From assembly GCF_900111495.1 (NCBI RefSeq), contig NZ_FOIU01000001.1:186001-250000 (forward strand): a stretch of 64,000 nt of DNA. Direction: 5' to 3'. Under the pieces are notes generated by a model. It saw only the letters and a program-made list of their open reading frames with translations, had not been told where the DNA came from and ran no database searches. Both the position numbers and the translations under genes were made by a program. Shown in pieces: positions 1 to 64,000 of the stretch; positions within the stretch are counted from its first letter, which is position 1, and every line of letters begins with the position of its first letter. This stretch comes from Chryseobacterium wanjuense (GTDB taxonomy: Bacteria; Bacteroidota; Bacteroidia; Flavobacteriales; Weeksellaceae).

Positions 1-51
1 GATCAGACTTATCAATTACAAAAAGTAACTAATGCAGTTTATATGTTTTAA
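1..51 (+). CDS. Possible C-terminal end of an upstream gene (partial)
   Basis: From the first base an open frame runs for 16 codons and ends in TAA at 49-51, reading DQTYQLQKVTNAVYMF. It stops 35 bases before the start of the next gene on the same strand, which is a plausible spacing. The fragment is too short to assign to a family, and an open stretch this short can occur by chance. Confidence 0.3.
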   Translation, partial: DQTYQLQKVTNAVYMF

Positions 52-86
52 ATTTGTTTGGTTTTTTAGACCTAAAATTTAAAAAT

Positions 87-1088
87 ATGAAAAATTTTGA
101 AATATCGGTGCTGGATCTTGCTCCCGTAAAACAGGATAAGACCATTCACGATACTTTTCAGGACAGTTTATCTTTAGCAAACCATACTGAAAATTTAAAT
201 TATAAAAGATTCTGGCTCGCTGAACATCACAATATGGAAAGCATTGCCAGTTCTGCAACTTCGGTTCTGATTGGTTTCATTGCCAACGGGACAAAAAAAA
301 TCAGAGTAGGATCGGGAGGAATTATGCTTCCGAATCACAGCTCATTAGTCATTGCAGAACAATTTGGGACTTTAGAATCACTTTTTCCCGGAAGAATCGA
401 TCTCGGTTTGGGAAGAGCTCCCGGAACCGATGGATTAACGGCGCAAGCGTTGGGACGAAATCCTGCCATTATCAACGAACAATTTCCACGACAAATCTTA
501 GAATTGCAAAAATATTTCTCCAAAGAGAATCGTGACGCATTAGTTCGTGCCATTCCAGGGGAAGGATTGGATATTCCGATGTATATTTTGGGTTCGAGTA
601 CAGACAGTGCCTGGTTGGCAGCTGAATTGGGACTTCCATACGCTTTTGCCGGGCATTTTGCTCCGGAACAGATGGAAATGGCTTTCAGTATTTACAGAGA
701 GCATTTCGAGCCTTCAAAACATTTGGATAAACCTTACATTATTGCCTGTGTAAACGGGGTAGCGGCTGAAACCACCGAAGAGGCACACAGAATTTCGACA
801 ACTTTATTTCAGGCATTCATTAATATTGTGAGAAACGACAGAAAACCTTTTGCTCCGCCGGTTGATGATATGGATGACATCTGGTCACCTATGGAAAAAT
901 CAATGGTTTTGCAGAAATTGAGATATACTTTTATAGGAAATCAATCTGAAATTGAAGAAAAGCTGAAAAATTTTCAGGAGAAATTCAATGTAGACGAATT
1001 AATGATTAATTCTCACATTTACGACCATCAGAAAAGATTGGAATCGTATGAAATTATCAGAAAGGCAAAAGATTCATTATTTAATTAA
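87..1088 (+). CDS. LLM-class flavin-dependent oxidoreductase (luciferase-like monooxygenase)
   Basis: A 333-residue protein of the bacterial luciferase-like fold. These are cytoplasmic TIM-barrel enzymes that use FMNH2 or F420-type flavins to oxidise small organic substrates. The N-terminus shows FEISVLDLAPV and FWLAEHHNM, followed by VGSGGIMLPNHSSLVIAEQ and FPGRIDLGLGRAPGTD. These are the typical flavin-pocket segments of the MsnO8/YhbW-like subgroup. An in-frame ATG at 54 would add 11 residues that match nothing in the family, so the ATG at 87 (MKNFEISVLDL) is preferred. The gene stands alone: an inverted-repeat element follows and ribBA starts 266 bp later. The substrate cannot be told from sequence. 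Confidence 0.88.
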   Translation: MKNFEISVLDLAPVKQDKTIHDTFQDSLSLANHTENLNYKRFWLAEHHNMESIASSATSVLIGFIANGTKKIRVGSGGIMLPNHSSLVIAEQFGTLESLFPGRIDLGLGRAPGTDGLTAQALGRNPAIINEQFPRQILELQKYFSKENRDALVRAIPGEGLDIPMYILGSSTDSAWLAAELGLPYAFAGHFAPEQMEMAFSIYREHFEPSKHLDKPYIIACVNGVAAETTEEAHRISTTLFQAFINIVRNDRKPFAPPVDDMDDIWSPMEKSMVLQKLRYTFIGNQSEIEEKLKNFQEKFNVDELMINSHIYDHQKRLESYEIIRKAKDSLFN

Positions 1089-1109
1089 AAACAAAAATTA
1101 GTAGAATTT

Positions 1110-1240
1110 TTTACACATAAGTCACGTAAGCATAAAAACTAAAAATTCATGAATAGAATACATTAGAACGAAAATTAAAAATTTATATGTTCTAAATATT
1201 TTCAAAGTCTATGGCTAAACTCATGTGACTTATGTGTAAA
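1110..1240. repeat. Nested inverted-repeat element
   Basis: Positions 1110-1125 and 1225-1240 are a perfect 16-bp inverted repeat (TTTACACATAAGTCAC and its complement). Between them TTAGAAC and GTTCTAA form a second, inner inverted repeat. The interior is AT-rich and has no reading frame. The layout resembles a small non-coding palindromic element of MITE type; no target-site duplication was identified. The rest of the 1089-1354 gap holds the ribBA promoter. Confidence 0.5.
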
Positions 1241-1300
1241 ATGAATTTTTGAAACTTTTATTGTTAAAATGTAAGGTTAAAAACAAACCATTTATATTAA

Positions 1301-1332
1301 TTGGAAGATGCCTTTTTTTATGAGTATCTTTG
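1301..1332 (+). promoter_or_regulatory. Bacteroidota-type promoter for ribBA
   Basis: TTG at 1301-1303, a 21-bp spacer, then TATCTTTG at 1325-1332, which fits the Bacteroidota TAnnTTTG -7 consensus. The ATG of ribBA lies 22 bp further on. Confidence 0.6.
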
Positions 1333-1354
1333 CAAAAATTTTTAAAAAGTAAAA

Positions 1355-2476
1355 ATGTCTGATATTAAATTAAATACTATTCCAGAGGCTATCGAAGACC
1401 TTAAAAATGGTAAAATAATCATAGTAGTAGATGATGAAGACAGAGAAAATGAAGGTGATTTTCTTTGTGCTGCAGAGCTGACAACACCGGAAATCATCAA
1501 CTTCATGGCATTGCACGGAAGAGGATTGATCTGCATGCCGCTTCCTGAAAAAAGATGTGATGAGCTGGGATTGGAGATCATGGTAAGCAGAAGCAGCGAC
1601 CCGAAAGAAACGGCTTTCACCGTATCGGTTGATCTTCTTGGAAACGGAACTTCTACCGGAATTTCTGCTGCAGACAGAGCAAAAACGATCTTAGCCTTGA
1701 TGGATGAAAAATCGAAGCCGACAGATTTCATGAGACCGGGGCATATTTTCCCGCTTCGTGCAAAAAAAGGCGGAGTACTGAAAAGAGCTGGACACACGGA
1801 AGCTGCGATCGACCTTACTAGTCTTGCAGGGTTGAAAGAAGGTGGAGTAATTTGTGAAATTATGAACGAGGACGGAACAATGTCAAGACTTCCGGAATTG
1901 TATGCTTTTGCCCAGAAGCATGATATGAAAATCGTTTCCATCGAAGATTTGATTCATTATCAGCTTAAAAAAGGAAATCTTATCGAAAGAATTGAAGAAA
2001 GAAAAGTGAAAACAGCTTACGGAGAATTTGATTTCTTCGCTTTCAGAGAGACTTCAAATGAGCAGATCCATTTTGCTTTAACGAAAGGAACATGGACTGT
2101 CGATGAACCTGTTTTGGTAAGAGTACAGTCTTCTGATTCTTATTTTGATGTATTGACAAGGCTGAATAATGGTGAAAAACCTTTACTGGAAAAAGTAACC
2201 AATATGGTAAATGAAGCTGGAAAAGGAGCTGTTATTTTTATTAATAATGTTTCAAATTCTGAAAATACATTAAGAAAATTACAACAATTCCTTAATTATC
2301 AGGAAGGTCAGGAACAGCACCCGACATTAGCATACAACTACAGAGATTATGGGATCGGAACTCAGATTTTAAAGAATCTTGGAATTAATAAGTTTAAAGT
2401 AATCACTCAAAATCCAAATATCAAACCTCATGTTGGGGGATATGATGTTGAGGTAACGGAGATGGTTCAACTATAA
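1355..2476 (+). CDS. ribB: DHBP synthase with degenerate GTP cyclohydrolase II domain (RibBA-type)
   Basis: A riboflavin-pathway enzyme of 373 residues. The N-terminal half is a complete 3,4-dihydroxy-2-butanone-4-phosphate synthase. It has the acidic loop DDEDRENEGDF, GRGLICMPL, the STGISAADRA segment and HTEAAIDLTSLAG with the catalytic His, and it should convert ribulose 5-phosphate to the C4 unit of riboflavin. The C-terminal half aligns with GTP cyclohydrolase II but lacks its hallmarks. Where active enzymes have the zinc-binding SECLTGD..RCDCG stretch, this protein reads VQSSDSYFDVLTRLNNGEK with no Cys, and the RQEGRGIGL segment is absent. The second activity is therefore probably lost and another RibA should exist in the genome. 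Product names of bifunctional RibBA would overstate it. Confidence 0.9.
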   Translation: MSDIKLNTIPEAIEDLKNGKIIIVVDDEDRENEGDFLCAAELTTPEIINFMALHGRGLICMPLPEKRCDELGLEIMVSRSSDPKETAFTVSVDLLGNGTSTGISAADRAKTILALMDEKSKPTDFMRPGHIFPLRAKKGGVLKRAGHTEAAIDLTSLAGLKEGGVICEIMNEDGTMSRLPELYAFAQKHDMKIVSIEDLIHYQLKKGNLIERIEERKVKTAYGEFDFFAFRETSNEQIHFALTKGTWTVDEPVLVRVQSSDSYFDVLTRLNNGEKPLLEKVTNMVNEAGKGAVIFINNVSNSENTLRKLQQFLNYQEGQEQHPTLAYNYRDYGIGTQILKNLGINKFKVITQNPNIKPHVGGYDVEVTEMVQL

Positions 2477-2481
2477 TATAC

Positions 2482-2514
2482 AAACCTTCAAGGTTTTTAA
2501 AACCTTGAAGGTTT
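2482..2514. terminator. Bidirectional palindromic terminator (ribBA/fmt)
   Basis: A near-perfect palindrome built on AAACCTTCAAGGTTTT and AAAACCTTGAAGGTTT, followed by ATTTTTT. It lies between the convergent ends of ribBA and fmt and belongs to the CCTTxxAAGG palindrome family seen elsewhere in the window. Confidence 0.7.
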
Positions 2515-2519
2515 ATTTT

Positions 2520-3467
2520 TTAAGCCATTTTTATTTCTTCGAAATTTCTGAATCCGTTCAGAAAATCTTTGATATTCATTCTTTTCTTACCTTCGAGTTG
2601 GAGTTCTAAAGGATAATAAACGCCGTCTTTAGTATAGATCTTAAAATCATTTTTTGAAATTTCTAAGCTTCCTACAGTTTTTCCGTGGTTTGAAATTTCA
2701 AATTTTCCACCGAAAACTTTTAATCCTTTTTCTTCTTCCCCGATTCTTAAAGTAGTGAATGCAGCCGGATATGGCGACATTCCCAAAATAAACTGGTGAA
2801 CTTCTTTCGAACTTTTTGTCCAGTCGATTCTTGTGTCTTCTTTAAAAATTTTATAGGCATTTTTAGGATGTTCTACGTGAGGCTGAGGTTTTTCAACGAT
2901 CGAGTTTTCCGCCAGTCCATCCAGTGTTTTTACCACAAGTTTAGAACCCATTTCCATTAACCTGTCGTGAAGGCTTCCTGCGTTTTCATCCGGTAAAATT
3001 TCCAGTTCTTCCTGAAGCAAAATATTTCCTTCATCGATTTTTTCATTGATAAAGAAAGTGGTGGCACCCGTTTTTTCTTCACCGTTAATCACGGCATAAT
3101 TAATCGGAGCAGCACCTCTGTAGTCGGGAAGAAGGGAAGCGTGAAGGTTGAAAGTTCCCAGTTTGGGCATTTCAAAAAGAACTTTAGGCATCATTCTGAA
3201 AGCAACCACTACAAAAACATCAGCATCCAATTTTTTCAGTTCTTCTAAAAATTCTGGATTTCTCAATTTTTCAGGCTGAAAAACAGGAATATTGTTTTCG
3301 GTAGCAAAAACCTTTACCGGAGATTGGTTGATTTTTTGTCCGCGTCCGCTTGCTTTATCGGCAACGGTTACCACGCCTACCACTTCATGATGAGAATTGT
3401 GAATGGCTTCCAACGAAGTCTTTGCAAACTCCGGAGTGCCTAAAAAAACGACTTTCAATGATTTCAT
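2520..3467 (-). CDS. fmt: Methionyl-tRNA formyltransferase
   Basis: A 315-residue cytoplasmic enzyme, the usual length for Fmt, that transfers a formyl group from 10-formyl-THF to Met-tRNA for translation initiation. The N-terminal Rossmann-like domain begins VVFLGTPEFA. The catalytic stretch FNLHASLLPDYRGAAPI carries the Asn-His pair and the folate-binding loop, and the C-terminal OB-like domain follows from about residue 205 (DTRIDW). The start at 3467 is supported by the family N-terminus. The -7 box TATCTTTG ends only 4 nt before this ATG, suggesting a leaderless mRNA. Confidence 0.96.
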   Translation of the reverse strand: MKSLKVVFLGTPEFAKTSLEAIHNSHHEVVGVVTVADKASGRGQKINQSPVKVFATENNIPVFQPEKLRNPEFLEELKKLDADVFVVVAFRMMPKVLFEMPKLGTFNLHASLLPDYRGAAPINYAVINGEEKTGATTFFINEKIDEGNILLQEELEILPDENAGSLHDRLMEMGSKLVVKTLDGLAENSIVEKPQPHVEHPKNAYKIFKEDTRIDWTKSSKEVHQFILGMSPYPAAFTTLRIGEEEKGLKVFGGKFEISNHGKTVGSLEISKNDFKIYTKDGVYYPLELQLEGKKRMNIKDFLNGFRNFEEIKMA

Positions 3468-3471
3468 GGTG

Positions 3472-3479
3472 CAAAGATA
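3472..3479 (-). promoter_or_regulatory. -7 promoter element abutting the fmt start
   Basis: On the minus strand TATCTTTG is followed by CACC and then the fmt ATG. A transcription start 4-8 nt after the box would fall at or next to the start codon. The 15-nt TATCTTTGCACCATG is identical to the one before queD. Confidence 0.55.
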
Positions 3480-3543
3480 AGGTCTTTATTAAAGGATTAA
3501 AAGATTTGAAAATTAAAAATATTAAAAAATTATGTGCCTGGAT

Positions 3544-3585
3544 TGTCATTCACAATGAAACGAGTGAAATGAAGAATCTATGACT
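3544..3585. repeat. Degenerate GTCATTC..GAAGAATCTATGAC intergenic repeat
   Basis: Between fmt and recQ there is a stretch GTCATTCACAATGAAACGAG..GAAGAATCTATGAC. It resembles the GTCATTCTGAGC..GTCGAAGAAT repeats near 36.9, 15.3 and 50 kb. No gene is visible in the 3468-3647 gap. Confidence 0.4.
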
Positions 3586-3647
3586 TTTATTCTAAATTTA
3601 AAATGCATAAACAGATTTTTCCTTCATTGAAATTACTCCGCGATAAT

Positions 3648-5549
3648 TTAAGCCAACATATACGTCCTGAAATTCAACATTTTCACTTTCCCGGAATCCA
3701 GCAGGAAAATTAAATTTTCCAAAATATTTTCTTTCGAATGATAGCTCAGCTGGATAGAAAGCTCTTCTATAGTGGATGGCTTTTTTGCTAGTAAATTAAC
3801 TATCTGATTCGAAATATTCTTTCCAAAAATAGACTGTTTATTTTTTTCACAGACAGAACATTTGCCGCAATTTTTAGAATTTTTTTCTCCGAAATAAGCC
3901 AGAATTAATTTCATTTTACAAAACTGATTATCTTCAATGTAAAATTTCATTTCCTCCCATTTCTGGATTTTATTTTTTTGAATATGCTCAAAAAGTTTCC
4001 AGTAAAGAGAATTATTCACTCTTTCATCTCTTGGTTTCAGAAACTTGATGCTCGATAAAGCGCCGTCAACATATTCCACATAACCTTTTTGCTGGAGTTC
4101 TTTTAATCTTTCTTTGATCAAATGAAGACTCACCCCAATTTTATTACTCACCTGCTGTTCGCTGAACATTACTTTATGAGTGGTAATCCCGGACACGGTA
4201 CGAAGCATTAATTCAAGAAAATAAGCGTCTTTCTGTGGAAGCTGGTCTATTTCATCAGCCTGCATCAGAAGTTGTAACGACGACAGACTTTTATGATCAT
4301 TAAAAAATATAATTTCCTGGTTATGAAGAAAGTTTAGAACATTTTTAATCTTTGCAGCTGATAATTTTGTGAAATTCTGAATTCCGTTTGCATTCAACTG
4401 AAAAACTTTTTCAGGCAGTTCAAATTCAGCAACCTGAAAAATGGAATAGAGGTAGGTAATGATTTTTAAAAATTCTGCCTTATTGGGAATCTGGTTTTTC
4501 AGGATCTGATCAAAATTTGAAAGTTCCTGTTTGTCCCAAAGCATAAAAGCAAAACTGTCTTTTCCGTCCCTTCCGGATCTTCCTATTTCCTGGTAATAAT
4601 TTTCGATGGATGGAGAAGGAGAGTAGTGAATGACGAAGCGCACATTGTCTTTGTCAATCCCCATTCCGAAAGCATTGGTGGAAATCAAAACATTACTGTT
4701 GCTGTTGTTCCAGATGGTTTGTTTGGCGTTTTTTTCTTTTGTCGTTAATCCTGCATGGAAAAAATCAACATGTTTTAATTGATGCTTATGCAAAAACTCG
4801 GTCAGGAGCTCGGCTTCTTTTCGGGTTCTCACATAGACAATTCCTGCTTCATTGGTATATTTTAAAATATCTAAAATTCTCTGAAATTTATCGGAAACTT
4901 CCTCGGTAAAAATTCTGATATTCTCTCTCTTAAAACTCTTTTGAAAGACTGTCGGATTTTTAAGCTCAAGTTTTATTTTTATTTCCTCTAAAACTTTTGG
5001 TGTAGCTGTAGCTGTTAAGGCCAGACAAGGGATTTTAGGATTATTTCTCCTGAAATCCTTGATGTTTTGATAACTTGGTCTGAAATCCTGCCCCCATTCT
5101 GAAATACAATGCGCCTCATCTACCGCTATGAATGATATCTGAATTTCTTCAATATTCTGAAGAAACTGTTTGTTGGTCAATCTTTCAGGGGAAATGTAAA
5201 GCATTTTTGTTAAACCTTCTTTGCAGCGGCCATAGATGGTTTCGGCATCGTATTCATCCAATTCGGAAGATAAATATTCAGCTTCAATTCCTCTTGATTT
5301 TAATTGATTTACCTGGTCTTTCATCAAGGCCAAAAGGGGAGAAATAATTAAACAAGTTCCTTCTTTTAAAAGAGCCGGAAGTTGATAGCAAAGAGATTTT
5401 CCCGCACCAGTAGGAAGAAGTACAAGATTGTCTTTTTCATTAATTACAGAATCGATAATGGTTTCCTGAGAATCCCGGAAACTGTCGTAGCCCCAAAAAT
5501 ATTTTAGGGTCTTAAATTTTAACTCTTGAAAATCTTGCTGAGAAATCAT
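3648..5549 (-). CDS. recQ: ATP-dependent DNA helicase, RecQ family
   Basis: A 633-residue 3'-5' DNA helicase of recombination and repair. Ordered motifs include YFWGYDSFRDSQ (motif 0), LLPTGAGKSLCYQLP (Walker A), VDEAHCISEWGQDF (DEAH box and aromatic-rich loop), LALTATATP (motif III), then AFGMGIDKDNVRFVIH and YYQEIGRSGRDG (motifs V and VI). The RecQ-Ct zinc cluster CKMKLILAYFGE..CGKCSVC and a winged helix follow. The last 60 residues do not look like a clear HRDC domain. Flavobacterial genomes often carry two RecQ paralogues, one shorter and one with HRDC; this looks like the former. It stands alone, with the OmpA terminator just upstream of its start. Confidence 0.92.
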   Translation of the reverse strand: MISQQDFQELKFKTLKYFWGYDSFRDSQETIIDSVINEKDNLVLLPTGAGKSLCYQLPALLKEGTCLIISPLLALMKDQVNQLKSRGIEAEYLSSELDEYDAETIYGRCKEGLTKMLYISPERLTNKQFLQNIEEIQISFIAVDEAHCISEWGQDFRPSYQNIKDFRRNNPKIPCLALTATATPKVLEEIKIKLELKNPTVFQKSFKRENIRIFTEEVSDKFQRILDILKYTNEAGIVYVRTRKEAELLTEFLHKHQLKHVDFFHAGLTTKEKNAKQTIWNNSNSNVLISTNAFGMGIDKDNVRFVIHYSPSPSIENYYQEIGRSGRDGKDSFAFMLWDKQELSNFDQILKNQIPNKAEFLKIITYLYSIFQVAEFELPEKVFQLNANGIQNFTKLSAAKIKNVLNFLHNQEIIFFNDHKSLSSLQLLMQADEIDQLPQKDAYFLELMLRTVSGITTHKVMFSEQQVSNKIGVSLHLIKERLKELQQKGYVEYVDGALSSIKFLKPRDERVNNSLYWKLFEHIQKNKIQKWEEMKFYIEDNQFCKMKLILAYFGEKNSKNCGKCSVCEKNKQSIFGKNISNQIVNLLAKKPSTIEELSIQLSYHSKENILENLIFLLDSGKVKMLNFRTYMLA

Positions 5550-5577
5550 GTGATAAAAGTACTGAAAGTATCATAAT

Positions 5578-5602
5578 AAAAAAAGCCACGCAGAGCGTGA
5601 CT
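5578..5602 (-). terminator. Rho-independent terminator of the OmpA gene
   Basis: Read on the minus strand: AGTCACGC, loop TCT, GCGTGGCT (8-bp stem with one wobble), then a run of T. It lies 26 bp after the stop of the distal OmpA gene. Confidence 0.75.
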
Positions 5603-5627
5603 TTGATATAATTGACTAATAAGTTTA

Positions 5628-7094
5628 TTATTTAGCTTCGAAGTAAACTCTTCTGTTTGCTCTGTTTTTCCATTCTGGACACTTAGTAGCAGGTTCGCAC
5701 TCAGGATATTTAAGGTCTTTTTCACCTCTACCGATTGCGTTTAGTTTACCAGACTGAACACCATTTTGAATTAAATAATTCTTAACGTTGTTTGCTCTTC
5801 TTTCAGATAATTTTTGGTTATAAGCTTCAGAAGCTCTTGTATCTGTAGCTCCGATTACGTTATAAGAACCACTTGAAGAGTTGATGTAATTAACAGCGTT
5901 GTTTAGGATAGGTGTATTTGAAGGTAAGATTCTGTCTGAATTTAAATCAAACTCGATTCCTTCCAGTTTTGTTTCTGTTTCCACTACAGGTCCGTTTCCG
6001 TTGTTTGGAGTCGGAGTAGTAGGACAACCTTGGTTTTCTACAGGTCCAGGAACAGTTACACACTTATCGTAAAGGTCGATTACACCATCAAGGTCAGTAT
6101 CAAGAGCAACACCAGCACCATCCACTCTTGCACCTGCAGGAGTATCAAGTTGTCTATCCCAATCGTCGCAAACTCCGTCATTATCAAGATCTCCTTTTTT
6201 ACAAACTTCGATATCCTGATTTTTGTTAGCCAAAACATCAAGCTTGTAGTAGATTTCCTGAAGTGGATCGTGCCACATTAAGTGAGATTCGTGTTTTCCT
6301 AATTTTAAAGAAAGACCTAAAGTTGCATTGAAGAAGTTGTCAGAAACCTGCTCTTCACGTTGATTGATAGCACTGTATTTGTAACCTCCACCGTCGAATT
6401 CATCATCTCCGGTAACTACATACATTAATCTACCTTCGATGTCAAGTCTTCTGTTAACTTTGAATTTAACACCGGCACCAGCCTGAGCAAACATAGAACC
6501 AAGTTGGAATGGCTTCAATTCAGTTACCATTTTTTGACCTGTTTCATCTTTCTGATAAGCTCTGTAAGCTATTGTACCAATACCTGCATACCCATGTAAT
6601 GCCCATCTGTATGGAGAATGATTATCAACTCTTCTTAATAAATTTGAGAAGTTGATATCTCCTAATAAAGAGATTGCATCATATTGAGTTCTTGCAGCTA
6701 CTTGCTGATATGCCGAAGCATTTGCAGGTGCAGCATCTTTAGTATTAAACCATCCTTGTCTGGTTTCCCCTCTGTCATATTGTAAGTTAATACCAAAAGC
6801 ATGAGTAATAGCCTTATCAATACTGATATATGCAGAATATCCAAAAAGGTTTTTACCGTTACCGTTTTTTATAGATGTTAAGTCTGCAGATTGAATCAAT
6901 GGTACACCGGCACCAATTGAAATAGCCCAATCATTGAATCTTTTAGATTTATTTGTAAATGGGGAAACATTCGCAGAGCCGGAAGAGAATGTATTTGGAT
7001 ATTCTCCATTTGAAACTACTGCAGTTGAGTCTTGCGCAAAGCCTACTGTAGGAACAGCTAATGCTAATGCAACAATTGCTAAACTTAATTTCAT
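5628..7094 (-). CDS. OmpA-family outer-membrane protein with TSP type-3 repeats (distal paralogue)
   Basis: A 488-residue outer-membrane protein. Residues 1-20 form a signal peptide ending VGFA. Residues about 55-275 are beta-rich, as in an OmpA-type barrel. Residues about 298-357 carry calcium-binding thrombospondin type-3 motifs (GDLDNDGVCDDWD, DTDLDGVIDLYDKC). Residues about 378-486 form the OmpA peptidoglycan-binding domain (EFDLNSDRI, IGATDTRASEAYN, RRANNVKNYL). Its C-terminus contains the conserved GRGEKDLKYPEC..CPEWKNRANRRV. The upstream gene is a close paralogue 31 bp away with the same architecture, so this is a tandem duplication. The likely role is anchoring the outer membrane to peptidoglycan; a specific ligand cannot be inferred. 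Confidence 0.88.
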   Translation of the reverse strand: MKLSLAIVALALAVPTVGFAQDSTAVVSNGEYPNTFSSGSANVSPFTNKSKRFNDWAISIGAGVPLIQSADLTSIKNGNGKNLFGYSAYISIDKAITHAFGINLQYDRGETRQGWFNTKDAAPANASAYQQVAARTQYDAISLLGDINFSNLLRRVDNHSPYRWALHGYAGIGTIAYRAYQKDETGQKMVTELKPFQLGSMFAQAGAGVKFKVNRRLDIEGRLMYVVTGDDEFDGGGYKYSAINQREEQVSDNFFNATLGLSLKLGKHESHLMWHDPLQEIYYKLDVLANKNQDIEVCKKGDLDNDGVCDDWDRQLDTPAGARVDGAGVALDTDLDGVIDLYDKCVTVPGPVENQGCPTTPTPNNGNGPVVETETKLEGIEFDLNSDRILPSNTPILNNAVNYINSSSGSYNVIGATDTRASEAYNQKLSERRANNVKNYLIQNGVQSGKLNAIGRGEKDLKYPECEPATKCPEWKNRANRRVYFEAK

Positions 7095-7125
7095 AGTGTA
7101 TTTTTTATTTAGTTAATTAAATGAT

Positions 7126-8625
7126 TTATTTTGCTTGGAAGTAAACTCTTCTGTTTGCTTCGTTTTTCCATTCTGGACACTTTGTTGCAGGGTCACATTC
7201 CGGATATTTCAGATCAGTTTTACCTCTTCCTTCTGCTGTAAGCATTCCTGAAGATACACCTTTATCTGTAAGATATTTTACAACCGCATTAGCTCTCTTT
7301 TGAGATAATGTCAAGTTATAAGCACTTGAACCTCTTGCGTCAGTTGCCCCGATTACTAAGAAATTGTCATTAGTATTCAAACCTTTGATAACATCAGCAG
7401 CGTGGTTAAGTTTTTCAAACGACTGAGGTCTGATTTTATCGCTGTTTAATTCGAATTCAATACCTTCGAAATCTTTATTGATAACTTCTACTGCATCCGG
7501 AGTAGCTGGAGCAACAGGAGTCGTAGGACATCCGTTGTTTTCTACAGGACCGGGAACAGTTACACATTTATCATAAAGGTCGATAACTCCATCAAGATCC
7601 ATATCTAATGCTACACCGGCACCGTCAACTCTTGCTCCTGCAGGAGTGTCAAGCTGTCTGTCCCAATCGTCGCAAACTCCGTCATTATCAAGATCTCCTT
7701 TTTCACAAACTACAAAATCTGTTTCTTTATTTTCAAGAACATTAGCTCTATAATAAGCTTCTTCCAAAGGATCATGCCATGCTAAGTGAGAAAGGTGTTT
7801 TCCTAATTTGAACGATACACCCAAATTCACAGTCCATGCATTATCAGATCTTCTCTTGTCGATCATGTTATATTTAGCATTCTTAGAAGCCGGATCGTAA
7901 TCTGCAGGGTCTGCCCATCCGCCTCCGTCGAACTCGTCATCACCACTGATGATGTACATTGTTCTTGCTTCAATATCGATAAGTTTTGAAACATTATATT
8001 TCAAACCAACACCGAATTGATAGTAGAACGAGCTGATATCCATTTTTTGCTTAATGAATAATGGCGATCTCGCAGGAGATGTACTCCATCTAAACTGATC
8101 ATTATCATGTAAAGATGTGTTAAAGTTCATCAAACCAAGACCTGCATAACCGTGTAATGCCCATCTGTATGGAGAATGATTATCAACTCTTCTCATTAAA
8201 TTTGAAAAGTTAACATCTCCCATTAAAGCAATTTGATTATACTTGGTTTTAGCTTCTGCAACTCCGGCAGCAATACCTTCTGCTCCCTCGAGTTGACCTT
8301 TCTGTGTTGTTTCACCTCTCTGGTAAATAAGGCTGATTCCCACTGCGTGAGTAATCTGCTTATCTAAGCTCACATAAGAGTTGTATCCCCAATTAACCTT
8401 TTTGTCTGTGATAGACTTAAGGTCTGAGTGAACCATGAAAGCGGCACCACCACCGACTGAAATAGACCAGTCGCGGAATCTTCTAGCCTTGTTGTTGAAA
8501 GGTTGGACATTGGCAGAACCTGAAGAGAAAGTATTCGGATATTCGTTCGTAGAACTAACAGCGATACTGTCCTGAGCATAAGCTGCAATAGGCATAGTGG
8601 CCAATAATAATAAACCTAATTTCAT
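7126..8625 (-). CDS. OmpA-family outer-membrane protein with TSP type-3 repeats (proximal paralogue)
   Basis: A 499-residue protein laid out like its downstream neighbour: signal peptide (LLLLATMPIAAYA), beta-rich barrel region, TSP3 calcium motifs (GDLDNDGVCDDWD, DMDLDGVIDLYDKC) and a C-terminal OmpA domain (EFELNSDKIRPQS, IGATDARGSSAYN). The TSP3 and OmpA parts are nearly identical to the paralogue. The barrel and extracellular-loop parts differ, for example in the region around residues 165-250. The next gene begins 31 bp downstream, so the pair is probably co-transcribed. The folK stop lies 17 bp upstream of this start. Confidence 0.88.
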   Translation of the reverse strand: MKLGLLLLATMPIAAYAQDSIAVSSTNEYPNTFSSGSANVQPFNNKARRFRDWSISVGGGAAFMVHSDLKSITDKKVNWGYNSYVSLDKQITHAVGISLIYQRGETTQKGQLEGAEGIAAGVAEAKTKYNQIALMGDVNFSNLMRRVDNHSPYRWALHGYAGLGLMNFNTSLHDNDQFRWSTSPARSPLFIKQKMDISSFYYQFGVGLKYNVSKLIDIEARTMYIISGDDEFDGGGWADPADYDPASKNAKYNMIDKRRSDNAWTVNLGVSFKLGKHLSHLAWHDPLEEAYYRANVLENKETDFVVCEKGDLDNDGVCDDWDRQLDTPAGARVDGAGVALDMDLDGVIDLYDKCVTVPGPVENNGCPTTPVAPATPDAVEVINKDFEGIEFELNSDKIRPQSFEKLNHAADVIKGLNTNDNFLVIGATDARGSSAYNLTLSQKRANAVVKYLTDKGVSSGMLTAEGRGKTDLKYPECDPATKCPEWKNEANRRVYFQAK

Positions 8626-8642
8626 ACAATATGTTTTATGTT

Positions 8643-9062
8643 TTATTCAGATAAATTTTTTAATAATACTTTAGAAAATTCCCTTTCAAAAAGATGCTTT
8701 TTATGAGGGATTTCTAATCTTTCTGATATAAATTTCAAATCATTATACTTAACGATATCTATATCTATTACGCGGTCTGTATAGCCTCCCGTAGCTTTAG
8801 AATCGTTAATTCTTCCCATCTCAAATTCAATACTTTTAACAAAATCAAGCAGTTGAATCGGCGAAAGATGTGTAAATATTATTGTTGCAATATTACAAAA
8901 AATATTGGAACTGGCAAATTCTACAGGCTCGGATGTCAAAAATTCACTAATTTTTAATATTTCAATTCCCCCTTCTTTGAGTTTTTCGAGAGCTGTTTCT
9001 ATATTTTTTTTTTGTTCTCCTAAATTACTTCCGAGTAACAAAATGACCTTATGTTGCGACAT
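8643..9062 (-). CDS. folK: 2-amino-4-hydroxy-6-hydroxymethyldihydropteridine pyrophosphokinase
   Basis: A 139-residue folate-pathway enzyme that moves pyrophosphate from ATP to 6-hydroxymethyl-7,8-dihydropterin. The family motifs are LLLGSNLGEQ at the N-terminus, a Glu/Pro stretch (SEPVEF), FNIA-like FCNIATI, and the metal-binding RVIDIDIV (usual form RxxDLDIL). It is somewhat shorter than the typical 155-165 residues but complete at both ends. Its start codon lies only 20 bp from the divergent sppA start. It is followed on the same strand by the OmpA pair. Confidence 0.9.
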   Translation of the reverse strand: MSQHKVILLLGSNLGEQKKNIETALEKLKEGGIEILKISEFLTSEPVEFASSNIFCNIATIIFTHLSPIQLLDFVKSIEFEMGRINDSKATGGYTDRVIDIDIVKYNDLKFISERLEIPHKKHLFEREFSKVLLKNLSE

Positions 9063-9082
9063 ATTGGAAAAATGATTGATTT

Positions 9083-10840
9083 ATGAAAAGTTTTTTTAAA
9101 AATGTACTGGCAAATATAGTGGCTATTGTCATATTATGTGCCGTGTTTTTCTTCTTTTTTATCGTAATGCTGGTGTTTAGTGCGATGGGGAATGACAAAT
9201 CTGTAGTGGTGAAAAAAAATTCTGTACTTACAATTAATTTAAAAACAAATATAATAGACAGCCCTACGGAAGAGGAGGGTGGTTTATTTAATTTTAATGA
9301 TAAGAACAAAAGCGTTTTGATTTACGATGCGATTGAAGCCATTCACAAAGCCAAAAACGATGATAATATTAAAGGAATAAGCATTGAAGCGGACGACCTT
9401 AATGCCGGAATTACCCAAATCGACGATCTTAGAAACGCAATCGATGATTTTAAGAAAAGCGGAAAATTTGTGTATGCTTATGGGAATACGGTTTCTCAGG
9501 CTTCTTATTATTTAGGCTCGGTTGCCGATAAATATTATCTGAATCCTGCCGGAATGATTGAGCTTAAAGGTCTTGCAACAGAAGTCGCTTTCTTCAAGGA
9601 TTTCGCAGATAAATATGGTATCGGGATCCAGGTGATTCGTCACGGGAAATTCAAATCTGCAGTAGAACCGTTTTTAAGAAATGATATTTCTCCGGAAAAC
9701 AAAGAGCAATTGAGCACACTTTTAAATGATATCTGGAAAAATACCTCTTCAAGAATGGCGACTTCCAGAAAAATTGATACAGCTCAGTTTAGAACTGTGG
9801 TTGACAGTTTGTATGGGATGATTCCTGAATTAGGATTAAAATACAAATTAGCAGATAAATTGATTCAGAAAGGAGAATATGATGAATTAATTAAATCAAA
9901 ATTAAGCTTAAAACAAGATGATAGGTTAAATAAAATATCCCTGGGAAAATATATTGCATCTTATTCTGATGATGAAAAATCTGGAGAAAAAGTAGCTGTA
10001 TTGTATGCTTCAGGATCTATCAACGGTGGGGATAATTATAATGATATCCATTCTGAAAGATATATTAAGTATATTAAAGATCTTCAGGAAAATGATAAAG
10101 TAAAAGCAGTGGTTTTCAGGATTAATTCTCCGGGAGGAAGCGCCAATGCATCAGATGAAATTTTATTTGAGCTTCAGCAATTGAAAAAGAAGAAACCACT
10201 TATTGTTTCTTTCGGAGATTATGCTGCGTCAGGTGGATATTACATTGCCATGGCTGCCGATAAAATCTATTCGGAACCGAACACACTTACGGGTTCTATC
10301 GGAGTTTTTGGAGTGATTCCTTACTTTAAAGATATCGCCAATAAAAATGGAATTCGTGCCGATATTGTTGCCACTAATGCCAATTCTCAGTATTATTCTT
10401 CATTAAATGGAGTTACCCCTTATGGAGTGAGTTTAATTACGAAAAGCGTAGAAGGTACCTATAAAAGATTTGTACATTTTGTGACTCAAAACAGAAAACA
10501 GACATTTGATCAGATCGATAATGTAGGCGGAGGAAGAGTATGGAGCGGTACGAGAGCTAAACAAATCGGACTTGTTGATGAATTGGGAACTCTAAATGAT
10601 GCCGTAAAATTTGCCGCTCAAAAAGCAGGATTAAAATCTTACGAAGTGGCATCTTATCCAAAGAGAATGACGCCTTTCGAGCAGATATTCAAAGATCTTA
10701 ATGAAGATGATATTTCTGCAAGAGTGATTAAAAATAAAATTGGAAAAGCCAATTATGAAATTTTCCAGCAGGTTGTGGAAGAAAGAAAACTACAGTCTGA
10801 AGTGAAAATGGAAATGCCTTATCAGATTAAAATCAACTAA
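9083..10840 (+). CDS. sppA: Signal peptide peptidase SppA, 67K type
   Basis: A 585-residue inner-membrane serine protease that degrades signal peptides left in the membrane. Residues about 8-32 form one strongly hydrophobic anchor (IVAIVILCAVFFFFFIVM). Two tandem S49 domains follow. The N-terminal one holds the general-base Lys region (RHGKFKSAVEPF). The C-terminal one holds VFRINSPGGSANASDEI and the nucleophile Ser in GDYAASGGYYIAMAAD. The length matches the long, duplicated E. coli-type SppA, which forms a tetramer. The gene diverges from folK with a 20-bp gap, so its promoter must overlap folK coding sequence. Confidence 0.94.
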   Translation: MKSFFKNVLANIVAIVILCAVFFFFFIVMLVFSAMGNDKSVVVKKNSVLTINLKTNIIDSPTEEEGGLFNFNDKNKSVLIYDAIEAIHKAKNDDNIKGISIEADDLNAGITQIDDLRNAIDDFKKSGKFVYAYGNTVSQASYYLGSVADKYYLNPAGMIELKGLATEVAFFKDFADKYGIGIQVIRHGKFKSAVEPFLRNDISPENKEQLSTLLNDIWKNTSSRMATSRKIDTAQFRTVVDSLYGMIPELGLKYKLADKLIQKGEYDELIKSKLSLKQDDRLNKISLGKYIASYSDDEKSGEKVAVLYASGSINGGDNYNDIHSERYIKYIKDLQENDKVKAVVFRINSPGGSANASDEILFELQQLKKKKPLIVSFGDYAASGGYYIAMAADKIYSEPNTLTGSIGVFGVIPYFKDIANKNGIRADIVATNANSQYYSSLNGVTPYGVSLITKSVEGTYKRFVHFVTQNRKQTFDQIDNVGGGRVWSGTRAKQIGLVDELGTLNDAVKFAAQKAGLKSYEVASYPKRMTPFEQIFKDLNEDDISARVIKNKIGKANYEIFQQVVEERKLQSEVKMEMPYQIKIN

Positions 10841-10855
10841 ATTATATTTTGTACA

Positions 10856-10890
10856 AAAACGGCGGATTTGAATTTCAAATCCGCCGTTTT
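10856..10890. terminator. Bidirectional terminator (sppA/GlsB-like)
   Basis: A perfect 15-bp stem (AAAACGGCGGATTTG with CAAATCCGCCGTTTT) around the loop AATTT, with T-rich sequence on the plus side and A-rich on the other. It separates the convergent sppA and GlsB-like genes. Confidence 0.85.
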
Positions 10891-10913
10891 ATTTTTTATT
10901 ATCTTAAATTTTT

Positions 10914-11177
10914 TCAGCTGCTTCTCTTCGTAGCCATTCCGTAGATCCAGAGAAGAATTAAAGCGCCTCCGATTGCCAAAATCCAGCTTCTGAAATTCCA
11001 GAAAGAATCTACATCACCCCAGTGAAGGACGTAAACCCCGATTGCGCCTCCAATAAAGGCTCCTAAAATTCCAAGGATAATTGTAATCAGCCATCCTCCT
11101 CCCTGATTTCCCGGCATAATCATTTTTGCGATTGCTCCGGCAATGAGTCCAAATAAGATCCATGTTAAAATTCCCAT
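10914..11177 (-). CDS. GlsB/YeaQ/YmgE family small membrane protein
   Basis: An 87-residue, very hydrophobic, glycine-rich protein with three predicted membrane helices: ILTWILFGLIAGAIAKMIMPG, GGWLITIILGILGAFIGGAIG and SWILAIGGALILLWIYG. This is the transglycosylase-associated (Transgly_assoc) family, whose members are often stress-induced. The conserved core is GAIAKMIMPGNQGGGW and ILGILGAFIGG. It stands alone between the terminator and ftsY. The cellular role of the family is not settled. Confidence 0.88.
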   Translation of the reverse strand: MGILTWILFGLIAGAIAKMIMPGNQGGGWLITIILGILGAFIGGAIGVYVLHWGDVDSFWNFRSWILAIGGALILLWIYGMATKRSS

Positions 11178-11249
11178 AGTTGCAAATTTTTAAATTGTTA
11201 ATATTTAATGAAGTTTGATATTGCTAATATAGGGAAAACATGATAAAAA

Positions 11250-12203
11250 TCATCTTTTCTTGAAGAACGAATCAACAAATTCCGTACCATTGAACAATTG
11301 CAGGTCCTGCATCTTTTCTCCGACACCAATATATTTCACCGGAATCTGGAACTGGTCTGAAATGCCGATCACGACACCTCCTTTTGCTGTTCCGTCCAGC
11401 TTTGTTACGGCTAAAGCATTCACCTCTGTAGCTGCGGTAAATTGTTTTGCCTGTTCGAAAGCGTTTTGTCCTGTAGAACCATCCAGAACCAACAAAATTT
11501 CGTGAGGAGCGTCAGGAATTACCTTTTGCATTACCCTTTTGATTTTTGAAAGCTCATTCATCAGGTTTACTTTATTATGAAGTCTGCCTGCTGTATCTAT
11601 GATGACAACATCTGCATTCTGGGCAACAGCGCTTTGAACGGTATCAAAGGCTACGGAAGCCGGGTCAGAGCCCATTTCCTGCTTTACAATAGGAACGCCG
11701 ACTCTTTGGCTCCAGATCACCAATTGATCCACCGCAGCAGCTCTGAAAGTATCTGCGGCTCCTAAAACAACATTTTTTCCTTCAGATTTGAATTGATGGG
11801 CAAGTTTTCCGATCGTTGTGGTTTTTCCGACACCGTTTACACCGACTACCATGATCACGTAAGGTTTTTTGGTAGTATCTATATTTCCGGTTCCTTTATG
11901 AGGATTTTCAAGCAGAAGATTGGAAATTTCTTCACGAAGGATCTTGTCAAGTTCACCGATGCTTACGTATTTATCTCTGGCAACACGTTCTTCAATTTTT
12001 TCTATGATTTTGATGGTTGTAGATGCGCCTACGTCCGATGCAATGAGTACTTCTTCCAGATCATCCAGAACTTCGTCGTCTACTTTGCTTTTACCGACTA
12101 CGGCTTTCGTCATTTTTTCGAAGAATCCCTGGCTGGATTTTTCCAATCCTTTATCTAGGGTTTCTTTCTCTTCTTTTTTAAAAATATTTTTAAACCAACT
12201 CAT
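11250..12203 (-). CDS. ftsY: Signal recognition particle receptor FtsY
   Basis: A 317-residue SRP GTPase that docks ribosome-SRP complexes at the membrane. After a short lysine-rich start there is the helical N domain (residues about 20-100). The G domain follows with VGVNGVGKTTTIGKLA (G1), DTFRAAAVDQL (insertion box), IDTAGRLHNK (G3), TKLDGTAKGG (G4) and YIGVGEKMQDL (closing loop). The long acidic A domain of E. coli FtsY is absent, as is common in Bacteroidota. It follows rpmB, rpmG and the DUF4295 gene on the same strand, a conserved order in this phylum. A hairpin at 12343-12373 separates it from the DUF4295 gene. Confidence 0.95.
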   Translation of the reverse strand: MSWFKNIFKKEEKETLDKGLEKSSQGFFEKMTKAVVGKSKVDDEVLDDLEEVLIASDVGASTTIKIIEKIEERVARDKYVSIGELDKILREEISNLLLENPHKGTGNIDTTKKPYVIMVVGVNGVGKTTTIGKLAHQFKSEGKNVVLGAADTFRAAAVDQLVIWSQRVGVPIVKQEMGSDPASVAFDTVQSAVAQNADVVIIDTAGRLHNKVNLMNELSKIKRVMQKVIPDAPHEILLVLDGSTGQNAFEQAKQFTAATEVNALAVTKLDGTAKGGVVIGISDQFQIPVKYIGVGEKMQDLQLFNGTEFVDSFFKKR

Positions 12204-12226
12204 CTTATGAATTACGGAATTTTAAT

Positions 12227-12326
12227 TAATGAGGGAAGTTGGAGGATAGAGCTTGAAGTTTACAAACCTAATTTTTAAGTTTTATGATTAACTTCCAGCA
12301 TCCAGCTTCTGACTTCCAGCGAGATT
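12227..12326. repeat. CTTCCAGCATCCAGCTTC-type low-complexity intergenic repeat
   Basis: The stretch has GGAAGTTGGAGGATAGAGCTTGAAG on one side and CTTCCAGCATCCAGCTTCTGACTTCCAG on the other, so the arms are roughly complementary. Related words occur at 13140-13166, 39264-39285, 39421-39448 and 42622-42655. All lie between genes. Confidence 0.5.
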
Positions 12327-12342
12327 AAAAGCAAAGATAACA

Positions 12343-12373
12343 AAAAAACTACCCAAAAGCTGAGTAGTTTTTT
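12343..12373. terminator. Hairpin terminator after the DUF4295 gene
   Basis: A 10-bp stem (AAAAAACTAC with GTAGTTTTTT) around CCAAAAGCTGA. It lies 22 bp after the DUF4295 stop on the minus strand and gives a T-run in that direction. Confidence 0.65.
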
Positions 12374-12394
12374 ATATTGTAAATAAAGTGTAGA

Positions 12395-12547
12395 TTATTT
12401 TTTCAAATAACCGTCTACTTCGTCTGCATTCATTACTTTTTCTTCGAAAACGTAAGCTCCTGATTTAGAAGACTTCACCATTTTCACCACTTTAGTCATC
12501 TTTTTAGACTGACCACTCTGTAGGGTTGCTACTACTTTCTTTGCCAT
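12395..12547 (-). CDS. DUF4295 family small protein
   Basis: A 50-residue basic protein starting MAKKVVATLQSGQSKKM and ending DEVDGYLKK, read directly from the minus strand between ATG at 12547 and TAA at 12395. DUF4295 proteins are short, Lys-rich and found almost only in Bacteroidota directly after rpmG. The placement here, 21 bp after L33 and before ftsY, is the standard one. A ribosome-associated role has been suspected from this context, but none is shown by the sequence. Confidence 0.9.
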   Translation of the reverse strand: MAKKVVATLQSGQSKKMTKVVKMVKSSKSGAYVFEEKVMNADEVDGYLKK

Positions 12548-12568
12548 GGTAAATTATATTTTAATAAA

Positions 12569-12751
12569 TTACTTAATTTCTTTGTGAACAGTTACCTTCT
12601 TAAGAACAGGATTGTATTTTTTCAATTCCAATCTTTCAGTTGTGTTCTTTTTATTTTTAGTAGAAATGTATCTAGACATTCCTGGCATACCGCTTTCTTT
12701 ATGCTCTGTACATTCAAGGATTACTTGAACTCTGTTTCCTTTTTTTGCCAT
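12569..12751 (-). CDS. rpmG: 50S ribosomal protein L33
   Basis: A 60-residue protein with the L33 pattern: [37 protein letters not shown] and [14 protein letters not shown]. Of the Cys pairs seen in zinc-type L33 only one Cys remains (ECTEH), so this is the zinc-free form. It starts 6 bp after the L28 stop and forms a tight block with rpmB and the DUF4295 gene. Confidence 0.96.
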
Positions 12752-12757
12752 GATTTA

Positions 12758-13000
12758 TTAATTCTTTTTAATCAATCCGTTTCTAGTAGCTCTTTCAATA
12801 GCTTCCTCGATTCCAATCTTGTTAATCACTCTCAATCCATGAGCTGATACTTTCAGTGTTACGTGCTTATCTTGCTCCGGAAGGTAAAACTTCTTCTCCA
12901 ATAAGTTAATTTCAAAACGACGCTTCGTTTTGTTATTAGCGTGAGAAACGTTGTTACCAACCATTGCACGCTTTCCTGTTATTTGGCAAATTCTTGACAT
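12758..13000 (-). CDS. rpmB: 50S ribosomal protein L28
   Basis: An 80-residue protein with the L28 signature: [29 protein letters not shown] near the start and [13 protein letters not shown] toward the end. It is the first gene of the rpmB-rpmG-DUF4295 block. Upstream on the minus strand TTATTTTGCAC at about 13036-13046 resembles a -7 box (TnnnTTTG) and leaves a leader of some 35 nt. Confidence 0.96.
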
Positions 13001-13173
13001 ATCTCGATGTTCTTATTTGTACTATAATATTTGAGAGTGCAAAATAACGAAGAATTTTTTAGATAGACAAATCTTTTGGAAAATTATTTACAAATAACTT
13101 ATTGATATTAACTTCAAATAAGTTTATTTAATCTCACCAACTTCGAGCCTCCAACATCCATCTTCACTACCTT

Positions 13174-14808
13174 TTACGCCTTCTTCGTTTTTCTCTGAAA
13201 CCATTTAATTAAAAAGTAAAACAACAGGAATCCCAATGCAAAGATTGAAAATCTTGAAAGCAAATCTCCCGATCTTGCATAGAAAGTCATGCCGTCATAA
13301 AGATTCACTTTTGCGAATAGTGTGGTTTTATCTCCGTAAAAAGTATCTTCTAGAATCTCACCTTTTGCATTAATATGCGCAGAAATGCCGCTGTTTGCAG
13401 CACGGGCAATTTCCCTTCTGGTTTCGATAGCTCTTAATTTTGCATACGATAAAAGCTGTTTGTGGCCTTCCGTAACGCCCCACCATGAGTCATTGGTCAT
13501 GATGGCAAGGAAATTCGCACCTTTTTTCACATAATCGGTAGTAAACTCCCCGTAAATACTTTCATAGCAGATAATCGGAGCCAGTTTTCCTTTGTTAAAC
13601 GGATTGGAGAAAGCTACCCGTTCTTTGTCTGTTCCCAAAGAAGCGACAGTTCCTCCCAGATTAAGCATAGCATCGCCTAAAATGGGCTTTAAATAGCTCA
13701 TATAAGGGAAAATTTCAACGCCGGGAACAAGTTTTCCTTTGTGATAGACTTCCACTTTCTGATTGGGAACAATTTGAACGGCAGTGTTAAAACTTTCAAC
13801 CCAAAGTCCCTGATTCAGTTGATAAGCTTCTTTTGGTAAATTGTTCTTGTTTGTATAAAATTTATGGGAAGAAATTCCCGTTGAGAAAACAGAACCGGGG
13901 TGTTTTGATAGGAAGTTTTTAATATTATTTAAAATTAAACTCTTTTCAAAAGCCGTTTCCGAAATAGAACCTCTTCCCGGAAGTGCAGTTTCAGGGGCAA
14001 TATAATAATCGATTTTCCCTTTTGAATTTCTTTCAGCAAGGCTCAGAAGATCATTTTCTATGGTTAAGCTGTCTATTGAATATTTTTCAGCATACGGATC
14101 AAGATCAGGCTGCAACATTAAAACATTTACCTGTCCGATAGGTTTTTCATTAAAATTATTAAACTTAATGAGGGAAATAATCATAGGAATAATGATTAAT
14201 CCTGCTACAATAGAAGAATTTTTAATTAAATCCTTTCTTTTTCGGCCGGCTTCCCAGGTTCTTACGGTGTAAAATAATAAAACATTAATCAATAAAATCC
14301 AGAAACTTCCGCCTGTTGCGCCCAATGTATCATACCACTGAATCAGCTTCGGATAATCAGAAAATACATTTCCCAGATTCAGCCACGGCCAGGTAAGTTC
14401 CCATCCGAGGTGAAATTTTTCAAAACTCATCCAGATCGCAATGAAAAAACCTAGCCCCCAATATGTTCCCTGTGCATTTTTGTACCAGTGATAGCATTGA
14501 AAAACCAGTGAATACAAGAGGGAATTTACCAAAACTGGAAATAAAACTGCCATCATAGAATGGCTTCCGTCCGGGTTTTTAGAACCATACAGCCAGCCTG
14601 TTGTCACGGCATTCCAAATGACAAAACATAGGTAGGAAAGTCCGAAAACCACCCAGCTTTTTCTTTTGTAGCTTGAAAATTTTGAGATTCCGTGTTCCAT
14701 CATCAAAAGCGGAACCAGGGCAAAAAATATAAAAAACGGAACACCGTAAGTTGGCCATGAGATGGACAAGAGCATCGCAGAAATGAGCGTAAGTAAAACG
14801 TATTTCAT
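13174..14808 (-). CDS. lnt: Apolipoprotein N-acyltransferase
   Basis: A 544-residue inner-membrane enzyme that adds the third acyl chain to lipoproteins. The first 215 residues hold about six to seven membrane helices, and one more lies at the C-terminus (FSIFALGFLLFYFLIKWF). Between them is a periplasmic nitrilase domain with the Glu-Lys-Cys triad: YIAPETALPG, YHKGKLVPGVE and PIICYESIYGEF. The motif IMTNDSWWGVTEGHKQ follows. Length and order fit Lnt. The several lipoproteins in this window are potential substrates. It diverges from the VanZ-like gene. Confidence 0.93.
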   Translation of the reverse strand: MKYVLLTLISAMLLSISWPTYGVPFFIFFALVPLLMMEHGISKFSSYKRKSWVVFGLSYLCFVIWNAVTTGWLYGSKNPDGSHSMMAVLFPVLVNSLLYSLVFQCYHWYKNAQGTYWGLGFFIAIWMSFEKFHLGWELTWPWLNLGNVFSDYPKLIQWYDTLGATGGSFWILLINVLLFYTVRTWEAGRKRKDLIKNSSIVAGLIIIPMIISLIKFNNFNEKPIGQVNVLMLQPDLDPYAEKYSIDSLTIENDLLSLAERNSKGKIDYYIAPETALPGRGSISETAFEKSLILNNIKNFLSKHPGSVFSTGISSHKFYTNKNNLPKEAYQLNQGLWVESFNTAVQIVPNQKVEVYHKGKLVPGVEIFPYMSYLKPILGDAMLNLGGTVASLGTDKERVAFSNPFNKGKLAPIICYESIYGEFTTDYVKKGANFLAIMTNDSWWGVTEGHKQLLSYAKLRAIETRREIARAANSGISAHINAKGEILEDTFYGDKTTLFAKVNLYDGMTFYARSGDLLSRFSIFALGFLLFYFLIKWFQRKTKKA

Positions 14809-14849
14809 TAAATTAATTTAACATACAAATTTAATGTTTTTGAAATGAA

Positions 14850-14857
14850 TAAATTTG
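14850..14857 (+). promoter_or_regulatory. -7 promoter element abutting the VanZ-like start
   Basis: TAAATTTG at 14850-14857 lies 6 nt before the ATG at 14864. It overlaps the alternative start at 14855, which argues for the downstream ATG and for a very short or absent leader. Confidence 0.45.
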
Positions 14858-14863
14858 CAATTG

Positions 14864-15286
14864 ATGTTAAAGAAATTTTATAAAATTATTATTGTTCCCT
14901 ATACTTTGTTTTTGCTCTACCTCATGTTTTTGGGGATGGGGAGATTTCAGTATGATGATAATCTGCTGACGGTGGAGCCTATCATTTCTACCATCAACTT
15001 CATCAAAGGAGCCATTTCCTGGAAAGATATTGTGATTATCGTTTTGGGAAATATCGTGATGTTCGTTCCTTTTGGCTTTTTGGGGTGGGTTTTCCCGAAA
15101 TTGAATGATCTGAAAGCTTTACTTTTTTCTTTTATTTCAATCATTTTTATCGTGGAAGCGCTTCAGTATTTTACAAGAATGGGAATTTTTGAGATCGATG
15201 ATATTATTCTGAATACTTTTGGGGTGTATCTTGGGTTTTTGCTTCGGAAATTTGTTGAAAAACGATTGGGGAATTGGGCTGTTTGA
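14864..15286 (+). CDS. VanZ-like family membrane protein
   Basis: A 140-residue membrane protein with about four helices: IVPYTLFLLYLMFLGMG, DIVIIVLGNIVMFVPFGFLGWV, ALLFSFISIIFIVEALQYF and DIILNTFGVYLGFLL. The VanZ pattern is clear in GNIVMFVPFGFLG, the central EALQYFTRMGIFEIDDIILNTFG, and the C-terminal Gly-rich helix. VanZ homologues confer low-level teicoplanin resistance in some Gram-positives; their function in Bacteroidota is unknown. The start at 14864 is chosen because the alternative three codons earlier lies inside a -7 box. Confidence 0.85.
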   Translation: MLKKFYKIIIVPYTLFLLYLMFLGMGRFQYDDNLLTVEPIISTINFIKGAISWKDIVIIVLGNIVMFVPFGFLGWVFPKLNDLKALLFSFISIIFIVEALQYFTRMGIFEIDDIILNTFGVYLGFLLRKFVEKRLGNWAV

Positions 15287-15303
15287 ATGATTTAAAGTGA
15301 GGT

Positions 15304-15397
15304 GTTTCGACTCTGTTCAGCATGACATCGCTACAAATTTACCCTTAATTAAAGCGGTTAGTATTAGAGTTTGCCATGCTGAGCCTGTCGAAGCATC
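15304..15397. repeat. Inverted repeat pair, TTCGACTCTGTTCAGCATGAC family
   Basis: TTCGACTCTGTTCAGCATGAC and, about 50 bp later, the near-complement CATGCTGAGCCTGTCGAAGC form a long imperfect hairpin between the convergent VanZ-like and proC genes. They are related to the repeats at 36.9, 50.0 and 59.5 kb. Confidence 0.65.
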
Positions 15398-15418
15398 TGT
15401 AAATTATTGATTAGTTAT

Positions 15419-16222
15419 TTATCCATTCAATTCCTTCGCCCGTTTCTCCGCATTCAAAATGCCGTTTTTTAAAATTTCTTTTAAATTATTTTCATTAAAA
15501 GTTTTCAAAGCAGCCTCGGTGGTTCCGCCTTTTGATGCCACATCCTGAATTAATTCCTCCAGATTTTTATCGGAATTATTAATCAAATGATAAGCTCCCA
15601 ACATCGTTTGTTTCACGAAAAGTTTGGAAAGATTTTCATCAATTCCCATTTCGATTCCGGCCTTGATCATCGCATCAATGATATAATAAAAATAAGCTGG
15701 TCCGCTTCCGGAGAGGGCTGTAACGCCATCCAGCAATTCTTCATTTTCCAGATAAACGGATCTTCCGGTTGAGTTCAGAAGTCTTTCGATGTTAATTAAT
15801 TGACTGAAAGAAATTCCCTCCGCAGAAGTATAGCCTGTAATGCCCATTCCGAGAAGGGTAGGAGAGTTTGGCATCGCTCTTACAACGAGAGGATGATTGA
15901 GTAATTTTTGAATTTTTTCGATCTTAATTCCGGCCATAATGGACAGAACCATCTGATTTTCCTTTAATGTAAACTGAAAATTTTCTGCGACATGTTGGAA
16001 ATCCTGAGGTTTTACGGCAAGAATAATTAAATCTGCATCCAATTCCTTCACTTCTTCAAATGTAGAAACTTTAGATTTTGGAAAATCTTCTGATATTTTA
16101 GTGAATTTAGCCTGATTTCTTGTGATTAAATGAAGGTTTTCAGGTTTTATCAATTCGTATTTCAAAAATGATTTTGAAAAAGATAAGCCCATATTTCCGG
16201 CTCCGATAATAGCGATTTTCAT
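15419..16222 (-). CDS. proC: Pyrroline-5-carboxylate reductase
   Basis: A 267-residue NADPH-dependent enzyme performing the last step of proline synthesis. The N-terminal Rossmann motif IAIIGAGNMGLSF binds the cofactor. LILAVKPQDF and SIMAGIKIEKI are typical of the fold. The C-terminal dimerisation domain contains the family signature ALSGSGPAYFYYIIDAM and DVASKGGTTEAALKTF. The gene follows murB on the same strand with a 67-bp gap that contains a palindrome (16247-16279). Confidence 0.96.
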   Translation of the reverse strand: MKIAIIGAGNMGLSFSKSFLKYELIKPENLHLITRNQAKFTKISEDFPKSKVSTFEEVKELDADLIILAVKPQDFQHVAENFQFTLKENQMVLSIMAGIKIEKIQKLLNHPLVVRAMPNSPTLLGMGITGYTSAEGISFSQLINIERLLNSTGRSVYLENEELLDGVTALSGSGPAYFYYIIDAMIKAGIEMGIDENLSKLFVKQTMLGAYHLINNSDKNLEELIQDVASKGGTTEAALKTFNENNLKEILKNGILNAEKRAKELNG

Positions 16223-16246
16223 ATTGTGTTTGTTTTTTATGATGAT

Positions 16247-16279
16247 AACTTTGTCAAAGTTCTGAACTTTGACAAAGTT
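16247..16279. repeat. Perfect palindrome AACTTTGTCAAAGTTC-T-GAACTTTGACAAAGTT
   Basis: Two 16-bp arms around a single base, in the murB-proC gap. Each arm is itself a near palindrome (TTTGTCAAA-like). The same design occurs at 2482, 54761, 57348 and 59479. It lacks a clear T-run on the minus strand, so it may attenuate rather than fully end transcription. Confidence 0.7.
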
Positions 16280-16289
16280 TTTCCAAGTT

Positions 16290-17303
16290 TTAAATAATAT
16301 TCACTTCCCTTTCCAGTTCGATTCCGAATTTTTCTTTTACAGAATTAATAATCTCCGTTGAAAAATCAAAAATCTCCTTTCCTGTGGCATTTCCTGTGGC
16401 GTTAACAATTACCAGGGACTGCAGTTTGTGAGAAGCCACATTTCCGATTTGCTTGCCTTTCCAGCCACATTGCTCAATAAGCCAGCCGGCCGGAACTTTT
16501 ACACAATCTCCATTCGGATATCCCTGAATATTTTCAAATTTTTGTTTTAAATCTTCAAACTGACTCAAAGCAATCGTGGGATTTTTAAAGAAACTTCCTG
16601 CATTTCCGATTTGTTTCGGGTCGGGTAATTTGCTTTGTCTGATATTGATGACGGCCTTCGAAACATCCTGAATGGTAGGGTTTTGAATTTCCAAATTTTC
16701 CAATTCTGTTTGAATCGCTCCGTATTCTGTTTTGATTTTGTGATTTTTTCTTGTTAATTTAAAAATAACCTCCAGAATCACATATTTTCCTTTTCCTTCC
16801 TGTTTAAAGATAGAATCTCTGTACCCGAATTGACATTGCTCGAGATTGAAAGTTTCCAGTTGAAGATTTTCAAGATTGAGAACCGTGCAGTTTACAAAAA
16901 CATCCTTGATTTCTGTTCCGTAAGCGCCGATATTCTGCATTGGCGAAGTTCCTACATTTCCCGGGATTAATGAGAGATTTTCCAGTCCACCATAATTTTT
17001 TTCAAGGCAAAACAGCACAAATTCATGCCAGTTTTCTCCTGATTTTGCCGTTACCAGCACTTCATTTTCATTAATAATATCCTCGTGGATTCCTTTTAAA
17101 TTAAGTTTAATAACTAATCCTTCGAAATCTTTTGTCAATAAAATATTGCTTCCTCCGCCAAGAAAAAGGAGTGGAAGATGTTGAGCAACTGAGAAGTTCA
17201 GGGCTTCTTTTAGTTCTTCAACATTATTTATTTCAGTGAAATATCTTGCTTTTGCGTCTACACCGAATGTATTGTAAGGTTTTAATGAAAAATTTTCGTG
17301 CAT
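16290..17303 (-). CDS. murB: UDP-N-acetylmuramate dehydrogenase
   Basis: A 337-residue cytoplasmic FAD enzyme that reduces enolpyruvyl-UDP-GlcNAc in peptidoglycan synthesis. It starts FSLKPYNTFGVDAKARYF. The FAD-binding domain has LLFLGGGSNILL and LSLIPGNVGTSPMQNIGAYG. YRDSIFK and NAGSFFKNP carry the Tyr and the proton-donor Ser. GWLIEQCGWKG and HKLQSLVIVN complete the type I MurB pattern. Length matches the E. coli type. It follows the lipoprotein gene with a 5-bp gap, so the two are probably co-transcribed. Confidence 0.96.
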   Translation of the reverse strand: MHENFSLKPYNTFGVDAKARYFTEINNVEELKEALNFSVAQHLPLLFLGGGSNILLTKDFEGLVIKLNLKGIHEDIINENEVLVTAKSGENWHEFVLFCLEKNYGGLENLSLIPGNVGTSPMQNIGAYGTEIKDVFVNCTVLNLENLQLETFNLEQCQFGYRDSIFKQEGKGKYVILEVIFKLTRKNHKIKTEYGAIQTELENLEIQNPTIQDVSKAVINIRQSKLPDPKQIGNAGSFFKNPTIALSQFEDLKQKFENIQGYPNGDCVKVPAGWLIEQCGWKGKQIGNVASHKLQSLVIVNATGNATGKEIFDFSTEIINSVKEKFGIELEREVNII

Positions 17304-17308
17304 TGGTT

Positions 17309-17788
17309 TTATTTGTATTCTTTGGGAAGGATTTTCTGGATTTGATCCTTTAAATTTTGAAGCTGTCTGTAATGAACGGTATCTACATGAGAATTGACAT
17401 AAACATGAGATTTTTTCGGCGTTCTGATCTGGAAGGTTTCATCGATTCCGTCGACAGATTGTGCGCTTGGCGAACTTTTAATTGTATTTAAAGTTTTGAT
17501 GTCAATCGTAGAAACAAGTTTTTTCCACGCGTTGTCGTCGATCTCAGCATGCCATTGCTGATGAATCTTTCTGGCTGCAATCCCTTTTTCAGCGTGAATG
17601 GAATCTTTTGTGATTTTAATAATTCTGTAACTTCCTAGGCTTCCGCCGATATTTGACAGACCTATAAAAGTAATTTCATTAGGATCGGTCACCGTTTTTT
17701 TTTCAGTGGCCTGATTACAGGAAAAAAATATCAGCAACAAAAGTACGGGAACGAAAAATTTCAACCCTTTATTTTTTATTGCTGACAT
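17309..17788 (-). CDS. Putative lipoprotein of unknown function
   Basis: A 159-residue protein with a lipoprotein signal: basic start, hydrophobic LKFFVPVLLLLIFFSC, Cys at about residue 24. The mature part begins NQATEKKTVTDPNEITFIGLSNIGG. I do not recognise the family. The alternation of short strands (YRIIKITKDSIHAE, HVYVNSHVDTVHY) suggests a small periplasmic beta domain. It lies between an aminotransferase and murB on the same strand, 5 bp from murB. Confidence 0.75.
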   Translation of the reverse strand: MSAIKNKGLKFFVPVLLLLIFFSCNQATEKKTVTDPNEITFIGLSNIGGSLGSYRIIKITKDSIHAEKGIAARKIHQQWHAEIDDNAWKKLVSTIDIKTLNTIKSSPSAQSVDGIDETFQIRTPKKSHVYVNSHVDTVHYRQLQNLKDQIQKILPKEYK

Positions 17789-17808
17789 AATTATTTATTT
17801 ATTTTTAA

Positions 17809-19014
17809 TTAAAGATTAAATTCTAATTTATATTTTTCAAGAGCATCTTTTAAAATTGCGGCACTTCTTCTTAAATCTTCCTCTTTTAAGACATAGGCAA
17901 TTCTTACCTGCTTTTTACCCAACTCAGGATTGCTGTAAAAACCTCCTGCCGGTGCTACCATGATCGTTTCATTATGGTTGGAGTAGGTTTCAAGCAGCCA
18001 TTGAGCGAATTTTTCGGTATCATCCACCGGAAGCTCTGCAACGCAATAGAATGCTCCTTTTGGTTTCGGGCAGATAACTCCAGGAATAGCATTCAATAAG
18101 TCTACCAAAACATTTCTTCTGTGCGTATATTCTTCTCTTACCGCTCTGATGTAAGCTCCGTCATTCTGGTGAGCGGCTGTTGCAGCGATCTGTCCCAACA
18201 AAACCGGACTTAATCTTGCCTGTGCAAAAAGCATGGCAGCATCGTGAATTACTTTAGAACGCGTAATCATACAGCCGATTCTTACCCCACACATGGAGTA
18301 ACGCTTAGATTCTGAATCGATAATGATGCAGTTTTCTGCCAGTTCAGGAAAAGCCAGCATAGAAATCTGCTGTTTTCCGTCATACACATATTCTCTGTAT
18401 ACTTCATCGGAAATGATGACGATATCATGCTTTACTGCAATATCAGCCAGCTTCTGAAGCTCTTCACGAGTGTAAAGGTAACCTGTGGGATTTCCTGGGT
18501 TACAGATAACGATCGCTCGTGTTTTTTTGGTGATTTTTTTCTCGAATTCTTCAATAGGAGGAAGCGCAAAGCCAGTATCAATCGTAGAAGGAACTGCCAC
18601 TACGTGTACATTGAATGTGCTTGTGAAACCATTATAATTGGCATAATAAGGCTCAGGAATGATTACCTCATCACCATCATCGCATAGCGTTGAGATGGCA
18701 AAGTTTAAAGCTTCGGATCCACCGTTGGTAACAATAAAATTGTCGGTAGTAAGATCTTCAAAACCTAATGAATGGTAATATTCTGTAAGTGCTTTTCTGT
18801 ACTCTAGATTTCCTTCGGAAAGTGCATATTCCAATACTTTTAAATCAATATTTTTTAAAGCATTAAGAGCCGTTTCCGGGGTTTCAATATCAGGCTGTCC
18901 GATATTAAGGTGATATACTTTTATTCCTTTTTGTTTTGCTTTAAGGGCAAAAGGAACCAGTTTTCTTACCGGCGAAGGCGGCATGTGTTGTGCTCTGTTT
19001 GAAATATTCGGCAT
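17809..19014 (-). CDS. PLP-dependent class I/II aminotransferase (aspartate aminotransferase-like)
   Basis: A 401-residue cytoplasmic fold-type I aminotransferase. Visible elements are YHLNIGQPDIETP (substrate pocket), VTNGGSEALNFAI (phosphate binding), VICNPGNPTGYLYT with the conserved Asn, IISDEVYREYVYDG with the Asp/Tyr pair, and IIDSESKRYSMCGVRIG, where Lys forms the PLP aldimine. QVRIAYVL near the end carries the Arg that binds the alpha-carboxylate. Related flavobacterial enzymes are annotated as aspartate or alanine aminotransferases; the exact substrate is open. It leads the strand that continues through the lipoprotein to murB. A -7-like TATTTTTG lies about 17 bp upstream of the ATG. 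Confidence 0.9.
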   Translation of the reverse strand: MPNISNRAQHMPPSPVRKLVPFALKAKQKGIKVYHLNIGQPDIETPETALNALKNIDLKVLEYALSEGNLEYRKALTEYYHSLGFEDLTTDNFIVTNGGSEALNFAISTLCDDGDEVIIPEPYYANYNGFTSTFNVHVVAVPSTIDTGFALPPIEEFEKKITKKTRAIVICNPGNPTGYLYTREELQKLADIAVKHDIVIISDEVYREYVYDGKQQISMLAFPELAENCIIIDSESKRYSMCGVRIGCMITRSKVIHDAAMLFAQARLSPVLLGQIAATAAHQNDGAYIRAVREEYTHRRNVLVDLLNAIPGVICPKPKGAFYCVAELPVDDTEKFAQWLLETYSNHNETIMVAPAGGFYSNPELGKKQVRIAYVLKEEDLRRSAAILKDALEKYKLEFNL

Positions 19015-19295
19015 TGTTCAAAAATTTGTATGGCAAAAATAAGATTTAATTTCTCAATAATAAAATAATGCTTATCCGGAATAGATTTTTATGAATTTTG
19101 ACATTTTCAACGTTTTGAATGCTATATTATGGTTTTATAAAATTTATTCTTATTATGTTTTTGATTAATTATTTCAATATTTAGTGATAAAAAGATGATA
19201 TTTTTAATAGTAATGCAATAAACTTTAAAAAATAATAGCAAAATCGTTTTTATATTGTTTTTTTTATAAATTTACAACGACAATAACTAGTAAAT

Positions 19296-21032
19296 ATGAA
19301 TTTAAAACTACTTTTTGGAGCTTTCAATGCTGTAGCTCTATTATCTGCATCTAGTATTGCAGGTCAAAATTTCCAACAAATGCCAATTTCTTCAGGTCTT
19401 ACATCAGATGTAATTGCTAATGGAATAGGCTCGTCGTCAGTTTCAACTTCCACGGATGTTGATGGGGTATCTTTCGCCTTTGTATCAAGGGATTTCCAGT
19501 TAACTGCTGCCAGTGCACCTCTTACTTACGGTTTACCTATCGACGGAACTGTAAACAGTGTTGTAGCTGCTACGCCTGGATTATCCTACAAACTGGCGGA
19601 TTATAGTTCCAACAACTCTTTGAAGCTATCGAATACAAACGATTCGGGGACGTTGGTTTTCACAACACCTAAAGCAGCGTTTAAGCTCTATATGCTTGCG
19701 ACCAGCGGTAGTGGAGCTTCCACGGTGACGGTGACGGTGAATTTTACGGATACTACTTCTCAGACTTTTACGGGAGTAGCGGTTTCAGACTGGTATAACG
19801 CAACTGGTTTTGCTATACAGGGATTTGGTAGGATTAACAGAACAAATGACACACTGGAATCCGGAAGTGGCATCAATCCAAGGCTTTATCAGATACAATT
19901 GCTTATTGATGCTGCCAATCAAATGAAACCGATACAAAGCGTAACGGTTACAAAAACGTCAACTGCTCAGGGATACACTAATGTTTTTGCATTCTCGGCA
20001 GATGCCTATTCAGATTGTTCGGCACCGACATTGCAGCCGGTAGGAACATTAACGGCGAATTCGGCGGATGTTTCATGGACAGTTCCGGCCGGAACAACTG
20101 CTGTGAACTATGACATTTATTACAGCACAACAAATGCAGCTCCGACTGGAAGTACGACTCCAAGTATTCCGGGTGTGACGGGAACTTCTACGACGATTCC
20201 GGGATTAAACCCAAATACAACATATTACTATTGGGTAAGAACAAATTGTAGTTCTGCAACAAGCCAGAGTGTGTGGTCGTTCTCAGGAACATTCAAAACA
20301 TTGTGTGGGAATATGACTTCCATGTTCGAAAACTTTGATTCGTATGCAACAGGAAGTATTGTTCCCGATTGTTGGGTAAGACTTGCGGGAACAGGATCTC
20401 AGACTATTACGAGTACTTCACCGGCTTCTGGGACAAGAAATATTTATCAAAATACACCTAGCAGTTCTACACCTACTTATGCGGTACTTCCTACTTTTTC
20501 TAATGTAAATGCGGGAACGAATCAATTAAGATTCAAAGCGAGAGTAAGTAGTGGTGCTCCTGGAACGATGATGGTAGGGTACGTAACGAATACTGCAGAT
20601 GCAAGTACTTTTGTTACATTGCAGACATTGACGATCACTAATACTTCCTATGCCTCAAATGCAGAATATATTGTTCCGGTTCCAAATACGGTTCCTGCAG
20701 GCGCAAGATTGGCAATAAGAAGTAATAATGACGGTAAATCTTACTATTGGGATGATATCTATTGGGAAGCAAATACTTTAGCAACTTCTGAAGTGGATGC
20801 AAACAAGAAAAAGCTGATGGTTCATCCGAATCCGTTTAAAGATGTCCTATATGTTTCTGATATTGAAAAAGTAACATCCGTAACAATCAGTGATGTTTCC
20901 GGAAGAGTATTGAGAACGATTGATAATCCTTCAAAAGAAATTGATTTAAGTCTGTTAAACTCAGGATTATATCTGGTAAATCTTCGTTTGAAAGACGGAA
21001 CTCAGTACACGGTAAAAGCGATTAAAAAATAA
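19296..21032 (+). CDS. T9SS type A sorting-domain protein with fibronectin III domain
   Basis: A 578-residue secreted protein. A signal peptide covers about residues 1-23. An N-terminal beta domain is shared with the next gene (MPISSGLTSDVIANGIGSSS, SLKLSNTNDSGTLVF). A fibronectin type III domain spans about 240-336 (APTLQPVGTLTANSADVSW, TTYYYWVRTNC). A jelly-roll-like region follows (FENFDSYATG..VPDCW). The C-terminal sorting domain is at about 508-578 (VHPNPFKDVLYVSD, VSGRVLRTID, GLYLVNLRLKDG). It should be exported by the type IX system and attached to or released from the cell surface. The 281-bp upstream gap is very AT-rich and shows no other gene. Confidence 0.9.
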   Translation: MNLKLLFGAFNAVALLSASSIAGQNFQQMPISSGLTSDVIANGIGSSSVSTSTDVDGVSFAFVSRDFQLTAASAPLTYGLPIDGTVNSVVAATPGLSYKLADYSSNNSLKLSNTNDSGTLVFTTPKAAFKLYMLATSGSGASTVTVTVNFTDTTSQTFTGVAVSDWYNATGFAIQGFGRINRTNDTLESGSGINPRLYQIQLLIDAANQMKPIQSVTVTKTSTAQGYTNVFAFSADAYSDCSAPTLQPVGTLTANSADVSWTVPAGTTAVNYDIYYSTTNAAPTGSTTPSIPGVTGTSTTIPGLNPNTTYYYWVRTNCSSATSQSVWSFSGTFKTLCGNMTSMFENFDSYATGSIVPDCWVRLAGTGSQTITSTSPASGTRNIYQNTPSSSTPTYAVLPTFSNVNAGTNQLRFKARVSSGAPGTMMVGYVTNTADASTFVTLQTLTITNTSYASNAEYIVPVPNTVPAGARLAIRSNNDGKSYYWDDIYWEANTLATSEVDANKKKLMVHPNPFKDVLYVSDIEKVTSVTISDVSGRVLRTIDNPSKEIDLSLLNSGLYLVNLRLKDGTQYTVKAIKK

Positions 21033-21053
21033 TTTTTAGATTTAATAACTGCC

Positions 21054-21091
21054 GAAGACAGCTATGCGAATGCGTAGCTGTCTTCTTTTTT
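21054..21091 (+). terminator. Rho-independent terminator of the first T9SS gene
   Basis: A perfect 14-bp stem (GAAGACAGCTATGC with GCGTAGCTGTCTTC, one G-T pair) around GAAT, then six T. It stands 21 bp after the stop codon. Confidence 0.9.
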
Positions 21092-21203
21092 AGGTATTTT
21101 AAAAGATATTTTTTGAGACCAGTCTTTAATAAGCAAATGATAGAAATTAATCTATTATTTTATATTAATAATTTTTGTAATTTTCGACTAAAATATTGAT
21201 ACC

Positions 21204-23024
21204 ATGATTAAAAAAATATTTTCTAAGGCATTTTCCGCTATTATTTTTTTTTCAGCAATTGCTTTGGTTGCTCAACAGCATCTTCAAACAATGCCTGTCC
21301 AATCCGGATATACTGCTGATGTAATTGCTAATGGTCTAGGTTCTTCTATGTCTTCAACTACAGTTAGTGTTGATGGAACTTATTATAATCTTGTTACAAA
21401 TGATTTTAAATTGACACCGACAAGCACACCTCCCTCTTATGGCTTACCGGCAACTGGTATCATTAATTCAGCAATATCTCCAGGATTGAGTTTTCAACTG
21501 GGAAATTTAAGTGGCAATAATTCTTTAAGACTTCAGAGTAATGTACCAGGAGCTATTGATAATAGTGGAACTTTGGTATTTACCAATCCTGTAGCCGCTG
21601 TTAAAATATACATGCTTGCTACCAGCGGACAGGGAACGTCTTATGTAACAATAACGGTGAATTTTACTGATAATACGACTCAGTCATTTATTCAGGAGAT
21701 TCCGTTCTGGAATAGCACCAGGACAAATTATGCAATCCGAGGAATCGGAAGAATTAACAGAGATACAGATGTGTTACAATATTATCCACAAGACCCCAAG
21801 CTTTATGAGACTGTTCATAATATTAGTGCAGCTAATCAGACTAAGCCTATTAAAAGTATTACTGTAACGAAAGGCAGTAATGAAGGTGTTGCCAATATAT
21901 TTGCTTTTTCTGCAGATGCATACACTGATTGTGTTGAACCTGTATTACAACCTGCGGGAATGATAACTTCAAACTCGGCTCAGATTTCATGGACAGTTCC
22001 TGCAGGTACCTCTGCTATAAGTCATGATATTTACTATAGTACAAGTTCAACACCTCCGACGAGTACTACTGTTCCTAATTATTCTGGGGTTACAGGGACA
22101 TCCTATACTCTTGGGAGTTTGTTGGCCAATACAAAATATTATTATTGGGTTAGAACAAATTGTAGTGGTTTGATGAGTCAAAGTCAATGGTCTTTATCAA
22201 AAAATTTTACTACATTATGTGGAGTTATGGTTCTTCCATATACTTATGATTTTAATAGTTTTGGCAGTACTAATATTATAACATGCTGGACAAAAAATTT
22301 GTCAGGGGGAACTCCTGCTACAGGACCTACGGGAACTGATTATGGATGGTATAAAGGCATCTTTTTAAATGATGAACAGAGTAGTAATTCGTCTGCAAAA
22401 TTCAATATGGGTAGTGCGAATAAGATTGCCTGGCTTACAACACCACTTTTTGATCTTTCTACAGGTGCGTATAAAGTGAAGTTTAATTACGGTATAAAAG
22501 GAGCTACATCTTCTTTGCCAGTCCTAATGGGGGGTGATGATGTGGTTCATTTTCTGCTTTCAAATGATAGTGGAAATACTTGGACGATATTAAAAACCTG
22601 GGATATTAATAATAATCCTTCAAATACATCTAGTGAATACTTCTATAATTTCACAACTAGTGCAAGTCCGACTACCAAATTTGCTTTTTATGCTAATACA
22701 GGTACAACCAACAATCCAATCGATTATGGTTTTTTTGTAGATGATTTCACTGTTGAAAGCATTGCTCAGCTTGGTACTTCGGAAGTGAATAATCAGTCAA
22801 AAAAAGTAATAATCTACCCTAATCCTTTTAAAGATATTTTATATTTATCAGATACTGAAGATTTGAAAAAAGTAACTGTTGCAGATGTATCAGGTAGAAT
22901 TTTGAAGACTATCGATAATCCTGAAAAAGAATTAAACTTGAGCGAACTGAAAGCTGGAGTTTATCTTGTAACAATACTATTTACAGATGGATCTAAGTCT
23001 ACAGTAAAAGCAATAAAAGAATAA
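21204..23024 (+). CDS. T9SS type A sorting-domain protein with fibronectin III domain (tandem paralogue)
   Basis: A 606-residue secreted protein with the same order as the previous gene: signal peptide (FSAIIFFSAIALVAQ), the N-terminal domain (MPVQSGYTADVIANGLGSS), fibronectin III at about 250-345 (TKYYYWVRTNC), a choice-of-anchor-J-like jelly roll (YTYDFNSFGSTNIITCW), and a sorting domain (IYPNPFKDILYLSD, VSGRILKTID, GVYLVTILFTDG). The jelly-roll part is longer than in the paralogue. The 171-bp gap between them holds a terminator, so each gene probably has its own promoter. The pair is a tandem duplication of cell-surface cargo. Confidence 0.9.
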   Translation: MIKKIFSKAFSAIIFFSAIALVAQQHLQTMPVQSGYTADVIANGLGSSMSSTTVSVDGTYYNLVTNDFKLTPTSTPPSYGLPATGIINSAISPGLSFQLGNLSGNNSLRLQSNVPGAIDNSGTLVFTNPVAAVKIYMLATSGQGTSYVTITVNFTDNTTQSFIQEIPFWNSTRTNYAIRGIGRINRDTDVLQYYPQDPKLYETVHNISAANQTKPIKSITVTKGSNEGVANIFAFSADAYTDCVEPVLQPAGMITSNSAQISWTVPAGTSAISHDIYYSTSSTPPTSTTVPNYSGVTGTSYTLGSLLANTKYYYWVRTNCSGLMSQSQWSLSKNFTTLCGVMVLPYTYDFNSFGSTNIITCWTKNLSGGTPATGPTGTDYGWYKGIFLNDEQSSNSSAKFNMGSANKIAWLTTPLFDLSTGAYKVKFNYGIKGATSSLPVLMGGDDVVHFLLSNDSGNTWTILKTWDINNNPSNTSSEYFYNFTTSASPTTKFAFYANTGTTNNPIDYGFFVDDFTVESIAQLGTSEVNNQSKKVIIYPNPFKDILYLSDTEDLKKVTVADVSGRILKTIDNPEKELNLSELKAGVYLVTILFTDGSKSTVKAIKE

Positions 23025-23048
23025 TTACTTGGAAAAATAACTTAATGA

Positions 23049-23075
23049 CAGCCACAGATTGTGGCTGCTTTTTTA
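23049..23075 (+). terminator. Rho-independent terminator of the second T9SS gene
   Basis: An 8-bp stem (CAGCCACA with TGTGGCTG) around GAT, followed by CTTTTTT. Confidence 0.85.
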
Positions 23076-23124
23076 TTTAGTTCAATTTTTGTTAATTTGA
23101 AGAATTATTAAAACTCAACTGAAT

Positions 23125-23580
23125 ATGCAAATCCAAGCCATTTCCATAGAAGATTATATCTCAAAAATTCCTGAAGAAAGACAGGAGATTTTCAGGAAAA
23201 TATTTGATACCATTAATGATAATCTGCCAAAAGGTTTTAGGGAAAATATCAGCTACGGAATGGTTGGTTGGGGAGTTCCTTTGGAGACTTATCCGGCAGG
23301 TTATCACTGTACTCCGGGATCACCGCTTCCATTTATAGGGTTGGCTTCGCAAAAGAATTTCATAGCTTTTTATCACATGGGAATGTACGCAAGTCCTGAA
23401 CTTTTAAACTGGTTTGTGGAGGAATTTCCGAAACATTCTAAAAGAAAGCTGGATATGGGAAAATCTTGTGTCCGCTTCAAAAAAATGGATGATATTCCGC
23501 TGGAATTATTGGCTGAAGTGAGCAAAAAAATGACGGTACAAGATTGGATCAATTGTTATGAATCAAATTTTAAAAAATAA
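23125..23580 (+). CDS. DUF1801 family protein
   Basis: A 151-residue soluble protein of the DUF1801 (YdhG-like) family. The family pattern appears as IEDYISKIPEERQEIFRKIFDTI, ENISYGMVGWGVPL, NFIAFYHMGMY and GKSCVRFKKMDDIPLELL. The fold is known from structures but its function is not. The stop codon lies inside the next reading frame, which starts 23 bp earlier, so the two genes are probably translated together. Confidence 0.85.
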   Translation: MQIQAISIEDYISKIPEERQEIFRKIFDTINDNLPKGFRENISYGMVGWGVPLETYPAGYHCTPGSPLPFIGLASQKNFIAFYHMGMYASPELLNWFVEEFPKHSKRKLDMGKSCVRFKKMDDIPLELLAEVSKKMTVQDWINCYESNFKK

Positions 23581-24214
23581 TATACTGCTAAAGTTTTTTG
23601 CGCTCTTCCTTTTATTTAATTTAAATGTAAGCTGTAAAAATCCCGCAATTTCAGATGTTAAGAATGGAGATTTACTTTTCGTCACAGCAAAAGAAACGGG
23701 ACTTTCCGGAGCGATTAACAATGTAACACAAAAACAGAAAAACGCCTCATTCGATCATATCGGTATCCTGGAAAAAAATAGAGATGGAGTTTTCGTGCTT
23801 CACGCAGCTCCGAAAGGGGGCTCTCAAAAGCAAAATTTAAAAGAATTTCTAAAAGATCAGGCTGGTGAAGGGCAAAAAGTAATCGTTTACCGGTTGAAAC
23901 CTCAATATCAAAATGCAATTCCGGGTGCTTTGGAGAAGGCGAATTCTATGCTGGGAAAACCATACAATTTTAACTATATTTTAAATGAAAATTCATATTA
24001 CTGTTCAGATTTTATAGAAAGAGCTTTTAGAAAAGATGCTGTTTTTAAGCTTGAACCCATGACTTTCATTGATCCGAAAACAGGAAAAACAAATACTTTC
24101 TGGGAAGAATTTTACCAAAAGAAAAATCTTAAAGTTCCTGAAGGTGAACCGGGCTGCAACCCCAACGGACTAGCGGCTTCCGATAAATTGGAAAGAATAA
24201 AAGAACTGAAATAA
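23558..24214 (+). CDS. NlpC/P60-like cysteine hydrolase lipoprotein (YiiX/YebB type)
   Basis: A 218-residue protein with a lipoprotein signal: hydrophobic LLKFFALFLLFNLNVSC with Cys at about residue 27. The hydrolase domain shows FDHIGILEKN, giving the His, and NENSYYCSDFIERAFRK, giving the nucleophile Cys, as in the YiiX/YebB branch of the permuted NlpC/P60 superfamily. Those proteins act on amide or thioester bonds, possibly in cell-wall or lipid turnover. KANSMLGKPYNFNYIL is also conserved. The gene overlaps the end of the DUF1801 gene by 23 bp in another frame. Confidence 0.82.
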   Translation: MNQILKNNILLKFFALFLLFNLNVSCKNPAISDVKNGDLLFVTAKETGLSGAINNVTQKQKNASFDHIGILEKNRDGVFVLHAAPKGGSQKQNLKEFLKDQAGEGQKVIVYRLKPQYQNAIPGALEKANSMLGKPYNFNYILNENSYYCSDFIERAFRKDAVFKLEPMTFIDPKTGKTNTFWEEFYQKKNLKVPEGEPGCNPNGLAASDKLERIKELK

Positions 24215-24240
24215 TTTGAATATGATATTTAAATCAGTAG

Positions 24241-24267
24241 AAACGGGCTTAGACCCGTTTTTTTATT
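24241..24267 (+). terminator. Rho-independent terminator after the YiiX-like gene
   Basis: AAACGGG and CCCGTTT form a 7-bp stem around CTTAGA, followed by a T-run. Confidence 0.8.
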
Positions 24268-24331
24268 GAATAATATTAATCAAAATTTAGATTTGAAAAA
24301 AAATTATGTTAAAATTAAAAATTAATATCCT

Positions 24332-24346
24332 ACTAATTTGGTGGAC
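24332..24346. promoter_or_regulatory. Imperfect palindrome overlapping the NIL-gene promoter
   Basis: CTACTAATTTGGTGG matches its own reverse complement at 10 of 15 positions and overlaps the -33 region of the NIL-gene promoter. ACTAAT is repeated just after it. A repressor site is a reasonable guess. The regulator is unknown; methionine or cysteine control would fit the gene. Confidence 0.3.
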
Positions 24347-24367
24347 TAATAATTTTTTATATTTTTG
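24337..24367 (+). promoter_or_regulatory. Promoter for the NIL-domain gene
   Basis: TTTG at 24337-24340, a 19-bp spacer and TATTTTTG at 24360-24367, a good Bacteroidota promoter. It leaves a leader of about 55 nt. Confidence 0.6.
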
Positions 24368-24428
24368 TCAAAGATTTAACGTCACAGAGCGGAAAAATCA
24401 CAATGTTTAACCAAAAATATGTTTAGTT

Positions 24429-24740
24429 ATGATTACACCAAATCCGGGACTGCAGGTTTTACAAAGTAAACTAAACCTGCCCAAAAGAGAATTGATACTG
24501 GAAATAGAATTGAATGGTAAAATGAAATTTGAACATTTGATGAATACCATTTACAATCAGTTCGGGATTTGTCACAGGGTGTTGTCTGCTAATGTGGAAT
24601 ATATGAACGGGCGTAGTTTTGGTTCGGTACAATTGTATATTAACGTAAATTCAGAGGATTTCGAAAAACTGGAATTCTATCTGGAAAACAATAAACTTCT
24701 GAGTACAACTATAGAATATGTCTGTAGAAAATACTCATAG
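24429..24740 (+). CDS. Stand-alone NIL domain protein
   Basis: A 103-residue protein made almost wholly of a NIL domain, the ferredoxin-like methionine-binding module usually fused to the C-terminus of the MetN ABC-transporter ATPase. The match is in ILEIELNGKMKFEHLMNTIYN, ICHRVLSANVEYMNGRSFGSV and the final helix-strand EKLEFYLENNKL. There is no MetN, MetI or MetQ next to it. It has its own promoter and terminator. It may be a free regulatory subunit or a methionine sensor; this is inference. NIL fusions to ferredoxins also exist, but no Cys cluster is present here. Confidence 0.8.
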   Translation: MITPNPGLQVLQSKLNLPKRELILEIELNGKMKFEHLMNTIYNQFGICHRVLSANVEYMNGRSFGSVQLYINVNSEDFEKLEFYLENNKLLSTTIEYVCRKYS

Positions 24741-24765
24741 GTGAGATTCATATAGTTTTAATTAC

Positions 24766-24795
24766 AAAAAAAGCGCTCAGTTTTCTGGGCGCTTT
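24766..24795. terminator. Bidirectional terminator (NIL gene/murA)
   Basis: AAAAGCGCTCAG and CTGGGCGCTTTT form a stem with one G-T pair around TTTT, flanked by A and T runs, between the convergent NIL gene and murA. Confidence 0.85.
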
Positions 24796-24844
24796 TATTG
24801 TGTGTGATGTTAAATTTTTAAATTGATTTAACTAAAAACCGGTA

Positions 24845-26152
24845 TTAAATTCTCTCAATATCTGCTCCGATGGCCTTCAGTCTTCCATCGATATTTTCAT
24901 ATCCTCTGTCGATCTGCTCGATATTGTGGATGATAGATTTTCCTTCTGCTGAAAGTGCTGCGATAAGAAGGGCGTTTCCTGCTCTGATGTCCGGAGAAGT
25001 CATTGTTGTTCCTCTTAGCGGAGTTTCCTGATTAAGTCCGATTACCGTTGCTCTGTGCGGATCACAAAGAATGATCTGGGCTCCCATATCGATCAGTTTA
25101 TCAACGAAGAATAATCTCGATTCAAACATTTTCTGGTGAACCAAAAGACTCCCTTTTGCCTGAGTTGCCACCACCAAAATAATGGACAATAAATCCGGGG
25201 TAAATCCTGGCCAAGGTGCATCGGAAATGGTAAGGATAGAACCGTCGATAAACTTCTGGATCCTGTAATTTTCCTGCGCCGGAATGAAAATATCATCATT
25301 GCTCTGCTCAAGCTGGATTCCCAGTTTTCTGAATGTATTCGGGATAACGCCAAGCTGGTTCCAGTTTACATTTTTAATGGTAATTTCAGATTTTGTCATG
25401 GCTGCAAGACCAATCCACGAACCGATTTCCACCATATCAGGAAGCATTGTGTGCTCAGTTCCGTGAAGATAATCAACTCCTTCGATTGTCAGTAAATTAG
25501 AACCGATTCCTGAAATATTTGCACCCATTCTGTTCAGCATTTTACAAAGCTGCTGAAGGTAAGGTTCGCAGGCTGCATTGTAAATTCTCGTTTTTCCTTT
25601 AGCTAAAACCGCTGCCATTACAATGTTTGCAGTTCCGGTAACAGAAGCTTCTTCCAGCAAAATAAATTTACCGTTAAGCTCTTTCGCTTTTAAAGAATAA
25701 AAGAATTCTTCCTCATCATAATGAAATTCTGCACCCAATTCTACAAGTCCCTGAAAGTGAGTGTCTAATCTTCTTCTTCCGATTTTATCACCTCCCGGAG
25801 TCGGCATATAGGCTTCACCATATCTCGCCAACATTGGTCCCATGAGCATGATGGAACCTCTTAGTTTGGCTCCGTCTTTTTTGAACTCGTTGGATTTTAT
25901 ATAATCAAAATTTACTTTATCTGATTTGAAGGTATAATCTCCGTGCCCGTTTTTCGTTACTTTTACTCCGAAATCTCCTAGAATTTCGATCAGTCTGTTT
26001 ACATCGTGGATATCCGGGATATTTTTAATCCTTACTTCATCATCAGTTAATAAAACGGCACAAAGAATTTGAAGAGCTTCATTTTTTGCTCCTTGTGGAG
26101 TAATCTCACCATGCAGTCTTTTTCCTCCTCTTATTTGAAATGTCCCACTCAT
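24845..26152 (-). CDS. murA: UDP-N-acetylglucosamine 1-carboxyvinyltransferase, Asp-type (MurA)
   Basis: A 435-residue cytoplasmic enzyme that starts peptidoglycan synthesis by moving enolpyruvate from PEP to UDP-GlcNAc. It opens with FQIRGGKRLHGEITPQGAKNEAL, which carries the Lys-Asn pair of the active site. It also has KLRGSIMLMGPMLARYGEAY and DIRAGNALLIAAL. At residue 122 the loop reads TPGGDKIGRRRLD. The catalytic Cys that fosfomycin alkylates (Cys115 in E. coli) is replaced by Asp, as in Mycobacterium tuberculosis and Chlamydia. The enzyme should be active but naturally insensitive to fosfomycin. Its ATG overlaps the TAA of the DUF4290 gene by one base, so the two are translationally coupled. 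Confidence 0.95.
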   Translation of the reverse strand: MSGTFQIRGGKRLHGEITPQGAKNEALQILCAVLLTDDEVRIKNIPDIHDVNRLIEILGDFGVKVTKNGHGDYTFKSDKVNFDYIKSNEFKKDGAKLRGSIMLMGPMLARYGEAYMPTPGGDKIGRRRLDTHFQGLVELGAEFHYDEEEFFYSLKAKELNGKFILLEEASVTGTANIVMAAVLAKGKTRIYNAACEPYLQQLCKMLNRMGANISGIGSNLLTIEGVDYLHGTEHTMLPDMVEIGSWIGLAAMTKSEITIKNVNWNQLGVIPNTFRKLGIQLEQSNDDIFIPAQENYRIQKFIDGSILTISDAPWPGFTPDLLSIILVVATQAKGSLLVHQKMFESRLFFVDKLIDMGAQIILCDPHRATVIGLNQETPLRGTTMTSPDIRAGNALLIAALSAEGKSIIHNIEQIDRGYENIDGRLKAIGADIERI

Positions 26153-26808
26153 TATTTATTTCTGTTTTTATGATTATTGTTGTTATGCCTTCTCTTGTTG
26201 TTAGACTGGTTTTTGTTGGTATTCTTATTATTGTTGTTATTTCGGTTGTTGTTGCTGGTGTAGTAGATCTTACTCTTTTCCAGGGTTTCAATGCTTGTCA
26301 GATCCAGCCTGTTTTCCGAAAGTTCTTTTAGGTGACGGAAAATCACATCATCCGTTACATGTTCCTTATTATATACGTTGTAGGATTTTTTCATGTTGTT
26401 GGCAATCACCTCGATCAGGGCTTCTTTTTCATCTCCCGGTTCTAGTTCGATAGCTTTGTCTATCAGTTGGAGAATACTTTTTCCGTAAAATTTGAAATCA
26501 CCCTGGAGTTTAGGATATTCCATTCTTTTTGGTTTTTCTGCGAGCTGTTCTCTTGTAGGAAAAGGATATGGTGAATCTACATCAAGATCATAATTAGCTA
26601 AAATAAAAAGATGATCCCAAAGTTTGTGATTATAGTTTTCTTCGTCCCGAAGCTGGGGGTTTCTCTGACCCATAAAATCGATGATCGCCGTTGCCATCTC
26701 ATTTCTTTCCTCTTTGGTAGAAAGCTCTTTGCAACGCTCAACCAACTGTTGTATAATTCTGCCGTATTCCGGCATATGAAGCTGAGGTTTTTGGGTATTA
26801 TATTCCAT
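26152..26808 (-). CDS. DUF4290 family protein with Asn/Lys-rich tail
   Basis: A 218-residue soluble protein of the Bacteroidota-specific DUF4290 family, recognised from TQKPQLHMPEYGRIIQQLV, KLWDHLFILANYDLDVDSP and EPGDEKEALIEVIANNMKK. The last 35 or so residues are a low-complexity stretch of Asn with Lys and Arg (for example NNNRNNNNNKNTNKNQ), probably disordered and possibly nucleic-acid binding. Function is unknown. An in-frame TTG at 26817 lies inside the -7 box, so the ATG at 26808 is taken as the start. The gene is fused in operon with murA (TAATG overlap). Confidence 0.85.
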   Translation of the reverse strand: MEYNTQKPQLHMPEYGRIIQQLVERCKELSTKEERNEMATAIIDFMGQRNPQLRDEENYNHKLWDHLFILANYDLDVDSPYPFPTREQLAEKPKRMEYPKLQGDFKFYGKSILQLIDKAIELEPGDEKEALIEVIANNMKKSYNVYNKEHVTDDVIFRHLKELSENRLDLTSIETLEKSKIYYTSNNNRNNNNNKNTNKNQSNNKRRHNNNNHKNRNK

Positions 26809-26814
26809 AGTATG

Positions 26815-26822
26815 CAAATATA
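26815..26822 (-). promoter_or_regulatory. -7 promoter element abutting the DUF4290 start
   Basis: TATATTTG on the minus strand ends 6 nt before the ATG at 26808 and includes the TTG that would be the alternative start. This is the probable promoter of the DUF4290-murA operon. Confidence 0.5.
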
Positions 26823-26997
26823 TGGATTAATGGAAAAATTGTACCGAAAATCTTTAAAGTTTATATTTTTTTAATAAAAAATTTAATAATGCATCTTGAA
26901 CTTCTTTTATTAAAAATTAAAATTATTTCACCTGCATTGGAATTTATCTTAATAAAATTGTATTTTAGTTAATAGTTTAATAATTAAAACTTTCTAT

Positions 26998-28428
26998 ATG
27001 AAAAAAACACATTTCCTACTTTCATTTGTGGCTTTAGGCCTTATTAATTCTTGTCAGAATCATGATGAAATGGTGGTTGAGAGCCCCAAACAGCTGGAAG
27101 TTCACAACAAAACCGTAAACGTTACAAATCACGATGGGCGCCCTTTCAGTACGGGAACATCTGCTAATGCAAAGTTTGTTGCAGGACCCGGCGGAAGCGT
27201 TTTGATGCAAGGATTTTACTGGGATGTTCCGGATGGAGGAAACTGGTGGAATACCGTGAAAGGAAAAATCACCGACTGGTCAAATGCAGGAATCGGCGCG
27301 GTCTGGCTTCCCCCGGCTTCCAAAGCTCAAAATGGGGCGTATTCGATGGGATATGATCCTACCGATTATTACGATTTCGGAAATTATAATCAGAACGGAA
27401 GCACAGAAACACGTTTCGGATCGAGAACAGAGCTTGAAGCATTGATTACAAAAGCACATGACGAAAATATGCAGGTGTATGCAGATATTGTTATTAATCA
27501 TAACAGTGGCGGGCAATCAGAAGCCAATCCTTTTACCGGAACGAATACGTGGACAAATTTTACGGGAGTAGCATCAGGAAAATTCCCAAGAACTTACAAT
27601 AATTTTTATAAAAACTCTTTCGGAAATAATGATGAAGGCGCTTTCGGAGGTTTTCCGGATTTGTGTCATGCCGATCCGTTTGTTCAAAGCTGGCTATGGG
27701 GAAGGGATGATTCTGTGGGGAAATATTATAAAAATGTAATGAAATTTGACGGCTGGAGGTTCGACTATGTGAAAGGTTTCGGACCTTGGGTTATCAATAA
27801 CTGGAATTCCAATGTCGGCGGATTTTCTGTCGGCGAATTATGGGATTCCAACGTAAATACCCTGGAATGGTGGGCGAATAATGCAAACAGTTCCGTATTT
27901 GATTTTGCAGCCTATTATAAAATGGATGAAGCTTTTGACAACGGAAATTTAAATGTATTGAATGACGATATGATGTGGAAGAGGAACCCTTTCAAGGCAG
28001 TGACTTTTGTAGCGAATCACGATACAGATATCATTTACAACAAAATGTTGGCCTATGCTTATATTCTCACTCATGAAGGCTATCCTACGATTTTCTACAG
28101 AGATTATGAAGAATGGCTCAATAAGGAAAGATTAAATAACCTGATTTGGATTCATAATAATAAAGCAACGGGAACAACTTCAATTTTATACACCGATAAT
28201 GATGAATACATCGCAAGAAGAAACGGGTACAACGGAAATCCGGGGCTTGTAGTTTATATCAATAATTCTTCAAGTTGGCAGGAAAGATGGATTCAGACAA
28301 ACTGGACGAGTCAGCAGATTAAAGATTTTACAGGACACTCAAGTTGGTATCCGACAACACAGGGCGACAAATGGGTGAAAATCCAATGTCCGCCGAATTC
28401 CTATTCTGTCTGGTCTTTGAATCAGTAA
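26998..28428 (+). CDS. Alpha-amylase, GH13 (subfamily 7-like), lipoprotein
   Basis: A 476-residue glycoside hydrolase that cleaves alpha-1,4-glucans. A lipoprotein signal ends at about Cys19 (LGLINSC). The TIM barrel shows VLMQGFYWDVPDGG, GAVWLPPASKAQNGAYSMGYDP and ADIVINHNSGG. The catalytic Asp256 lies in DGWRFDYVKGF, Glu280 in VGELWD, and the transition-state Asp342 in FVANHDTD. A C-terminal beta domain with an Asn/Trp-rich end follows. The GAYSMGYDP and YNQNGSTETRFGSR segments recall the plant and archaeal amylases of GH13_7. No SusCD genes or other glycosidases are nearby, so it seems to work alone at the cell surface or in the periplasm. Confidence 0.92.
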   Translation: MKKTHFLLSFVALGLINSCQNHDEMVVESPKQLEVHNKTVNVTNHDGRPFSTGTSANAKFVAGPGGSVLMQGFYWDVPDGGNWWNTVKGKITDWSNAGIGAVWLPPASKAQNGAYSMGYDPTDYYDFGNYNQNGSTETRFGSRTELEALITKAHDENMQVYADIVINHNSGGQSEANPFTGTNTWTNFTGVASGKFPRTYNNFYKNSFGNNDEGAFGGFPDLCHADPFVQSWLWGRDDSVGKYYKNVMKFDGWRFDYVKGFGPWVINNWNSNVGGFSVGELWDSNVNTLEWWANNANSSVFDFAAYYKMDEAFDNGNLNVLNDDMMWKRNPFKAVTFVANHDTDIIYNKMLAYAYILTHEGYPTIFYRDYEEWLNKERLNNLIWIHNNKATGTTSILYTDNDEYIARRNGYNGNPGLVVYINNSSSWQERWIQTNWTSQQIKDFTGHSSWYPTTQGDKWVKIQCPPNSYSVWSLNQ

Positions 28429-28495
28429 TAAAAAAATATTTCTCGTAGAAAGCAAACCAGAAAAAATCTGCAAATCAGCTCAGCGAGAGCAAAAA

Positions 28496-28524
28496 AAGAC
28501 TGTTTCATAAGTGAAACAGTCTTT
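28496..28524. terminator. Bidirectional terminator (amylase/DCC gene)
   Basis: A perfect 13-bp stem (AAAGACTGTTTCA with TGAAACAGTCTTT) around TAAG, between the convergent amylase and DUF393 genes. Confidence 0.85.
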
Positions 28525-28598
28525 ATATTTTTAGAGGCGGATATCGTATAAGTTTTATTTGTGCAATCCGTGAAAAATCCGTGCAATTTGTGTTTAAA

Positions 28599-29012
28599 TC
28601 AAACCTCAATAAATTTAGCCCTCTCACTCGGAGTCGGCAGATAACACTTCTGATTCGCCAGTTTCATCCTGTTTCTCGAAATCATGTCATACACTTTGTC
28701 GCTCAGAAAGCCAGGAATAATTCTTCCCACCCAGGAAAGTTTGTAAATTCCGCCAAGTAAATTGGCAATCTGCAAAACAGCCTTAGATTTTTCTAAATAA
28801 TATTGTTTGGGTTTCCAAAGATACATGGTGTTGAAAATTTTCGTATTTAAGCCTCTTTCAGATAAAAATTTTTGTCCGAAATCCGATTGAAGAGATGCAA
28901 ACATAAACTGGTCTTTTTTATCCCTTTTTAAAATCCATTGAACCCAAAAATTACAGACACCGCAATCTCCATCAAAAAATACAATATGTTTATTCTCCCA
29001 TTTTTCCTCCAT
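28599..29012 (-). CDS. DCC family thiol-disulfide oxidoreductase-like protein (DUF393)
   Basis: A 137-residue protein of the DUF393 family, named for its DxxCxxC motif, present here as VFFDGDCGVCNFWVQW. Downstream are MYLWKPKQYYLEKSKAVLQI and GFLSDKVYDMISRNR, also typical. The family is predicted to have a thioredoxin-like fold and redox activity. It lies 9 bp after the haem-binding gene on the same strand and is probably its operon partner, which suggests a role in cytochrome or thiol maintenance. This is inference. Confidence 0.85.
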   Translation of the reverse strand: MEEKWENKHIVFFDGDCGVCNFWVQWILKRDKKDQFMFASLQSDFGQKFLSERGLNTKIFNTMYLWKPKQYYLEKSKAVLQIANLLGGIYKLSWVGRIIPGFLSDKVYDMISRNRMKLANQKCYLPTPSERAKFIEV

Positions 29013-29021
29013 GATTGAGTT

Positions 29022-29483
29022 TTAAAGTGTCATTTTTCGTACAGTCTCAGTTTTCTCTTTTTTGAAATAATTGATTAAAATTTTTCTTTGTTCATCAGTG
29101 ATTTTTGCGTCCTGGTGTCCTACAAAATAAGATTCCAAAGGCATTTCTTTTTTCTCGATCATTTCAATGCATTCCTCCAGCTTGTCAACCTGTTGCTTAG
29201 GTTCGTACGTAGCAAAGGTAGAAAAATTCAGGTGTTTTCTTCCTTCATCGATATGATTTTTTAGATACCATGAAGCAGGAGCAAAATTAGAATACCAGGG
29301 ATATGTCGTTTCATTAGAATGGCAGTCGTAGCAAGAATTGGTGATGATTTTTGCAATTTCCGGAGGGGTATTTTTTATTTTTAAAAAGTCCATTCCGGGA
29401 GTAGGAGCCGGATTTGTCTTGTCAATCGGAAAAAACTGAATGATAATAAAAGCCACGAGAATGATAGTTAATACTTTTTTCAT
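29022..29483 (-). CDS. Haem-binding domain protein (Haem_bd, CxxCH)
   Basis: A 153-residue protein with one N-terminal membrane anchor (VLTIILVAFIIIQFFPI) and a periplasmic domain. NSCYDCHSNETTYPWYSNFAPAS contains the c-type haem motif CYDCH followed by the WY..P..W pattern of the Haem_bd family. DEGRKHLNFSTF, a conserved segment, and a C-terminal EQRKILINYFKKEK also fit. It probably carries a covalently bound haem and handles electron transfer. It heads a two-gene operon with the DUF393 gene and diverges from katG. Confidence 0.85.
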   Translation of the reverse strand: MKKVLTIILVAFIIIQFFPIDKTNPAPTPGMDFLKIKNTPPEIAKIITNSCYDCHSNETTYPWYSNFAPASWYLKNHIDEGRKHLNFSTFATYEPKQQVDKLEECIEMIEKKEMPLESYFVGHQDAKITDEQRKILINYFKKEKTETVRKMTL

Positions 29484-29711
29484 ACCGAAATTTCATGTGT
29501 TCTGAATAGATAAAGTTAATTAAATTTTTCACAAATAAAAACTTTAAATTGTATAGAAATAGTAACATTAAATTGAACTGTTCTAAATATGCTTTTATAA
29601 CTTTTGATTTTATTAAAATTAATGTAAAATTTTACTAACTTAATTGCATTATTGTACTTTTTGTAGGCTTATTTACAGCAAATCAAAGATTTGTGAATCG
29701 TTATTGTTTTT

Positions 29712-29782
29712 AACTATTGTAAAAATATTTTTAATAGATTGTATTTATATTGTAACTATTGTAAGTTTGTTTGCTTAAACAA
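29712..29782. promoter_or_regulatory. katG promoter region with direct repeats and palindrome
   Basis: The 340-bp gap before katG (29484-29823) is AT-rich and non-coding. TTG at 29739-29741, a 20-bp spacer and TAAGTTTG at 29762-29769 form a good promoter. AACTATTGTAA occurs at 29712-29722 and again at 29754-29764, flanking the -33. TTGTTT-GCTT-AAACAA (29767-29782) is a perfect palindrome overlapping the end of the -7. These are candidate sites for a peroxide regulator such as OxyR or PerR, though neither consensus is clearly matched. Confidence 0.45.
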
Positions 29783-29823
29783 GGATAATTTGAACCGTAA
29801 TCAACATAAAAAATTTAAATTAA

Positions 29824-32100
<2,277 letters not shown>

Positions 32101-32126
32101 ATTAATTACTTAACATAATATTTACG

Positions 32127-32154
32127 AAGACAGTCGATTTGGCTGTCTTTTTTT
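32127..32154 (+). terminator. Rho-independent terminator of katG
   Basis: AAGACAG and CTGTCTT form the stem (extended by two further pairs) around GATTT, followed by a run of T. Confidence 0.8.
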
Positions 32155-32206
32155 ATAAATTCTTTTAATTTTTTTATTAAAACCAATAAACTTTTAAAAT
32201 AAAACA

Positions 32207-32214
32207 TATATTTG
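32207..32214 (+). promoter_or_regulatory. -7 promoter element of the first secreted-protein gene
   Basis: TATATTTG stands 21 nt before the ATG at 32236. It overlaps the upstream alternative start at 32212 and so supports the later one. Confidence 0.5.
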
Positions 32215-32235
32215 TTGCTGAAAAAACAACATACA

Positions 32236-32841
32236 ATGACAAGAAAATTATTTCCTGCCCTATTATTGGTAGGCTCTTTTGCTTATGCCCAGATTGGGGT
32301 AAATACAGATTCTCCGAACGCTACATTAGAAGTAACGGGAAACCCTACAGATACTGCAAAATTTGACGGAATTATAGCTCCGAGAATTTCCGGGGATCTT
32401 CTGAAAACCAAAAATTATACTTCCTCACAAACCAATGCCTTGATTTATGTTACAGCTCCGGATTCTGCTCCTTCAGGGCAAACATTGGAAGTGACTTCGC
32501 CGGGATATTATTATTTTGACGGCAATCCTTCTGTCAATCGTTGGATTAAGGTGATCTCTTCTGCAGACCGAAAAATCCGTACAATATCTTCAGGAATGGT
32601 GGCTGCCGATGATTATACGTTACTCGTATCCGGAAATATTGCTTTGCCCGCTGCAAGTGCTTCGAATATGGGAAAAGTTTACAATTTAATTAATGATACG
32701 ACAGGAAATGTTACCATTTCGGGGACATTCAGAATCAATGGCGGGAATTTTTCTAATTACGGACTAAACAATAGTGATATGGGAAGAGCAATTGTCGTGC
32801 AAAGTACGGGTTCTGCGTGGGTTTTGATTTCTAGATATTAA
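32236..32841 (+). CDS. Secreted protein of unknown function (QIGVNT family, 1)
   Basis: A 201-residue protein with a signal peptide (KLFPALLLVGSFAYAQ). The mature N-terminus reads IGVNTDSPNATLEVTG, the recurring start of many flavobacterial surface proteins. A second segment, DGIIAPRISGDLLKTKNYTSSQTNALIYV and then GYYYFDG, is also common to them. The C-terminal half is beta-rich (NLINDTTGNVTISGTFRING) and reminiscent of tail-fibre-like or adhesin-like folds. No T9SS sorting domain is visible. It is the first of three related genes in a row; the 313-bp gap after it holds a terminator and AT-rich sequence only. Confidence 0.75.
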   Translation: MTRKLFPALLLVGSFAYAQIGVNTDSPNATLEVTGNPTDTAKFDGIIAPRISGDLLKTKNYTSSQTNALIYVTAPDSAPSGQTLEVTSPGYYYFDGNPSVNRWIKVISSADRKIRTISSGMVAADDYTLLVSGNIALPAASASNMGKVYNLINDTTGNVTISGTFRINGGNFSNYGLNNSDMGRAIVVQSTGSAWVLISRY

Positions 32842-32875
32842 GGAATTACTTCAAAGTCGATAAATAAATTTAATA

Positions 32876-32910
32876 ATAAAAACCGGGACATTTATATTTC
32901 CGGTTTTTAA
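32876..32910 (+). terminator. Terminator after the first QIGVNT-family gene
   Basis: AAAACCGG and CCGGTTTT stem around GACATTTATATTT. The remainder of the gap to 33154 holds no gene or clear signal. Confidence 0.7.
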
Positions 32911-33154
32911 TAGAATTATCTTTTGTTAATAAAAAGATTTAAAGAATAATTTGTAGGAAAAAATGTGTACATTTATAAAAGAAATACAAATAATTTTACA
33001 TTAAAAATAAGCATTTAAGCAATATTTTGCTTTTAAATATGATTAGGATGGGATAAAAATAATATACTGATTATAGTATAATGAGATGCTGAGGTAATTT
33101 AATTTTCTCGTTTTAAACGATTCAAATAAAACTAACTTAAATTATTTTATAGCT

Positions 33155-33901
33155 ATGAAAAAACCATTTATTTTATGTTCAATGATTTTTTTTTCGTTGG
33201 CATATTCTCAAGTAGGGATTAATAATTCTTCCCCGAATTCATCTCTGGATATTACTGCCAGAACTCCAACAGGAACAGCAAATGCCAATGTCAAGGATGG
33301 CATCATTGTGCCGCGTGTAGACCGTGCCAGAGCTCAGGCAATGGGAAATAACACCTCTCCGGCAGTTACAGAATCGACATTGATTTATGTAAATAATGTC
33401 AGTACCGGAACACCTACCGGCTCCGCAGCAAATATTAGTGCCATTGGTTACTACTACTTTGATTCTAACGCTTTGCCTGCCCCCGGTCTTTGGCAACCTT
33501 TAAGACCCTCCAATTTTGATATGTTTGCGACTCAACTGTTAATTCCTCCCCATAATACCTGGGCTGCAGACTTTTCAGGGCATTCGGTTGCAGGGTATGA
33601 CGCAAACAGTTGGTGGGTGATCTCTAAAAGTTCTTCCGGTGGAGTAGCCGGTACTCCTGCAAGAATGACTATTGTATATGAATACCAAGGAACGCCGCTT
33701 AATATTGCGAATACTTATCCGGAGCTAACGGTAGGTAACAATATTGGAACCCCGGATGTTTATACAGCCAATCTGATCGGAATGGCCAACAACGGTACCG
33801 CCGGAAGAACCCGATTAACAGTATCGGTCGTAAGAGCTGAAAGTTTTAGTGCATGGGGCGGGACTTACCTTTTGAATATTTTACTTATTAAAAAACTATA
33901 A
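33155..33901 (+). CDS. Secreted protein of unknown function (QVGINN family, 2)
   Basis: A 248-residue protein with a signal peptide (FILCSMIFFSLAYSQ). The mature start VGINNSSPNSSLDITARTP and the block GIIVPRVDRARAQAMGNNT, STLIYVNNVSTGTPTG and GYYYFDS mark it as a relative of its neighbours. The C-terminal part (residues about 125-248) is different and beta-rich. I do not recognise a catalytic motif. It may be a surface or matrix component. A stem-loop follows at 33979-34008. Confidence 0.72.
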   Translation: MKKPFILCSMIFFSLAYSQVGINNSSPNSSLDITARTPTGTANANVKDGIIVPRVDRARAQAMGNNTSPAVTESTLIYVNNVSTGTPTGSAANISAIGYYYFDSNALPAPGLWQPLRPSNFDMFATQLLIPPHNTWAADFSGHSVAGYDANSWWVISKSSSGGVAGTPARMTIVYEYQGTPLNIANTYPELTVGNNIGTPDVYTANLIGMANNGTAGRTRLTVSVVRAESFSAWGGTYLLNILLIKKL

Positions 33902-33978
33902 CTGCTTTAAGTTTTTTTAATATTAAATAACTCAAAATGTATTTTAGAAAAAATTATTCCAAGGAATGAAAAAGGAAA

Positions 33979-34008
33979 AAAAACACTTGATATTTAAGTG
34001 CTTTTTTT
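33979..34008 (+). terminator. Terminator after the second QVGINN-family gene
   Basis: CACTT and AAGTG arms with flanking A and T runs, giving an extended A/T-rich stem, about 80 bp after the stop. Confidence 0.65.
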
Positions 34009-34063
34009 GATGAAACATTATTTATGTTAAAATTTCACTAACTTTAGAACTAAAATTAATGAT

Positions 34064-35080
34064 ATGAAAAATAGAATTTTATTAATTAGTTTACTCTTTG
34101 TTTTTTATAATTTTAATGCACAGGTTGGAATTAATACGGTTTCACCAACTGCTACACTGGAGATAACAGCTAAAAATTCAACAGGAACTTCTGCTACTAC
34201 TGAAGGGCTGCTAATTCCCAGAGTAGATAGACAGCGGGCTCAATCCATGACCGCTATTCCGGTTTCAACCCTTATTTATGTGAATGACTTCTCAAGCGGA
34301 ACCCCTACAGGTAATGCTGTAAATATCGATAACAATGGTTACTATTATTATGATGGTACAGTATGGATGAAACTAAATACTAATATTTATAATTCAAATG
34401 GTACTCTTACAGAAAACCGTGTCGTAACCCAAAATGGAAACACTTTAGCCTTTGAAGGAACATCTGTAAATGCCTTTTCTGTAGATGGTACAACACTTTC
34501 TGTGGATGCGGCTTCTAATAGAGTGGGTGTAGGGACTAATGCACCTGCCCAAGGGCTTGATATAGAAGGGACGGCAAGACTAAGCCAATCTGTTGCAGCT
34601 AATACTCCTATACGTCTTCCGGGAACTACAAAACCATTATATGTTAACAGTACGGATGGAACGGTAACACATGCGCCGATAGGATTTACCAGAGTTTCAG
34701 GAGGGTTTAGACCCAGCATACCTTTTACTATAGCTACATTACCTGTTACAAACACTATAATACGTGTACGCTTTGTATGCCATGTAGACCAAAGTGATGA
34801 GACCAATAATTCTGATACTGCTAACTATGCTTACGGAGATTTTACTATTGTAGGTACCGGTACTGCAGATCCAATTCGATTTAGAGATGTTAATATAAAA
34901 AATTTTGATGGGACAGCTAAAACACTAATTACTAACACCCCTACAACAATAACATGGTCAAATGGCTCTACAATAAGTGGTAATCCAACTATAACTTTAA
35001 ATCAAACCACCGGAGAATTTAGAATGAATGCAGGAACAGTCGCATTAAGCTATTTTTTTGAAATGTTGGGAGGATCATAG
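34064..35080 (+). CDS. Secreted protein of unknown function (QVGINT family, 3)
   Basis: A 338-residue protein with a signal peptide (LLISLLFVFYNFNAQ), the mature start VGINTVSPTATLEITAKNS, and the shared block GLLIPRVDRQRAQSM, STLIYVNDFSSGTPTG and GYYYYDGTVWMKL. A second repeat-like section around residues 145-200 (VGVGTNAPAQGLDIEGTARL) repeats the N-terminal theme. This pattern often precedes tail-fibre or chaperone domains in the phylum. The last 120 residues look like a beta sandwich. Function is unknown. It is the largest of the three adjacent paralogues. Confidence 0.72.
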   Translation: MKNRILLISLLFVFYNFNAQVGINTVSPTATLEITAKNSTGTSATTEGLLIPRVDRQRAQSMTAIPVSTLIYVNDFSSGTPTGNAVNIDNNGYYYYDGTVWMKLNTNIYNSNGTLTENRVVTQNGNTLAFEGTSVNAFSVDGTTLSVDAASNRVGVGTNAPAQGLDIEGTARLSQSVAANTPIRLPGTTKPLYVNSTDGTVTHAPIGFTRVSGGFRPSIPFTIATLPVTNTIIRVRFVCHVDQSDETNNSDTANYAYGDFTIVGTGTADPIRFRDVNIKNFDGTAKTLITNTPTTITWSNGSTISGNPTITLNQTTGEFRMNAGTVALSYFFEMLGGS

Positions 35081-35131
35081 CTTTACCATATTTTCTTAAA
35101 AATTAGTTATATCACAAATTGAAAATAAAAA

Positions 35132-35156
35132 AAACCACTTGATATTCAAGTGGTTT
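35132..35156. terminator. Hairpin between the third secreted gene and tRNA-Gln
   Basis: A perfect 11-bp stem (AAACCACTTGA with TCAAGTGGTTT) around TAT. It can serve both convergent units. Confidence 0.75.
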
Positions 35157-35165
35157 AATTATGAA

Positions 35166-35239
35166 TGGTAGACTCACAGGGATTCGAACCCCAGATGACT
35201 GAACCAAAATCAGTAGTGTTACCGCTACACCATGAGTCT
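35166..35239 (-). tRNA. tRNA-Gln (anticodon TTG)
   Basis: Read on the minus strand, AGACTCA (1-7) pairs perfectly with TGAGTCT (66-72). The anticodon stem ACTGA/TCAGT encloses the loop TTTTGGT with anticodon TTG at 34-36. The T arm has TTCGAAT, and CCA is encoded at the 3' end. Total 74 nt with CCA. It is a single tRNA, not part of a cluster. Confidence 0.95.
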
Positions 35240-35472
35240 CTGTTTCAATGGCGCGAAATTATAGAATTTATTTTATATATGAAAATCAAAACTCAAGATT
35301 AATTCATCAAAACCAGTTCTGAAAGCCTTTATCAATTGATATCCAAAGAATTATTTTTAATAATTTTTGAAATAAATAAAAGTAGAATTTGAAAATTTAT
35401 TGATTGTCTTTAATAATTAAAGCTTATCCGCTTACTGTTCGACTTCTCAAAAAACAAATGAAATAAAAACCC

Positions 35473-35480
35473 TATCTTTG
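35473..35480 (+). promoter_or_regulatory. -7 promoter element of der
   Basis: TATCTTTG followed by CAAAAAA, 61 nt before the ATG at 35542. No clear -33 TTG is seen. Between the tRNA and this site (35240-35472) I see only AT-rich sequence. Confidence 0.5.
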
Positions 35481-35541
35481 CAAAAAATTGGGCTCCAAGA
35501 GTTGGAGAAACCCATTAATAATTAAATTATTAAACATTTTT

Positions 35542-36852
35542 ATGTCGAATATTGTCGCAATCGTTGGACGTCCCAACGTAGGAAAATCCACGCTTTTTAA
35601 TCGTTTACTGGAAAGAAGAGAGGCTATTGTAGACTCTACTGCAGGTGTTACCAGAGATCGCCATTACGGAAAATCTGACTGGAACGGGGTAGATTTTACA
35701 GTAATCGATACAGGTGGTTATGATGTGGGAACGGATGATATCTTTGAAGAAGAAATCCGCAAGCAGGTGCAATTGGCTGTAGATGAAGCTACTTCTATCA
35801 TTTTTATGATGAATGTGGAAGAAGGTCTTACCGATACAGATTACGAAATTTACAGACTTTTAAGAAGATCAAACAAACCTATTTATATTGTCATTAATAA
35901 AGTAGATTCTTCAAAAGAAGAGCTTCCCGCAACGGAATTCTATCAGTTGGGAATCGATAAATATTATACTTTATCTTCTGCAACCGGCTCAGGAACAGGA
36001 GATTTGCTGGATGATATCGTAAAAGATTTTCCCACCACAGAATATAAAGATCCTTTTGAAGGATTGCCTAAAATCACCATCGCAGGTCGCCCGAATGTAG
36101 GAAAATCTACCCTTACCAACGCTTTACTTGATGTTGAAAGAAATATTGTAACGGATGTGGCAGGTACAACGAGAGACAGTATCCAGACGCTTTACAATAA
36201 ATTCGGTTATGAGTTTGTATTGGTAGATACGGCAGGAATGCGTAAGAAATCGAAAGTGAGCGAAGATCTGGAGTTCTATTCGGTAATGCGTTCTATTCGT
36301 TCGATTGAGTTTTCGGATGTGGTTATCATCATGGTAGATGCTACTCAGGGATGGGAATCTCAGGATATGAATATTTTCGGATTGGCTCAGAAAAACAGAA
36401 AAGGGATTGTAATTCTGGTAAACAAATGGGATCTGATCGAAGATAAGCAGACCAACACAATGCGTGATTTCGAGAAGCAAATCAAAGATAAAATCGGGCA
36501 GTTCAACGATATTCCGATTTTGTTTATTTCGGCATTGACTAAGCAGAGAATTTTAAAAGCCGTTGAAGTTGCCATGGAGGTTTACGAAGATCGTAAGAAG
36601 AAAATTAAAACTTCAAAATTAAACGAAGTAATGCTTCCGATTTTTGAACAGACACCACCGCCGGCAAATAAAGGAAAATACATTAAAATCAAATATTGTG
36701 TGCAGCTTCCGACGCCGTCACCACAATTTGTATTCTTCTGTAACCTGCCTCAATACGTAAAAGAACCTTACAAGAGATTTACTGAAAATCAGCTGAGAAA
36801 AGAATTCGGATTTACCGGAGTTCCTATCGAAGTATATTTCAGACAAAAATAA
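35542..36852 (+). CDS. der: Ribosome biogenesis GTPase Der (EngA)
   Basis: A 436-residue GTPase with two G domains in tandem, needed for 50S subunit assembly. Domain 1 has VAIVGRPNVGKSTLFN, IDTGGYDVG and NKVD. Domain 2 has ITIAGRPNVGKSTLTNALL, VDTAGMRKKSK and NKWDL. The C-terminal KH-like domain includes TPPPANKGKYIKIKYCVQ and PQFVFFCN. An upstream in-frame ATG would add 18 residues (starting MGSKSWRN) with no family support, so the ATG at 35542 (MSNIVAIVGR) is used. It lies alone behind its own promoter. Confidence 0.96.
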   Translation: MSNIVAIVGRPNVGKSTLFNRLLERREAIVDSTAGVTRDRHYGKSDWNGVDFTVIDTGGYDVGTDDIFEEEIRKQVQLAVDEATSIIFMMNVEEGLTDTDYEIYRLLRRSNKPIYIVINKVDSSKEELPATEFYQLGIDKYYTLSSATGSGTGDLLDDIVKDFPTTEYKDPFEGLPKITIAGRPNVGKSTLTNALLDVERNIVTDVAGTTRDSIQTLYNKFGYEFVLVDTAGMRKKSKVSEDLEFYSVMRSIRSIEFSDVVIIMVDATQGWESQDMNIFGLAQKNRKGIVILVNKWDLIEDKQTNTMRDFEKQIKDKIGQFNDIPILFISALTKQRILKAVEVAMEVYEDRKKKIKTSKLNEVMLPIFEQTPPPANKGKYIKIKYCVQLPTPSPQFVFFCNLPQYVKEPYKRFTENQLRKEFGFTGVPIEVYFRQK

Positions 36853-36865
36853 AACTTAATTGCTT

Positions 36866-36945
36866 TTGTCATTCTGAGCAAACGAAATGGAGTCGAAGAA
36901 TTTAAAATAGTAATAAAATTCCTCTTTTCTCGGAATGACAAACTG
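36866..36945. repeat. Inverted repeat of the GTCATTCTGAGC family
   Basis: TTGTCATTCTGAGCAAACG..GAGTCGAAGAATTT and, 20 bp on, AATTCCTCTTTTCTCGGAATGACAAAC form a long imperfect hairpin in the der-upp gap. It is related to the elements near 15.3 and 50 kb. Confidence 0.6.
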
Positions 36946-36997
36946 CAAGTTTTAAGATATTAAAAATATTTATCATTATTAATATTCTATCAAAATA

Positions 36998-37651
36998 ATG
37001 AACACAATCGTTTTATCACAACAATTTTCCTTAGTGAATTCTTGGATTAATGAGCTTCGCAACGTTGAAATTCAAAACGACAGACTGAGATTCCGCAGAA
37101 ATATGGAAAGAATCGGAGAAATTGCAGCCTTCGAAATCAGTAAAGGATTGGAACAAAAAGAAATTGAAATTCAGACACCTTTAGACCTGATAAGAGCAAA
37201 AGAAATTGCTGTTCAGCCGGTTATTACAACGATTTTAAGAGCTGGAGTTCCTTTATTTCAAGGAATTTTAAATTATTTTGACAAAGCAGATTGCGGTTTC
37301 GTGGCAGCGTACAGAAAGCATGACGCCAATGATTATTTTTCCATCAAACAAGATTACTTAACTTGCCCGAGTATTGAAGGCAGACCATTGATTGTCGCAG
37401 ATCCGATGCTGGCAACAGGTGCCTCACTGATCGAAGCTCTCAAAGATTTATTAACCAACGGGAAACCGACACAACTACACATCGTGGCAGCCATTGCTTC
37501 AAAACAAGGTGTTGAAACCCTCGAAAAAGCGTATCCCAATGCAAAAATTTGGGTAGGAGCCCTCGATGAAAATTTAACATCAAAAGGCTACATCACACCA
37601 GGACTGGGAGATGCAGGGGATTTAAGCTACGGAGAAAAACTTCAGAGATAA
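36998..37651 (+). CDS. upp: Uracil phosphoribosyltransferase
   Basis: A 217-residue pyrimidine-salvage enzyme that makes UMP from uracil and PRPP. The family marks are QPVITTILRAGVPLFQGIL, the PRPP loop region LIVADPMLATGASLIEAL, and the C-terminal uracil-binding YITPGLGDAGDLSYG. Its length is normal. It converges with the alpha/beta hydrolase gene 25 bp downstream. Confidence 0.96.
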   Translation: MNTIVLSQQFSLVNSWINELRNVEIQNDRLRFRRNMERIGEIAAFEISKGLEQKEIEIQTPLDLIRAKEIAVQPVITTILRAGVPLFQGILNYFDKADCGFVAAYRKHDANDYFSIKQDYLTCPSIEGRPLIVADPMLATGASLIEALKDLLTNGKPTQLHIVAAIASKQGVETLEKAYPNAKIWVGALDENLTSKGYITPGLGDAGDLSYGEKLQR

Positions 37652-37676
37652 TTTTAATAAGGTTTAAAAATAACAA

Positions 37677-38363
37677 TCAAGAGAGATTCCAAAAATCTTT
37701 CATTGCATTTAATAATACATTTGGTCGTACTTTATCCATCGGATGCTTTGTATCGGGAAGTACGGCCAGTTTTGCGTTCGGCAGGCTTCTGTACACATGT
37801 ATACTTTCTTCCAGTGTCACCATATTATCTTTATCGCCAACCATGACCTGAACAGGAACATCGATAGTTGATAAATTATCTTTCAAAGGTGGATTTTTAC
37901 CCAGAGAAATCATCATTTCTGCAATGGCAGGAAGTAATTGCTTCCATTTCGAGCCGTGCTGATTTTCTAGTAATTCTGCATATTTAGGCACTTTTTCAGC
38001 GATAACATCAGGGTTCAGCATCTTACTTTCCTTCAGAGCCTGTTCTTCCGTCCAATCGAATTTCGTTCCTAAAGTCATGATAGAATGTACAGTGGAAGGG
38101 TGTTGCTCAGCATAACAAAGCGCTACATAACCACCCATGCTGTGCCCGAAAATATAAACATTCTGCAGCTTTTCTTTTTCAATGAATCCTTTTAATTCCT
38201 GTGTATATTTTTCAATAGTAATCCCATTTTCCGGAATTTCAACATCTCCATGCCCTGAAAATAAAGGCGTATGGATCGTAAAATATTTTGATAATTCTGT
38301 TCTTAACGGTTCAAAAATTTCGTTATGACCTAAAGCTCCGTGCAATAAAATAAGACTTTTCAT
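37677..38363 (-). CDS. Alpha/beta hydrolase
   Basis: A 228-residue soluble alpha/beta-hydrolase. The oxyanion region is LILLHGALGHNEIF. The nucleophile elbow is FGHSMGGYVALCYAEQHP. The acid lies near VMVGDKDNMV, and the catalytic His is in DTKHPMDKV. The pattern resembles small esterases or MenH-like hydrolases, but the substrate cannot be told. It lies between upp and comF with 200 bp of non-coding sequence upstream. Confidence 0.85.
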   Translation of the reverse strand: MKSLILLHGALGHNEIFEPLRTELSKYFTIHTPLFSGHGDVEIPENGITIEKYTQELKGFIEKEKLQNVYIFGHSMGGYVALCYAEQHPSTVHSIMTLGTKFDWTEEQALKESKMLNPDVIAEKVPKYAELLENQHGSKWKQLLPAIAEMMISLGKNPPLKDNLSTIDVPVQVMVGDKDNMVTLEESIHVYRSLPNAKLAVLPDTKHPMDKVRPNVLLNAMKDFWNLS

Positions 38364-38517
38364 TAATTATTAGATTTACGGAAAATTAAGAAAAAGATTT
38401 GAATTTCGATATGAAAGTTTGCAGCATTCCAGGAGCAACTGAAATTATCTGATTTAAAATTATTTGCAATATCATTTTGATTAGATTTTGAAAAAATCGT
38501 ATCGAGAAATTTTTACT

Positions 38518-38576
38518 CGAACTGACACGAATTCCGAACCTCGCATCCCGCATCCCGAATCTCAAAACTTTACACA
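38518..38576. repeat. Low-complexity CGCATCCCGCATCCCGAATCTC repeat
   Basis: CCTCGCATCCCGCATCCCGA then ATCTCAAAACTTTACAC occupies the space just after the comF stop. Similar words (CCCGAAACTCAAAACTTTAAA) precede aceA. The remaining sequence of the 38364-38569 gap shows no gene. Confidence 0.45.
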
Positions 38577-39223
38577 TCAATCGCCATCACCAAAACGCTC
38601 ACCTTATTATCTCCTGCCTTCAAAATTTCCCAGGCGATGGAGGCTAAAGTATTTCCTGTTGTGAAAACATCATCAATTAACAAAATATTTTTTCCAGAAA
38701 TATGCTTAGTGATTGAGAACGTATTTTCGGTTTCCAGACGATTTTCTTTATTTTTTAAAGCCTGAGCTTGAGAATAATAATTCCTTTTAATTAATTCATG
38801 ATCAAAGGGGATTTTATAAAATTCCGACAGAGTTTCGGTGAATAAATGCAACTGATTATAACCTCTTTCCTTTAATTTTTTCGAATGCAGAGGAACAGTT
38901 ACCAACAAATCGGGCTTTTCATTTTGAAAATCCAGTCTTTCTGTTGTCCAGTCAGCGAGAATTTTTCCAACTTTTTCCCGACTCTTATATTTCAGTTCGT
39001 GAATGATTTTCCGGCTTACATTTTCTTTTTCAAATTGCATCAACGCATACGTGTTCTCTACTGGAAACAAAAGTTTACATTTTTCTTTAATAAAATTATC
39101 TTCAAAATAAGTGTAATGTGTAAAGTGAATGTGTTCAAAACAGAGATTGCAAACCAATAAATGGGCATCGATAATTCGGTTGCAGTGAAGGCAACGATTC
39201 GGGAAAAATAGATCTAAAATCAT
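38570..39223 (-). CDS. ComF family phosphoribosyltransferase-like protein
   Basis: A 217-residue protein of the ComF/GntX family. Two Cys pairs near the start (RCLHCNR and LLVCNLCFEH) form the usual zinc-finger-like unit. The type I PRTase domain follows, with KERGYNQLHLFTE, YYSQAQALKNKENRLET and the PRPP-binding loop ILLIDDVFTTGNTLASIA. In transformable bacteria ComF supports DNA uptake, but many species carry it without known competence. Length is normal. Confidence 0.9.
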   Translation of the reverse strand: MILDLFFPNRCLHCNRIIDAHLLVCNLCFEHIHFTHYTYFEDNFIKEKCKLLFPVENTYALMQFEKENVSRKIIHELKYKSREKVGKILADWTTERLDFQNEKPDLLVTVPLHSKKLKERGYNQLHLFTETLSEFYKIPFDHELIKRNYYSQAQALKNKENRLETENTFSITKHISGKNILLIDDVFTTGNTLASIAWEILKAGDNKVSVLVMAIDV

Positions 39224-39263
39224 TTGTGTATTGTGTGAAACGAAGATAGTTATTTTGGTTTGA

Positions 39264-39447
39264 AGATGGAAGCATGAAGCTGGAAGTTTTAAATATTGCG
39301 TTTTAAATTTTTTTTATTGCTATCATTCGCTGAGTCAAATACCCTTGTGAACGAAAAATAAACAGAAAATTATTCAAAAAAAAACTTGAGCTCTTTGCGT
39401 TAAAAAAATATCCACAACACATCAAACCTCCATCATCCAGCTTCCAT
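39264..39447. repeat. Intergenic repeat region containing element shared with 49.3 kb
   Basis: The gap between comF and the regulator gene holds GATGGAAGCATGAAGCTGGAAG near its start. Next is a copy (39316-39408) of an element also found at 49267-49358. CCTCCATCATCCAGCTTCCATCC lies near the end, roughly complementary to the beginning. No coding sequence is seen. Confidence 0.6.
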
Positions 39448-39448
39448 C

Positions 39449-40921
39449 CTAAAATTCCTTCCTAATCCTCTCAATCGCATTTTTCATACTCAAATTAAAA
39501 TACTCTTTTTCCAGACGAATCGGCGGCGCTTGCCTCACTTCGCAATCCGAAATACTGCACGATTCGCAGGTTACACCGACGTTTATTGTTTTCAAATTGG
39601 AGGATTTTATAAAATTAATTTTTTTAATCGTTTGAGAATTCAACAAAATTCCAAGGCAATAACTTCTGTTACTGCCGTCAGAAAACGGATTTTTCTGTGA
39701 AGTTGAAATTACGAGATAACTGATTCCCTGGTCTTTATAATGTGAAATTTGCGCATCTGTCAAGGTTTCATTTTCTTTTAAATGATGCAGATTTTTCACA
39801 GCAATCCATCGTCTGCAATAATGTTCGTTGGTCGCGTTCGCATGAGGAGCTTGTTGATGATTAAGGTGTAACTCTTTTAAAATCTGTATTTTATCAGAAT
39901 TTTTCTTTTTGACCAAGCATAAATAAAACAAATCCTTTATTCCCAATTCAGAAGATAAGATATTGGTCAGACGATAGTAAAATGTTTCAGGCGAATGGGT
40001 GAAATATTTAATTAAATTCTCAAAATTCAAAGGATCCCAGTCATGTTGAAGGAAAAATTCTGAAGTTTTTTCAAGCGTTTTTTGTTTTGAGATTAATAAA
40101 GCTCCGGCGAAATAAGAAGCATAGAAATTATTTAGAATTTCCTCAAAACTTCCGAAATCCAGCCATGAATAGGTGTTGGGGCGACTTTTCAGTTCCAGAA
40201 CATTGAAGCCAATTTCTTTAGCAAAAATGAAAGTTTTTTGATCTTGTTCTAATTTTTTATTTAAAAGAAGCAATTTTTTCTCTGGAATAAACAATGAACG
40301 AAGATTGTCAAGCGTTCCATATTGTTGAAAATCTTCAGATTGGATCTTATAATTAAATTTTCCAGTTAATATATTTTCTAAAACATCAGGTTGTAGGTTT
40401 TTACTGATTTCCACTTGATTTTCACGGGCAAATTGCACAACTTTTTCCTCAATTTCAGGAAAATAATTATCATACAATTCCTGAAATGATCTCAAAACCG
40501 CAAAATAAAATCGCTCTTTTCCCAGATTATAATTCTGTGAAATTTCAATCAACGCATTGATAAAAGCCGTTACTTTTTTGGGGGCATCACTGATGATGCT
40601 GATGAGATTGTTTTTATTAATCCCAAAAAGGTCGAGGGGAATTTCCTTAAAAAAATCAGATTGTAAAATTTCATTGAAGGGAGCCAGGCTTTTATCCAGT
40701 TTTGTAGATACCAGATCATCAAAAGTACAGCTCAGAGCTTCTGAAAGCTGGATGATTTTATCATGCTTCGGATATTTTTTACCGTTTTCTATTTCATTTA
40801 AATAAGATTTAGACAATCCTGTTTTCACGGCAAGATCCTGCAAAGACCAGTTTTTCTTCTGTCTCTGCTGTTTTAGTTTTAATCCAAAAACCGTTTTGAT
40901 AAAGTCACTTTCAGAATTCAT
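39449..40921 (-). CDS. XRE-family regulator of RamB/ScfR type (HTH + IrrE-like + DUF2083-like)
   Basis: A 490-residue regulator. Residues about 10-70 form a helix-turn-helix (LKLKQQRQKKNWSLQDLAVK, LSKSYLNEIENGKKYPKHDK). A long middle section resembles the ImmA/IrrE-like region, but its HExxH zinc motif is missing (FIFAKEIGFNVLEL). The C-terminal 150 residues contain NEHYCRRWIAV, SYCLGILL and CESCSISDCEVRQAPP. This is the architecture of the actinobacterial RamB/PrpR-type regulators of acetate and propionate metabolism, which sense acyl-CoA. It is divergent from aceB-aceA with a 126-bp gap that carries two matching palindromes, so it very probably controls the glyoxylate shunt. Confidence 0.85.
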   Translation of the reverse strand: MNSESDFIKTVFGLKLKQQRQKKNWSLQDLAVKTGLSKSYLNEIENGKKYPKHDKIIQLSEALSCTFDDLVSTKLDKSLAPFNEILQSDFFKEIPLDLFGINKNNLISIISDAPKKVTAFINALIEISQNYNLGKERFYFAVLRSFQELYDNYFPEIEEKVVQFARENQVEISKNLQPDVLENILTGKFNYKIQSEDFQQYGTLDNLRSLFIPEKKLLLLNKKLEQDQKTFIFAKEIGFNVLELKSRPNTYSWLDFGSFEEILNNFYASYFAGALLISKQKTLEKTSEFFLQHDWDPLNFENLIKYFTHSPETFYYRLTNILSSELGIKDLFYLCLVKKKNSDKIQILKELHLNHQQAPHANATNEHYCRRWIAVKNLHHLKENETLTDAQISHYKDQGISYLVISTSQKNPFSDGSNRSYCLGILLNSQTIKKINFIKSSNLKTINVGVTCESCSISDCEVRQAPPIRLEKEYFNLSMKNAIERIRKEF

Positions 40922-40943
40922 AACTCAAATATAATAATTGAAA

Positions 40944-40955
40944 GCGATTTTTCGC
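40944..40955. promoter_or_regulatory. Candidate operator 1, GCGA-N4-TCGC
   Basis: GCGATTTTTCGC, an inverted repeat GCGA..TCGC with a 4-bp centre, 23 bp from the regulator start codon. It has the same geometry as operator 2. Confidence 0.6.
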
Positions 40956-40979
40956 ATAATAATTTTTAAAATAAATTTA

Positions 40980-40991
40980 GCGAACGTTCGC
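40980..40991. promoter_or_regulatory. Candidate operator 2, GCGA-N4-TCGC
   Basis: GCGAACGTTCGC, a perfect 12-bp palindrome, 36 bp from operator 1 (start to start). It lies about where the -33 region of the aceB promoter should be, given the -7 box at 41012-41019. Confidence 0.65.
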
Positions 40992-41011
40992 TGTATGTGA
41001 AAATTTTTATT

Positions 41012-41019
41012 TATGTTTG
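41012..41019 (+). promoter_or_regulatory. -7 promoter element of aceB
   Basis: TATGTTTG, 28 nt before the ATG at 41048. The upstream alternative start at 40997 lies before this box and is therefore unlikely. Confidence 0.5.
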
Positions 41020-41047
41020 TGATGTCGAATCTCAAAATCAATACATT

Positions 41048-42622
41048 ATGGAAACTAAAACTCAATTAAAAATAAAGGCTCAACAACAGTTTGAGGAGAT
41101 TTTTTCTAATGATTTAGTAGATTTTCTTATTGAACTTCATCAGAATTTTAACAAGAAAAGAATAAAACTTCTCGAAGAAAGAAAAAAAACTCAGCAGGAA
41201 TTTGATAAAGGAATTCTTCCGAAATTCTTATCTGAAACTGAAGAAATCAGAAACGGAAATTGGGTTTGTTCACCACTTCCTGATGATCTTCTGGACAGAC
41301 GTGTGGAAATTACCGGACCGGTCGATCGGAAAATGATTATTAATGCATTGAATTCCGGTGCTTCAACATTCATGGCAGATTTTGAAGACAGTAATTCCCC
41401 AACCTGGAAAAATTGTATGGAAGGACAAATTAATCTTTCTGATGCGATTAACCAACAAATTGATTTTACAAATGAGCAGGGAAAATCTTATGAACTTAAT
41501 GAAAAAACTGCGGTTTTACTGGTTCGTCCGAGAGGTTTACATTTAAACGAAAAACATCTGGAAATTAATGGAGAAGAAACTTCAGCTTCATTAATTGATT
41601 TTGGAATTTATTTTTTCAGAAATGCAAAACAATTGTTGGAAAACGGTAGCGGACCTTATTTTTACCTTCCAAAACTGGAACATTATAAAGAAGCCAGATG
41701 GTGGAATGAAGTTTTTATTTTTTCGCAAAACTATCTGGGAATTCCTCAGGGAACGATCAAAGCAACCGTTTTGATTGAAACTATTGCTGCTTCTTTCCAA
41801 ATTGACGAAATTTTATTTGAATTAAAAGAACACAGCTCCGGCTTGAATTGTGGGCGCTGGGATTATATTTTTTCATTTATTAAAAAATTTAGAAATCTTC
41901 CCGAATTTATTGTTCCCGACAGAGACCAGGTGACAATGACTTCCCCTTTTATGAGTGCTTATTCTAAAAGGGTGATTGAAATTTGTCATAAAAGAAATGT
42001 CCACGCAATCGGTGGAATGGCTGCGCAAATTCCTATTAAGAATGATTATGAAGCAAACAGCATTGCCTTTGGAAAAGTGAGAAGTGACAAAGAACGTGAA
42101 GTGAAAAACGGACACGACGGAACCTGGGTGGCACATCCGGCGTTGGTTTCTGTAGCGAAAGATATTTTCGACCAATTCATGCCTTCACGCAACCAAATTG
42201 ATAAAAAATTTAATTATCAGATTACAGAAAAAGATCTGCTTGAAATCCCAAAAGGGGAGATCACCGAAAATGGAGTACGAAAAAACATCAATGTCGGAAT
42301 TCTTTACATTGAATCTTGGCTGATGGGAATTGGTGCGGCAGCAATTTATAACTTAATGGAAGATGCGGCAACAGCGGAAATTTCAAGAACCCAAATCTGG
42401 CAGTGGCTGAAAAATGAAGCAGTGTTGAGCGACGACCGGACATTAACCAGAAAAATGGTTCTCCAGTGGGAAGCTGAAGAAATGGAGCGTATTGAAAAAT
42501 ATGTCGGTGAGGAACGTTTCAAAAACGGGAAATTCAATCTTGCCAAAGAACTTTTCAATGAACTGATTTTCTGTGAAAACTTTGAAGAATTTCTGACACT
42601 GAAAGCATATCCTTTTATATAG
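41048..42622 (+). CDS. aceB: Malate synthase A
   Basis: A 524-residue glyoxylate-shunt enzyme that condenses glyoxylate with acetyl-CoA to malate. The family marks are PVDRKMIINALNSGASTFMADFEDSNSPTW, LLVRPRGLHLNEKH, the metal-binding ATVLIETIAASFQIDEILFEL, GRWDYIFSFIKKF, and the Asp-bearing C-terminal LMEDAATAEISRTQIWQW. The length is near the 530 residues usual for the A form. The ATG at 41048 is preferred over one 17 codons earlier, because the extra residues match nothing and precede the -7 box. It is followed by aceA after 177 bp. Confidence 0.96.
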   Translation: METKTQLKIKAQQQFEEIFSNDLVDFLIELHQNFNKKRIKLLEERKKTQQEFDKGILPKFLSETEEIRNGNWVCSPLPDDLLDRRVEITGPVDRKMIINALNSGASTFMADFEDSNSPTWKNCMEGQINLSDAINQQIDFTNEQGKSYELNEKTAVLLVRPRGLHLNEKHLEINGEETSASLIDFGIYFFRNAKQLLENGSGPYFYLPKLEHYKEARWWNEVFIFSQNYLGIPQGTIKATVLIETIAASFQIDEILFELKEHSSGLNCGRWDYIFSFIKKFRNLPEFIVPDRDQVTMTSPFMSAYSKRVIEICHKRNVHAIGGMAAQIPIKNDYEANSIAFGKVRSDKEREVKNGHDGTWVAHPALVSVAKDIFDQFMPSRNQIDKKFNYQITEKDLLEIPKGEITENGVRKNINVGILYIESWLMGIGAAAIYNLMEDAATAEISRTQIWQWLKNEAVLSDDRTLTRKMVLQWEAEEMERIEKYVGEERFKNGKFNLAKELFNELIFCENFEEFLTLKAYPFI

Positions 42623-42712
42623 GCTGGATGGATGATGATGAGAATTGGAGGGTAGTAAAGTCACTTTGAATTTCACTCAAACCGACAGCATTCACTCAAA
42701 CCCCAAAACTTT

Positions 42713-42757
<45 letters not shown>

Positions 42758-42799
42758 AACCCGACAACCCGAAACTCAAAACTTTAAACCCCAAATATT

Positions 42800-44080
42800 A
42801 TGAAAACAAAACAAGAACAAATCCGGGAAATAGAAAAAGACTGGCTGGAAAATCCACGCTGGGCTGGAATTAAAAGACCTTACACGGCGGAAGAGGTATT
42901 GAAGCTGCGTGGTTCTTATAAATTAGATTATACGATTGCAGCAGAAATGGCGAAGAAGTTCTGGAACAAATTACATCATCAGGACTTTGTTGCCGGATTG
43001 GGCGCTCTGACGGGAAATCAGGCAGTACAGGAAGTTGATGCAGGTCTGGAAGCTATTTATCTTTCAGGATGGCAGGTTGCTGCAGATGCCAATCTATCGG
43101 GTGAAATGTATCCCGACCAATCATTGTATCCCGCGAATTCGGTGCCTTCGGTGGTGAAAAAAATTAATAATGCTTTATTAAGAGCAGATCAAATACAATC
43201 TGTGAATGGAGGAGGGGAAAAAGAATATCTGGTTCCGATCATTGCTGATGCGGAAGCTGGTTTTGGAGGAAATTTGAATGCATATGAACTGATGAAACAA
43301 ATGATTGAAGCGGGAGCTGCGGCCGTGCATTTTGAAGATCAGCTGTCTTCTGCGAAAAAATGTGGTCATTTGGGTGGAAAAGTTTTGGTTCCGACTCAGG
43401 AAGCGATCAATAAATTGATTTCTGCCCGTCTTGCGGCGGATGTTTTAGGAGTTCCGACTTTAATTATTGCAAGAACAGATGCAGATGCGGCGGATTTACT
43501 GACTTCAGATATTGATGACAGAGATAAAAAATTTATAACCGGAGAAAGAACTTCCGAAGGTTTTTATGTCGTGAAAAATGGAGTAGAACAGGGAATCGAC
43601 AGAGGTTTGTCTTATGCTCCCTATGCCGATTTGATCTGGATGGAAACTTCAAATCCTGATCTGGAACAGGCAAGAAAATTTGCAGAAGGCATCCACTCAA
43701 AATATCCTGAGAAAATGCTGGCTTATAATTGTTCGCCATCATTCAACTGGGCTGCCAAATTGAGCGTCGATGAAATGTTGAATTTCAGGGAAGAATTGGC
43801 AAAAATGGGCTATAAATTCCAGTTTATTACTCTGGCTGGCTTCCATGCGTTGAATACGGCGATGTTTGAATTGGCTTTGGCTTACAAAGAAAAAGGAATG
43901 GCGGGATATTCGGAATTGCAGGAACGTGAATTTGCCCTTCAAAAGCAAGGCTTCAGGGCAGTGAAGCATCAGTCTTTTGTAGGGACAGGATATTTTGATG
44001 AGATTCAGAATATTGTGACCAACGGTTCTTCGGCGACGGTGGCAATGAAAGATTCTACGGAGACGGCGCAGTTTCATTAA
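42800..44080 (+). CDS. aceA: Isocitrate lyase
   Basis: A 426-residue glyoxylate-shunt enzyme that splits isocitrate into succinate and glyoxylate. Hallmarks are [57 protein letters not shown] with the catalytic KKCGH Cys, [13 protein letters not shown], and [15 protein letters not shown]. Length fits the short bacterial form. It is downstream of aceB; whether the repeat-bearing gap between them is transcribed through is not shown. The pair lets the cell grow on acetate or fatty acids. Confidence 0.97.
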
Positions 44081-44245
44081 AACTTTAAATCAGTTTAAAA
44101 AGTTCCATTTTAAATAAATTTAGTTGTTAAAGCCTCTCTGTTTTTTTTGATATTTTATGAATTAAAGAAATTTGTATATTTGAGATAATATAAATCCATA
44201 ATTTTAGGTTTTGTATAAATTTTAATAACCATAATTCGTAATAAC

Positions 44246-45703
44246 ATGAGCGGTTTTAAACTAAGAGATATTTACTTAGGTGTAAATGATGGAAAAAAAG
44301 AAGCATTATACAAAAATGATTTCGAGAATTATTTTGTTGAATATAATAACAATTACAATGATATTTTAAAGCCTGAAAAATATCTAATTATTGGTAGAAA
44401 AGGTTCCGGAAAAACAATTTTAGCAGAATATGTTAAGAAACAGGCTGTGAAAAAAAATTCATGGTATTGTAAAATTAAATCTTATAAAGATTTTAGATTT
44501 CAAGAGTTGATAAATTTTAAAACTAATGATGTATCCCCAAATGAATATTCGGCAATTTGGAGATGGATAATTCTGTTGGATATTGCAAAGCTTATATTTG
44601 AAGATCATACTTTAAATGATAAACAAGGAATAAAAAAACTTCAAGACTTTTTTAAAGAAAACTATAATTCTTTAGATATCGATGATAAGAAGATTTTAGA
44701 AATTAATAAAAATAATAAAATAAATGGTTCTATACTGACGGAAATTATTAATATAAGTGGTGAAAAAGGTTCTGAAATAAAATTTGGCGATGGAAATTAT
44801 CTAAACTATATTGAAGATCTTGAACGAGTAATATTAAAAATTTTAAAAAGTAGTAAGAGCAAATACACTTTATTTTATGATGAATTAGATGATAGATTTC
44901 AGAATGATGAATTTTATAGAAATTCTCTTATTAGCCTTATTAAAGCTGTTGATTCTTTAAATTGTGGTTTTTTAGAAGAAAAGATTGATTTTAAAGTTGT
45001 GCTTCTAATTAGATCTGATATTTTTGCAGTTTTAAATGATACGGACTTAAATAAATTGAAAGTAATCAATACCTTAAACATTACATGGGGAGAAAAGGTC
45101 AGCAGTGACTCTCCTTTATTACATTTGGTGGTTAAGAAGGCTAAGAAGTCTAACCTATATTTAAATTCTTTATCTGATATAAGAGTACTTAAAACTTTAT
45201 TTCCTCAAGATGTAAAAAAGATTGCACCCGAAAGATTTATTTTAGAAAGAACCTTTTTTAGACCAAGAGATATTATAACACTTTTAAATTTAATAATACA
45301 TAAATACCCAGAATCAAGATATTTTGGATGGAAAGGTTTACATGAAATTAAATCTTCATATTCAGAATATCTATTTGATGAAGTAAGGAATGAGATGATT
45401 GGACATATCTCTCAAGAAGAAATTGATCAAGGGTTAAAATTGTTAAAAAATTATAATCAACATTTCTTTGAATATTCTGATTTAAGAACTTATTACGAAG
45501 CGAATAAGACTCTTTATAGTAAAATAGACTTAGATAAAATTCTGATTGAGTTTTTTAAGTTCAATGTAATAGGTAATAAATGGTTTAATAGGTTTAAACA
45601 GAAAGAGTATTATACATGGGCACATAGAGACTCTCGTGCCGAGATCGATTTAAATAAAGAAATAGTTATTCATTTAGGATTAAGAGAACATTTATCAATG
45701 TAA
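44246..45703 (+). CDS. Orphan P-loop ATPase (Sll1717-like)
   Basis: A 485-residue protein with Walker A in YLIIGRKGSGKTILAEYV and a Walker B-like TLFYDELDDRFQND. A C-terminal RTFFRPRDIITLLNLII looks like the Arg-bearing sensor segment of AAA/STAND-type ATPases. It resembles the Sll1717 family of P-loop ATPases, several of which sit in defence or mobile regions. Here it stands alone between aceA and a thioesterase. The DNA is visibly more AT-rich than its neighbours, with Asn/Lys/Ile-rich codons, which suggests acquisition. No partner nuclease, toxin or integrase is adjacent. Its function is unknown. Confidence 0.7.
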   Translation: MSGFKLRDIYLGVNDGKKEALYKNDFENYFVEYNNNYNDILKPEKYLIIGRKGSGKTILAEYVKKQAVKKNSWYCKIKSYKDFRFQELINFKTNDVSPNEYSAIWRWIILLDIAKLIFEDHTLNDKQGIKKLQDFFKENYNSLDIDDKKILEINKNNKINGSILTEIINISGEKGSEIKFGDGNYLNYIEDLERVILKILKSSKSKYTLFYDELDDRFQNDEFYRNSLISLIKAVDSLNCGFLEEKIDFKVVLLIRSDIFAVLNDTDLNKLKVINTLNITWGEKVSSDSPLLHLVVKKAKKSNLYLNSLSDIRVLKTLFPQDVKKIAPERFILERTFFRPRDIITLLNLIIHKYPESRYFGWKGLHEIKSSYSEYLFDEVRNEMIGHISQEEIDQGLKLLKNYNQHFFEYSDLRTYYEANKTLYSKIDLDKILIEFFKFNVIGNKWFNRFKQKEYYTWAHRDSRAEIDLNKEIVIHLGLREHLSM

Positions 45704-45727
45704 TTTTAAAATAGATATTTATGAATG

Positions 45728-45759
45728 AACCTTCTCAATTTTAAGGAGGTTTTATTTTT
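45728..45759 (+). terminator. Terminator of the orphan ATPase
   Basis: AACCTTCT and AGGAGGTT form an 8-bp stem (one G-T pair) around CAATTTTA, followed by TTATTTTTT. Confidence 0.75.
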
Positions 45760-45792
45760 TATATCCTAATTTTGAATAAATATTTGAAGCAG

Positions 45793-46176
45793 ATGAGTTT
45801 AGTTTATGAAAAACAAATACGGGTAACAGAAGATCATATTGATGGCAATAATCACGTCAATAATGTTCAGTATGTTCACTGGGTGGAGGAGATTGCCGGT
45901 GAACATTGGGATTTTGTAAAACACAGAACGGAATATCCGGAAGATATCTGGATGCTTCTGGATCATCATATTCAGTATAAAAAACAGGTGTATTTAGGTG
46001 ATATCATCAAAATAAAGACCTATCCTAAAGCTCCGGAAGGCATTAAACAACCCCGAAAAGTTGAGTTTTACTGCAATGACAAACTTGTTGTGGATTCGAC
46101 TACGCTTTGGGTTTTAATTGATGTAAAGACACAGAAAATTAAGAGGTTGGAAAGTGATTGGCTGGATAAACTGTAA
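45793..46176 (+). CDS. Hot-dog fold acyl-CoA thioesterase
   Basis: A 127-residue protein of the 4-hydroxybenzoyl-CoA/YbgC-type thioesterase family. RVTEDHIDGNNHVNNVQYVHWVEE carries the catalytic Asp/Asn-His region. WMLLDHHIQYKKQVYLGDII and KVEFYCNDKLVVDSTTLWVLID complete the hot-dog strand order. It hydrolyses an acyl thioester; the chain length preferred is unknown. The ATG at 45793 (MSLVYEKQI) is chosen over a TTG seven codons earlier. Confidence 0.87.
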   Translation: MSLVYEKQIRVTEDHIDGNNHVNNVQYVHWVEEIAGEHWDFVKHRTEYPEDIWMLLDHHIQYKKQVYLGDIIKIKTYPKAPEGIKQPRKVEFYCNDKLVVDSTTLWVLIDVKTQKIKRLESDWLDKL

Positions 46177-46677
46177 TTATTCATTTAAAATTTTCACAAT
46201 CGTATCAAACTTGGTTTCGTCAACAATTCCTGTAATTTCTTTTACATTGCCATTTTTATCAATAATAAAAGTTAAAGGGTTTCTTAAAATGGGAAAATAA
46301 GATTTTAATTCCTGCCCGGAATCGGTAATATGGCTAAAATTAAACTCCCGTTTTGCCAGAAATTTATCAACCTTTTCTTTGCTGTCGTGGGTAATGGCAA
46401 GGAAATTTACTTGTGTTCCTAAAGTCTCTTTTAATTTATTTAAATAAGGAAGCTCCTTGATGCAAGGTTCACAAGTCGTTGACCAAAAATTGATGAATGT
46501 GATTTTCCCTTTTAAATCATCAGAAGTAAAATTTTCACCTTGCTGGTTTTTATAATTTTCAATAGGGAAATGTTTCCCGATTTTACTTTCGAGGTCGGGT
46601 TGTATGAAAAAATATCTTTCTTGAGCTGTTAAAAGGCAGTAAAATAAGATAGAGAAAAGGATTATTATTTTTTTCAT
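46177..46677 (-). CDS. TlpA/ResA-like thioredoxin-family protein
   Basis: A 166-residue secreted protein: signal peptide (IIILFSILFYCLLTAQ) and a thioredoxin fold with FINFWSTTCEPCIKELPYL. The CxxC motif is CEPC, typical of TlpA/ResA/AhpC-TSA-type reductants. PLTFIIDKNGNVKEITGIV is the cis-Pro segment. It probably reduces disulfides in the periplasm, for example in cytochrome c assembly. It is convergent with the thioesterase, whose stop directly abuts its own. Confidence 0.88.
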   Translation of the reverse strand: MKKIIILFSILFYCLLTAQERYFFIQPDLESKIGKHFPIENYKNQQGENFTSDDLKGKITFINFWSTTCEPCIKELPYLNKLKETLGTQVNFLAITHDSKEKVDKFLAKREFNFSHITDSGQELKSYFPILRNPLTFIIDKNGNVKEITGIVDETKFDTIVKILNE

Positions 46678-46770
46678 AGTAAAGTAACGATTCAGTTCAC
46701 TATATTATTTTGATCTAAAACTGATTTCACTTTCAAATAAGACAAAACAAAAATCAAAACTCAAATTCCT

Positions 46771-46778
46771 TATCTTTG
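46771..46778 (+). promoter_or_regulatory. -7 promoter element abutting the queD start
   Basis: TATCTTTG then CACC then ATG, exactly as before fmt. It implies a transcription start at the start codon. Confidence 0.55.
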
Positions 46779-46782
46779 CACC

Positions 46783-47229
46783 ATGATACGTATTACAAAA
46801 ATTTTTACATTCGAAACGGCTCATGTGCTGTATAATTACGACGGAAAATGTAAAAATATGCATGGACATTCCTATAAACTGTTTGTAACGGTGAAAGGGA
46901 AACCGATAAATGATTTGGAAAACCCTAAAAATGGGATGGTTGTGGATTTTGGAGACATCAAAACAATTGTAAAATCTGAAATTGTAGATGTTTGGGATCA
47001 TGCCGTGTTGATCAATGCGCTTTCTCCTCACAAGGAGCTGGGTGAAGATCTTGAGCAGAAAGGGCATAAAGTGATTTACTGTACTTTTCAGCCCACTTGC
47101 GAAAACATGTTATACGCCATCGCAGCAAAAATAAAATCGAGGCTTCCTGAGGGGATTTCTTTGGCTTATCTAAAACTTCACGAGACCGAAAACTCTTACG
47201 GAGAGTGGTTTGCAGAAGATAATCAGTAA
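46783..47229 (+). CDS. queD: 6-carboxy-5,6,7,8-tetrahydropterin synthase
   Basis: A 148-residue enzyme of queuosine (7-deazaguanine) synthesis that converts dihydroneopterin triphosphate to carboxy-tetrahydropterin. TFETAHVLYNYDGKCKNMHGHSYKLFV holds the zinc-binding His and the catalytic Cys. NGMVVDFGDIK, DHAVLINAL and PTCENMLYAIAAKIK with LHETENSYGEW are the other conserved parts. It is followed by lpxH after 18 bp on the same strand. Confidence 0.94.
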   Translation: MIRITKIFTFETAHVLYNYDGKCKNMHGHSYKLFVTVKGKPINDLENPKNGMVVDFGDIKTIVKSEIVDVWDHAVLINALSPHKELGEDLEQKGHKVIYCTFQPTCENMLYAIAAKIKSRLPEGISLAYLKLHETENSYGEWFAEDNQ

Positions 47230-47247
47230 TTTACAAAAACTCAGACG

Positions 47248-48039
47248 GTGTTAAAGACAATCATCAATTTAGAACCTGGAAAAAAAGTATATTTCGCTTC
47301 AGATCAGCATTTTGGTGCGCCCAATCCAAAGGAAAGCAAAGTTCGTGAAGAGCGGTTTATCCGTTGGATGGATGAGATCAAGCATGATGCTCAGGTTTTG
47401 TTTTTAATGGGTGATTTGTTTGATTTCTGGCATGAATGGAAACATGTGATTCCGAAAGGATACGTCCGTGTTTTAGGAAAAATTGCAGAATTGAAGGATC
47501 GTGGAATTCATGTGTACTTTTTTGTGGGCAACCATGATCTTTGGATGAAAGATTATCTGGAAGAAGAAATCGGATGTACGGTTTTTTACAAAAAACAGTA
47601 TTTCGAAATTGCAGGAAAGCAGTTCCTGTTGGCTCACGGAGACGGTTTGGGACCCGGTGACAAAGGATATAAAAGAATGAAAAAACTGTTTACAAATCCT
47701 GTTGCCCAGTGGTTTTTTAAATGGCTTCACCCCGATATTGCTATGAAAATTGCGCTGTATTTATCGCAAAAAAATAAAATGATTTCCGGGGATGAAGACA
47801 AAGCATTTTTGGGAGAGGATAAAGAATTTCTGATCATTTACTCGAAAGAAAAGCTCAAAACTCAGAAGATAGATTATTTCATCTACGGTCACCGCCATCT
47901 TCCGATGGTGTTGGATCTGGAGCAAAAAGCAAAATACATCAATCTTGGAGACTGGATTTCATATTTTACGTACGGTGTTTTTGAAACGGATTTTGAATTG
48001 AAAACCTTTGAAAAAAGCACAAAAAAAATTACCTCTTAA
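47248..48039 (+). CDS. lpxH: UDP-2,3-diacylglucosamine hydrolase (LpxH-like)
   Basis: A 263-residue calcineurin-like phosphoesterase, probably the lipid A enzyme LpxH that releases UMP at the cytoplasmic face of the inner membrane. Metal ligands are seen in ASDQHFG, MGDLFDFWHEW, FVGNHDLWM, LAHGDGLG and YGHRHLPM. FKWLHPDIAMKIA and the amphipathic helices around it fit LpxH. The start is GTG at 47248; the next ATG would remove the DxH motif. It lies in tandem with queD. Confidence 0.88.
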   Translation: MLKTIINLEPGKKVYFASDQHFGAPNPKESKVREERFIRWMDEIKHDAQVLFLMGDLFDFWHEWKHVIPKGYVRVLGKIAELKDRGIHVYFFVGNHDLWMKDYLEEEIGCTVFYKKQYFEIAGKQFLLAHGDGLGPGDKGYKRMKKLFTNPVAQWFFKWLHPDIAMKIALYLSQKNKMISGDEDKAFLGEDKEFLIIYSKEKLKTQKIDYFIYGHRHLPMVLDLEQKAKYINLGDWISYFTYGVFETDFELKTFEKSTKKITS

Positions 48040-48049
48040 CGAGGTAATT
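48027..48049. repeat. Hairpin across the lpxH stop codon
   Basis: AATTACCTC and GAGGTAATT form a 9-bp stem around TTAAC that overlaps the TAA of lpxH. There is no T-run after it, so termination is uncertain. Confidence 0.5.
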
Positions 48050-48220
48050 AAACCGAATGAATTAGATTCATTCTTGTTTTTAATCCATATTCCGAGATAC
48101 CACACAGCAATAACCTGACCAAATTTTTAATTTTTAAATTAAAAAAATATTAAAAACAATACTCTTTTTGTTAACTTGTTTAAAATGAGACAATAAGAAT
48201 TTAAAAATATTTTTAGAGAA

Positions 48221-49201
48221 GTGGAAAATATATTTGACATACTGACAGAACAGGATTTTCTGAATGCTTCATTGAAAACATTCTATCATCAATACGAAAA
48301 TGTAGAAATCTATAGAAAGTTTGTGGATTATTTAAAAATTAATCCTAAAGAAGTGGACAGTCTGACAAAAATTCCGTTTCTACCCATCGAGATGTTTAAA
48401 AACCATCAGATTTTAGACAAGAATGTGACAACGGATTTATTTTTTCAAAGTTCGGGTACGACGCAGATGAATTTGTCTAAACATTTCATTGCCGACGAAA
48501 AGATCTATCAGGAAAGTATTTACAAGAGTTTTAAACAGTTTATCGGGACGCCGGAAGATTTTATTTTCCTGGGGCTTTTGCCGAGTTATCTGGAGAAACA
48601 AAATTCGTCATTAATTTATATGGTAGACTATCTGATGAAAAAATCCGGCAAGCCGGAAAACGGGTATTTCCTTTACAATCATGCTGATTTGTTTGAATTA
48701 TTAAATACTTTGCAAGATAAAAAAGTGATCCTTTTTGGAGTTTCTTTTGCCCTTCTGGATTTTCTGGACTTTTGCAGCTCAAACACTCAAACACTCTTAT
48801 CCTCAAACACTCTTACGGTAATTGAGACGGGCGGAATGAAAGGCAGAAAAGAAGAAATGACAAAAGACGAGCTGTTGAAAATTTTACAGGAAGGTTTTAA
48901 AACAGAAAAAATTTATTCAGAATATTCCATGACAGAGCTTCTTTCTCAGGCTTATTCTCTGGGAAATAATGAATACCAATGTCCGAACTGGATGCGGATT
49001 ATGGTGAGAAATGCAGAAGATCCTTTTAACTACGAAAAAGAAGGAAGAACCGGCGCAATTAATATTATCGATCTGGCGAATATCCATTCGTGTTCGTTCA
49101 TTGCGACGCAGGATTTGGGAAAAATCACGGGCGACAAATTTCAGGTGTTGGGAAGAATTGATCATTCGGATATTCGGGGATGTAGTTTGCTTGTGAGTTG
49201 A
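48221..49201 (+). CDS. LuxE/PaaK-family acyltransferase-like protein
   Basis: A 326-residue protein resembling acyl-protein synthetases and phenylacetate-CoA-ligase-type adenylating enzymes. It has TKIPFLPIEMFKNHQI and the Ser/Thr-rich nucleotide loop FFQSSGTTQMNLSKHF. VIETGGMKGRKEEMTKDELL and YSEYSMTELLSQAYS follow, and then LAVIDL-like IINIIDLANIHSCSF with DLGKITGD. In Bacteroidota such genes are often involved in lipid or polysaccharide decoration. The start is GTG at 48221. Exact substrate unknown. Confidence 0.8.
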   Translation: MENIFDILTEQDFLNASLKTFYHQYENVEIYRKFVDYLKINPKEVDSLTKIPFLPIEMFKNHQILDKNVTTDLFFQSSGTTQMNLSKHFIADEKIYQESIYKSFKQFIGTPEDFIFLGLLPSYLEKQNSSLIYMVDYLMKKSGKPENGYFLYNHADLFELLNTLQDKKVILFGVSFALLDFLDFCSSNTQTLLSSNTLTVIETGGMKGRKEEMTKDELLKILQEGFKTEKIYSEYSMTELLSQAYSLGNNEYQCPNWMRIMVRNAEDPFNYEKEGRTGAINIIDLANIHSCSFIATQDLGKITGDKFQVLGRIDHSDIRGCSLLVS

Positions 49202-49266
49202 TTTGAGTCGGAGAGTTTGAGAGTGAGAGTTTTGTTGTGGGTGTCGGTTTTGTTAATCATTTTTGG

Positions 49267-49358
49267 ATTGTCTATCATTTGCTGAGTGGAACGCCCTTGC
49301 GAACAAAAAAATATGTAAAAGTATACTCAAATAAACTTTATGTCATTTGCGTTAAAAA
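49267..49358. repeat. Dispersed intergenic element, copy 2
   Basis: Starting GATTGTCTATCATTTGCTGAG and ending CATTTGCGTTAAAAATT, it aligns with 39316-39408 over its ends: (C/G)GCTGAGT..CCCTTG(T/C)GAAC and TTTGCGTTAAAAA. Both copies are between genes. Confidence 0.6.
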
Positions 49359-49381
49359 TTAAAATATCATAAAATCGAAAC

Positions 49382-49927
49382 GTGTTAAAAATAGAAGAAC
49401 TAGTTCATGCATTTATCCATTCTCAATGTGATTTTGAGAAGGAAATTGTGCTGACTAATCACTTTCAGGCCGATTGGGAAGCCGATTTATTGATTATTGA
49501 TTTTGAAGGTTTTAGTCATGAAATTGAAATTAAACTTTCAAAAAGCGATTTTAAAAATGATTTTAAAAAATCGTACACCAATATAAAAACCGGCGAAAAA
49601 TTTTTGAAACATGATAAAATCGGCTGTGGCGACTATGTATGCAATGCGTTCAGTTTTCTGCTTCCGATGGGAATGGTAGAGCATGGCTTAATTCCCGAAC
49701 ATTGTGGAATTATCGAGTTTTATCATAATGTAGATTCATGGGAAACAGAATTTTATCCCATCAGAAAACCCAAAAGAGTACACGAAGATTCTTACTGGAA
49801 ACTGAATGACAAAGACCTTTTCATCCGGAAAATGGCTCTGAATTTATTACAAAGAAAAATGGAAATCAAAGGAAAACATGAGGAGCTGATTTTTAAAAAT
49901 CCTTTTGATATTAAGAAGTTTAAATAA
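49382..49927 (+). CDS. Uncharacterised protein with PD-(D/E)XK-like core
   Basis: A 181-residue soluble protein without a clear family. The stretch WEADLLIIDFEGFSHEIEIKLSKSDFKNDF has the shape of a PD-(D/E)XK nuclease core: an acidic residue at the end of one strand, then ExK in the next (EIEIK). ADYVCNAFSFLLP-like and PEHCGIIEFYH segments could complete the fold. The start is GTG at 49382. It stands alone between two repeat regions. If a nuclease, it may act in repair or against invading DNA; this is inference only. Confidence 0.6.
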   Translation: MLKIEELVHAFIHSQCDFEKEIVLTNHFQADWEADLLIIDFEGFSHEIEIKLSKSDFKNDFKKSYTNIKTGEKFLKHDKIGCGDYVCNAFSFLLPMGMVEHGLIPEHCGIIEFYHNVDSWETEFYPIRKPKRVHEDSYWKLNDKDLFIRKMALNLLQRKMEIKGKHEELIFKNPFDIKKFK

Positions 49928-49951
49928 TTAATTAAAATAGACGGTTTTTTA

Positions 49952-50168
49952 GATCCTTCGACTGCTTCGCGCTCAGGATGACATCGCTAATACTATTTGC
50001 TAATAATTAACAGTATAATTTTCCAGTGTCACCCTGAGCGCGAAGCAGTCGAAGGGTTTTTGAGTTGCATTGTAGATCCTTTCAGGATGACAGAACTCTA
50101 ATACTAAATGTTACATTCTGTACAGAAGATTTTGCGTTGTCATCCTGAGCGCGAAGCAGTCGAAGGAT
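49952..50168. repeat. Three copies of the ATCCTGAGCGCGAAGCAGTCGAAGGAT repeat
   Basis: Copies lie at 49952-49982 (reverse orientation), 50028-50056 and 50139-50168, with a short partial CTTTCAGGATGACAG at about 50078-50092. The core TGAGCGCGAAGCAGTCGAAG is identical in all three. The first and second, in opposite orientation, can form a long hairpin. They fill the gap of 318 bp between the PD-(D/E)XK-like gene and the aquaporin. Confidence 0.8.
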
Positions 50169-50193
50169 TTAAAGCCAATAAAAACTTAGACAT

Positions 50194-50222
50194 AAAAAAA
50201 TCCCGTCAACAGACAGGATTTT
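50194..50222 (-). terminator. Rho-independent terminator of aqpZ
   Basis: On the minus strand: AATCCTGTC, loop TGTT, GACGGGATT (one G-T pair), then a T-run. Confidence 0.8.
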
Positions 50223-50245
50223 ATTTTATAGTTTTTTGAATTTTT

Positions 50246-50962
50246 TTAATCTACCACTTCAGAATCTCTTTGAAGCAAAAATTTATAGATCAATCCTCCA
50301 ACAACACCTCCCAGAATCGGGGCTACCCAGAACAGCCAAAGCTGAGACATGGCGTTTCCACCTACGAAAACTGCCTGAGAAAGGGATCTCGCAGGGTTTA
50401 CGGACGTGTTTGTAATTGGGATTGAAATTAAATGAATTAATGTTAAAGCAAAACCGATTGCGATGCCTGCAAATTTTCCGTTGGCATATTTATCAGTTGC
50501 TCCCATGATGATGATCAGGAAGAAAGCAGTTAATAAAAATTCAGCGAGAAAAGCAGCGGCCATAGAATAGCTTCTACCGTGATAGCCGGCCATTTCATAA
50601 AAGTTTGTTGCAAATGCACCGGGACCTTCTGCAGTAAACGCACCTGCACCCTGCAAAATTACATACAGACATCCTGCAGCAGCAATAGCGCCAATACATT
50701 GTGCCACAACATATGGGATAAGATCTTTGGCCGGAAATTTACCACCTGCCAAAAGACCGAAAGTCACGGCCGGATTGAAATGCCCTCCGGAAATATGTCC
50801 TACCGCATACGCCATGGTAAGAACCGTAAGACCAAAAGCAAGAGCGACACCTAAAATTCCGATACCGCTGTCGGGAATTCCGGCGGCGAAAATAGCACTT
50901 CCGCAACCACCGAAAACAAGCCAAAATGTGCCAAAAAATTCAGCAAAAAGTTTTTTTATCAT
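50246..50962 (-). CDS. aqpZ: Aquaporin Z
   Basis: A 238-residue inner-membrane water channel with six helices and two half-helix loops. It starts [19 protein letters not shown]. The two NPA boxes are [11 protein letters not shown] and [12 protein letters not shown]. Residues of the selectivity filter are consistent with a narrow water channel. The length is the usual one for AqpZ. It is a single-gene unit, with its own terminator. Confidence 0.96.
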
Positions 50963-51176
50963 ATTGTTTATTTTAAAATGTATCTCAAATTTAGAATTAA
51001 AATTGAGAAATAGAAAGAATTTTTTTAAAAATATTTCAAACTAAAGTGATGAGTTTTTACGAATTTAATAATTTGATTTTGTGTTTATTGAAAAATTTGT
51101 TTTAACTATATTCCTTTGTAATTTGAATTTTATACAATAATTGTTTATTTTTCGTTATAAATTTAAAGTGTTTTTA

Positions 51177-51797
51177 ATGGGGAGAGTTTTTTGTACGATT
51201 TTAGTGTCTTTTACTTTTAATTTTCATTATTCTCAGGCTGCAAAAAAAGTACTACCATGTCATGATCTCGCTGAGGTTTTGAAGGTAGAACCGACTGCGC
51301 TTTACAAACCGCATCTGGATGCTTCCAAAAGTTTTGGAGTCAAACTGCTTAAAGATTCCAAGACTGTTCAGAAATACATCAGCAGCGGAAAATTTCATAA
51401 AATTAAAAAAACAGGAAAGGGCTATCGCGTTCAGAAGCTCGATTACAGCAGAGCCTGGATGGTTTCTAAAGGCAAGCTGATGCTGGAAAAGATGGGAGCC
51501 CGCTTCAGCAAAGAAACGAAAGGTCATACTTTTACGGTTTCGTCCATTACCAGGACGCTGGAAGATCAGTGCAGATTAAGGAGGGTTAATTCTAATGCTT
51601 CTTTAGGGATCAGTTCACACAATTACGGCAATTCATTCGATATTTCTTATGTTCGTTTCAATGATGTTCTGAAATACAATCCCAAGATGGAAGCTGCACT
51701 GGAAAAAGTGCTGAAATACTATTACAATCTGGGAAGGATTTATTATATCAAAGAAAAACAGCAAAGCTGCTATCACATTACGGTTAGAAATTATTAA
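51177..51797 (+). CDS. DUF5715-like secreted protein (peptidase M15-like)
   Basis: A 206-residue protein with a signal peptide (GRVFCTILVSFTFNFHYSQA). The C-terminal half contains FTVSSITRTLEDQCRLRR, ASLGISSHNYGNSFDISYVRF and a final CYHITVRNY. The HxxxxxFD and H-x-T pattern matches DUF5715 and the zinc D-Ala-D-Ala peptidase (M15) fold. It may trim peptidoglycan. An earlier TTG at 51141 gives 12 more residues with no signal-peptide logic, so the ATG at 51177 is used. It opens a same-strand run of accessory genes. Confidence 0.72.
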   Translation: MGRVFCTILVSFTFNFHYSQAAKKVLPCHDLAEVLKVEPTALYKPHLDASKSFGVKLLKDSKTVQKYISSGKFHKIKKTGKGYRVQKLDYSRAWMVSKGKLMLEKMGARFSKETKGHTFTVSSITRTLEDQCRLRRVNSNASLGISSHNYGNSFDISYVRFNDVLKYNPKMEAALEKVLKYYYNLGRIYYIKEKQQSCYHITVRNY

Positions 51798-51878
51798 CAA
51801 ATTTTCAATTATCTGTGAGATACTTGCACAGGTAGTTTAGTTTGTATAATTTTATGCCACTAAAATACCGTGAAAATT

Positions 51879-52607
51879 ATGACTACATTCAATCAAGAAC
51901 AGTACAACCTTGCAGTTGAGGGATGGATGAACAGCTGTGGAAGCTATTCAACAATTCAGAGTCTTATTCCTACCAATTATGTTTTTAACCTTTCTGCAGA
52001 CCAGATCGATTGGGTAAAAGAAAGAAACAAATGCAATGATTTCTGTGTAGATATGGGAATCTACAACGATCAGGTAATCATTATCCTTTCCCCGCTTAAT
52101 TCTGACGGACAAAAAATGCCGGTAGATGAATATCCTTATAGCGAGCTAAAAGAGCTGCAACAGGATCTTAGATTGGTGGAAACGGAAGAATATACATTGG
52201 TAAAAAATGCTGTTCTTTCTAAAGATCTTAGAACAATTGATGATGATTCTGATATGTACTTTCCGGTTTCTAATAAACCTATAATGGAACAGGATAAGGC
52301 AATCGAGGCTATCGAAATGTGGAGAAATGAGGGGATGACCTGGTTTTATAGAGAATGTACCGAATTCCAGGGAGCAAGGGTTTTTAGAAAGTTTTATGTG
52401 CCTTCTGAGAATCTTAGTCCGCCAAAACCGGGGCTTACAAACATTATTTGTTCATTCGGGCTAAAGTTTTCTGATGTGTACCAGAGAGTTTTACCTACCT
52501 TGATTTTTATCTCTTTCTATGCGGATCTTGAAAATACAGGAAGCATACAAACGATCTCAAATACCTACGACTGGTCTCAGCCATGTCCGCCTATTTGTAA
52601 CATTTAA
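51879..52607 (+). CDS. Uncharacterised protein
   Basis: A 242-residue soluble protein, starting MTTFNQEQYNLAVEGWMNSCGSY and ending DWSQPCPPICNI, with several Cys residues. No domain is recognised and no signal peptide or membrane helix is apparent. It lies between the DUF5715-like gene and the multi-TM gene, 28 bp from the latter on the same strand, so it may be the first gene of the two-component operon. An earlier GTG is rejected in favour of this ATG. Confidence 0.7.
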   Translation: MTTFNQEQYNLAVEGWMNSCGSYSTIQSLIPTNYVFNLSADQIDWVKERNKCNDFCVDMGIYNDQVIIILSPLNSDGQKMPVDEYPYSELKELQQDLRLVETEEYTLVKNAVLSKDLRTIDDDSDMYFPVSNKPIMEQDKAIEAIEMWRNEGMTWFYRECTEFQGARVFRKFYVPSENLSPPKPGLTNIICSFGLKFSDVYQRVLPTLIFISFYADLENTGSIQTISNTYDWSQPCPPICNI

Positions 52608-52635
52608 AAAATAAAATTAAATAACAACTACTAAA

Positions 52636-53250
52636 ATGGAGGATGCTTTTAAAGTAATACTTTATTTTAATAACGGTTTTCTTTTTATCAGTGCTATTAT
52701 TGGACTTTTAAAATTTAAACGCCTAAAAAATATTGAAAAATGGTATGTTTATTATATCATTTTTCTTTTTTTCATAGAAGCTGCTATTAAAATCTCAATC
52801 TATGCTTTAAAATTAAAGAATATAGATTTCCTGTATCCTCTTTACGTTTCGGGAGAGCTTTTTTTATTGGGAAGCTTGTTCATCAGGAAACTCAACCTTT
52901 CGAAGTATTGGTACATCCCGATTTTTGTTTTGATGGGATATTTTTTCTTTGTAAACAAAGTAGAAACCAACGAACTGAAAAAGGTAATTTCCAATATTGT
53001 AGTGATCTGTTTTGCAGGCTATTCGCTTTTGATGGAGATCAGAAAAAGTGAAACAAATAACGACAGGTTTATACTGGTAGATGCATTTATATTCTTGTAT
53101 TATGCCGTTTCGGTATTCATATTTTTCATGCTGAAACAGCTGAAATCATTTTCCAATGATGAGGTGTATATGATCTGGAGTATGAATAATGTCTTGTGTT
53201 CTTTCCTTTATGTATCAATTATTTATACCTTTTTAAAATTAAAGAAATAA
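52636..53250 (+). CDS. Multi-spanning membrane protein, likely sensor part for the adjacent kinase
   Basis: A 204-residue protein with about seven hydrophobic helices: YFNNGFLFISAIIGLL, YVYYIIFLFFIEAAI, FLYPLYVSGELFLLGSLF, YIPIFVLMGYFFFV, ISNIVVICFAGYSLL, VDAFIFLYYAVSVFIFFML and VLCSFLYVSIIYTF. It resembles 7TM receptor-like sensor modules. The histidine kinase starts in the -1 frame over its last codons. The slippery heptamer T TTA AAA at 53232-53238 stands just where the two frames meet. It is probably the sensing half of the kinase, either as a separate subunit or as a frameshift fusion. Confidence 0.7.
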   Translation: MEDAFKVILYFNNGFLFISAIIGLLKFKRLKNIEKWYVYYIIFLFFIEAAIKISIYALKLKNIDFLYPLYVSGELFLLGSLFIRKLNLSKYWYIPIFVLMGYFFFVNKVETNELKKVISNIVVICFAGYSLLMEIRKSETNNDRFILVDAFIFLYYAVSVFIFFMLKQLKSFSNDEVYMIWSMNNVLCSFLYVSIIYTFLKLKK

Positions 53251-54029
53251 CCTTAAATATCAACTTTTTCATTACTTTAATCGTCGTTTTGGTGATTATC
53301 GTATCTTTTATTTTGCTGGCGTACAGAAGTTTTATTCTCAGAATTATTAAAGAAAAAAACGCACAGCACGAAGCGGAAGTTTTGCATCAGAAAAGGTTGG
53401 TTTTAGAAAATATTAAAGCCCAGGAATCGGAAAGGAAAAGAATAGCCGTCATGATTCATGATGACATCGGAAACCGTCTGAATATTCTTTCATTATGGCT
53501 GAATAATATGGACACAAAAGGAGATGAGCTTATCAAGAAAAACATTTCAGCGCAGATGGGTTCTCTGATAGACTCGGCCAGAAGCATTTCGCACTCATTA
53601 TATCCCGTGAATCTGGAATCTGTAGGATTGGTTTTGTACATTGAAGAACTTATTGCCAATTTATCGGGAAGGATCAATATTTCCCTGAATGTAAGCCCGA
53701 AATTTCAGAAAAAAGATATTTTCATAGAAGTGCAGTTGTACAGGATCATTCAGGAATTTACCACCAATGTTCTTAAACATTCGGAAGCATCAAGAGTCTG
53801 GATTTATATTAAAGATAATAATGACAATCTTGCAGTAGTGATCTCCGACAACGGGGAAAGTTTTGAATATGAAGAGGTAAAAAAAGGAATGGGCATCAAA
53901 AATATCGAATCCAGAATAAAATCTATGAATGCGGCGCACAAATGGAAAAATGTTTTAGGTAAAGGCAGCCGTTTAATTATTAAAATTCCATACAACAATG
54001 AATTCCCAAATCAAAATAGCATTAATTGA
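53238..54029 (+). CDS. Sensor histidine kinase (NarL/HPK7 type)
   Basis: A kinase of about 263 residues with one N-terminal helix (FFITLIVVLVIIVSFILLAY), a HisKA_3 dimerisation domain with the phosphoacceptor His in KRIAVMIHDDIGNRLNIL, and a HATPase with NVLKHSEASRVWI, VISDNGESF and GMGIKNIESR. It phosphorylates the response regulator encoded by the next gene, whose start overlaps this end by 32 bp. No ATG lies upstream of the first helix in this frame. Candidate starts are ATT at 53238, TTG at 53196 or 53289, or a -1 frameshift from the previous gene. The start given is therefore uncertain. Confidence 0.82.
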   Translation: MKEITLNINFFITLIVVLVIIVSFILLAYRSFILRIIKEKNAQHEAEVLHQKRLVLENIKAQESERKRIAVMIHDDIGNRLNILSLWLNNMDTKGDELIKKNISAQMGSLIDSARSISHSLYPVNLESVGLVLYIEELIANLSGRINISLNVSPKFQKKDIFIEVQLYRIIQEFTTNVLKHSEASRVWIYIKDNNDNLAVVISDNGESFEYEEVKKGMGIKNIESRIKSMNAAHKWKNVLGKGSRLIIKIPYNNEFPNQNSIN

Positions 54030-54675
54030 TGACGAGCAGTTAATCCTTGAAGGCGTAAAAATGTTATTATCCTCCGAACAGAATATTTCGGTAGTTTCAA
54101 CATCCAACAACGGTCCGGGTTTTTTGGAAAGTTTAGAAAATACTTCACCAAATGACTTTCCGGATATCGCTTTGGTAGACGTACAAATGCAGCCGATGAA
54201 CGGGTTTGAGCTGGTGGAAATTCTTAAAGAAAAATATCCCGATCTTAAAATCATCATCCTTTCGTCGCATTACAAAACGACGATTTTAGGCTATATGGTG
54301 AAGCTGGGCGTGTCTGCTTTTTTACCTAAAAATTCTAATAGAAATGCTTTCATAGAAGCCATCACGATGGTCTACAAAAACGGAATTTTCTTCACACCGG
54401 AAGATCATCAGATGATTTTTTCGTACATGAACAGCCCCACAAAAAAGAGAACTCTTTTCGAAATGGACGACGAACTTTCCGACCGCGAAAAAGACGTCGT
54501 AAAGCTGATCTGTCAGGAATTTACCAACAACGAAATTGCAGAAAAACTGTTCATCAGCCCAAGAACGGTAGAAAGCCACAGGCAAAGGATTGTCGAGAAA
54601 ATCGGGGCTAAAAATACGGTGGGAATTGTAATCTATGCCATCATCAACAATATTCATCCTTTAGAAAGAATTTGA
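53998..54675 (+). CDS. NarL/FixJ-type response regulator
   Basis: A 225-residue regulator. The receiver domain has IALIDDEQLILEGVKMLL, with the acidic pair, ALVDVQMQPMNGFELV with the phospho-Asp, and IILSSHYKTTILGYMVKLGVSAFLPKNS with Lys. The C-terminal LuxR helix-turn-helix is complete: LSDREKDVVKLICQEFTNNEIAEKLFISPRTVESHRQRI. It is co-translated with the histidine kinase. Its targets are unknown; the DUF2235 gene just downstream is a candidate. Confidence 0.92.
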   Translation: MNSQIKIALIDDEQLILEGVKMLLSSEQNISVVSTSNNGPGFLESLENTSPNDFPDIALVDVQMQPMNGFELVEILKEKYPDLKIIILSSHYKTTILGYMVKLGVSAFLPKNSNRNAFIEAITMVYKNGIFFTPEDHQMIFSYMNSPTKKRTLFEMDDELSDREKDVVKLICQEFTNNEIAEKLFISPRTVESHRQRIVEKIGAKNTVGIVIYAIINNIHPLERI

Positions 54676-54737
54676 TTCCGTAGAAATACGGAATTTTCTA
54701 TTTAGTACTTTTTACTCTATAATCCGGTTTTTTTTCA

Positions 54738-54756
54738 TCGTTACTTTGAAGAGTTC
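54738..54756 (+). promoter_or_regulatory. 19-nt block shared with the promoter of the small unknown protein (copy 1)
   Basis: TCGTTACTTTGAAGAGTTC, 65 nt before the DUF2235 start, preceded by a T-run. It matches 56637-56655 at 18 of 19 positions. TTACTTTG is close to the TAnnTTTG -7 consensus, so this may be a common promoter. Confidence 0.55.
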
Positions 54757-54760
54757 ATTC

Positions 54761-54796
54761 AATCTTTGTCAAAGTTGAAAATCTTTGACAACGTTT
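54761..54796. repeat. Imperfect palindrome TCTTTGTCAAAG/ATCTTTGACAACG
   Basis: A degenerate member of the TTTGTCAAAG palindrome family, located in the leader of the DUF2235 gene. It may influence translation or early termination. Confidence 0.45.
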
Positions 54797-54821
54797 AAAA
54801 AAATAAAAACCACAAAGTGCA

Positions 54822-56168
54822 ATGAAAAATAATATTATCTCTGTCGGAATTTTCTTCGATGGAACCGGAAACAACGGAATGAATGCAACTTCTTCCGAAA
54901 AACCTCAGAAAAACAACGAAAGCTATTATAGTAATACAACCAATATTTATAAGCTGTTTAAGTTATTCAATGGTGATGAAAAAATTTATATAGAAGGAAT
55001 CGGGACGGTGACAGGCGCCGAAGACAGCGATTTTGCGATGGCCACCTGCAAAAACCCTATGGGAAGCGAAGGCTATTCTTCAGACGACAAACTGGAAAAA
55101 GCTTTTTCTTTTATTAAAGGAAAAATGTACGACCAGACGAAAGAGTATCATTTTTACGTCTACGGATTCAGCAGGGGAGCGATGTTAGCTAGAAATTTCT
55201 GCTACGAAGTACTGAAGCCGGGTTCAAAGATTTCAGGAACGATCAAAATGAAGTTTCTAGGCGTGTTTGATACAGTGGAATCTGCTGCGTTCAACGATTA
55301 CAACGTTACGGTTTTACAGGCGACGGAAAGAGCTCTTCATCTGTGTGCAGTGAACGAATGCCGGTATTTTTTTCCACTCACCGGTTTTTTTGAGTATTCT
55401 AAAGATATGGAAGACACAAAATCCGAAACCGGAAATTCTGTCTGGAAAGAAATTTTCATTCCCGGAGCTCATGCAGACGTTGGCGGCGGTTATCTGGAAG
55501 GATCACAATCTGTTTATGTTTCTCCGAATTTTTTGAGAAACGATCATCTTCGTTCTTACGTAGAAAATGTAAAAACAACAAGCCGAGATGCTCAGGGAAA
55601 CAAAATCTGGAATTCTCTTTTGCAGCATTATAAATTGGATGAAGGCGAACTTTTCTCTCAGGCTTACGTCGCAAGAGACTGGGTTTACAATGAGCTTTCA
55701 AAAGTATATGGAAAATTAATGCTTACCGAAACGAATGCTCAGGAAACGATTTTTAAAACTGATTTTGATGAGTCTGATTTTATAATTAATGAAGAGGATC
55801 ATCCTTATTTAATACAGCTTTCCAGTGCTTTGGAAAAGTATAGTAAAAATCTTTCCCCGGATTTGAAGCCGGTGTACAATTATGAAAAACTGGCGGATTA
55901 CACACATATTTCGGCAAATTTTGGGCTGTATCATCCTGCGATCCTTCAGAATTCAAAATCTGATGCGAATGTAGAATTCATCAACAACGGCTTGAACGTA
56001 CCGAGTAATAACAACGACCAGTTTAGTGTAAACCAGTCAAAATTACAATCAGAAATACATCATATAGAAGATTCTGTGGTAGATTACGCATACGGAACAA
56101 ACATTCCGAACAACGATAATTGGAACCGTACAATATTGATTAAAGAGAATTTTTATAATAAATGTTAG
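54822..56168 (+). CDS. DUF2235 alpha/beta-hydrolase (Tle1-like lipase)
   Basis: A 448-residue protein of the DUF2235 family, which includes the type VI secretion phospholipase effector Tle1. The oxyanion/N-terminal part is VGIFFDGTGNNGMNAT. The nucleophile elbow is YVYGFSRGAMLARNF (GxSxG). The acid and His region is KFLGVFDTVESAAF and IPGAHADVGGGYLEG. There is no signal peptide, fitting an effector exported by another route or a cytosolic lipase. No Tss or VgrG genes are near. The upstream block at 54738 is shared with the small gene at 56739, hinting at co-regulation. Confidence 0.82.
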   Translation: MKNNIISVGIFFDGTGNNGMNATSSEKPQKNNESYYSNTTNIYKLFKLFNGDEKIYIEGIGTVTGAEDSDFAMATCKNPMGSEGYSSDDKLEKAFSFIKGKMYDQTKEYHFYVYGFSRGAMLARNFCYEVLKPGSKISGTIKMKFLGVFDTVESAAFNDYNVTVLQATERALHLCAVNECRYFFPLTGFFEYSKDMEDTKSETGNSVWKEIFIPGAHADVGGGYLEGSQSVYVSPNFLRNDHLRSYVENVKTTSRDAQGNKIWNSLLQHYKLDEGELFSQAYVARDWVYNELSKVYGKLMLTETNAQETIFKTDFDESDFIINEEDHPYLIQLSSALEKYSKNLSPDLKPVYNYEKLADYTHISANFGLYHPAILQNSKSDANVEFINNGLNVPSNNNDQFSVNQSKLQSEIHHIEDSVVDYAYGTNIPNNDNWNRTILIKENFYNKC

Positions 56169-56197
56169 TACTTTTTCAGTTTTAAATTTAGGTGTGG

Positions 56198-56227
56198 AGC
56201 TGTCCTGGTTAGACAGCTCTTTTTTTG
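56198..56227 (+). terminator. Rho-independent terminator of the DUF2235 gene
   Basis: GAGCTGTC and GACAGCTC form a perfect 8-bp stem around CTGGTTA, followed by seven T. Confidence 0.88.
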
Positions 56228-56338
56228 TGTTTTATTTTAAAATTTAAGTATCAAAAACCAAAAAACTAACAGCTGTCAACTAACAACAATTAACCATTTT
56301 TTCTTTTTAGGAGCTTTTTCCCGCTTTCGCTACTCGCT

Positions 56339-56387
56339 TTTTTTTGATTCGGCTCGGCGGCTTTGCCGCCGAGCCGAATCAAAAAAA
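56339..56387. repeat. Long perfect GC-rich hairpin (23-bp stem)
   Basis: Arms 56339-56361 and 56365-56387 pair without mismatch around TTT: seven T, then GATTCGGCTCGGCGGC, and the complement. It is preceded by GGAGCTTTTTCCCGCTTTCGC and followed by GCTCAAACATGCCGCTCAATCGGGGC. That composition is seen in repetitive elements of the family. This GC-rich patch stands out in an AT-rich 570-bp gap without genes (56169-56738). A degenerate GATCCTTTCAGGATGACA repeat follows at 56513-56530. Confidence 0.85.
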
Positions 56388-56636
56388 GAGCTCAAACATG
56401 CCGCTCAATCGGGGCTAGATTTCAGACATTCATTTCAATATTTAGAAAAAATAACCACAAAGTTTGTCATCTAGGCTTGAATTTTTTCATTCTTTTTCTA
56501 ATACTATGCTTAGATCCTTTCAGGATGACAAATCTTGTAAAAAAAATAAATTTATTATTTTGATATTTAATAAGTTAAGTAAAAATACGTAAATCTTAAT
56601 TTAGTGATTTATACTGTTTTTTTTCTCTCTGTTTCG

Positions 56637-56655
56637 TCGTTACTTTGAAGTGTTC
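56637..56655 (+). promoter_or_regulatory. 19-nt block shared with the promoter of the DUF2235 gene (copy 2)
   Basis: TCGTTACTTTGAAGTGTTC, 83 nt before the start at 56739, also preceded by a T-rich stretch. One mismatch to the copy at 54738-54756. Confidence 0.55.
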
Positions 56656-56738
56656 TTTTATATGAAGCTTCAAAAGGATATAAAAAAAATCATTAACACC
56701 AACGTCTGGAAACAGACCCCAAAAAACATATAGAAATC

Positions 56739-57251
56739 ATGGAATATAGAGACAACGAAGTGTATTTCGATACTGCTTCAAACAATTTAGTAAAAGGATC
56801 TTTTACGGTAAACGAATTTTCTATCACGGATGGACAAGATCCTAAAGGACACATTTACGTAGGTTTCACAGCAAGCTGCGGAAGCGACGGAAAATTTATT
56901 TTTTCAATCGGTAGAAAAGGCTCCTCAACAGTAGCAAAATGGTTCTCAGAAAGAGTTCCTGCAAACAGAACAACCTTCAATCATGATCCGGGAGAATTAA
57001 ATTTTGCTATGATCGGAACCTTAGTTCTTGAATTTAACGGAGGAAAAATCTGTACTTTTTATAATGTAGCTTTAGCCCAAGGTCACAGCGGAGCCAGCAA
57101 CAACTGGTGGTTTGGTGGTAAACAGGGAATGTACAACGGAAGCGATACCGCAATCTACGGAGCATCAAGCAACGGAATTGTAGAATTGGCATCATTCCTG
57201 AGAGGCGGAAATTCAGTAGATCATGTAAAAGTGACTCCAAAAACTTTCTAA
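56739..57251 (+). CDS. Small uncharacterised beta-rich protein
   Basis: A 170-residue protein with no signal peptide or membrane helix. It is beta-rich and Gly-rich: VYFDTASNNLVKGSFTVNEF, HIYVGFTASCGSDGKFIFSIG and VALAQGHSGASNNWWFGG, the last with an aromatic NNWWFGG motif. I do not recognise the family. The shared promoter block links it to the DUF2235 lipase 570 bp upstream, so it could be a partner (carrier, immunity or structural protein). That is an inference from context. It has its own terminator. Confidence 0.65.
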   Translation: MEYRDNEVYFDTASNNLVKGSFTVNEFSITDGQDPKGHIYVGFTASCGSDGKFIFSIGRKGSSTVAKWFSERVPANRTTFNHDPGELNFAMIGTLVLEFNGGKICTFYNVALAQGHSGASNNWWFGGKQGMYNGSDTAIYGASSNGIVELASFLRGGNSVDHVKVTPKTF

Positions 57252-57292
57252 AATACTCGACACGTTAGCTTTATTCATATCCAACTGACTCT

Positions 57293-57326
57293 AAAGCTGT
57301 TCATTTTTGAGCAGCTTTTTATTTTT
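57293..57326 (+). terminator. Terminator after the small beta-rich gene
   Basis: AAAGCTGTTCA and TGAGCAGCTTT form an 11-bp stem (one T-G pair) around TTTT, followed by TTATTTTTT. Confidence 0.82.
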
Positions 57327-57347
57327 TGATTTACTTTTGAGTGAAAC

Positions 57348-57380
57348 AGCCTTGTCAAGGTTCAAAACCTTGACAAGGCT
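57348..57380. repeat. Perfect palindrome AGCCTTGTCAAGGTT/AACCTTGACAAGGCT
   Basis: 15-bp arms around CAA; member of the dispersed CCTTGTCAAGG palindrome family. Confidence 0.75.
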
Positions 57381-57468
57381 TCAAAATTTTAACATTTAAA
57401 GTCAACCCCAAAAAAGTTGAATTAAATATTACATTTTTTTTACATTCTGCAATTCATTTCTTTTTCCG

Positions 57469-57476
57469 TATTTTTG
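57469..57476 (+). promoter_or_regulatory. -7 promoter element of the ABC-F gene
   Basis: TATTTTTG followed by CACGCG, 40 nt before the ATG at 57517. Confidence 0.45.
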
Positions 57477-57516
57477 CACGCGAAAATTCATTATTCACTA
57501 TTAATCATTATTTAAC

Positions 57517-59448
57517 ATGCTTTCGGTTCAAAGTTTAGGATTACATCATTCGGGAAACTATCTGTTTCAAAACGTGAATTTCACGATTAAAAAGGATGAT
57601 AAAATTGGTTTGGTCGGTAAAAATGGAGCGGGAAAATCCACTTTATTGAAAATGCTTTCCGGAGAAATTAATTTCTACGAAGGAAACGTCGTTACGGAAG
57701 GAAGCGTCACCATCGGTTTCCTGAAACAGGATCTCGATTTCGTAAAAGGAAGAACGGTTTGGGCAGAAACGATGCAGGCTTTCGAGCAGATCAATGCCTG
57801 GAAAAACGAGCTTGAAGATGTAAATCATCAGATGGCAACAAGAACCGACTATGAAAGCGATTCTTACACGGATCTGATTAATAAAATGACCGAGCTGAAC
57901 GATCTTTTGATGAACCACGATGCCTATAATCTGGAAGGCGACATGGAAAAAGTGTTGTTTGGTCTTGGTTTTAAAGCGGATGATTTCCAAAAAATTACCG
58001 ACGAATTTTCCGGAGGATGGAGAATGAGAATCGAGCTGGCAAAACTGCTTCTTCAAAAGAATGACATCATGCTTCTCGATGAGCCTACCAACCACCTCGA
58101 TATGGAATCCATCATCTGGCTGGAAAACTTTTTGAAAGATTATCCCGGAGCTATCGTTTTGGTGAGTCACGATAAACAGTTTATGACAGCGGTTTGTAAC
58201 CGTACTTTTGATATCAACAATAAGAAAGTAGACGATTACAAAGCCAACTATTCCAGATATTTAGTGATGCGTGAAGACCGTCGTGAAAAACTGATTCAGG
58301 CTAAAAAGAATCAGGATGCGGAAATCAAGCAGATGGAAGATAATATTAATAAGTTCCGCGCAAGTGCGACCAAAGCTTCTTTCGCGCAGTCGCTTATTAA
58401 AAAATTAGATAAAATCGAGCGTATCGAAGTGGACAATGAAGACGTTTCAAAATTCAATATCCGTTTCGTACAGTCACAGGTTCCCGGAAAAATTATTTTC
58501 GAAGCTGAAAATTTGGGAAAAGCTTACGGACAGAAACAGATTTTTGACGATGTAGATTTTATCGTTCAGAGGGGTGACAGAATTGCACTTCTTGGGCAGA
58601 ATGGGCAGGGAAAAACAACGTTGGCGAAAATTCTTGCCGGAGATATCAAAGATTATTCAGGGTCATGGAATCTTGGTCATAATGTAAATATCGGGTATTT
58701 TGCCCAGAATCAGGAAGAAGTTTTAACTCCGAATAAAACGGTTTTAGAAGAAGCGGAAGATGCTGCAACTGAAGAAACCAGGCCAAGAGTAAGAGATTTA
58801 TTAGGATCTTTCCTATTCCAAGGTGAAGCGGTGACGAAGAAAACGAGAGTACTTTCCGGAGGGGAAAGAAACCGTTTGGCGCTTTGTAAATTGTTGTTGC
58901 GTCCGTTCAACACTTTGATCATGGACGAACCTACCAATCACTTGGATATTCAGTCTAAAGAAATTATTAAACTGGCTCTTCAGAAATTTGAAGGTACATT
59001 AATTGTCATCTCGCACGACAGGGAATTCCTGCAGGGGCTTTGTGATAAGATTTATGAATTCCGTGATGGGAAAATGAAAGAATTCTTAGGTGATATCAAC
59101 GAATATCTTGAATTCAGACAAAAAGAATCGATCAGAGAAATTTCTGCAGAAAGAGCAAAACTTCACAATGAAATTCCGAAAGTTGAGGAAAAAAAGGCGG
59201 AGGAGAAACCAGCAGCTAACAACCCGCAACCTGCAACGATCGTAAGTAAAGAACAAAAAAATATTCAGAATAAATTAAAAAAAGTAGAAGAAAAAATTTC
59301 CGAACTTGAAACTAAGATTGAGGAATTTGAAGCTTCTTTTGCTAAAGAAAACCCTTCTGAAGAAACATTGGAAATCTACAACAAAACCAAAGAAGAACTG
59401 GATCTTGCTTTGCAGGAATGGGAATATCTGGGTACTCAACTGGATTAA
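57517..59448 (+). CDS. ABC-F family ATPase (Uup/EttA-like)
   Basis: A 643-residue cytoplasmic protein with two ABC domains and no membrane segments. Domain 1: GLVGKNGAGKSTLLKMLSG, FSGGWRMRIELAKLLL, IMLLDEPTNHLDMESI. A charged linker around residues 240-310 is the P-site tRNA interaction motif region. Domain 2: ALLGQNGQGKTTLAKILAG, LSGGERNRLALCKLLL, LIMDEPTNHLDIQS. The C-terminal 90 residues are a coiled coil (KLKKVEEKISELETKIEEFE), as in Uup. ABC-F proteins act on the ribosome, in translation control or antibiotic protection; this one is probably a housekeeping type. Confidence 0.93.
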   Translation: MLSVQSLGLHHSGNYLFQNVNFTIKKDDKIGLVGKNGAGKSTLLKMLSGEINFYEGNVVTEGSVTIGFLKQDLDFVKGRTVWAETMQAFEQINAWKNELEDVNHQMATRTDYESDSYTDLINKMTELNDLLMNHDAYNLEGDMEKVLFGLGFKADDFQKITDEFSGGWRMRIELAKLLLQKNDIMLLDEPTNHLDMESIIWLENFLKDYPGAIVLVSHDKQFMTAVCNRTFDINNKKVDDYKANYSRYLVMREDRREKLIQAKKNQDAEIKQMEDNINKFRASATKASFAQSLIKKLDKIERIEVDNEDVSKFNIRFVQSQVPGKIIFEAENLGKAYGQKQIFDDVDFIVQRGDRIALLGQNGQGKTTLAKILAGDIKDYSGSWNLGHNVNIGYFAQNQEEVLTPNKTVLEEAEDAATEETRPRVRDLLGSFLFQGEAVTKKTRVLSGGERNRLALCKLLLRPFNTLIMDEPTNHLDIQSKEIIKLALQKFEGTLIVISHDREFLQGLCDKIYEFRDGKMKEFLGDINEYLEFRQKESIREISAERAKLHNEIPKVEEKKAEEKPAANNPQPATIVSKEQKNIQNKLKKVEEKISELETKIEEFEASFAKENPSEETLEIYNKTKEELDLALQEWEYLGTQLD

Positions 59449-59478
59449 TTTTATTTAAATTAAACTGATCCGTATTAC

Positions 59479-59511
59479 AAACCTAACAGGTTTTCAAAAC
59501 CTGTTAGGTTT
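59479..59511. terminator. Palindrome/terminator after the ABC-F gene
   Basis: AAACCTAACAGGTTTT and its complement around a single C: a perfect 33-bp palindrome related in design to those at 2482 and 57348. The T-run is weak. Confidence 0.65.
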
Positions 59512-59540
59512 GAAGATTAAAATGTTTTTAGGTAGTGTTA

Positions 59541-59570
59541 GCGATGTCATGGTGAGGTTCTCGAAGCATC
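59541..59570. repeat. Degenerate GCGATGTCATGGTGAGGTTCTCGAAGCATC repeat
   Basis: A remnant of the GTCATCCTGAGC..TCGAAGGAT family in the gap before the DUF2946-like gene. Confidence 0.5.
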
Positions 59571-59683
59571 AACACAAAGTATTTACAAGATTAATCCAAA
59601 CTTTTGTAACAAAATATCAATCGTTTCTACCTATCACAAAAAGTATTTTAATAAAACTTAATCTAAACATAAGATTATTTTTA

Positions 59684-59691
59684 TAATTTTG
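59684..59691 (+). promoter_or_regulatory. -7 promoter element abutting the DUF2946-like start
   Basis: TAATTTTG then GCAA then ATG. The 4-nt spacing equals that of fmt and queD and suggests a leaderless mRNA. Confidence 0.45.
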
Positions 59692-59695
59692 GCAA

Positions 59696-60052
59696 ATGAT
59701 TCTTAAAGAAAGCAGAAATCTCAAAAATTTTATCTCCAAATTGTTGTTTGGGATATATTTTCTTGCGATGTTTTCCCAAAGTTTCCACAGTCACAGTTCT
59801 GAAGAGGTTTTTAAAAATTTCAGTTTTAAAAAATCAGAAAACACTTTTACAAAAAATGTAGTTAAAGAAAAAGCCGGCGACTGTTTGGCTTGTCACTTTT
59901 TGGCTACCGGACATACTTTAGTTCCTGAAGAATTCAGCTTTTCTTTTGAAAACTACACACATGAAGTAAAACTGATCATTGCTGTTCAGGAAAAAATCTG
60001 GTCTCAGACCAAATTCACATTTCAGCTTCGGGGGCCGCCCGCAATTTCATAA
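59696..60052 (+). CDS. DUF2946-like small protein, possible metal-binding
   Basis: A 118-residue protein with one N-terminal hydrophobic segment (FISKLLFGIYFLAMFSQ). A His-bearing start of the mature part (SFHSHSS), GDCLACHFLATGH, and the terminal LRGPPAIS follow. The pattern, Cys-x-x-Cys-His, a further His and a final RGPP, recalls the DUF2946 family, whose genes often precede TonB-dependent metal receptors. A TonB receptor follows here after 174 bp. It probably binds a metal such as copper in the periplasm or inner membrane. The assignment to the family is tentative. Confidence 0.65.
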   Translation: MILKESRNLKNFISKLLFGIYFLAMFSQSFHSHSSEEVFKNFSFKKSENTFTKNVVKEKAGDCLACHFLATGHTLVPEEFSFSFENYTHEVKLIIAVQEKIWSQTKFTFQLRGPPAIS

Positions 60053-60226
60053 TTTATAGATTCTTTTTGGGTTTAAACTAATGTTTTGACTTCAGGTTTT
60101 CGCAACCATAAAGCTTTTACATTTAGTGTATTGTACATTCTATTGTGTGCAAAAAAAATCCAATTCAACAAATTTTTTCAACGAAAAATGTACTTCACAG
60201 AAAGTACGCAATCAATCTATTTAACA

Positions 60227-62611
60227 ATGAAATTGATCTATAGCTTAGTACTCATCCTTTGCGGATTGGTATTTACAAACGCACAAAAAACTTACACAGT
60301 AGAAGGAACTGTTCAGGATTTTCATGATAAAACGATGCTGGAAAATGCCATCGTGAAAATCGGTGATTTCACTACGAAAACAGATGGAAAGGGTAAGTTT
60401 TCTTTTGATAAAATTCCTGCGGGAAAATATATACTCATTGCTAAACATCCTGATTGTAATGATTATACTGAAAATATAGGAGTTAATCAGGATTTGCATG
60501 TAACGATCACGCTGGAACACCATGTTCAGGATATCGAAACGGTGACCATTCACGGTAGTCACAAAAGCAATGGTTCATTAATCATCAAAACACTTGATAA
60601 ATCTGAAATTGAGCGAAATTCTACAGATAATCTGGGAAATTTACTGTCAAAAATTTCGGGTGTGGCAACTTTAAAAACAGGAAATAATATTTCAAAACCA
60701 ATCATTCACGGCTTGTATGGAAGCCGGATTTCTATTTTAAATAATGGAGTAAAACTGGCCGAACAGGAATGGGGAGTGGAACACGCACCGAATGTTGATA
60801 TTAATAATTTTCAGCATATCGACGTGATCAAAGGAGCATCCGCATTGAAATACGGAAGCGATGCGATTGGCGGTGTGGTGGTGATGGAACCTGAAATTTT
60901 TCCTAAAAAAGATACCATTAAAGGTTCGGTAAATCTTTCCGGGATCTCAAACGGTAGAGGTTTGGGAATAGAAGCCGATGTTGCCAAAGTATGGAAAAAC
61001 GGCTGGGCTGTGAAATCCGGAGGAAGCATCAAAAAATTAGGAGATCAGCACGCTCCTGATTACAATCTGATGAACACGGGAATGGATTTTTCGTCATTCA
61101 ATTTTACGGTTCAGAATAATACTTATGAAAAAGGAATTTCATTTGATTATTATTTGACCAACCAAAATATTGGCATTTACAGAGGTTCCCACGTCGGAAA
61201 TAATGAGGATTTCTACAATGCCATCACATCAAATATTCCTGCTTATACCGGAAATTTCAGTTATGATATCAATAATCCTAGACAGGTGATCGAGCATCAT
61301 ATTGCTAAAGTCTCGGCATTCAAAAGATTTGAAAATATCGGGAAATTGTCTGCCACGTACAGCTATCAGTACAATCACAGACAAGAATATGATATCAGGA
61401 GAGGGGATCTGGCAGACACGCCATCGCTGGATCTGGAGTTGATGACCCATCAGTTTAATATCAATGATTTGCTGGAAAGAGAAAAATGGTCTCTGGAAAC
61501 GGGAATTGATGCAAGCTTTCAAAACAATTATTCGGATCCAGCAACGAAGGCGAGACGTCTGATCCCGAATTATGATAAATATTCAGCGGGAATTTATTCT
61601 GTTTTTAAATATAAAATTTCACACGATTTCAATGCAGAAGGAGGTGTGAGATATGATTTCAACCGCTATGATGTCACCAAATGGTACGACAAAAGCGATT
61701 GGGAAAACCTGTATGCAGATTCTTATCCTGAGTTTTATGTAAGAACCAATCAGAACAGAGTGTTGACGCGTCCTAAAATGAATTATGAAAACTTCTCATT
61801 CAATGCAGGTTTGGAATATCGTCCGAATGCTAATTTTGATGTTAAATTTAATTATGCAAAAGTAGGAAGAACGCCAAATATTGCAGAATTGTTTTCAGAT
61901 GGTCTGCATCATTCTGCGGCGGTGATTGAGATCGGAGATCTTGGACTGAAAAATGAACAGGGACATCAGTTTAACCTTACTGTTGATACAAAATTCAATG
62001 TTTTAAAAGGCTTGAACATCTCTGTAAATCCGTATTTTTTTATAACTAAAAATTTCATCAATGAAGTTCCGACTGGCGTTCAGAATACGATCAGAGGAGT
62101 ATTTCCGGTATGGTCGTATCAGCAGATTGATGCTAAAATGTACGGGATAGATCTGGATGTCAACTGGAAGCTTACAGACAATCTTACCTATGTAGGAAAA
62201 GGGAGTTATGTCTACGGACAGGACGATACACACAGTGTTCCGTTGATTTTAATGATGCCTCCGAATTTTTCCAATGCATTGCAATTCAATAAAGAAAACT
62301 GGAATCATTTCTATCTTACCTTAGAAAATCAGACATTTTTGAGACAAGACAGATTTCCGGTGTACAATGCCACAATTCCGGTGTATGTAGATGGAAATGA
62401 AGTGGAGAAAACCGTTGATTTCAGTACTCCGCCAAGCGGTTATTCCCTTTGGAATATTCAGGCGGGAATCAACATCAGCAAAAATCTTTCTGCAGGTCTT
62501 ATTGTGAATAATCTTTTCGATGTTTCGTACAGAGATTATCTTAATAGAATGAGGTTTTTCGCAGATGAAGCAGGAAGAAACTTTATTGTAAACTTTAGAT
62601 ACAGATTCTAA
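60227..62611 (+). CDS. TonB-dependent receptor with carboxypeptidase-like domain
   Basis: A 794-residue outer-membrane receptor that imports a ligand using TonB energy. Signal peptide (IYSLVLILCGLVFTNAQ), then a carboxypeptidase-regulatory-like domain (TYTVEGTVQDFHDKTMLENA, GKFSFDKIPAGKYIL), a plug (VATLKTGNNISKPIIHGLYGSRI, IDVIKGASALKYGSDAIGGVV), and a 22-strand barrel ending NLFDVSYRDYLNRMRF and a final Phe. The plug resembles copper and zinc receptors of the phylum more than siderophore or SusC ones. The ATG at 60227 (MKLIYSLVL) is used; an upstream extension of 47 residues would hide the signal peptide. A lipoprotein follows 52 bp downstream. Confidence 0.92.
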   Translation: MKLIYSLVLILCGLVFTNAQKTYTVEGTVQDFHDKTMLENAIVKIGDFTTKTDGKGKFSFDKIPAGKYILIAKHPDCNDYTENIGVNQDLHVTITLEHHVQDIETVTIHGSHKSNGSLIIKTLDKSEIERNSTDNLGNLLSKISGVATLKTGNNISKPIIHGLYGSRISILNNGVKLAEQEWGVEHAPNVDINNFQHIDVIKGASALKYGSDAIGGVVVMEPEIFPKKDTIKGSVNLSGISNGRGLGIEADVAKVWKNGWAVKSGGSIKKLGDQHAPDYNLMNTGMDFSSFNFTVQNNTYEKGISFDYYLTNQNIGIYRGSHVGNNEDFYNAITSNIPAYTGNFSYDINNPRQVIEHHIAKVSAFKRFENIGKLSATYSYQYNHRQEYDIRRGDLADTPSLDLELMTHQFNINDLLEREKWSLETGIDASFQNNYSDPATKARRLIPNYDKYSAGIYSVFKYKISHDFNAEGGVRYDFNRYDVTKWYDKSDWENLYADSYPEFYVRTNQNRVLTRPKMNYENFSFNAGLEYRPNANFDVKFNYAKVGRTPNIAELFSDGLHHSAAVIEIGDLGLKNEQGHQFNLTVDTKFNVLKGLNISVNPYFFITKNFINEVPTGVQNTIRGVFPVWSYQQIDAKMYGIDLDVNWKLTDNLTYVGKGSYVYGQDDTHSVPLILMMPPNFSNALQFNKENWNHFYLTLENQTFLRQDRFPVYNATIPVYVDGNEVEKTVDFSTPPSGYSLWNIQAGINISKNLSAGLIVNNLFDVSYRDYLNRMRFFADEAGRNFIVNFRYRF

Positions 62612-62663
62612 AGACTTTCAAAAAATTATTTAAACAAAATTTACAATCTTAAATTTTTTAAAA

Positions 62664-63236
62664 ATGAACAAATTATTCAATACTAAAAATATTTTCAAAT
62701 TATTAGCTGTTTTATTCATCGCAATCACTGTAGTTTCTTGTCAGAGAGACGGCTCTGCGGAGGAGGACGATATTCCGCAGGAAGAACTTACCAATGTGGT
62801 TCTTCTGGTAACTGAAGACACCCCCGGAGCGATAACCAACAGTTACAATTACAGTATCGGGGCAGGAGGAACGCAGACAATTCCGTTAGTTGACGGGAAA
62901 TCTTATAATGTAGAAGTAAAATTTAAAAACGGGAATGAAGATGTAACTCAGGAAATTATTGATGCTAAAGACGAGCACTTTTTAATTTTTGATTTTCCGA
63001 AATCCAATATCAGCATTACCAGAGAAGATACTTCAGCTTCTACAGGAGCTCTTGGAAAGGTAGGACTGCTCACAAAATGGAACGTTGTAAAAGTGGTGAA
63101 TTCTTCTGCGCCATTCTTAAAATTAGACTTAATTCATGCGCCGCAGAGTGCAAGTCCGGCGCAAAACGGAACTGCTTGGGGAAGTGTTGTAGGAGGGGAA
63201 ACAGATGCTGAAGCTACATTTAACTTAAGCAATTAA
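62664..63236 (+). CDS. Surface or periplasmic lipoprotein paired with the TonB receptor
   Basis: A 190-residue lipoprotein: hydrophobic FKLLAVLFIAITVVSC with Cys at about residue 26, then an acidic linker (QRDGSAEEDDIPQEELTN). The mature part has VVLLVTEDTPGAITNSYNYSIG, FLIFDFPKSNISITREDTS and a C-terminal GTAWGSVVGGETDAEATFNL. It recalls the lipoproteins often annotated as a type 1 periplasmic-binding-fold superfamily beside TonB receptors in Chryseobacterium. It probably binds the ligand of the receptor. The gap of 52 bp and same strand suggest one transcript. Confidence 0.75.
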   Translation: MNKLFNTKNIFKLLAVLFIAITVVSCQRDGSAEEDDIPQEELTNVVLLVTEDTPGAITNSYNYSIGAGGTQTIPLVDGKSYNVEVKFKNGNEDVTQEIIDAKDEHFLIFDFPKSNISITREDTSASTGALGKVGLLTKWNVVKVVNSSAPFLKLDLIHAPQSASPAQNGTAWGSVVGGETDAEATFNLSN

Positions 63237-63257
63237 TATATCCTTAATCTTGTTAGC

Positions 63258-63290
63258 AAAACCACCGGGAATTTTCTGGTGGTTTTTTCG
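63258..63290 (+). terminator. Terminator of the TonB receptor operon
   Basis: AAAACCACC and GGTGGTTTT form a 9-bp stem around GGGAATTTTCT, followed by a T-run. Confidence 0.82.
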
Positions 63291-63314
63291 TGGTAAATTT
63301 TCAGTTAGTTTAAA

Positions 63315-63343
63315 CAAAAAATAAAACCTCCTGAATAAGGAGG
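63315..63343 (-). terminator. Terminator of the secreted-protein gene on the minus strand
   Basis: On the minus strand CCTCC and GGAGG enclose TTATTCA, followed by TTTTATTTTTT. Confidence 0.7.
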
Positions 63344-63378
63344 CATTATAAAATTTATTTTTAAAATTAAGTCTAAAA

Positions 63379-63918
63379 TTACGGCATCCAATAAGACCAT
63401 TTGCTTCCGTTGAAAACAGCTAGACGTTTTGCACCGGTTTTGTTCACGTACACCATCATTCCCGGAGATGGAGTCGGGATATTTCTTACATCTTCCACGA
63501 TAGGCAGTACCATCGATTTGGTAGTAGATTCCAGCACCAAAACTCCATTGGCTGTGCTCGATGCCGCTCCCATGATCACTTTTTCACCTGCTCCTTCAGC
63601 CATTTGTGCCACCGTAGGCTGAGTCGCCAAAGCTGTGGTTACATCGGCATCCTGACCGCTGAGATCAACCCATGTTCCGTTATAATATTTTATACGGGCT
63701 TTCGTGGGATCGGTTGCATCGAGAATCAAAGTTCCTTCCGCAGGGGTTGTCGGTAATGTTCTTACGTAAGGTAAGATGATTCCTTTATTCTGATTGGGGG
63801 CAAAATCTAATAAGACAGAGGTTTTTACGGACGCTGTACCAAGAGCATCTCCTACGATAACCTGGGCGCTTGAAAATATGGTTATTACTATCAATAATCC
63901 GGATATTATTTTTTTCAT
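63379..63918 (-). CDS. Secreted protein of unknown function
   Basis: A 179-residue protein with a signal peptide (IISGLLIVITIFSSAQ). The mature part has VLLDFAPNQNKGIILPYVRTLP, ARIKYYNGTWVDLSG and GMMVYVNKTGAKRLAVFNGSKWSYW. The GIILPYVRT and YYNGTW segments recall the three secreted proteins at 32-35 kb, so it belongs to the same broad surface-protein group. It follows another gene of the same strand that runs off the window. Confidence 0.75.
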   Translation of the reverse strand: MKKIISGLLIVITIFSSAQVIVGDALGTASVKTSVLLDFAPNQNKGIILPYVRTLPTTPAEGTLILDATDPTKARIKYYNGTWVDLSGQDADVTTALATQPTVAQMAEGAGEKVIMGAASSTANGVLVLESTTKSMVLPIVEDVRNIPTPSPGMMVYVNKTGAKRLAVFNGSKWSYWMP

Positions 63919-63951
63919 TGTTTTAATTTTTGAGGTAAATTTTTAAATTAA

Positions 63952-64000
63952 TTAAGGACAAGTTGCCGTACTGAAGCAGCTCCAAGCCGTTCCGTCATAG
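63952..64000 (-). CDS. C-terminal end of a secreted-type protein (partial, runs off the window)
   Basis: On the minus strand an open frame enters from the window edge and ends in TAA at 63952, reading YDGTAWSCFSTATCP. The YDGTAW element is also found in the surface proteins of this group (YYNGTW, YDGTVW). It lies 33 bp before the start of the next gene, so both are probably in one operon. Only 15 residues are visible. Confidence 0.6.
   Translation of the reverse strand, partial: YDGTAWSCFSTATCP

Follow-up and report, generated by a model that had tools for sequence, protein, structure and literature searches.

A conserved inverted repeat upstream of aceB in Chryseobacterium wanjuense is the predicted operator of a divergently transcribed ScfR-type regulator

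The window analysed here is a stretch of 64,000 nucleotides from Chryseobacterium wanjuense. In it, a regulator gene is transcribed divergently from the glyoxylate shunt genes aceB and aceA, and the gap of 126 bp between the regulator and aceB (40922-41047) contains two palindromes of the form GCGA-N4-TCGC. The first-pass annotation proposed that the regulator is RamB-like and that any such palindrome is its operator. The locus raises the question of whether the two palindromes are recognized by this regulator, and whether they have the same role. The features are listed below.

39449-40921, minus strand: regulator, 490 aa, with HTH_3, Peptidase_M78-like and ScfRs domains and the cysteines C369 and C452-X2-C455-X4-C460
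40926-40933, minus strand: predicted -7 box of the regulator, TATATTTG (from the sequence and the published box position)
40944-40955, no strand: palindrome 1, GCGATTTTTCGC, apparently an accessory, lineage-limited site
40979-40992, no strand: predicted main operator, AGCGAACGTTCGCT, comprising palindrome 2 and the flanking A and T
40980-40991: palindrome 2, GCGAACGTTCGC, the 12-mer within the main operator
41012-41019, plus strand: predicted -7 box of aceB, TATGTTTG (from the TAnnTTTG spacing in relatives)
41048-42622, plus strand: aceB, malate synthase A (from family scores)
42800-44080, plus strand: aceA, isocitrate lyase (from family scores)

The sequence confirms both palindromes and the -7 box of aceB at the positions that had been given for them. 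No other match to GCGA-N4-TCGC is found in the window, and two or more matches occurred anywhere in 3 of 100 dinucleotide shuffles. In Flavobacterium psychrophilum, the TAnnTTTG box is placed at -12 to -5 (PMC9723704). With this placement, transcription of aceB is predicted to begin at 41024, and the 14-mer at 40979-40992 would span -45 to -32 and overlap the -33 position, as had been claimed for palindrome 2. No -33 element is recognisable by eye in the aceB promoter. On the other strand, TATATTTG (40933-40926) places the predicted regulator start on the A of its own ATG (40921), and the regulator transcript is therefore predicted to be leaderless. Palindrome 1 covers -34 to -23 of this promoter.

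Taken together with the comparisons described below, these data indicate that AGCGAACGTTCGCT (40979-40992) is very probably the operator of the divergently transcribed regulator, and that the pair probably switches aceB-aceA.

The domains of the regulator follow the RamB/PrpR order, as first described, and every one scores above its Pfam cut-off: HTH_3 (PF01381) with 51.9 bits (cut-off 23), Peptidase_M78 (PF06114) with 27.2 (22) and ScfRs (PF09856) with 25.7 (24). The protein thus has the HTH and C-terminal ScfRs domain of the ScfR/IsaR group, and it also has the cysteine pattern of that group, C-X2-C-X4-C with a fourth cysteine 83 residues earlier. C369, C452, C455 and C460 are invariant in 17 relatives and are kept in 65 or 66 of 66 rows from the phylum. 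In these 66 rows, the recognition-helix stretch (residues 36-56) has a conservation of 0.85, versus 0.54 for the whole protein. The nearest named relatives among the matches listed are Chryseobacterium proteins, with up to 94% identity. Searches of PDB sequences returned HTH relatives only, and the genome has no second ScfRs match. The regulator is not a RamB ortholog by NCBIfam, as it scores 41.3 bits against the class 1 RamB equivalog (NF038139, cut-off 700). The idea of a RamB-like circuit consequently holds for the domain order and the divergent pairing with aceB-aceA and fails for orthology. The best reading is that the regulator belongs to a Bacteroidota branch of the ScfR/IsaR acyl-CoA/Fe-S regulators, with an operator of its own.

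The closest proven system is class 2 RamB of Paracoccus denitrificans Pd1222 (Pden_1365), compared here as described in PMC10370305. In both organisms the regulator is divergent from malate synthase followed by isocitrate lyase, and the operator, here a predicted one, lies in the divergent gap. Two sites, membership of the ScfR family and control of the glyoxylate cycle, which is probable here, are further common points. The two Paracoccus boxes are nearly identical, 18 bp apart and 82 bp upstream of ms, and both are needed; the palindromes here, in contrast, are 35-36 bp apart from start to start, and the first of them is lost in 5 of the 80 loci described below. The primers printed in that paper do not contain GCGAANNTTCGC. 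Paracoccus has the ethylmalonyl-CoA pathway, intermediates of which are the RamB ligands, and the RamB tetramer is proposed to repress and the dimer to activate (PMC10370305).

A more distant comparison can be made with PrpR and RamB of Mycobacterium tuberculosis, which have the same HTH, CoA-binding and Fe-S regions and control acetate and propionate genes (PMC6765138). The four cysteines match the Fe-S ligands of PrpR, with the fourth cysteine 83 residues earlier here and 84 in PrpR. The adenine-stacking His319 of PrpR appears to correspond to Tyr316 here, as placed through the Mesorhizobium loti protein. An equivalent of PrpR Phe240 could not be placed by the same route, the spacing being 38 rather than 79. 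The sites differ as well: those of M. tuberculosis are TTTGC(A/G)AA (PMC6765138), compared to GCGAA-NN-TTCGC here, and TTTGC(A/G)AA, the operator of class 1 RamB/PrpR, is absent from the sequence of the gap at 40922-41047. ScfR of M. loti NZP2037 is homologous over 94% of the query at 23% identity, with the same cysteine spacing. It adjoins propionyl-CoA carboxylase genes and is divergent from acyl-CoA genes, as in the layout here; its gap holds TTTGCAAATTCGCAA, without GCGAANNTTCGC. The letters GC(A/G)AA, common to these sites, suggest a common half-site in another arrangement.

The conservation of the two palindromes was compared in a near-home set, the best 80 of 128 regulator-aceB loci. 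GCGAACGTTCGC is identical in all 80, with A before it and T after it. Averaged over 81 rows, one of them the window, column identity reaches 1.00 within the 14-mer versus 0.81 and 0.83 on its 40-bp flanks. For palindrome 1, 64 of these best 80 loci have an exact copy, 11 differ at one base and 5 at two or more, and many genera lack it. The two palindromes are 35 bp apart, start to start, in 62 loci and 36 bp in 13, with 23-24 bp between them. The alignment across relatives that the first-pass annotation called for has thus upheld palindrome 2 in full and palindrome 1 in part. Judged by these alignments the two are not equivalent, with only palindrome 2 kept beyond close relatives and palindrome 1 apparently dispensable.

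Another 60 loci of the same family were hand-picked from 118 genomes. Some of them come from species already among the 80 (as with L116 and L077), and for this reason the 140 rows are not independent. GCGAANNTTCGC, with the core GCGAA-NN-TTCGC, is present in 58 of the 60 and has one mismatch in the other two; the middle two bases vary (CG, AA, CA, CT). At below 75% identity, 37 of the 140 rows remain as a non-redundant set, and among these rows, which were selected for close similarity to the site, A-GCGAA..TTCGC-T differs at one half-site base in one row. The filter for the 140-row comparisons, which demanded this similarity, dropped one locus (L142), whose site is 939 bp away from the regulator and nearer to aceB.

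Beyond the family, 70 of 395 sampled Bacteroidota genomes have a relative of the regulator at an E value of 1e-30 or better, and 65 of the loci are outside the family of C. wanjuense (one genome, G432, was left out). GCGAANNTTCGC is located within 600 bp of the regulator in 52 of these 65 loci, in 45 of them as the full 14-mer. One mismatch is seen in 7 loci, and 6 have nothing within one mismatch over 600 bp. An exact ten-base match is expected by chance in about 1 in 1700 stretches of 600 bp, by our own arithmetic for even composition. The regulators that bear the site have 31-50% identity to that of the window. In Persicobacter psychrovividus (Cytophagales), the regulator is followed by a divergent hypothetical gene, aceB and aceA, and its gap holds GTGAAAATTCGCT, by eye one letter off the operator.

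The site also keeps its position relative to the promoter. A TAnnTTTG box is found 17-21 bp past the 12-mer in 116 of the 140 rows, which include duplicate species, versus 5% of shuffles, and the distance is 20-21 bp in most rows. The box is absent after the operator in 24 of the 140 rows, mostly from one clade. On the regulator side, a CAAANNTA box lies 3-5 bp from the ATG in 86 of the 140 rows.

From this arrangement we infer how the pair may work. A dimer of the regulator would read, through its HTH domain, the pair of inverted GCGAA half-sites, separated by two bases, that immediately precedes the aceB promoter, and the C-terminal Fe-S/CoA domain would sense the level of a CoA ester, so that aceB-aceA are switched. 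In the most likely mode, a higher-order form would span both palindromes and hold down both promoters, while the ligand-bound dimer at palindrome 2 would substitute for the absent -33 element and activate aceB, similar to the Paracoccus RamB proposal. One dimer would be enough in loci that lack palindrome 1. Activation is favoured because the -33 element is missing, and repression is also allowed because the operator overlaps its place. Provided that the pair itself is right, activation or dual control is moderately likely. Autoregulation through palindrome 1, which the first-pass annotation had included, is plausible from the location of this site at -34 to -23 of the predicted regulator promoter; that many genera lack palindrome 1 is a caveat here.

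The overlap of the operator with the -33 position, and of palindrome 1 with the regulator promoter, would suit simple repression, in which the regulator sits on the aceB promoter, and on its own via palindrome 1, until freed by a CoA ester. We regard this as possible, at a tentative level. RamB of M. tuberculosis represses icl1 (PMC6765138). The clade L157-L175 has no TAnnTTTG after the operator; instead, a box resembling TAnnTTTA is seen by eye across the start of the operator, where binding would block transcription. On the other hand, the lack of a recognisable -33 element in the aceB promoter is the usual mark of an activated promoter, and Paracoccus RamB is required for icl expression on acetate (PMC10370305).

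The assignment of the operator to this regulator, rather than to another transcription factor, is based on conservation and on their joint distribution. The first-pass annotation had also proposed a genome-wide search for GCGA-N4-TCGC. In this search the loose pattern occurs at 10 places in the genome versus 5 for the reversed control. As it is unspecific, the weight must rest on conservation. Eight of the matches are outside the gap, and the one that fits GCGAANNTTCGC sits in a reading frame (L177). The 14-mer AGCGAANNTTCGCT occurs exactly once in the genome; with up to one mismatch it is found at 3 places versus 6 for the control, and no further target stands out. The proposed operator is therefore borne out by conservation and co-occurrence in the form of AGCGAANNTTCGCT, not of any GCGA-N4-TCGC.

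In 197 genomes of the same family, the exact 12-mer is present in 108 of the 118 with a strong regulator match versus 4 of the 79 without one. In three genomes without the regulator the 12-mer is, by eye, apparently inside coding sequence (lipB-like in G130 and G132, xerD-like in G095), and G091, of the same genus and also without the regulator, has one exact 14-mer. The 118 genomes include one (G180) whose regulator is interrupted by stops. Across the phylum sample, AGCGAANNTTCGCT is found in 58 of 70 genomes with the regulator versus 68 of 325 without (p 1.4e-22), and the reversed control shows no association (16 of 70 versus 58 of 325, p 0.32). Since the control frequency is similar, the 14-mer in genomes without the regulator is near background. 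In one family (f5, 41 genomes), the regulator is present in 24 genomes and the 14-mer in 24, with both in 22 and neither in 15 (p 2.5e-7). The regulator-containing genomes of f5 have 115 sites (up to 17 in one) and the others 3, with 10 control matches overall, and most of the sites lie away from the regulator gene. The exceptions are G585 and G604, with the regulator and no exact site, and G586 and G606, with sites and no regulator. By these counts, the operator goes with the regulator even at unlinked loci.

That the palindrome belongs to a different factor and was kept by chance in the same genomes is improbable. The few genomes with one partner only, and the indirect nature of the case for binding by the neighbouring regulator, would agree with this explanation; the co-occurrence across the phylum and at the unlinked f5 loci argues against it, as does the presence of the site beside the regulator gene in most regulator loci, also in loci that lack aceB. 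An RNA hairpin or terminator is very improbable and was rejected: there is one terminator-like match on the minus strand (40992-40979), but the palindrome is upstream of both predicted starts, the folding of the gap (z -1.24, 21 of 200 shuffles at least as good) is not clearly better than that of shuffles, no Rfam match at gathering score is found in the gap, and the distance of 20-21 bp to the -7 box in most rows, together with the co-occurrence with the regulator, fits a protein site.

The unlinked sites of f5 suggest what else the regulator and its operator may control. Four f5 genomes (G372, G232, G597 and G600), with 30 site loci, were read locus by locus. By raw count, 17 of the 30 loci adjoin beta-oxidation-type genes (5 of 8 in G372, 2 of 2 in G232, 5 of 11 in G597 and 5 of 9 in G600). 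These genes are for acyl-CoA dehydrogenase, FadB-like protein, enoyl-CoA hydratase, electron-transfer flavoprotein and a dienoyl-CoA-reductase-like protein, the last name being our interpretation of Oxidored_FMN plus Pyr_redox_2. For many f5 neighbours the name derives from a BLAST match to an annotated neighbour, not from Pfam; for the ten beta-oxidation-type loci of G597 and G600, seven names come from BLAST at 57-81% identity, one (L367) from BLAST at 26% and two from Pfam. Paired sites 63-65 bp apart precede a long acyl-CoA dehydrogenase gene in three of the four genomes. The other 13 loci include genes for an Fe-S protein (in three genomes), a fatty acid hydroxylase and an acyltransferase, and several unnamed genes. 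Beta-oxidation and gluconeogenesis genes with the same operator in relatives had not been foreseen by the first-pass annotation.

In other families, sites are also found next to genes for PEP carboxykinase (L308, by Pfam; L309, by matched gene sizes only), aconitase (L296, L306), an acyl-CoA dehydrogenase and an IcmF-like mutase (L304, L305), phenylalanine hydroxylase (L302) and dihydroxy-acid dehydratase (L310, L315). In 7 loci the genes divergent from the regulator include a FadB-like one and one for a fatty acid-CoA ligase, as annotated in L223 and carried over to the remaining six by BLAST. The divergent genes are for PEP carboxykinase plus fructose-bisphosphatase in L217 and for aconitase in L220. 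In other Bacteroidota families, genes for beta-oxidation, aconitase and PEP carboxykinase are probably under the same pair, and the regulator is probably a variant of a known acyl-CoA regulator type, with its own operator, acting on the glyoxylate shunt here and on fat oxidation elsewhere. In the broadest form of this proposal, for and against which we consider the chances evenly balanced, a phylum-wide acyl-CoA and iron-sulphur sensing regulator would act through AGCGAANNTTCGCT and unite fatty-acid and glyoxylate-shunt control, as a local switch in the family of C. wanjuense, a global beta-oxidation switch in f5, and a regulator of aconitase and gluconeogenesis genes elsewhere.

If the reading of f5 is right, the role there would resemble that of FadR, with a single regulator that responds to acyl-CoA and governs beta-oxidation genes at scattered places. 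The FadR-type fatty acid regulators of Proteobacteria belong to unrelated protein families that are not known to have this Fe-S region. In the open-licence papers searched, no regulator or operator of acetate or fat utilisation was found described for Bacteroidota; here regulator, operator and candidate targets are named together, and the putative wider fat-oxidation regulon is the newest part. The families also offer a natural experiment, in which one regulator-operator pair is local in some of them and has apparently spread to many genes in another.

In a further family (f48), the neighbours of the sites are helicase, TonB, glutamate synthase and leucine-rich genes, with no metabolic pattern, and several other sites fall inside reading frames. 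In the f30 loci, adenylate kinase plus M16 peptidase genes are divergent from the regulator.

Two species of Sphingobacterium, S. chungjuense (L080) and S. corticibacter (L083), carry regulators that are 83% identical to that of the window. These proteins are as close to the window's regulator as those of Epilithonimonas. Palindrome 2 (the 12-mer at 40980..40991) is present at both loci, and palindrome 1 (40944..40955) is absent. The regulator-operator module of these two species may have been acquired by horizontal transfer out of the window's own family, the Weeksellaceae.

At four loci (L289, L361, L370, and L330), two operators are found with a spacing of 63–65 bp, and in the first three the pair precedes a gene for a long acyl-CoA dehydrogenase. 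This arrangement suggests cooperative or looped binding. In the window, at 40919-40933, the start codon of the regulator is predicted to coincide with its transcription start, which would give a leaderless mRNA.

A further gene follows the glyoxylate shunt genes:
44246-45703, downstream of aceA: 485-aa protein with a GRKGSGKT nucleotide-binding motif, recognized by eye
A Pfam search with this protein gave no match.

In family f30, an adenylate kinase-like gene is divergent from the regulator and is followed by an M16 peptidase gene (L240, L245, L247, L248, and L250). No operator site was seen at L250.

At three other loci (L173 in genome G021, L157 in G099, and L168 in G028), aceB is found only as remnants of 34–40 residues, and the regulator and operator are retained despite this. 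The glyoxylate shunt is apparently in the course of loss there, with its switch still in place. In genome G180, a relative of the regulator is broken by stops (G180:C1:1757342-1758791), and aceB and the 12-mer are still present.
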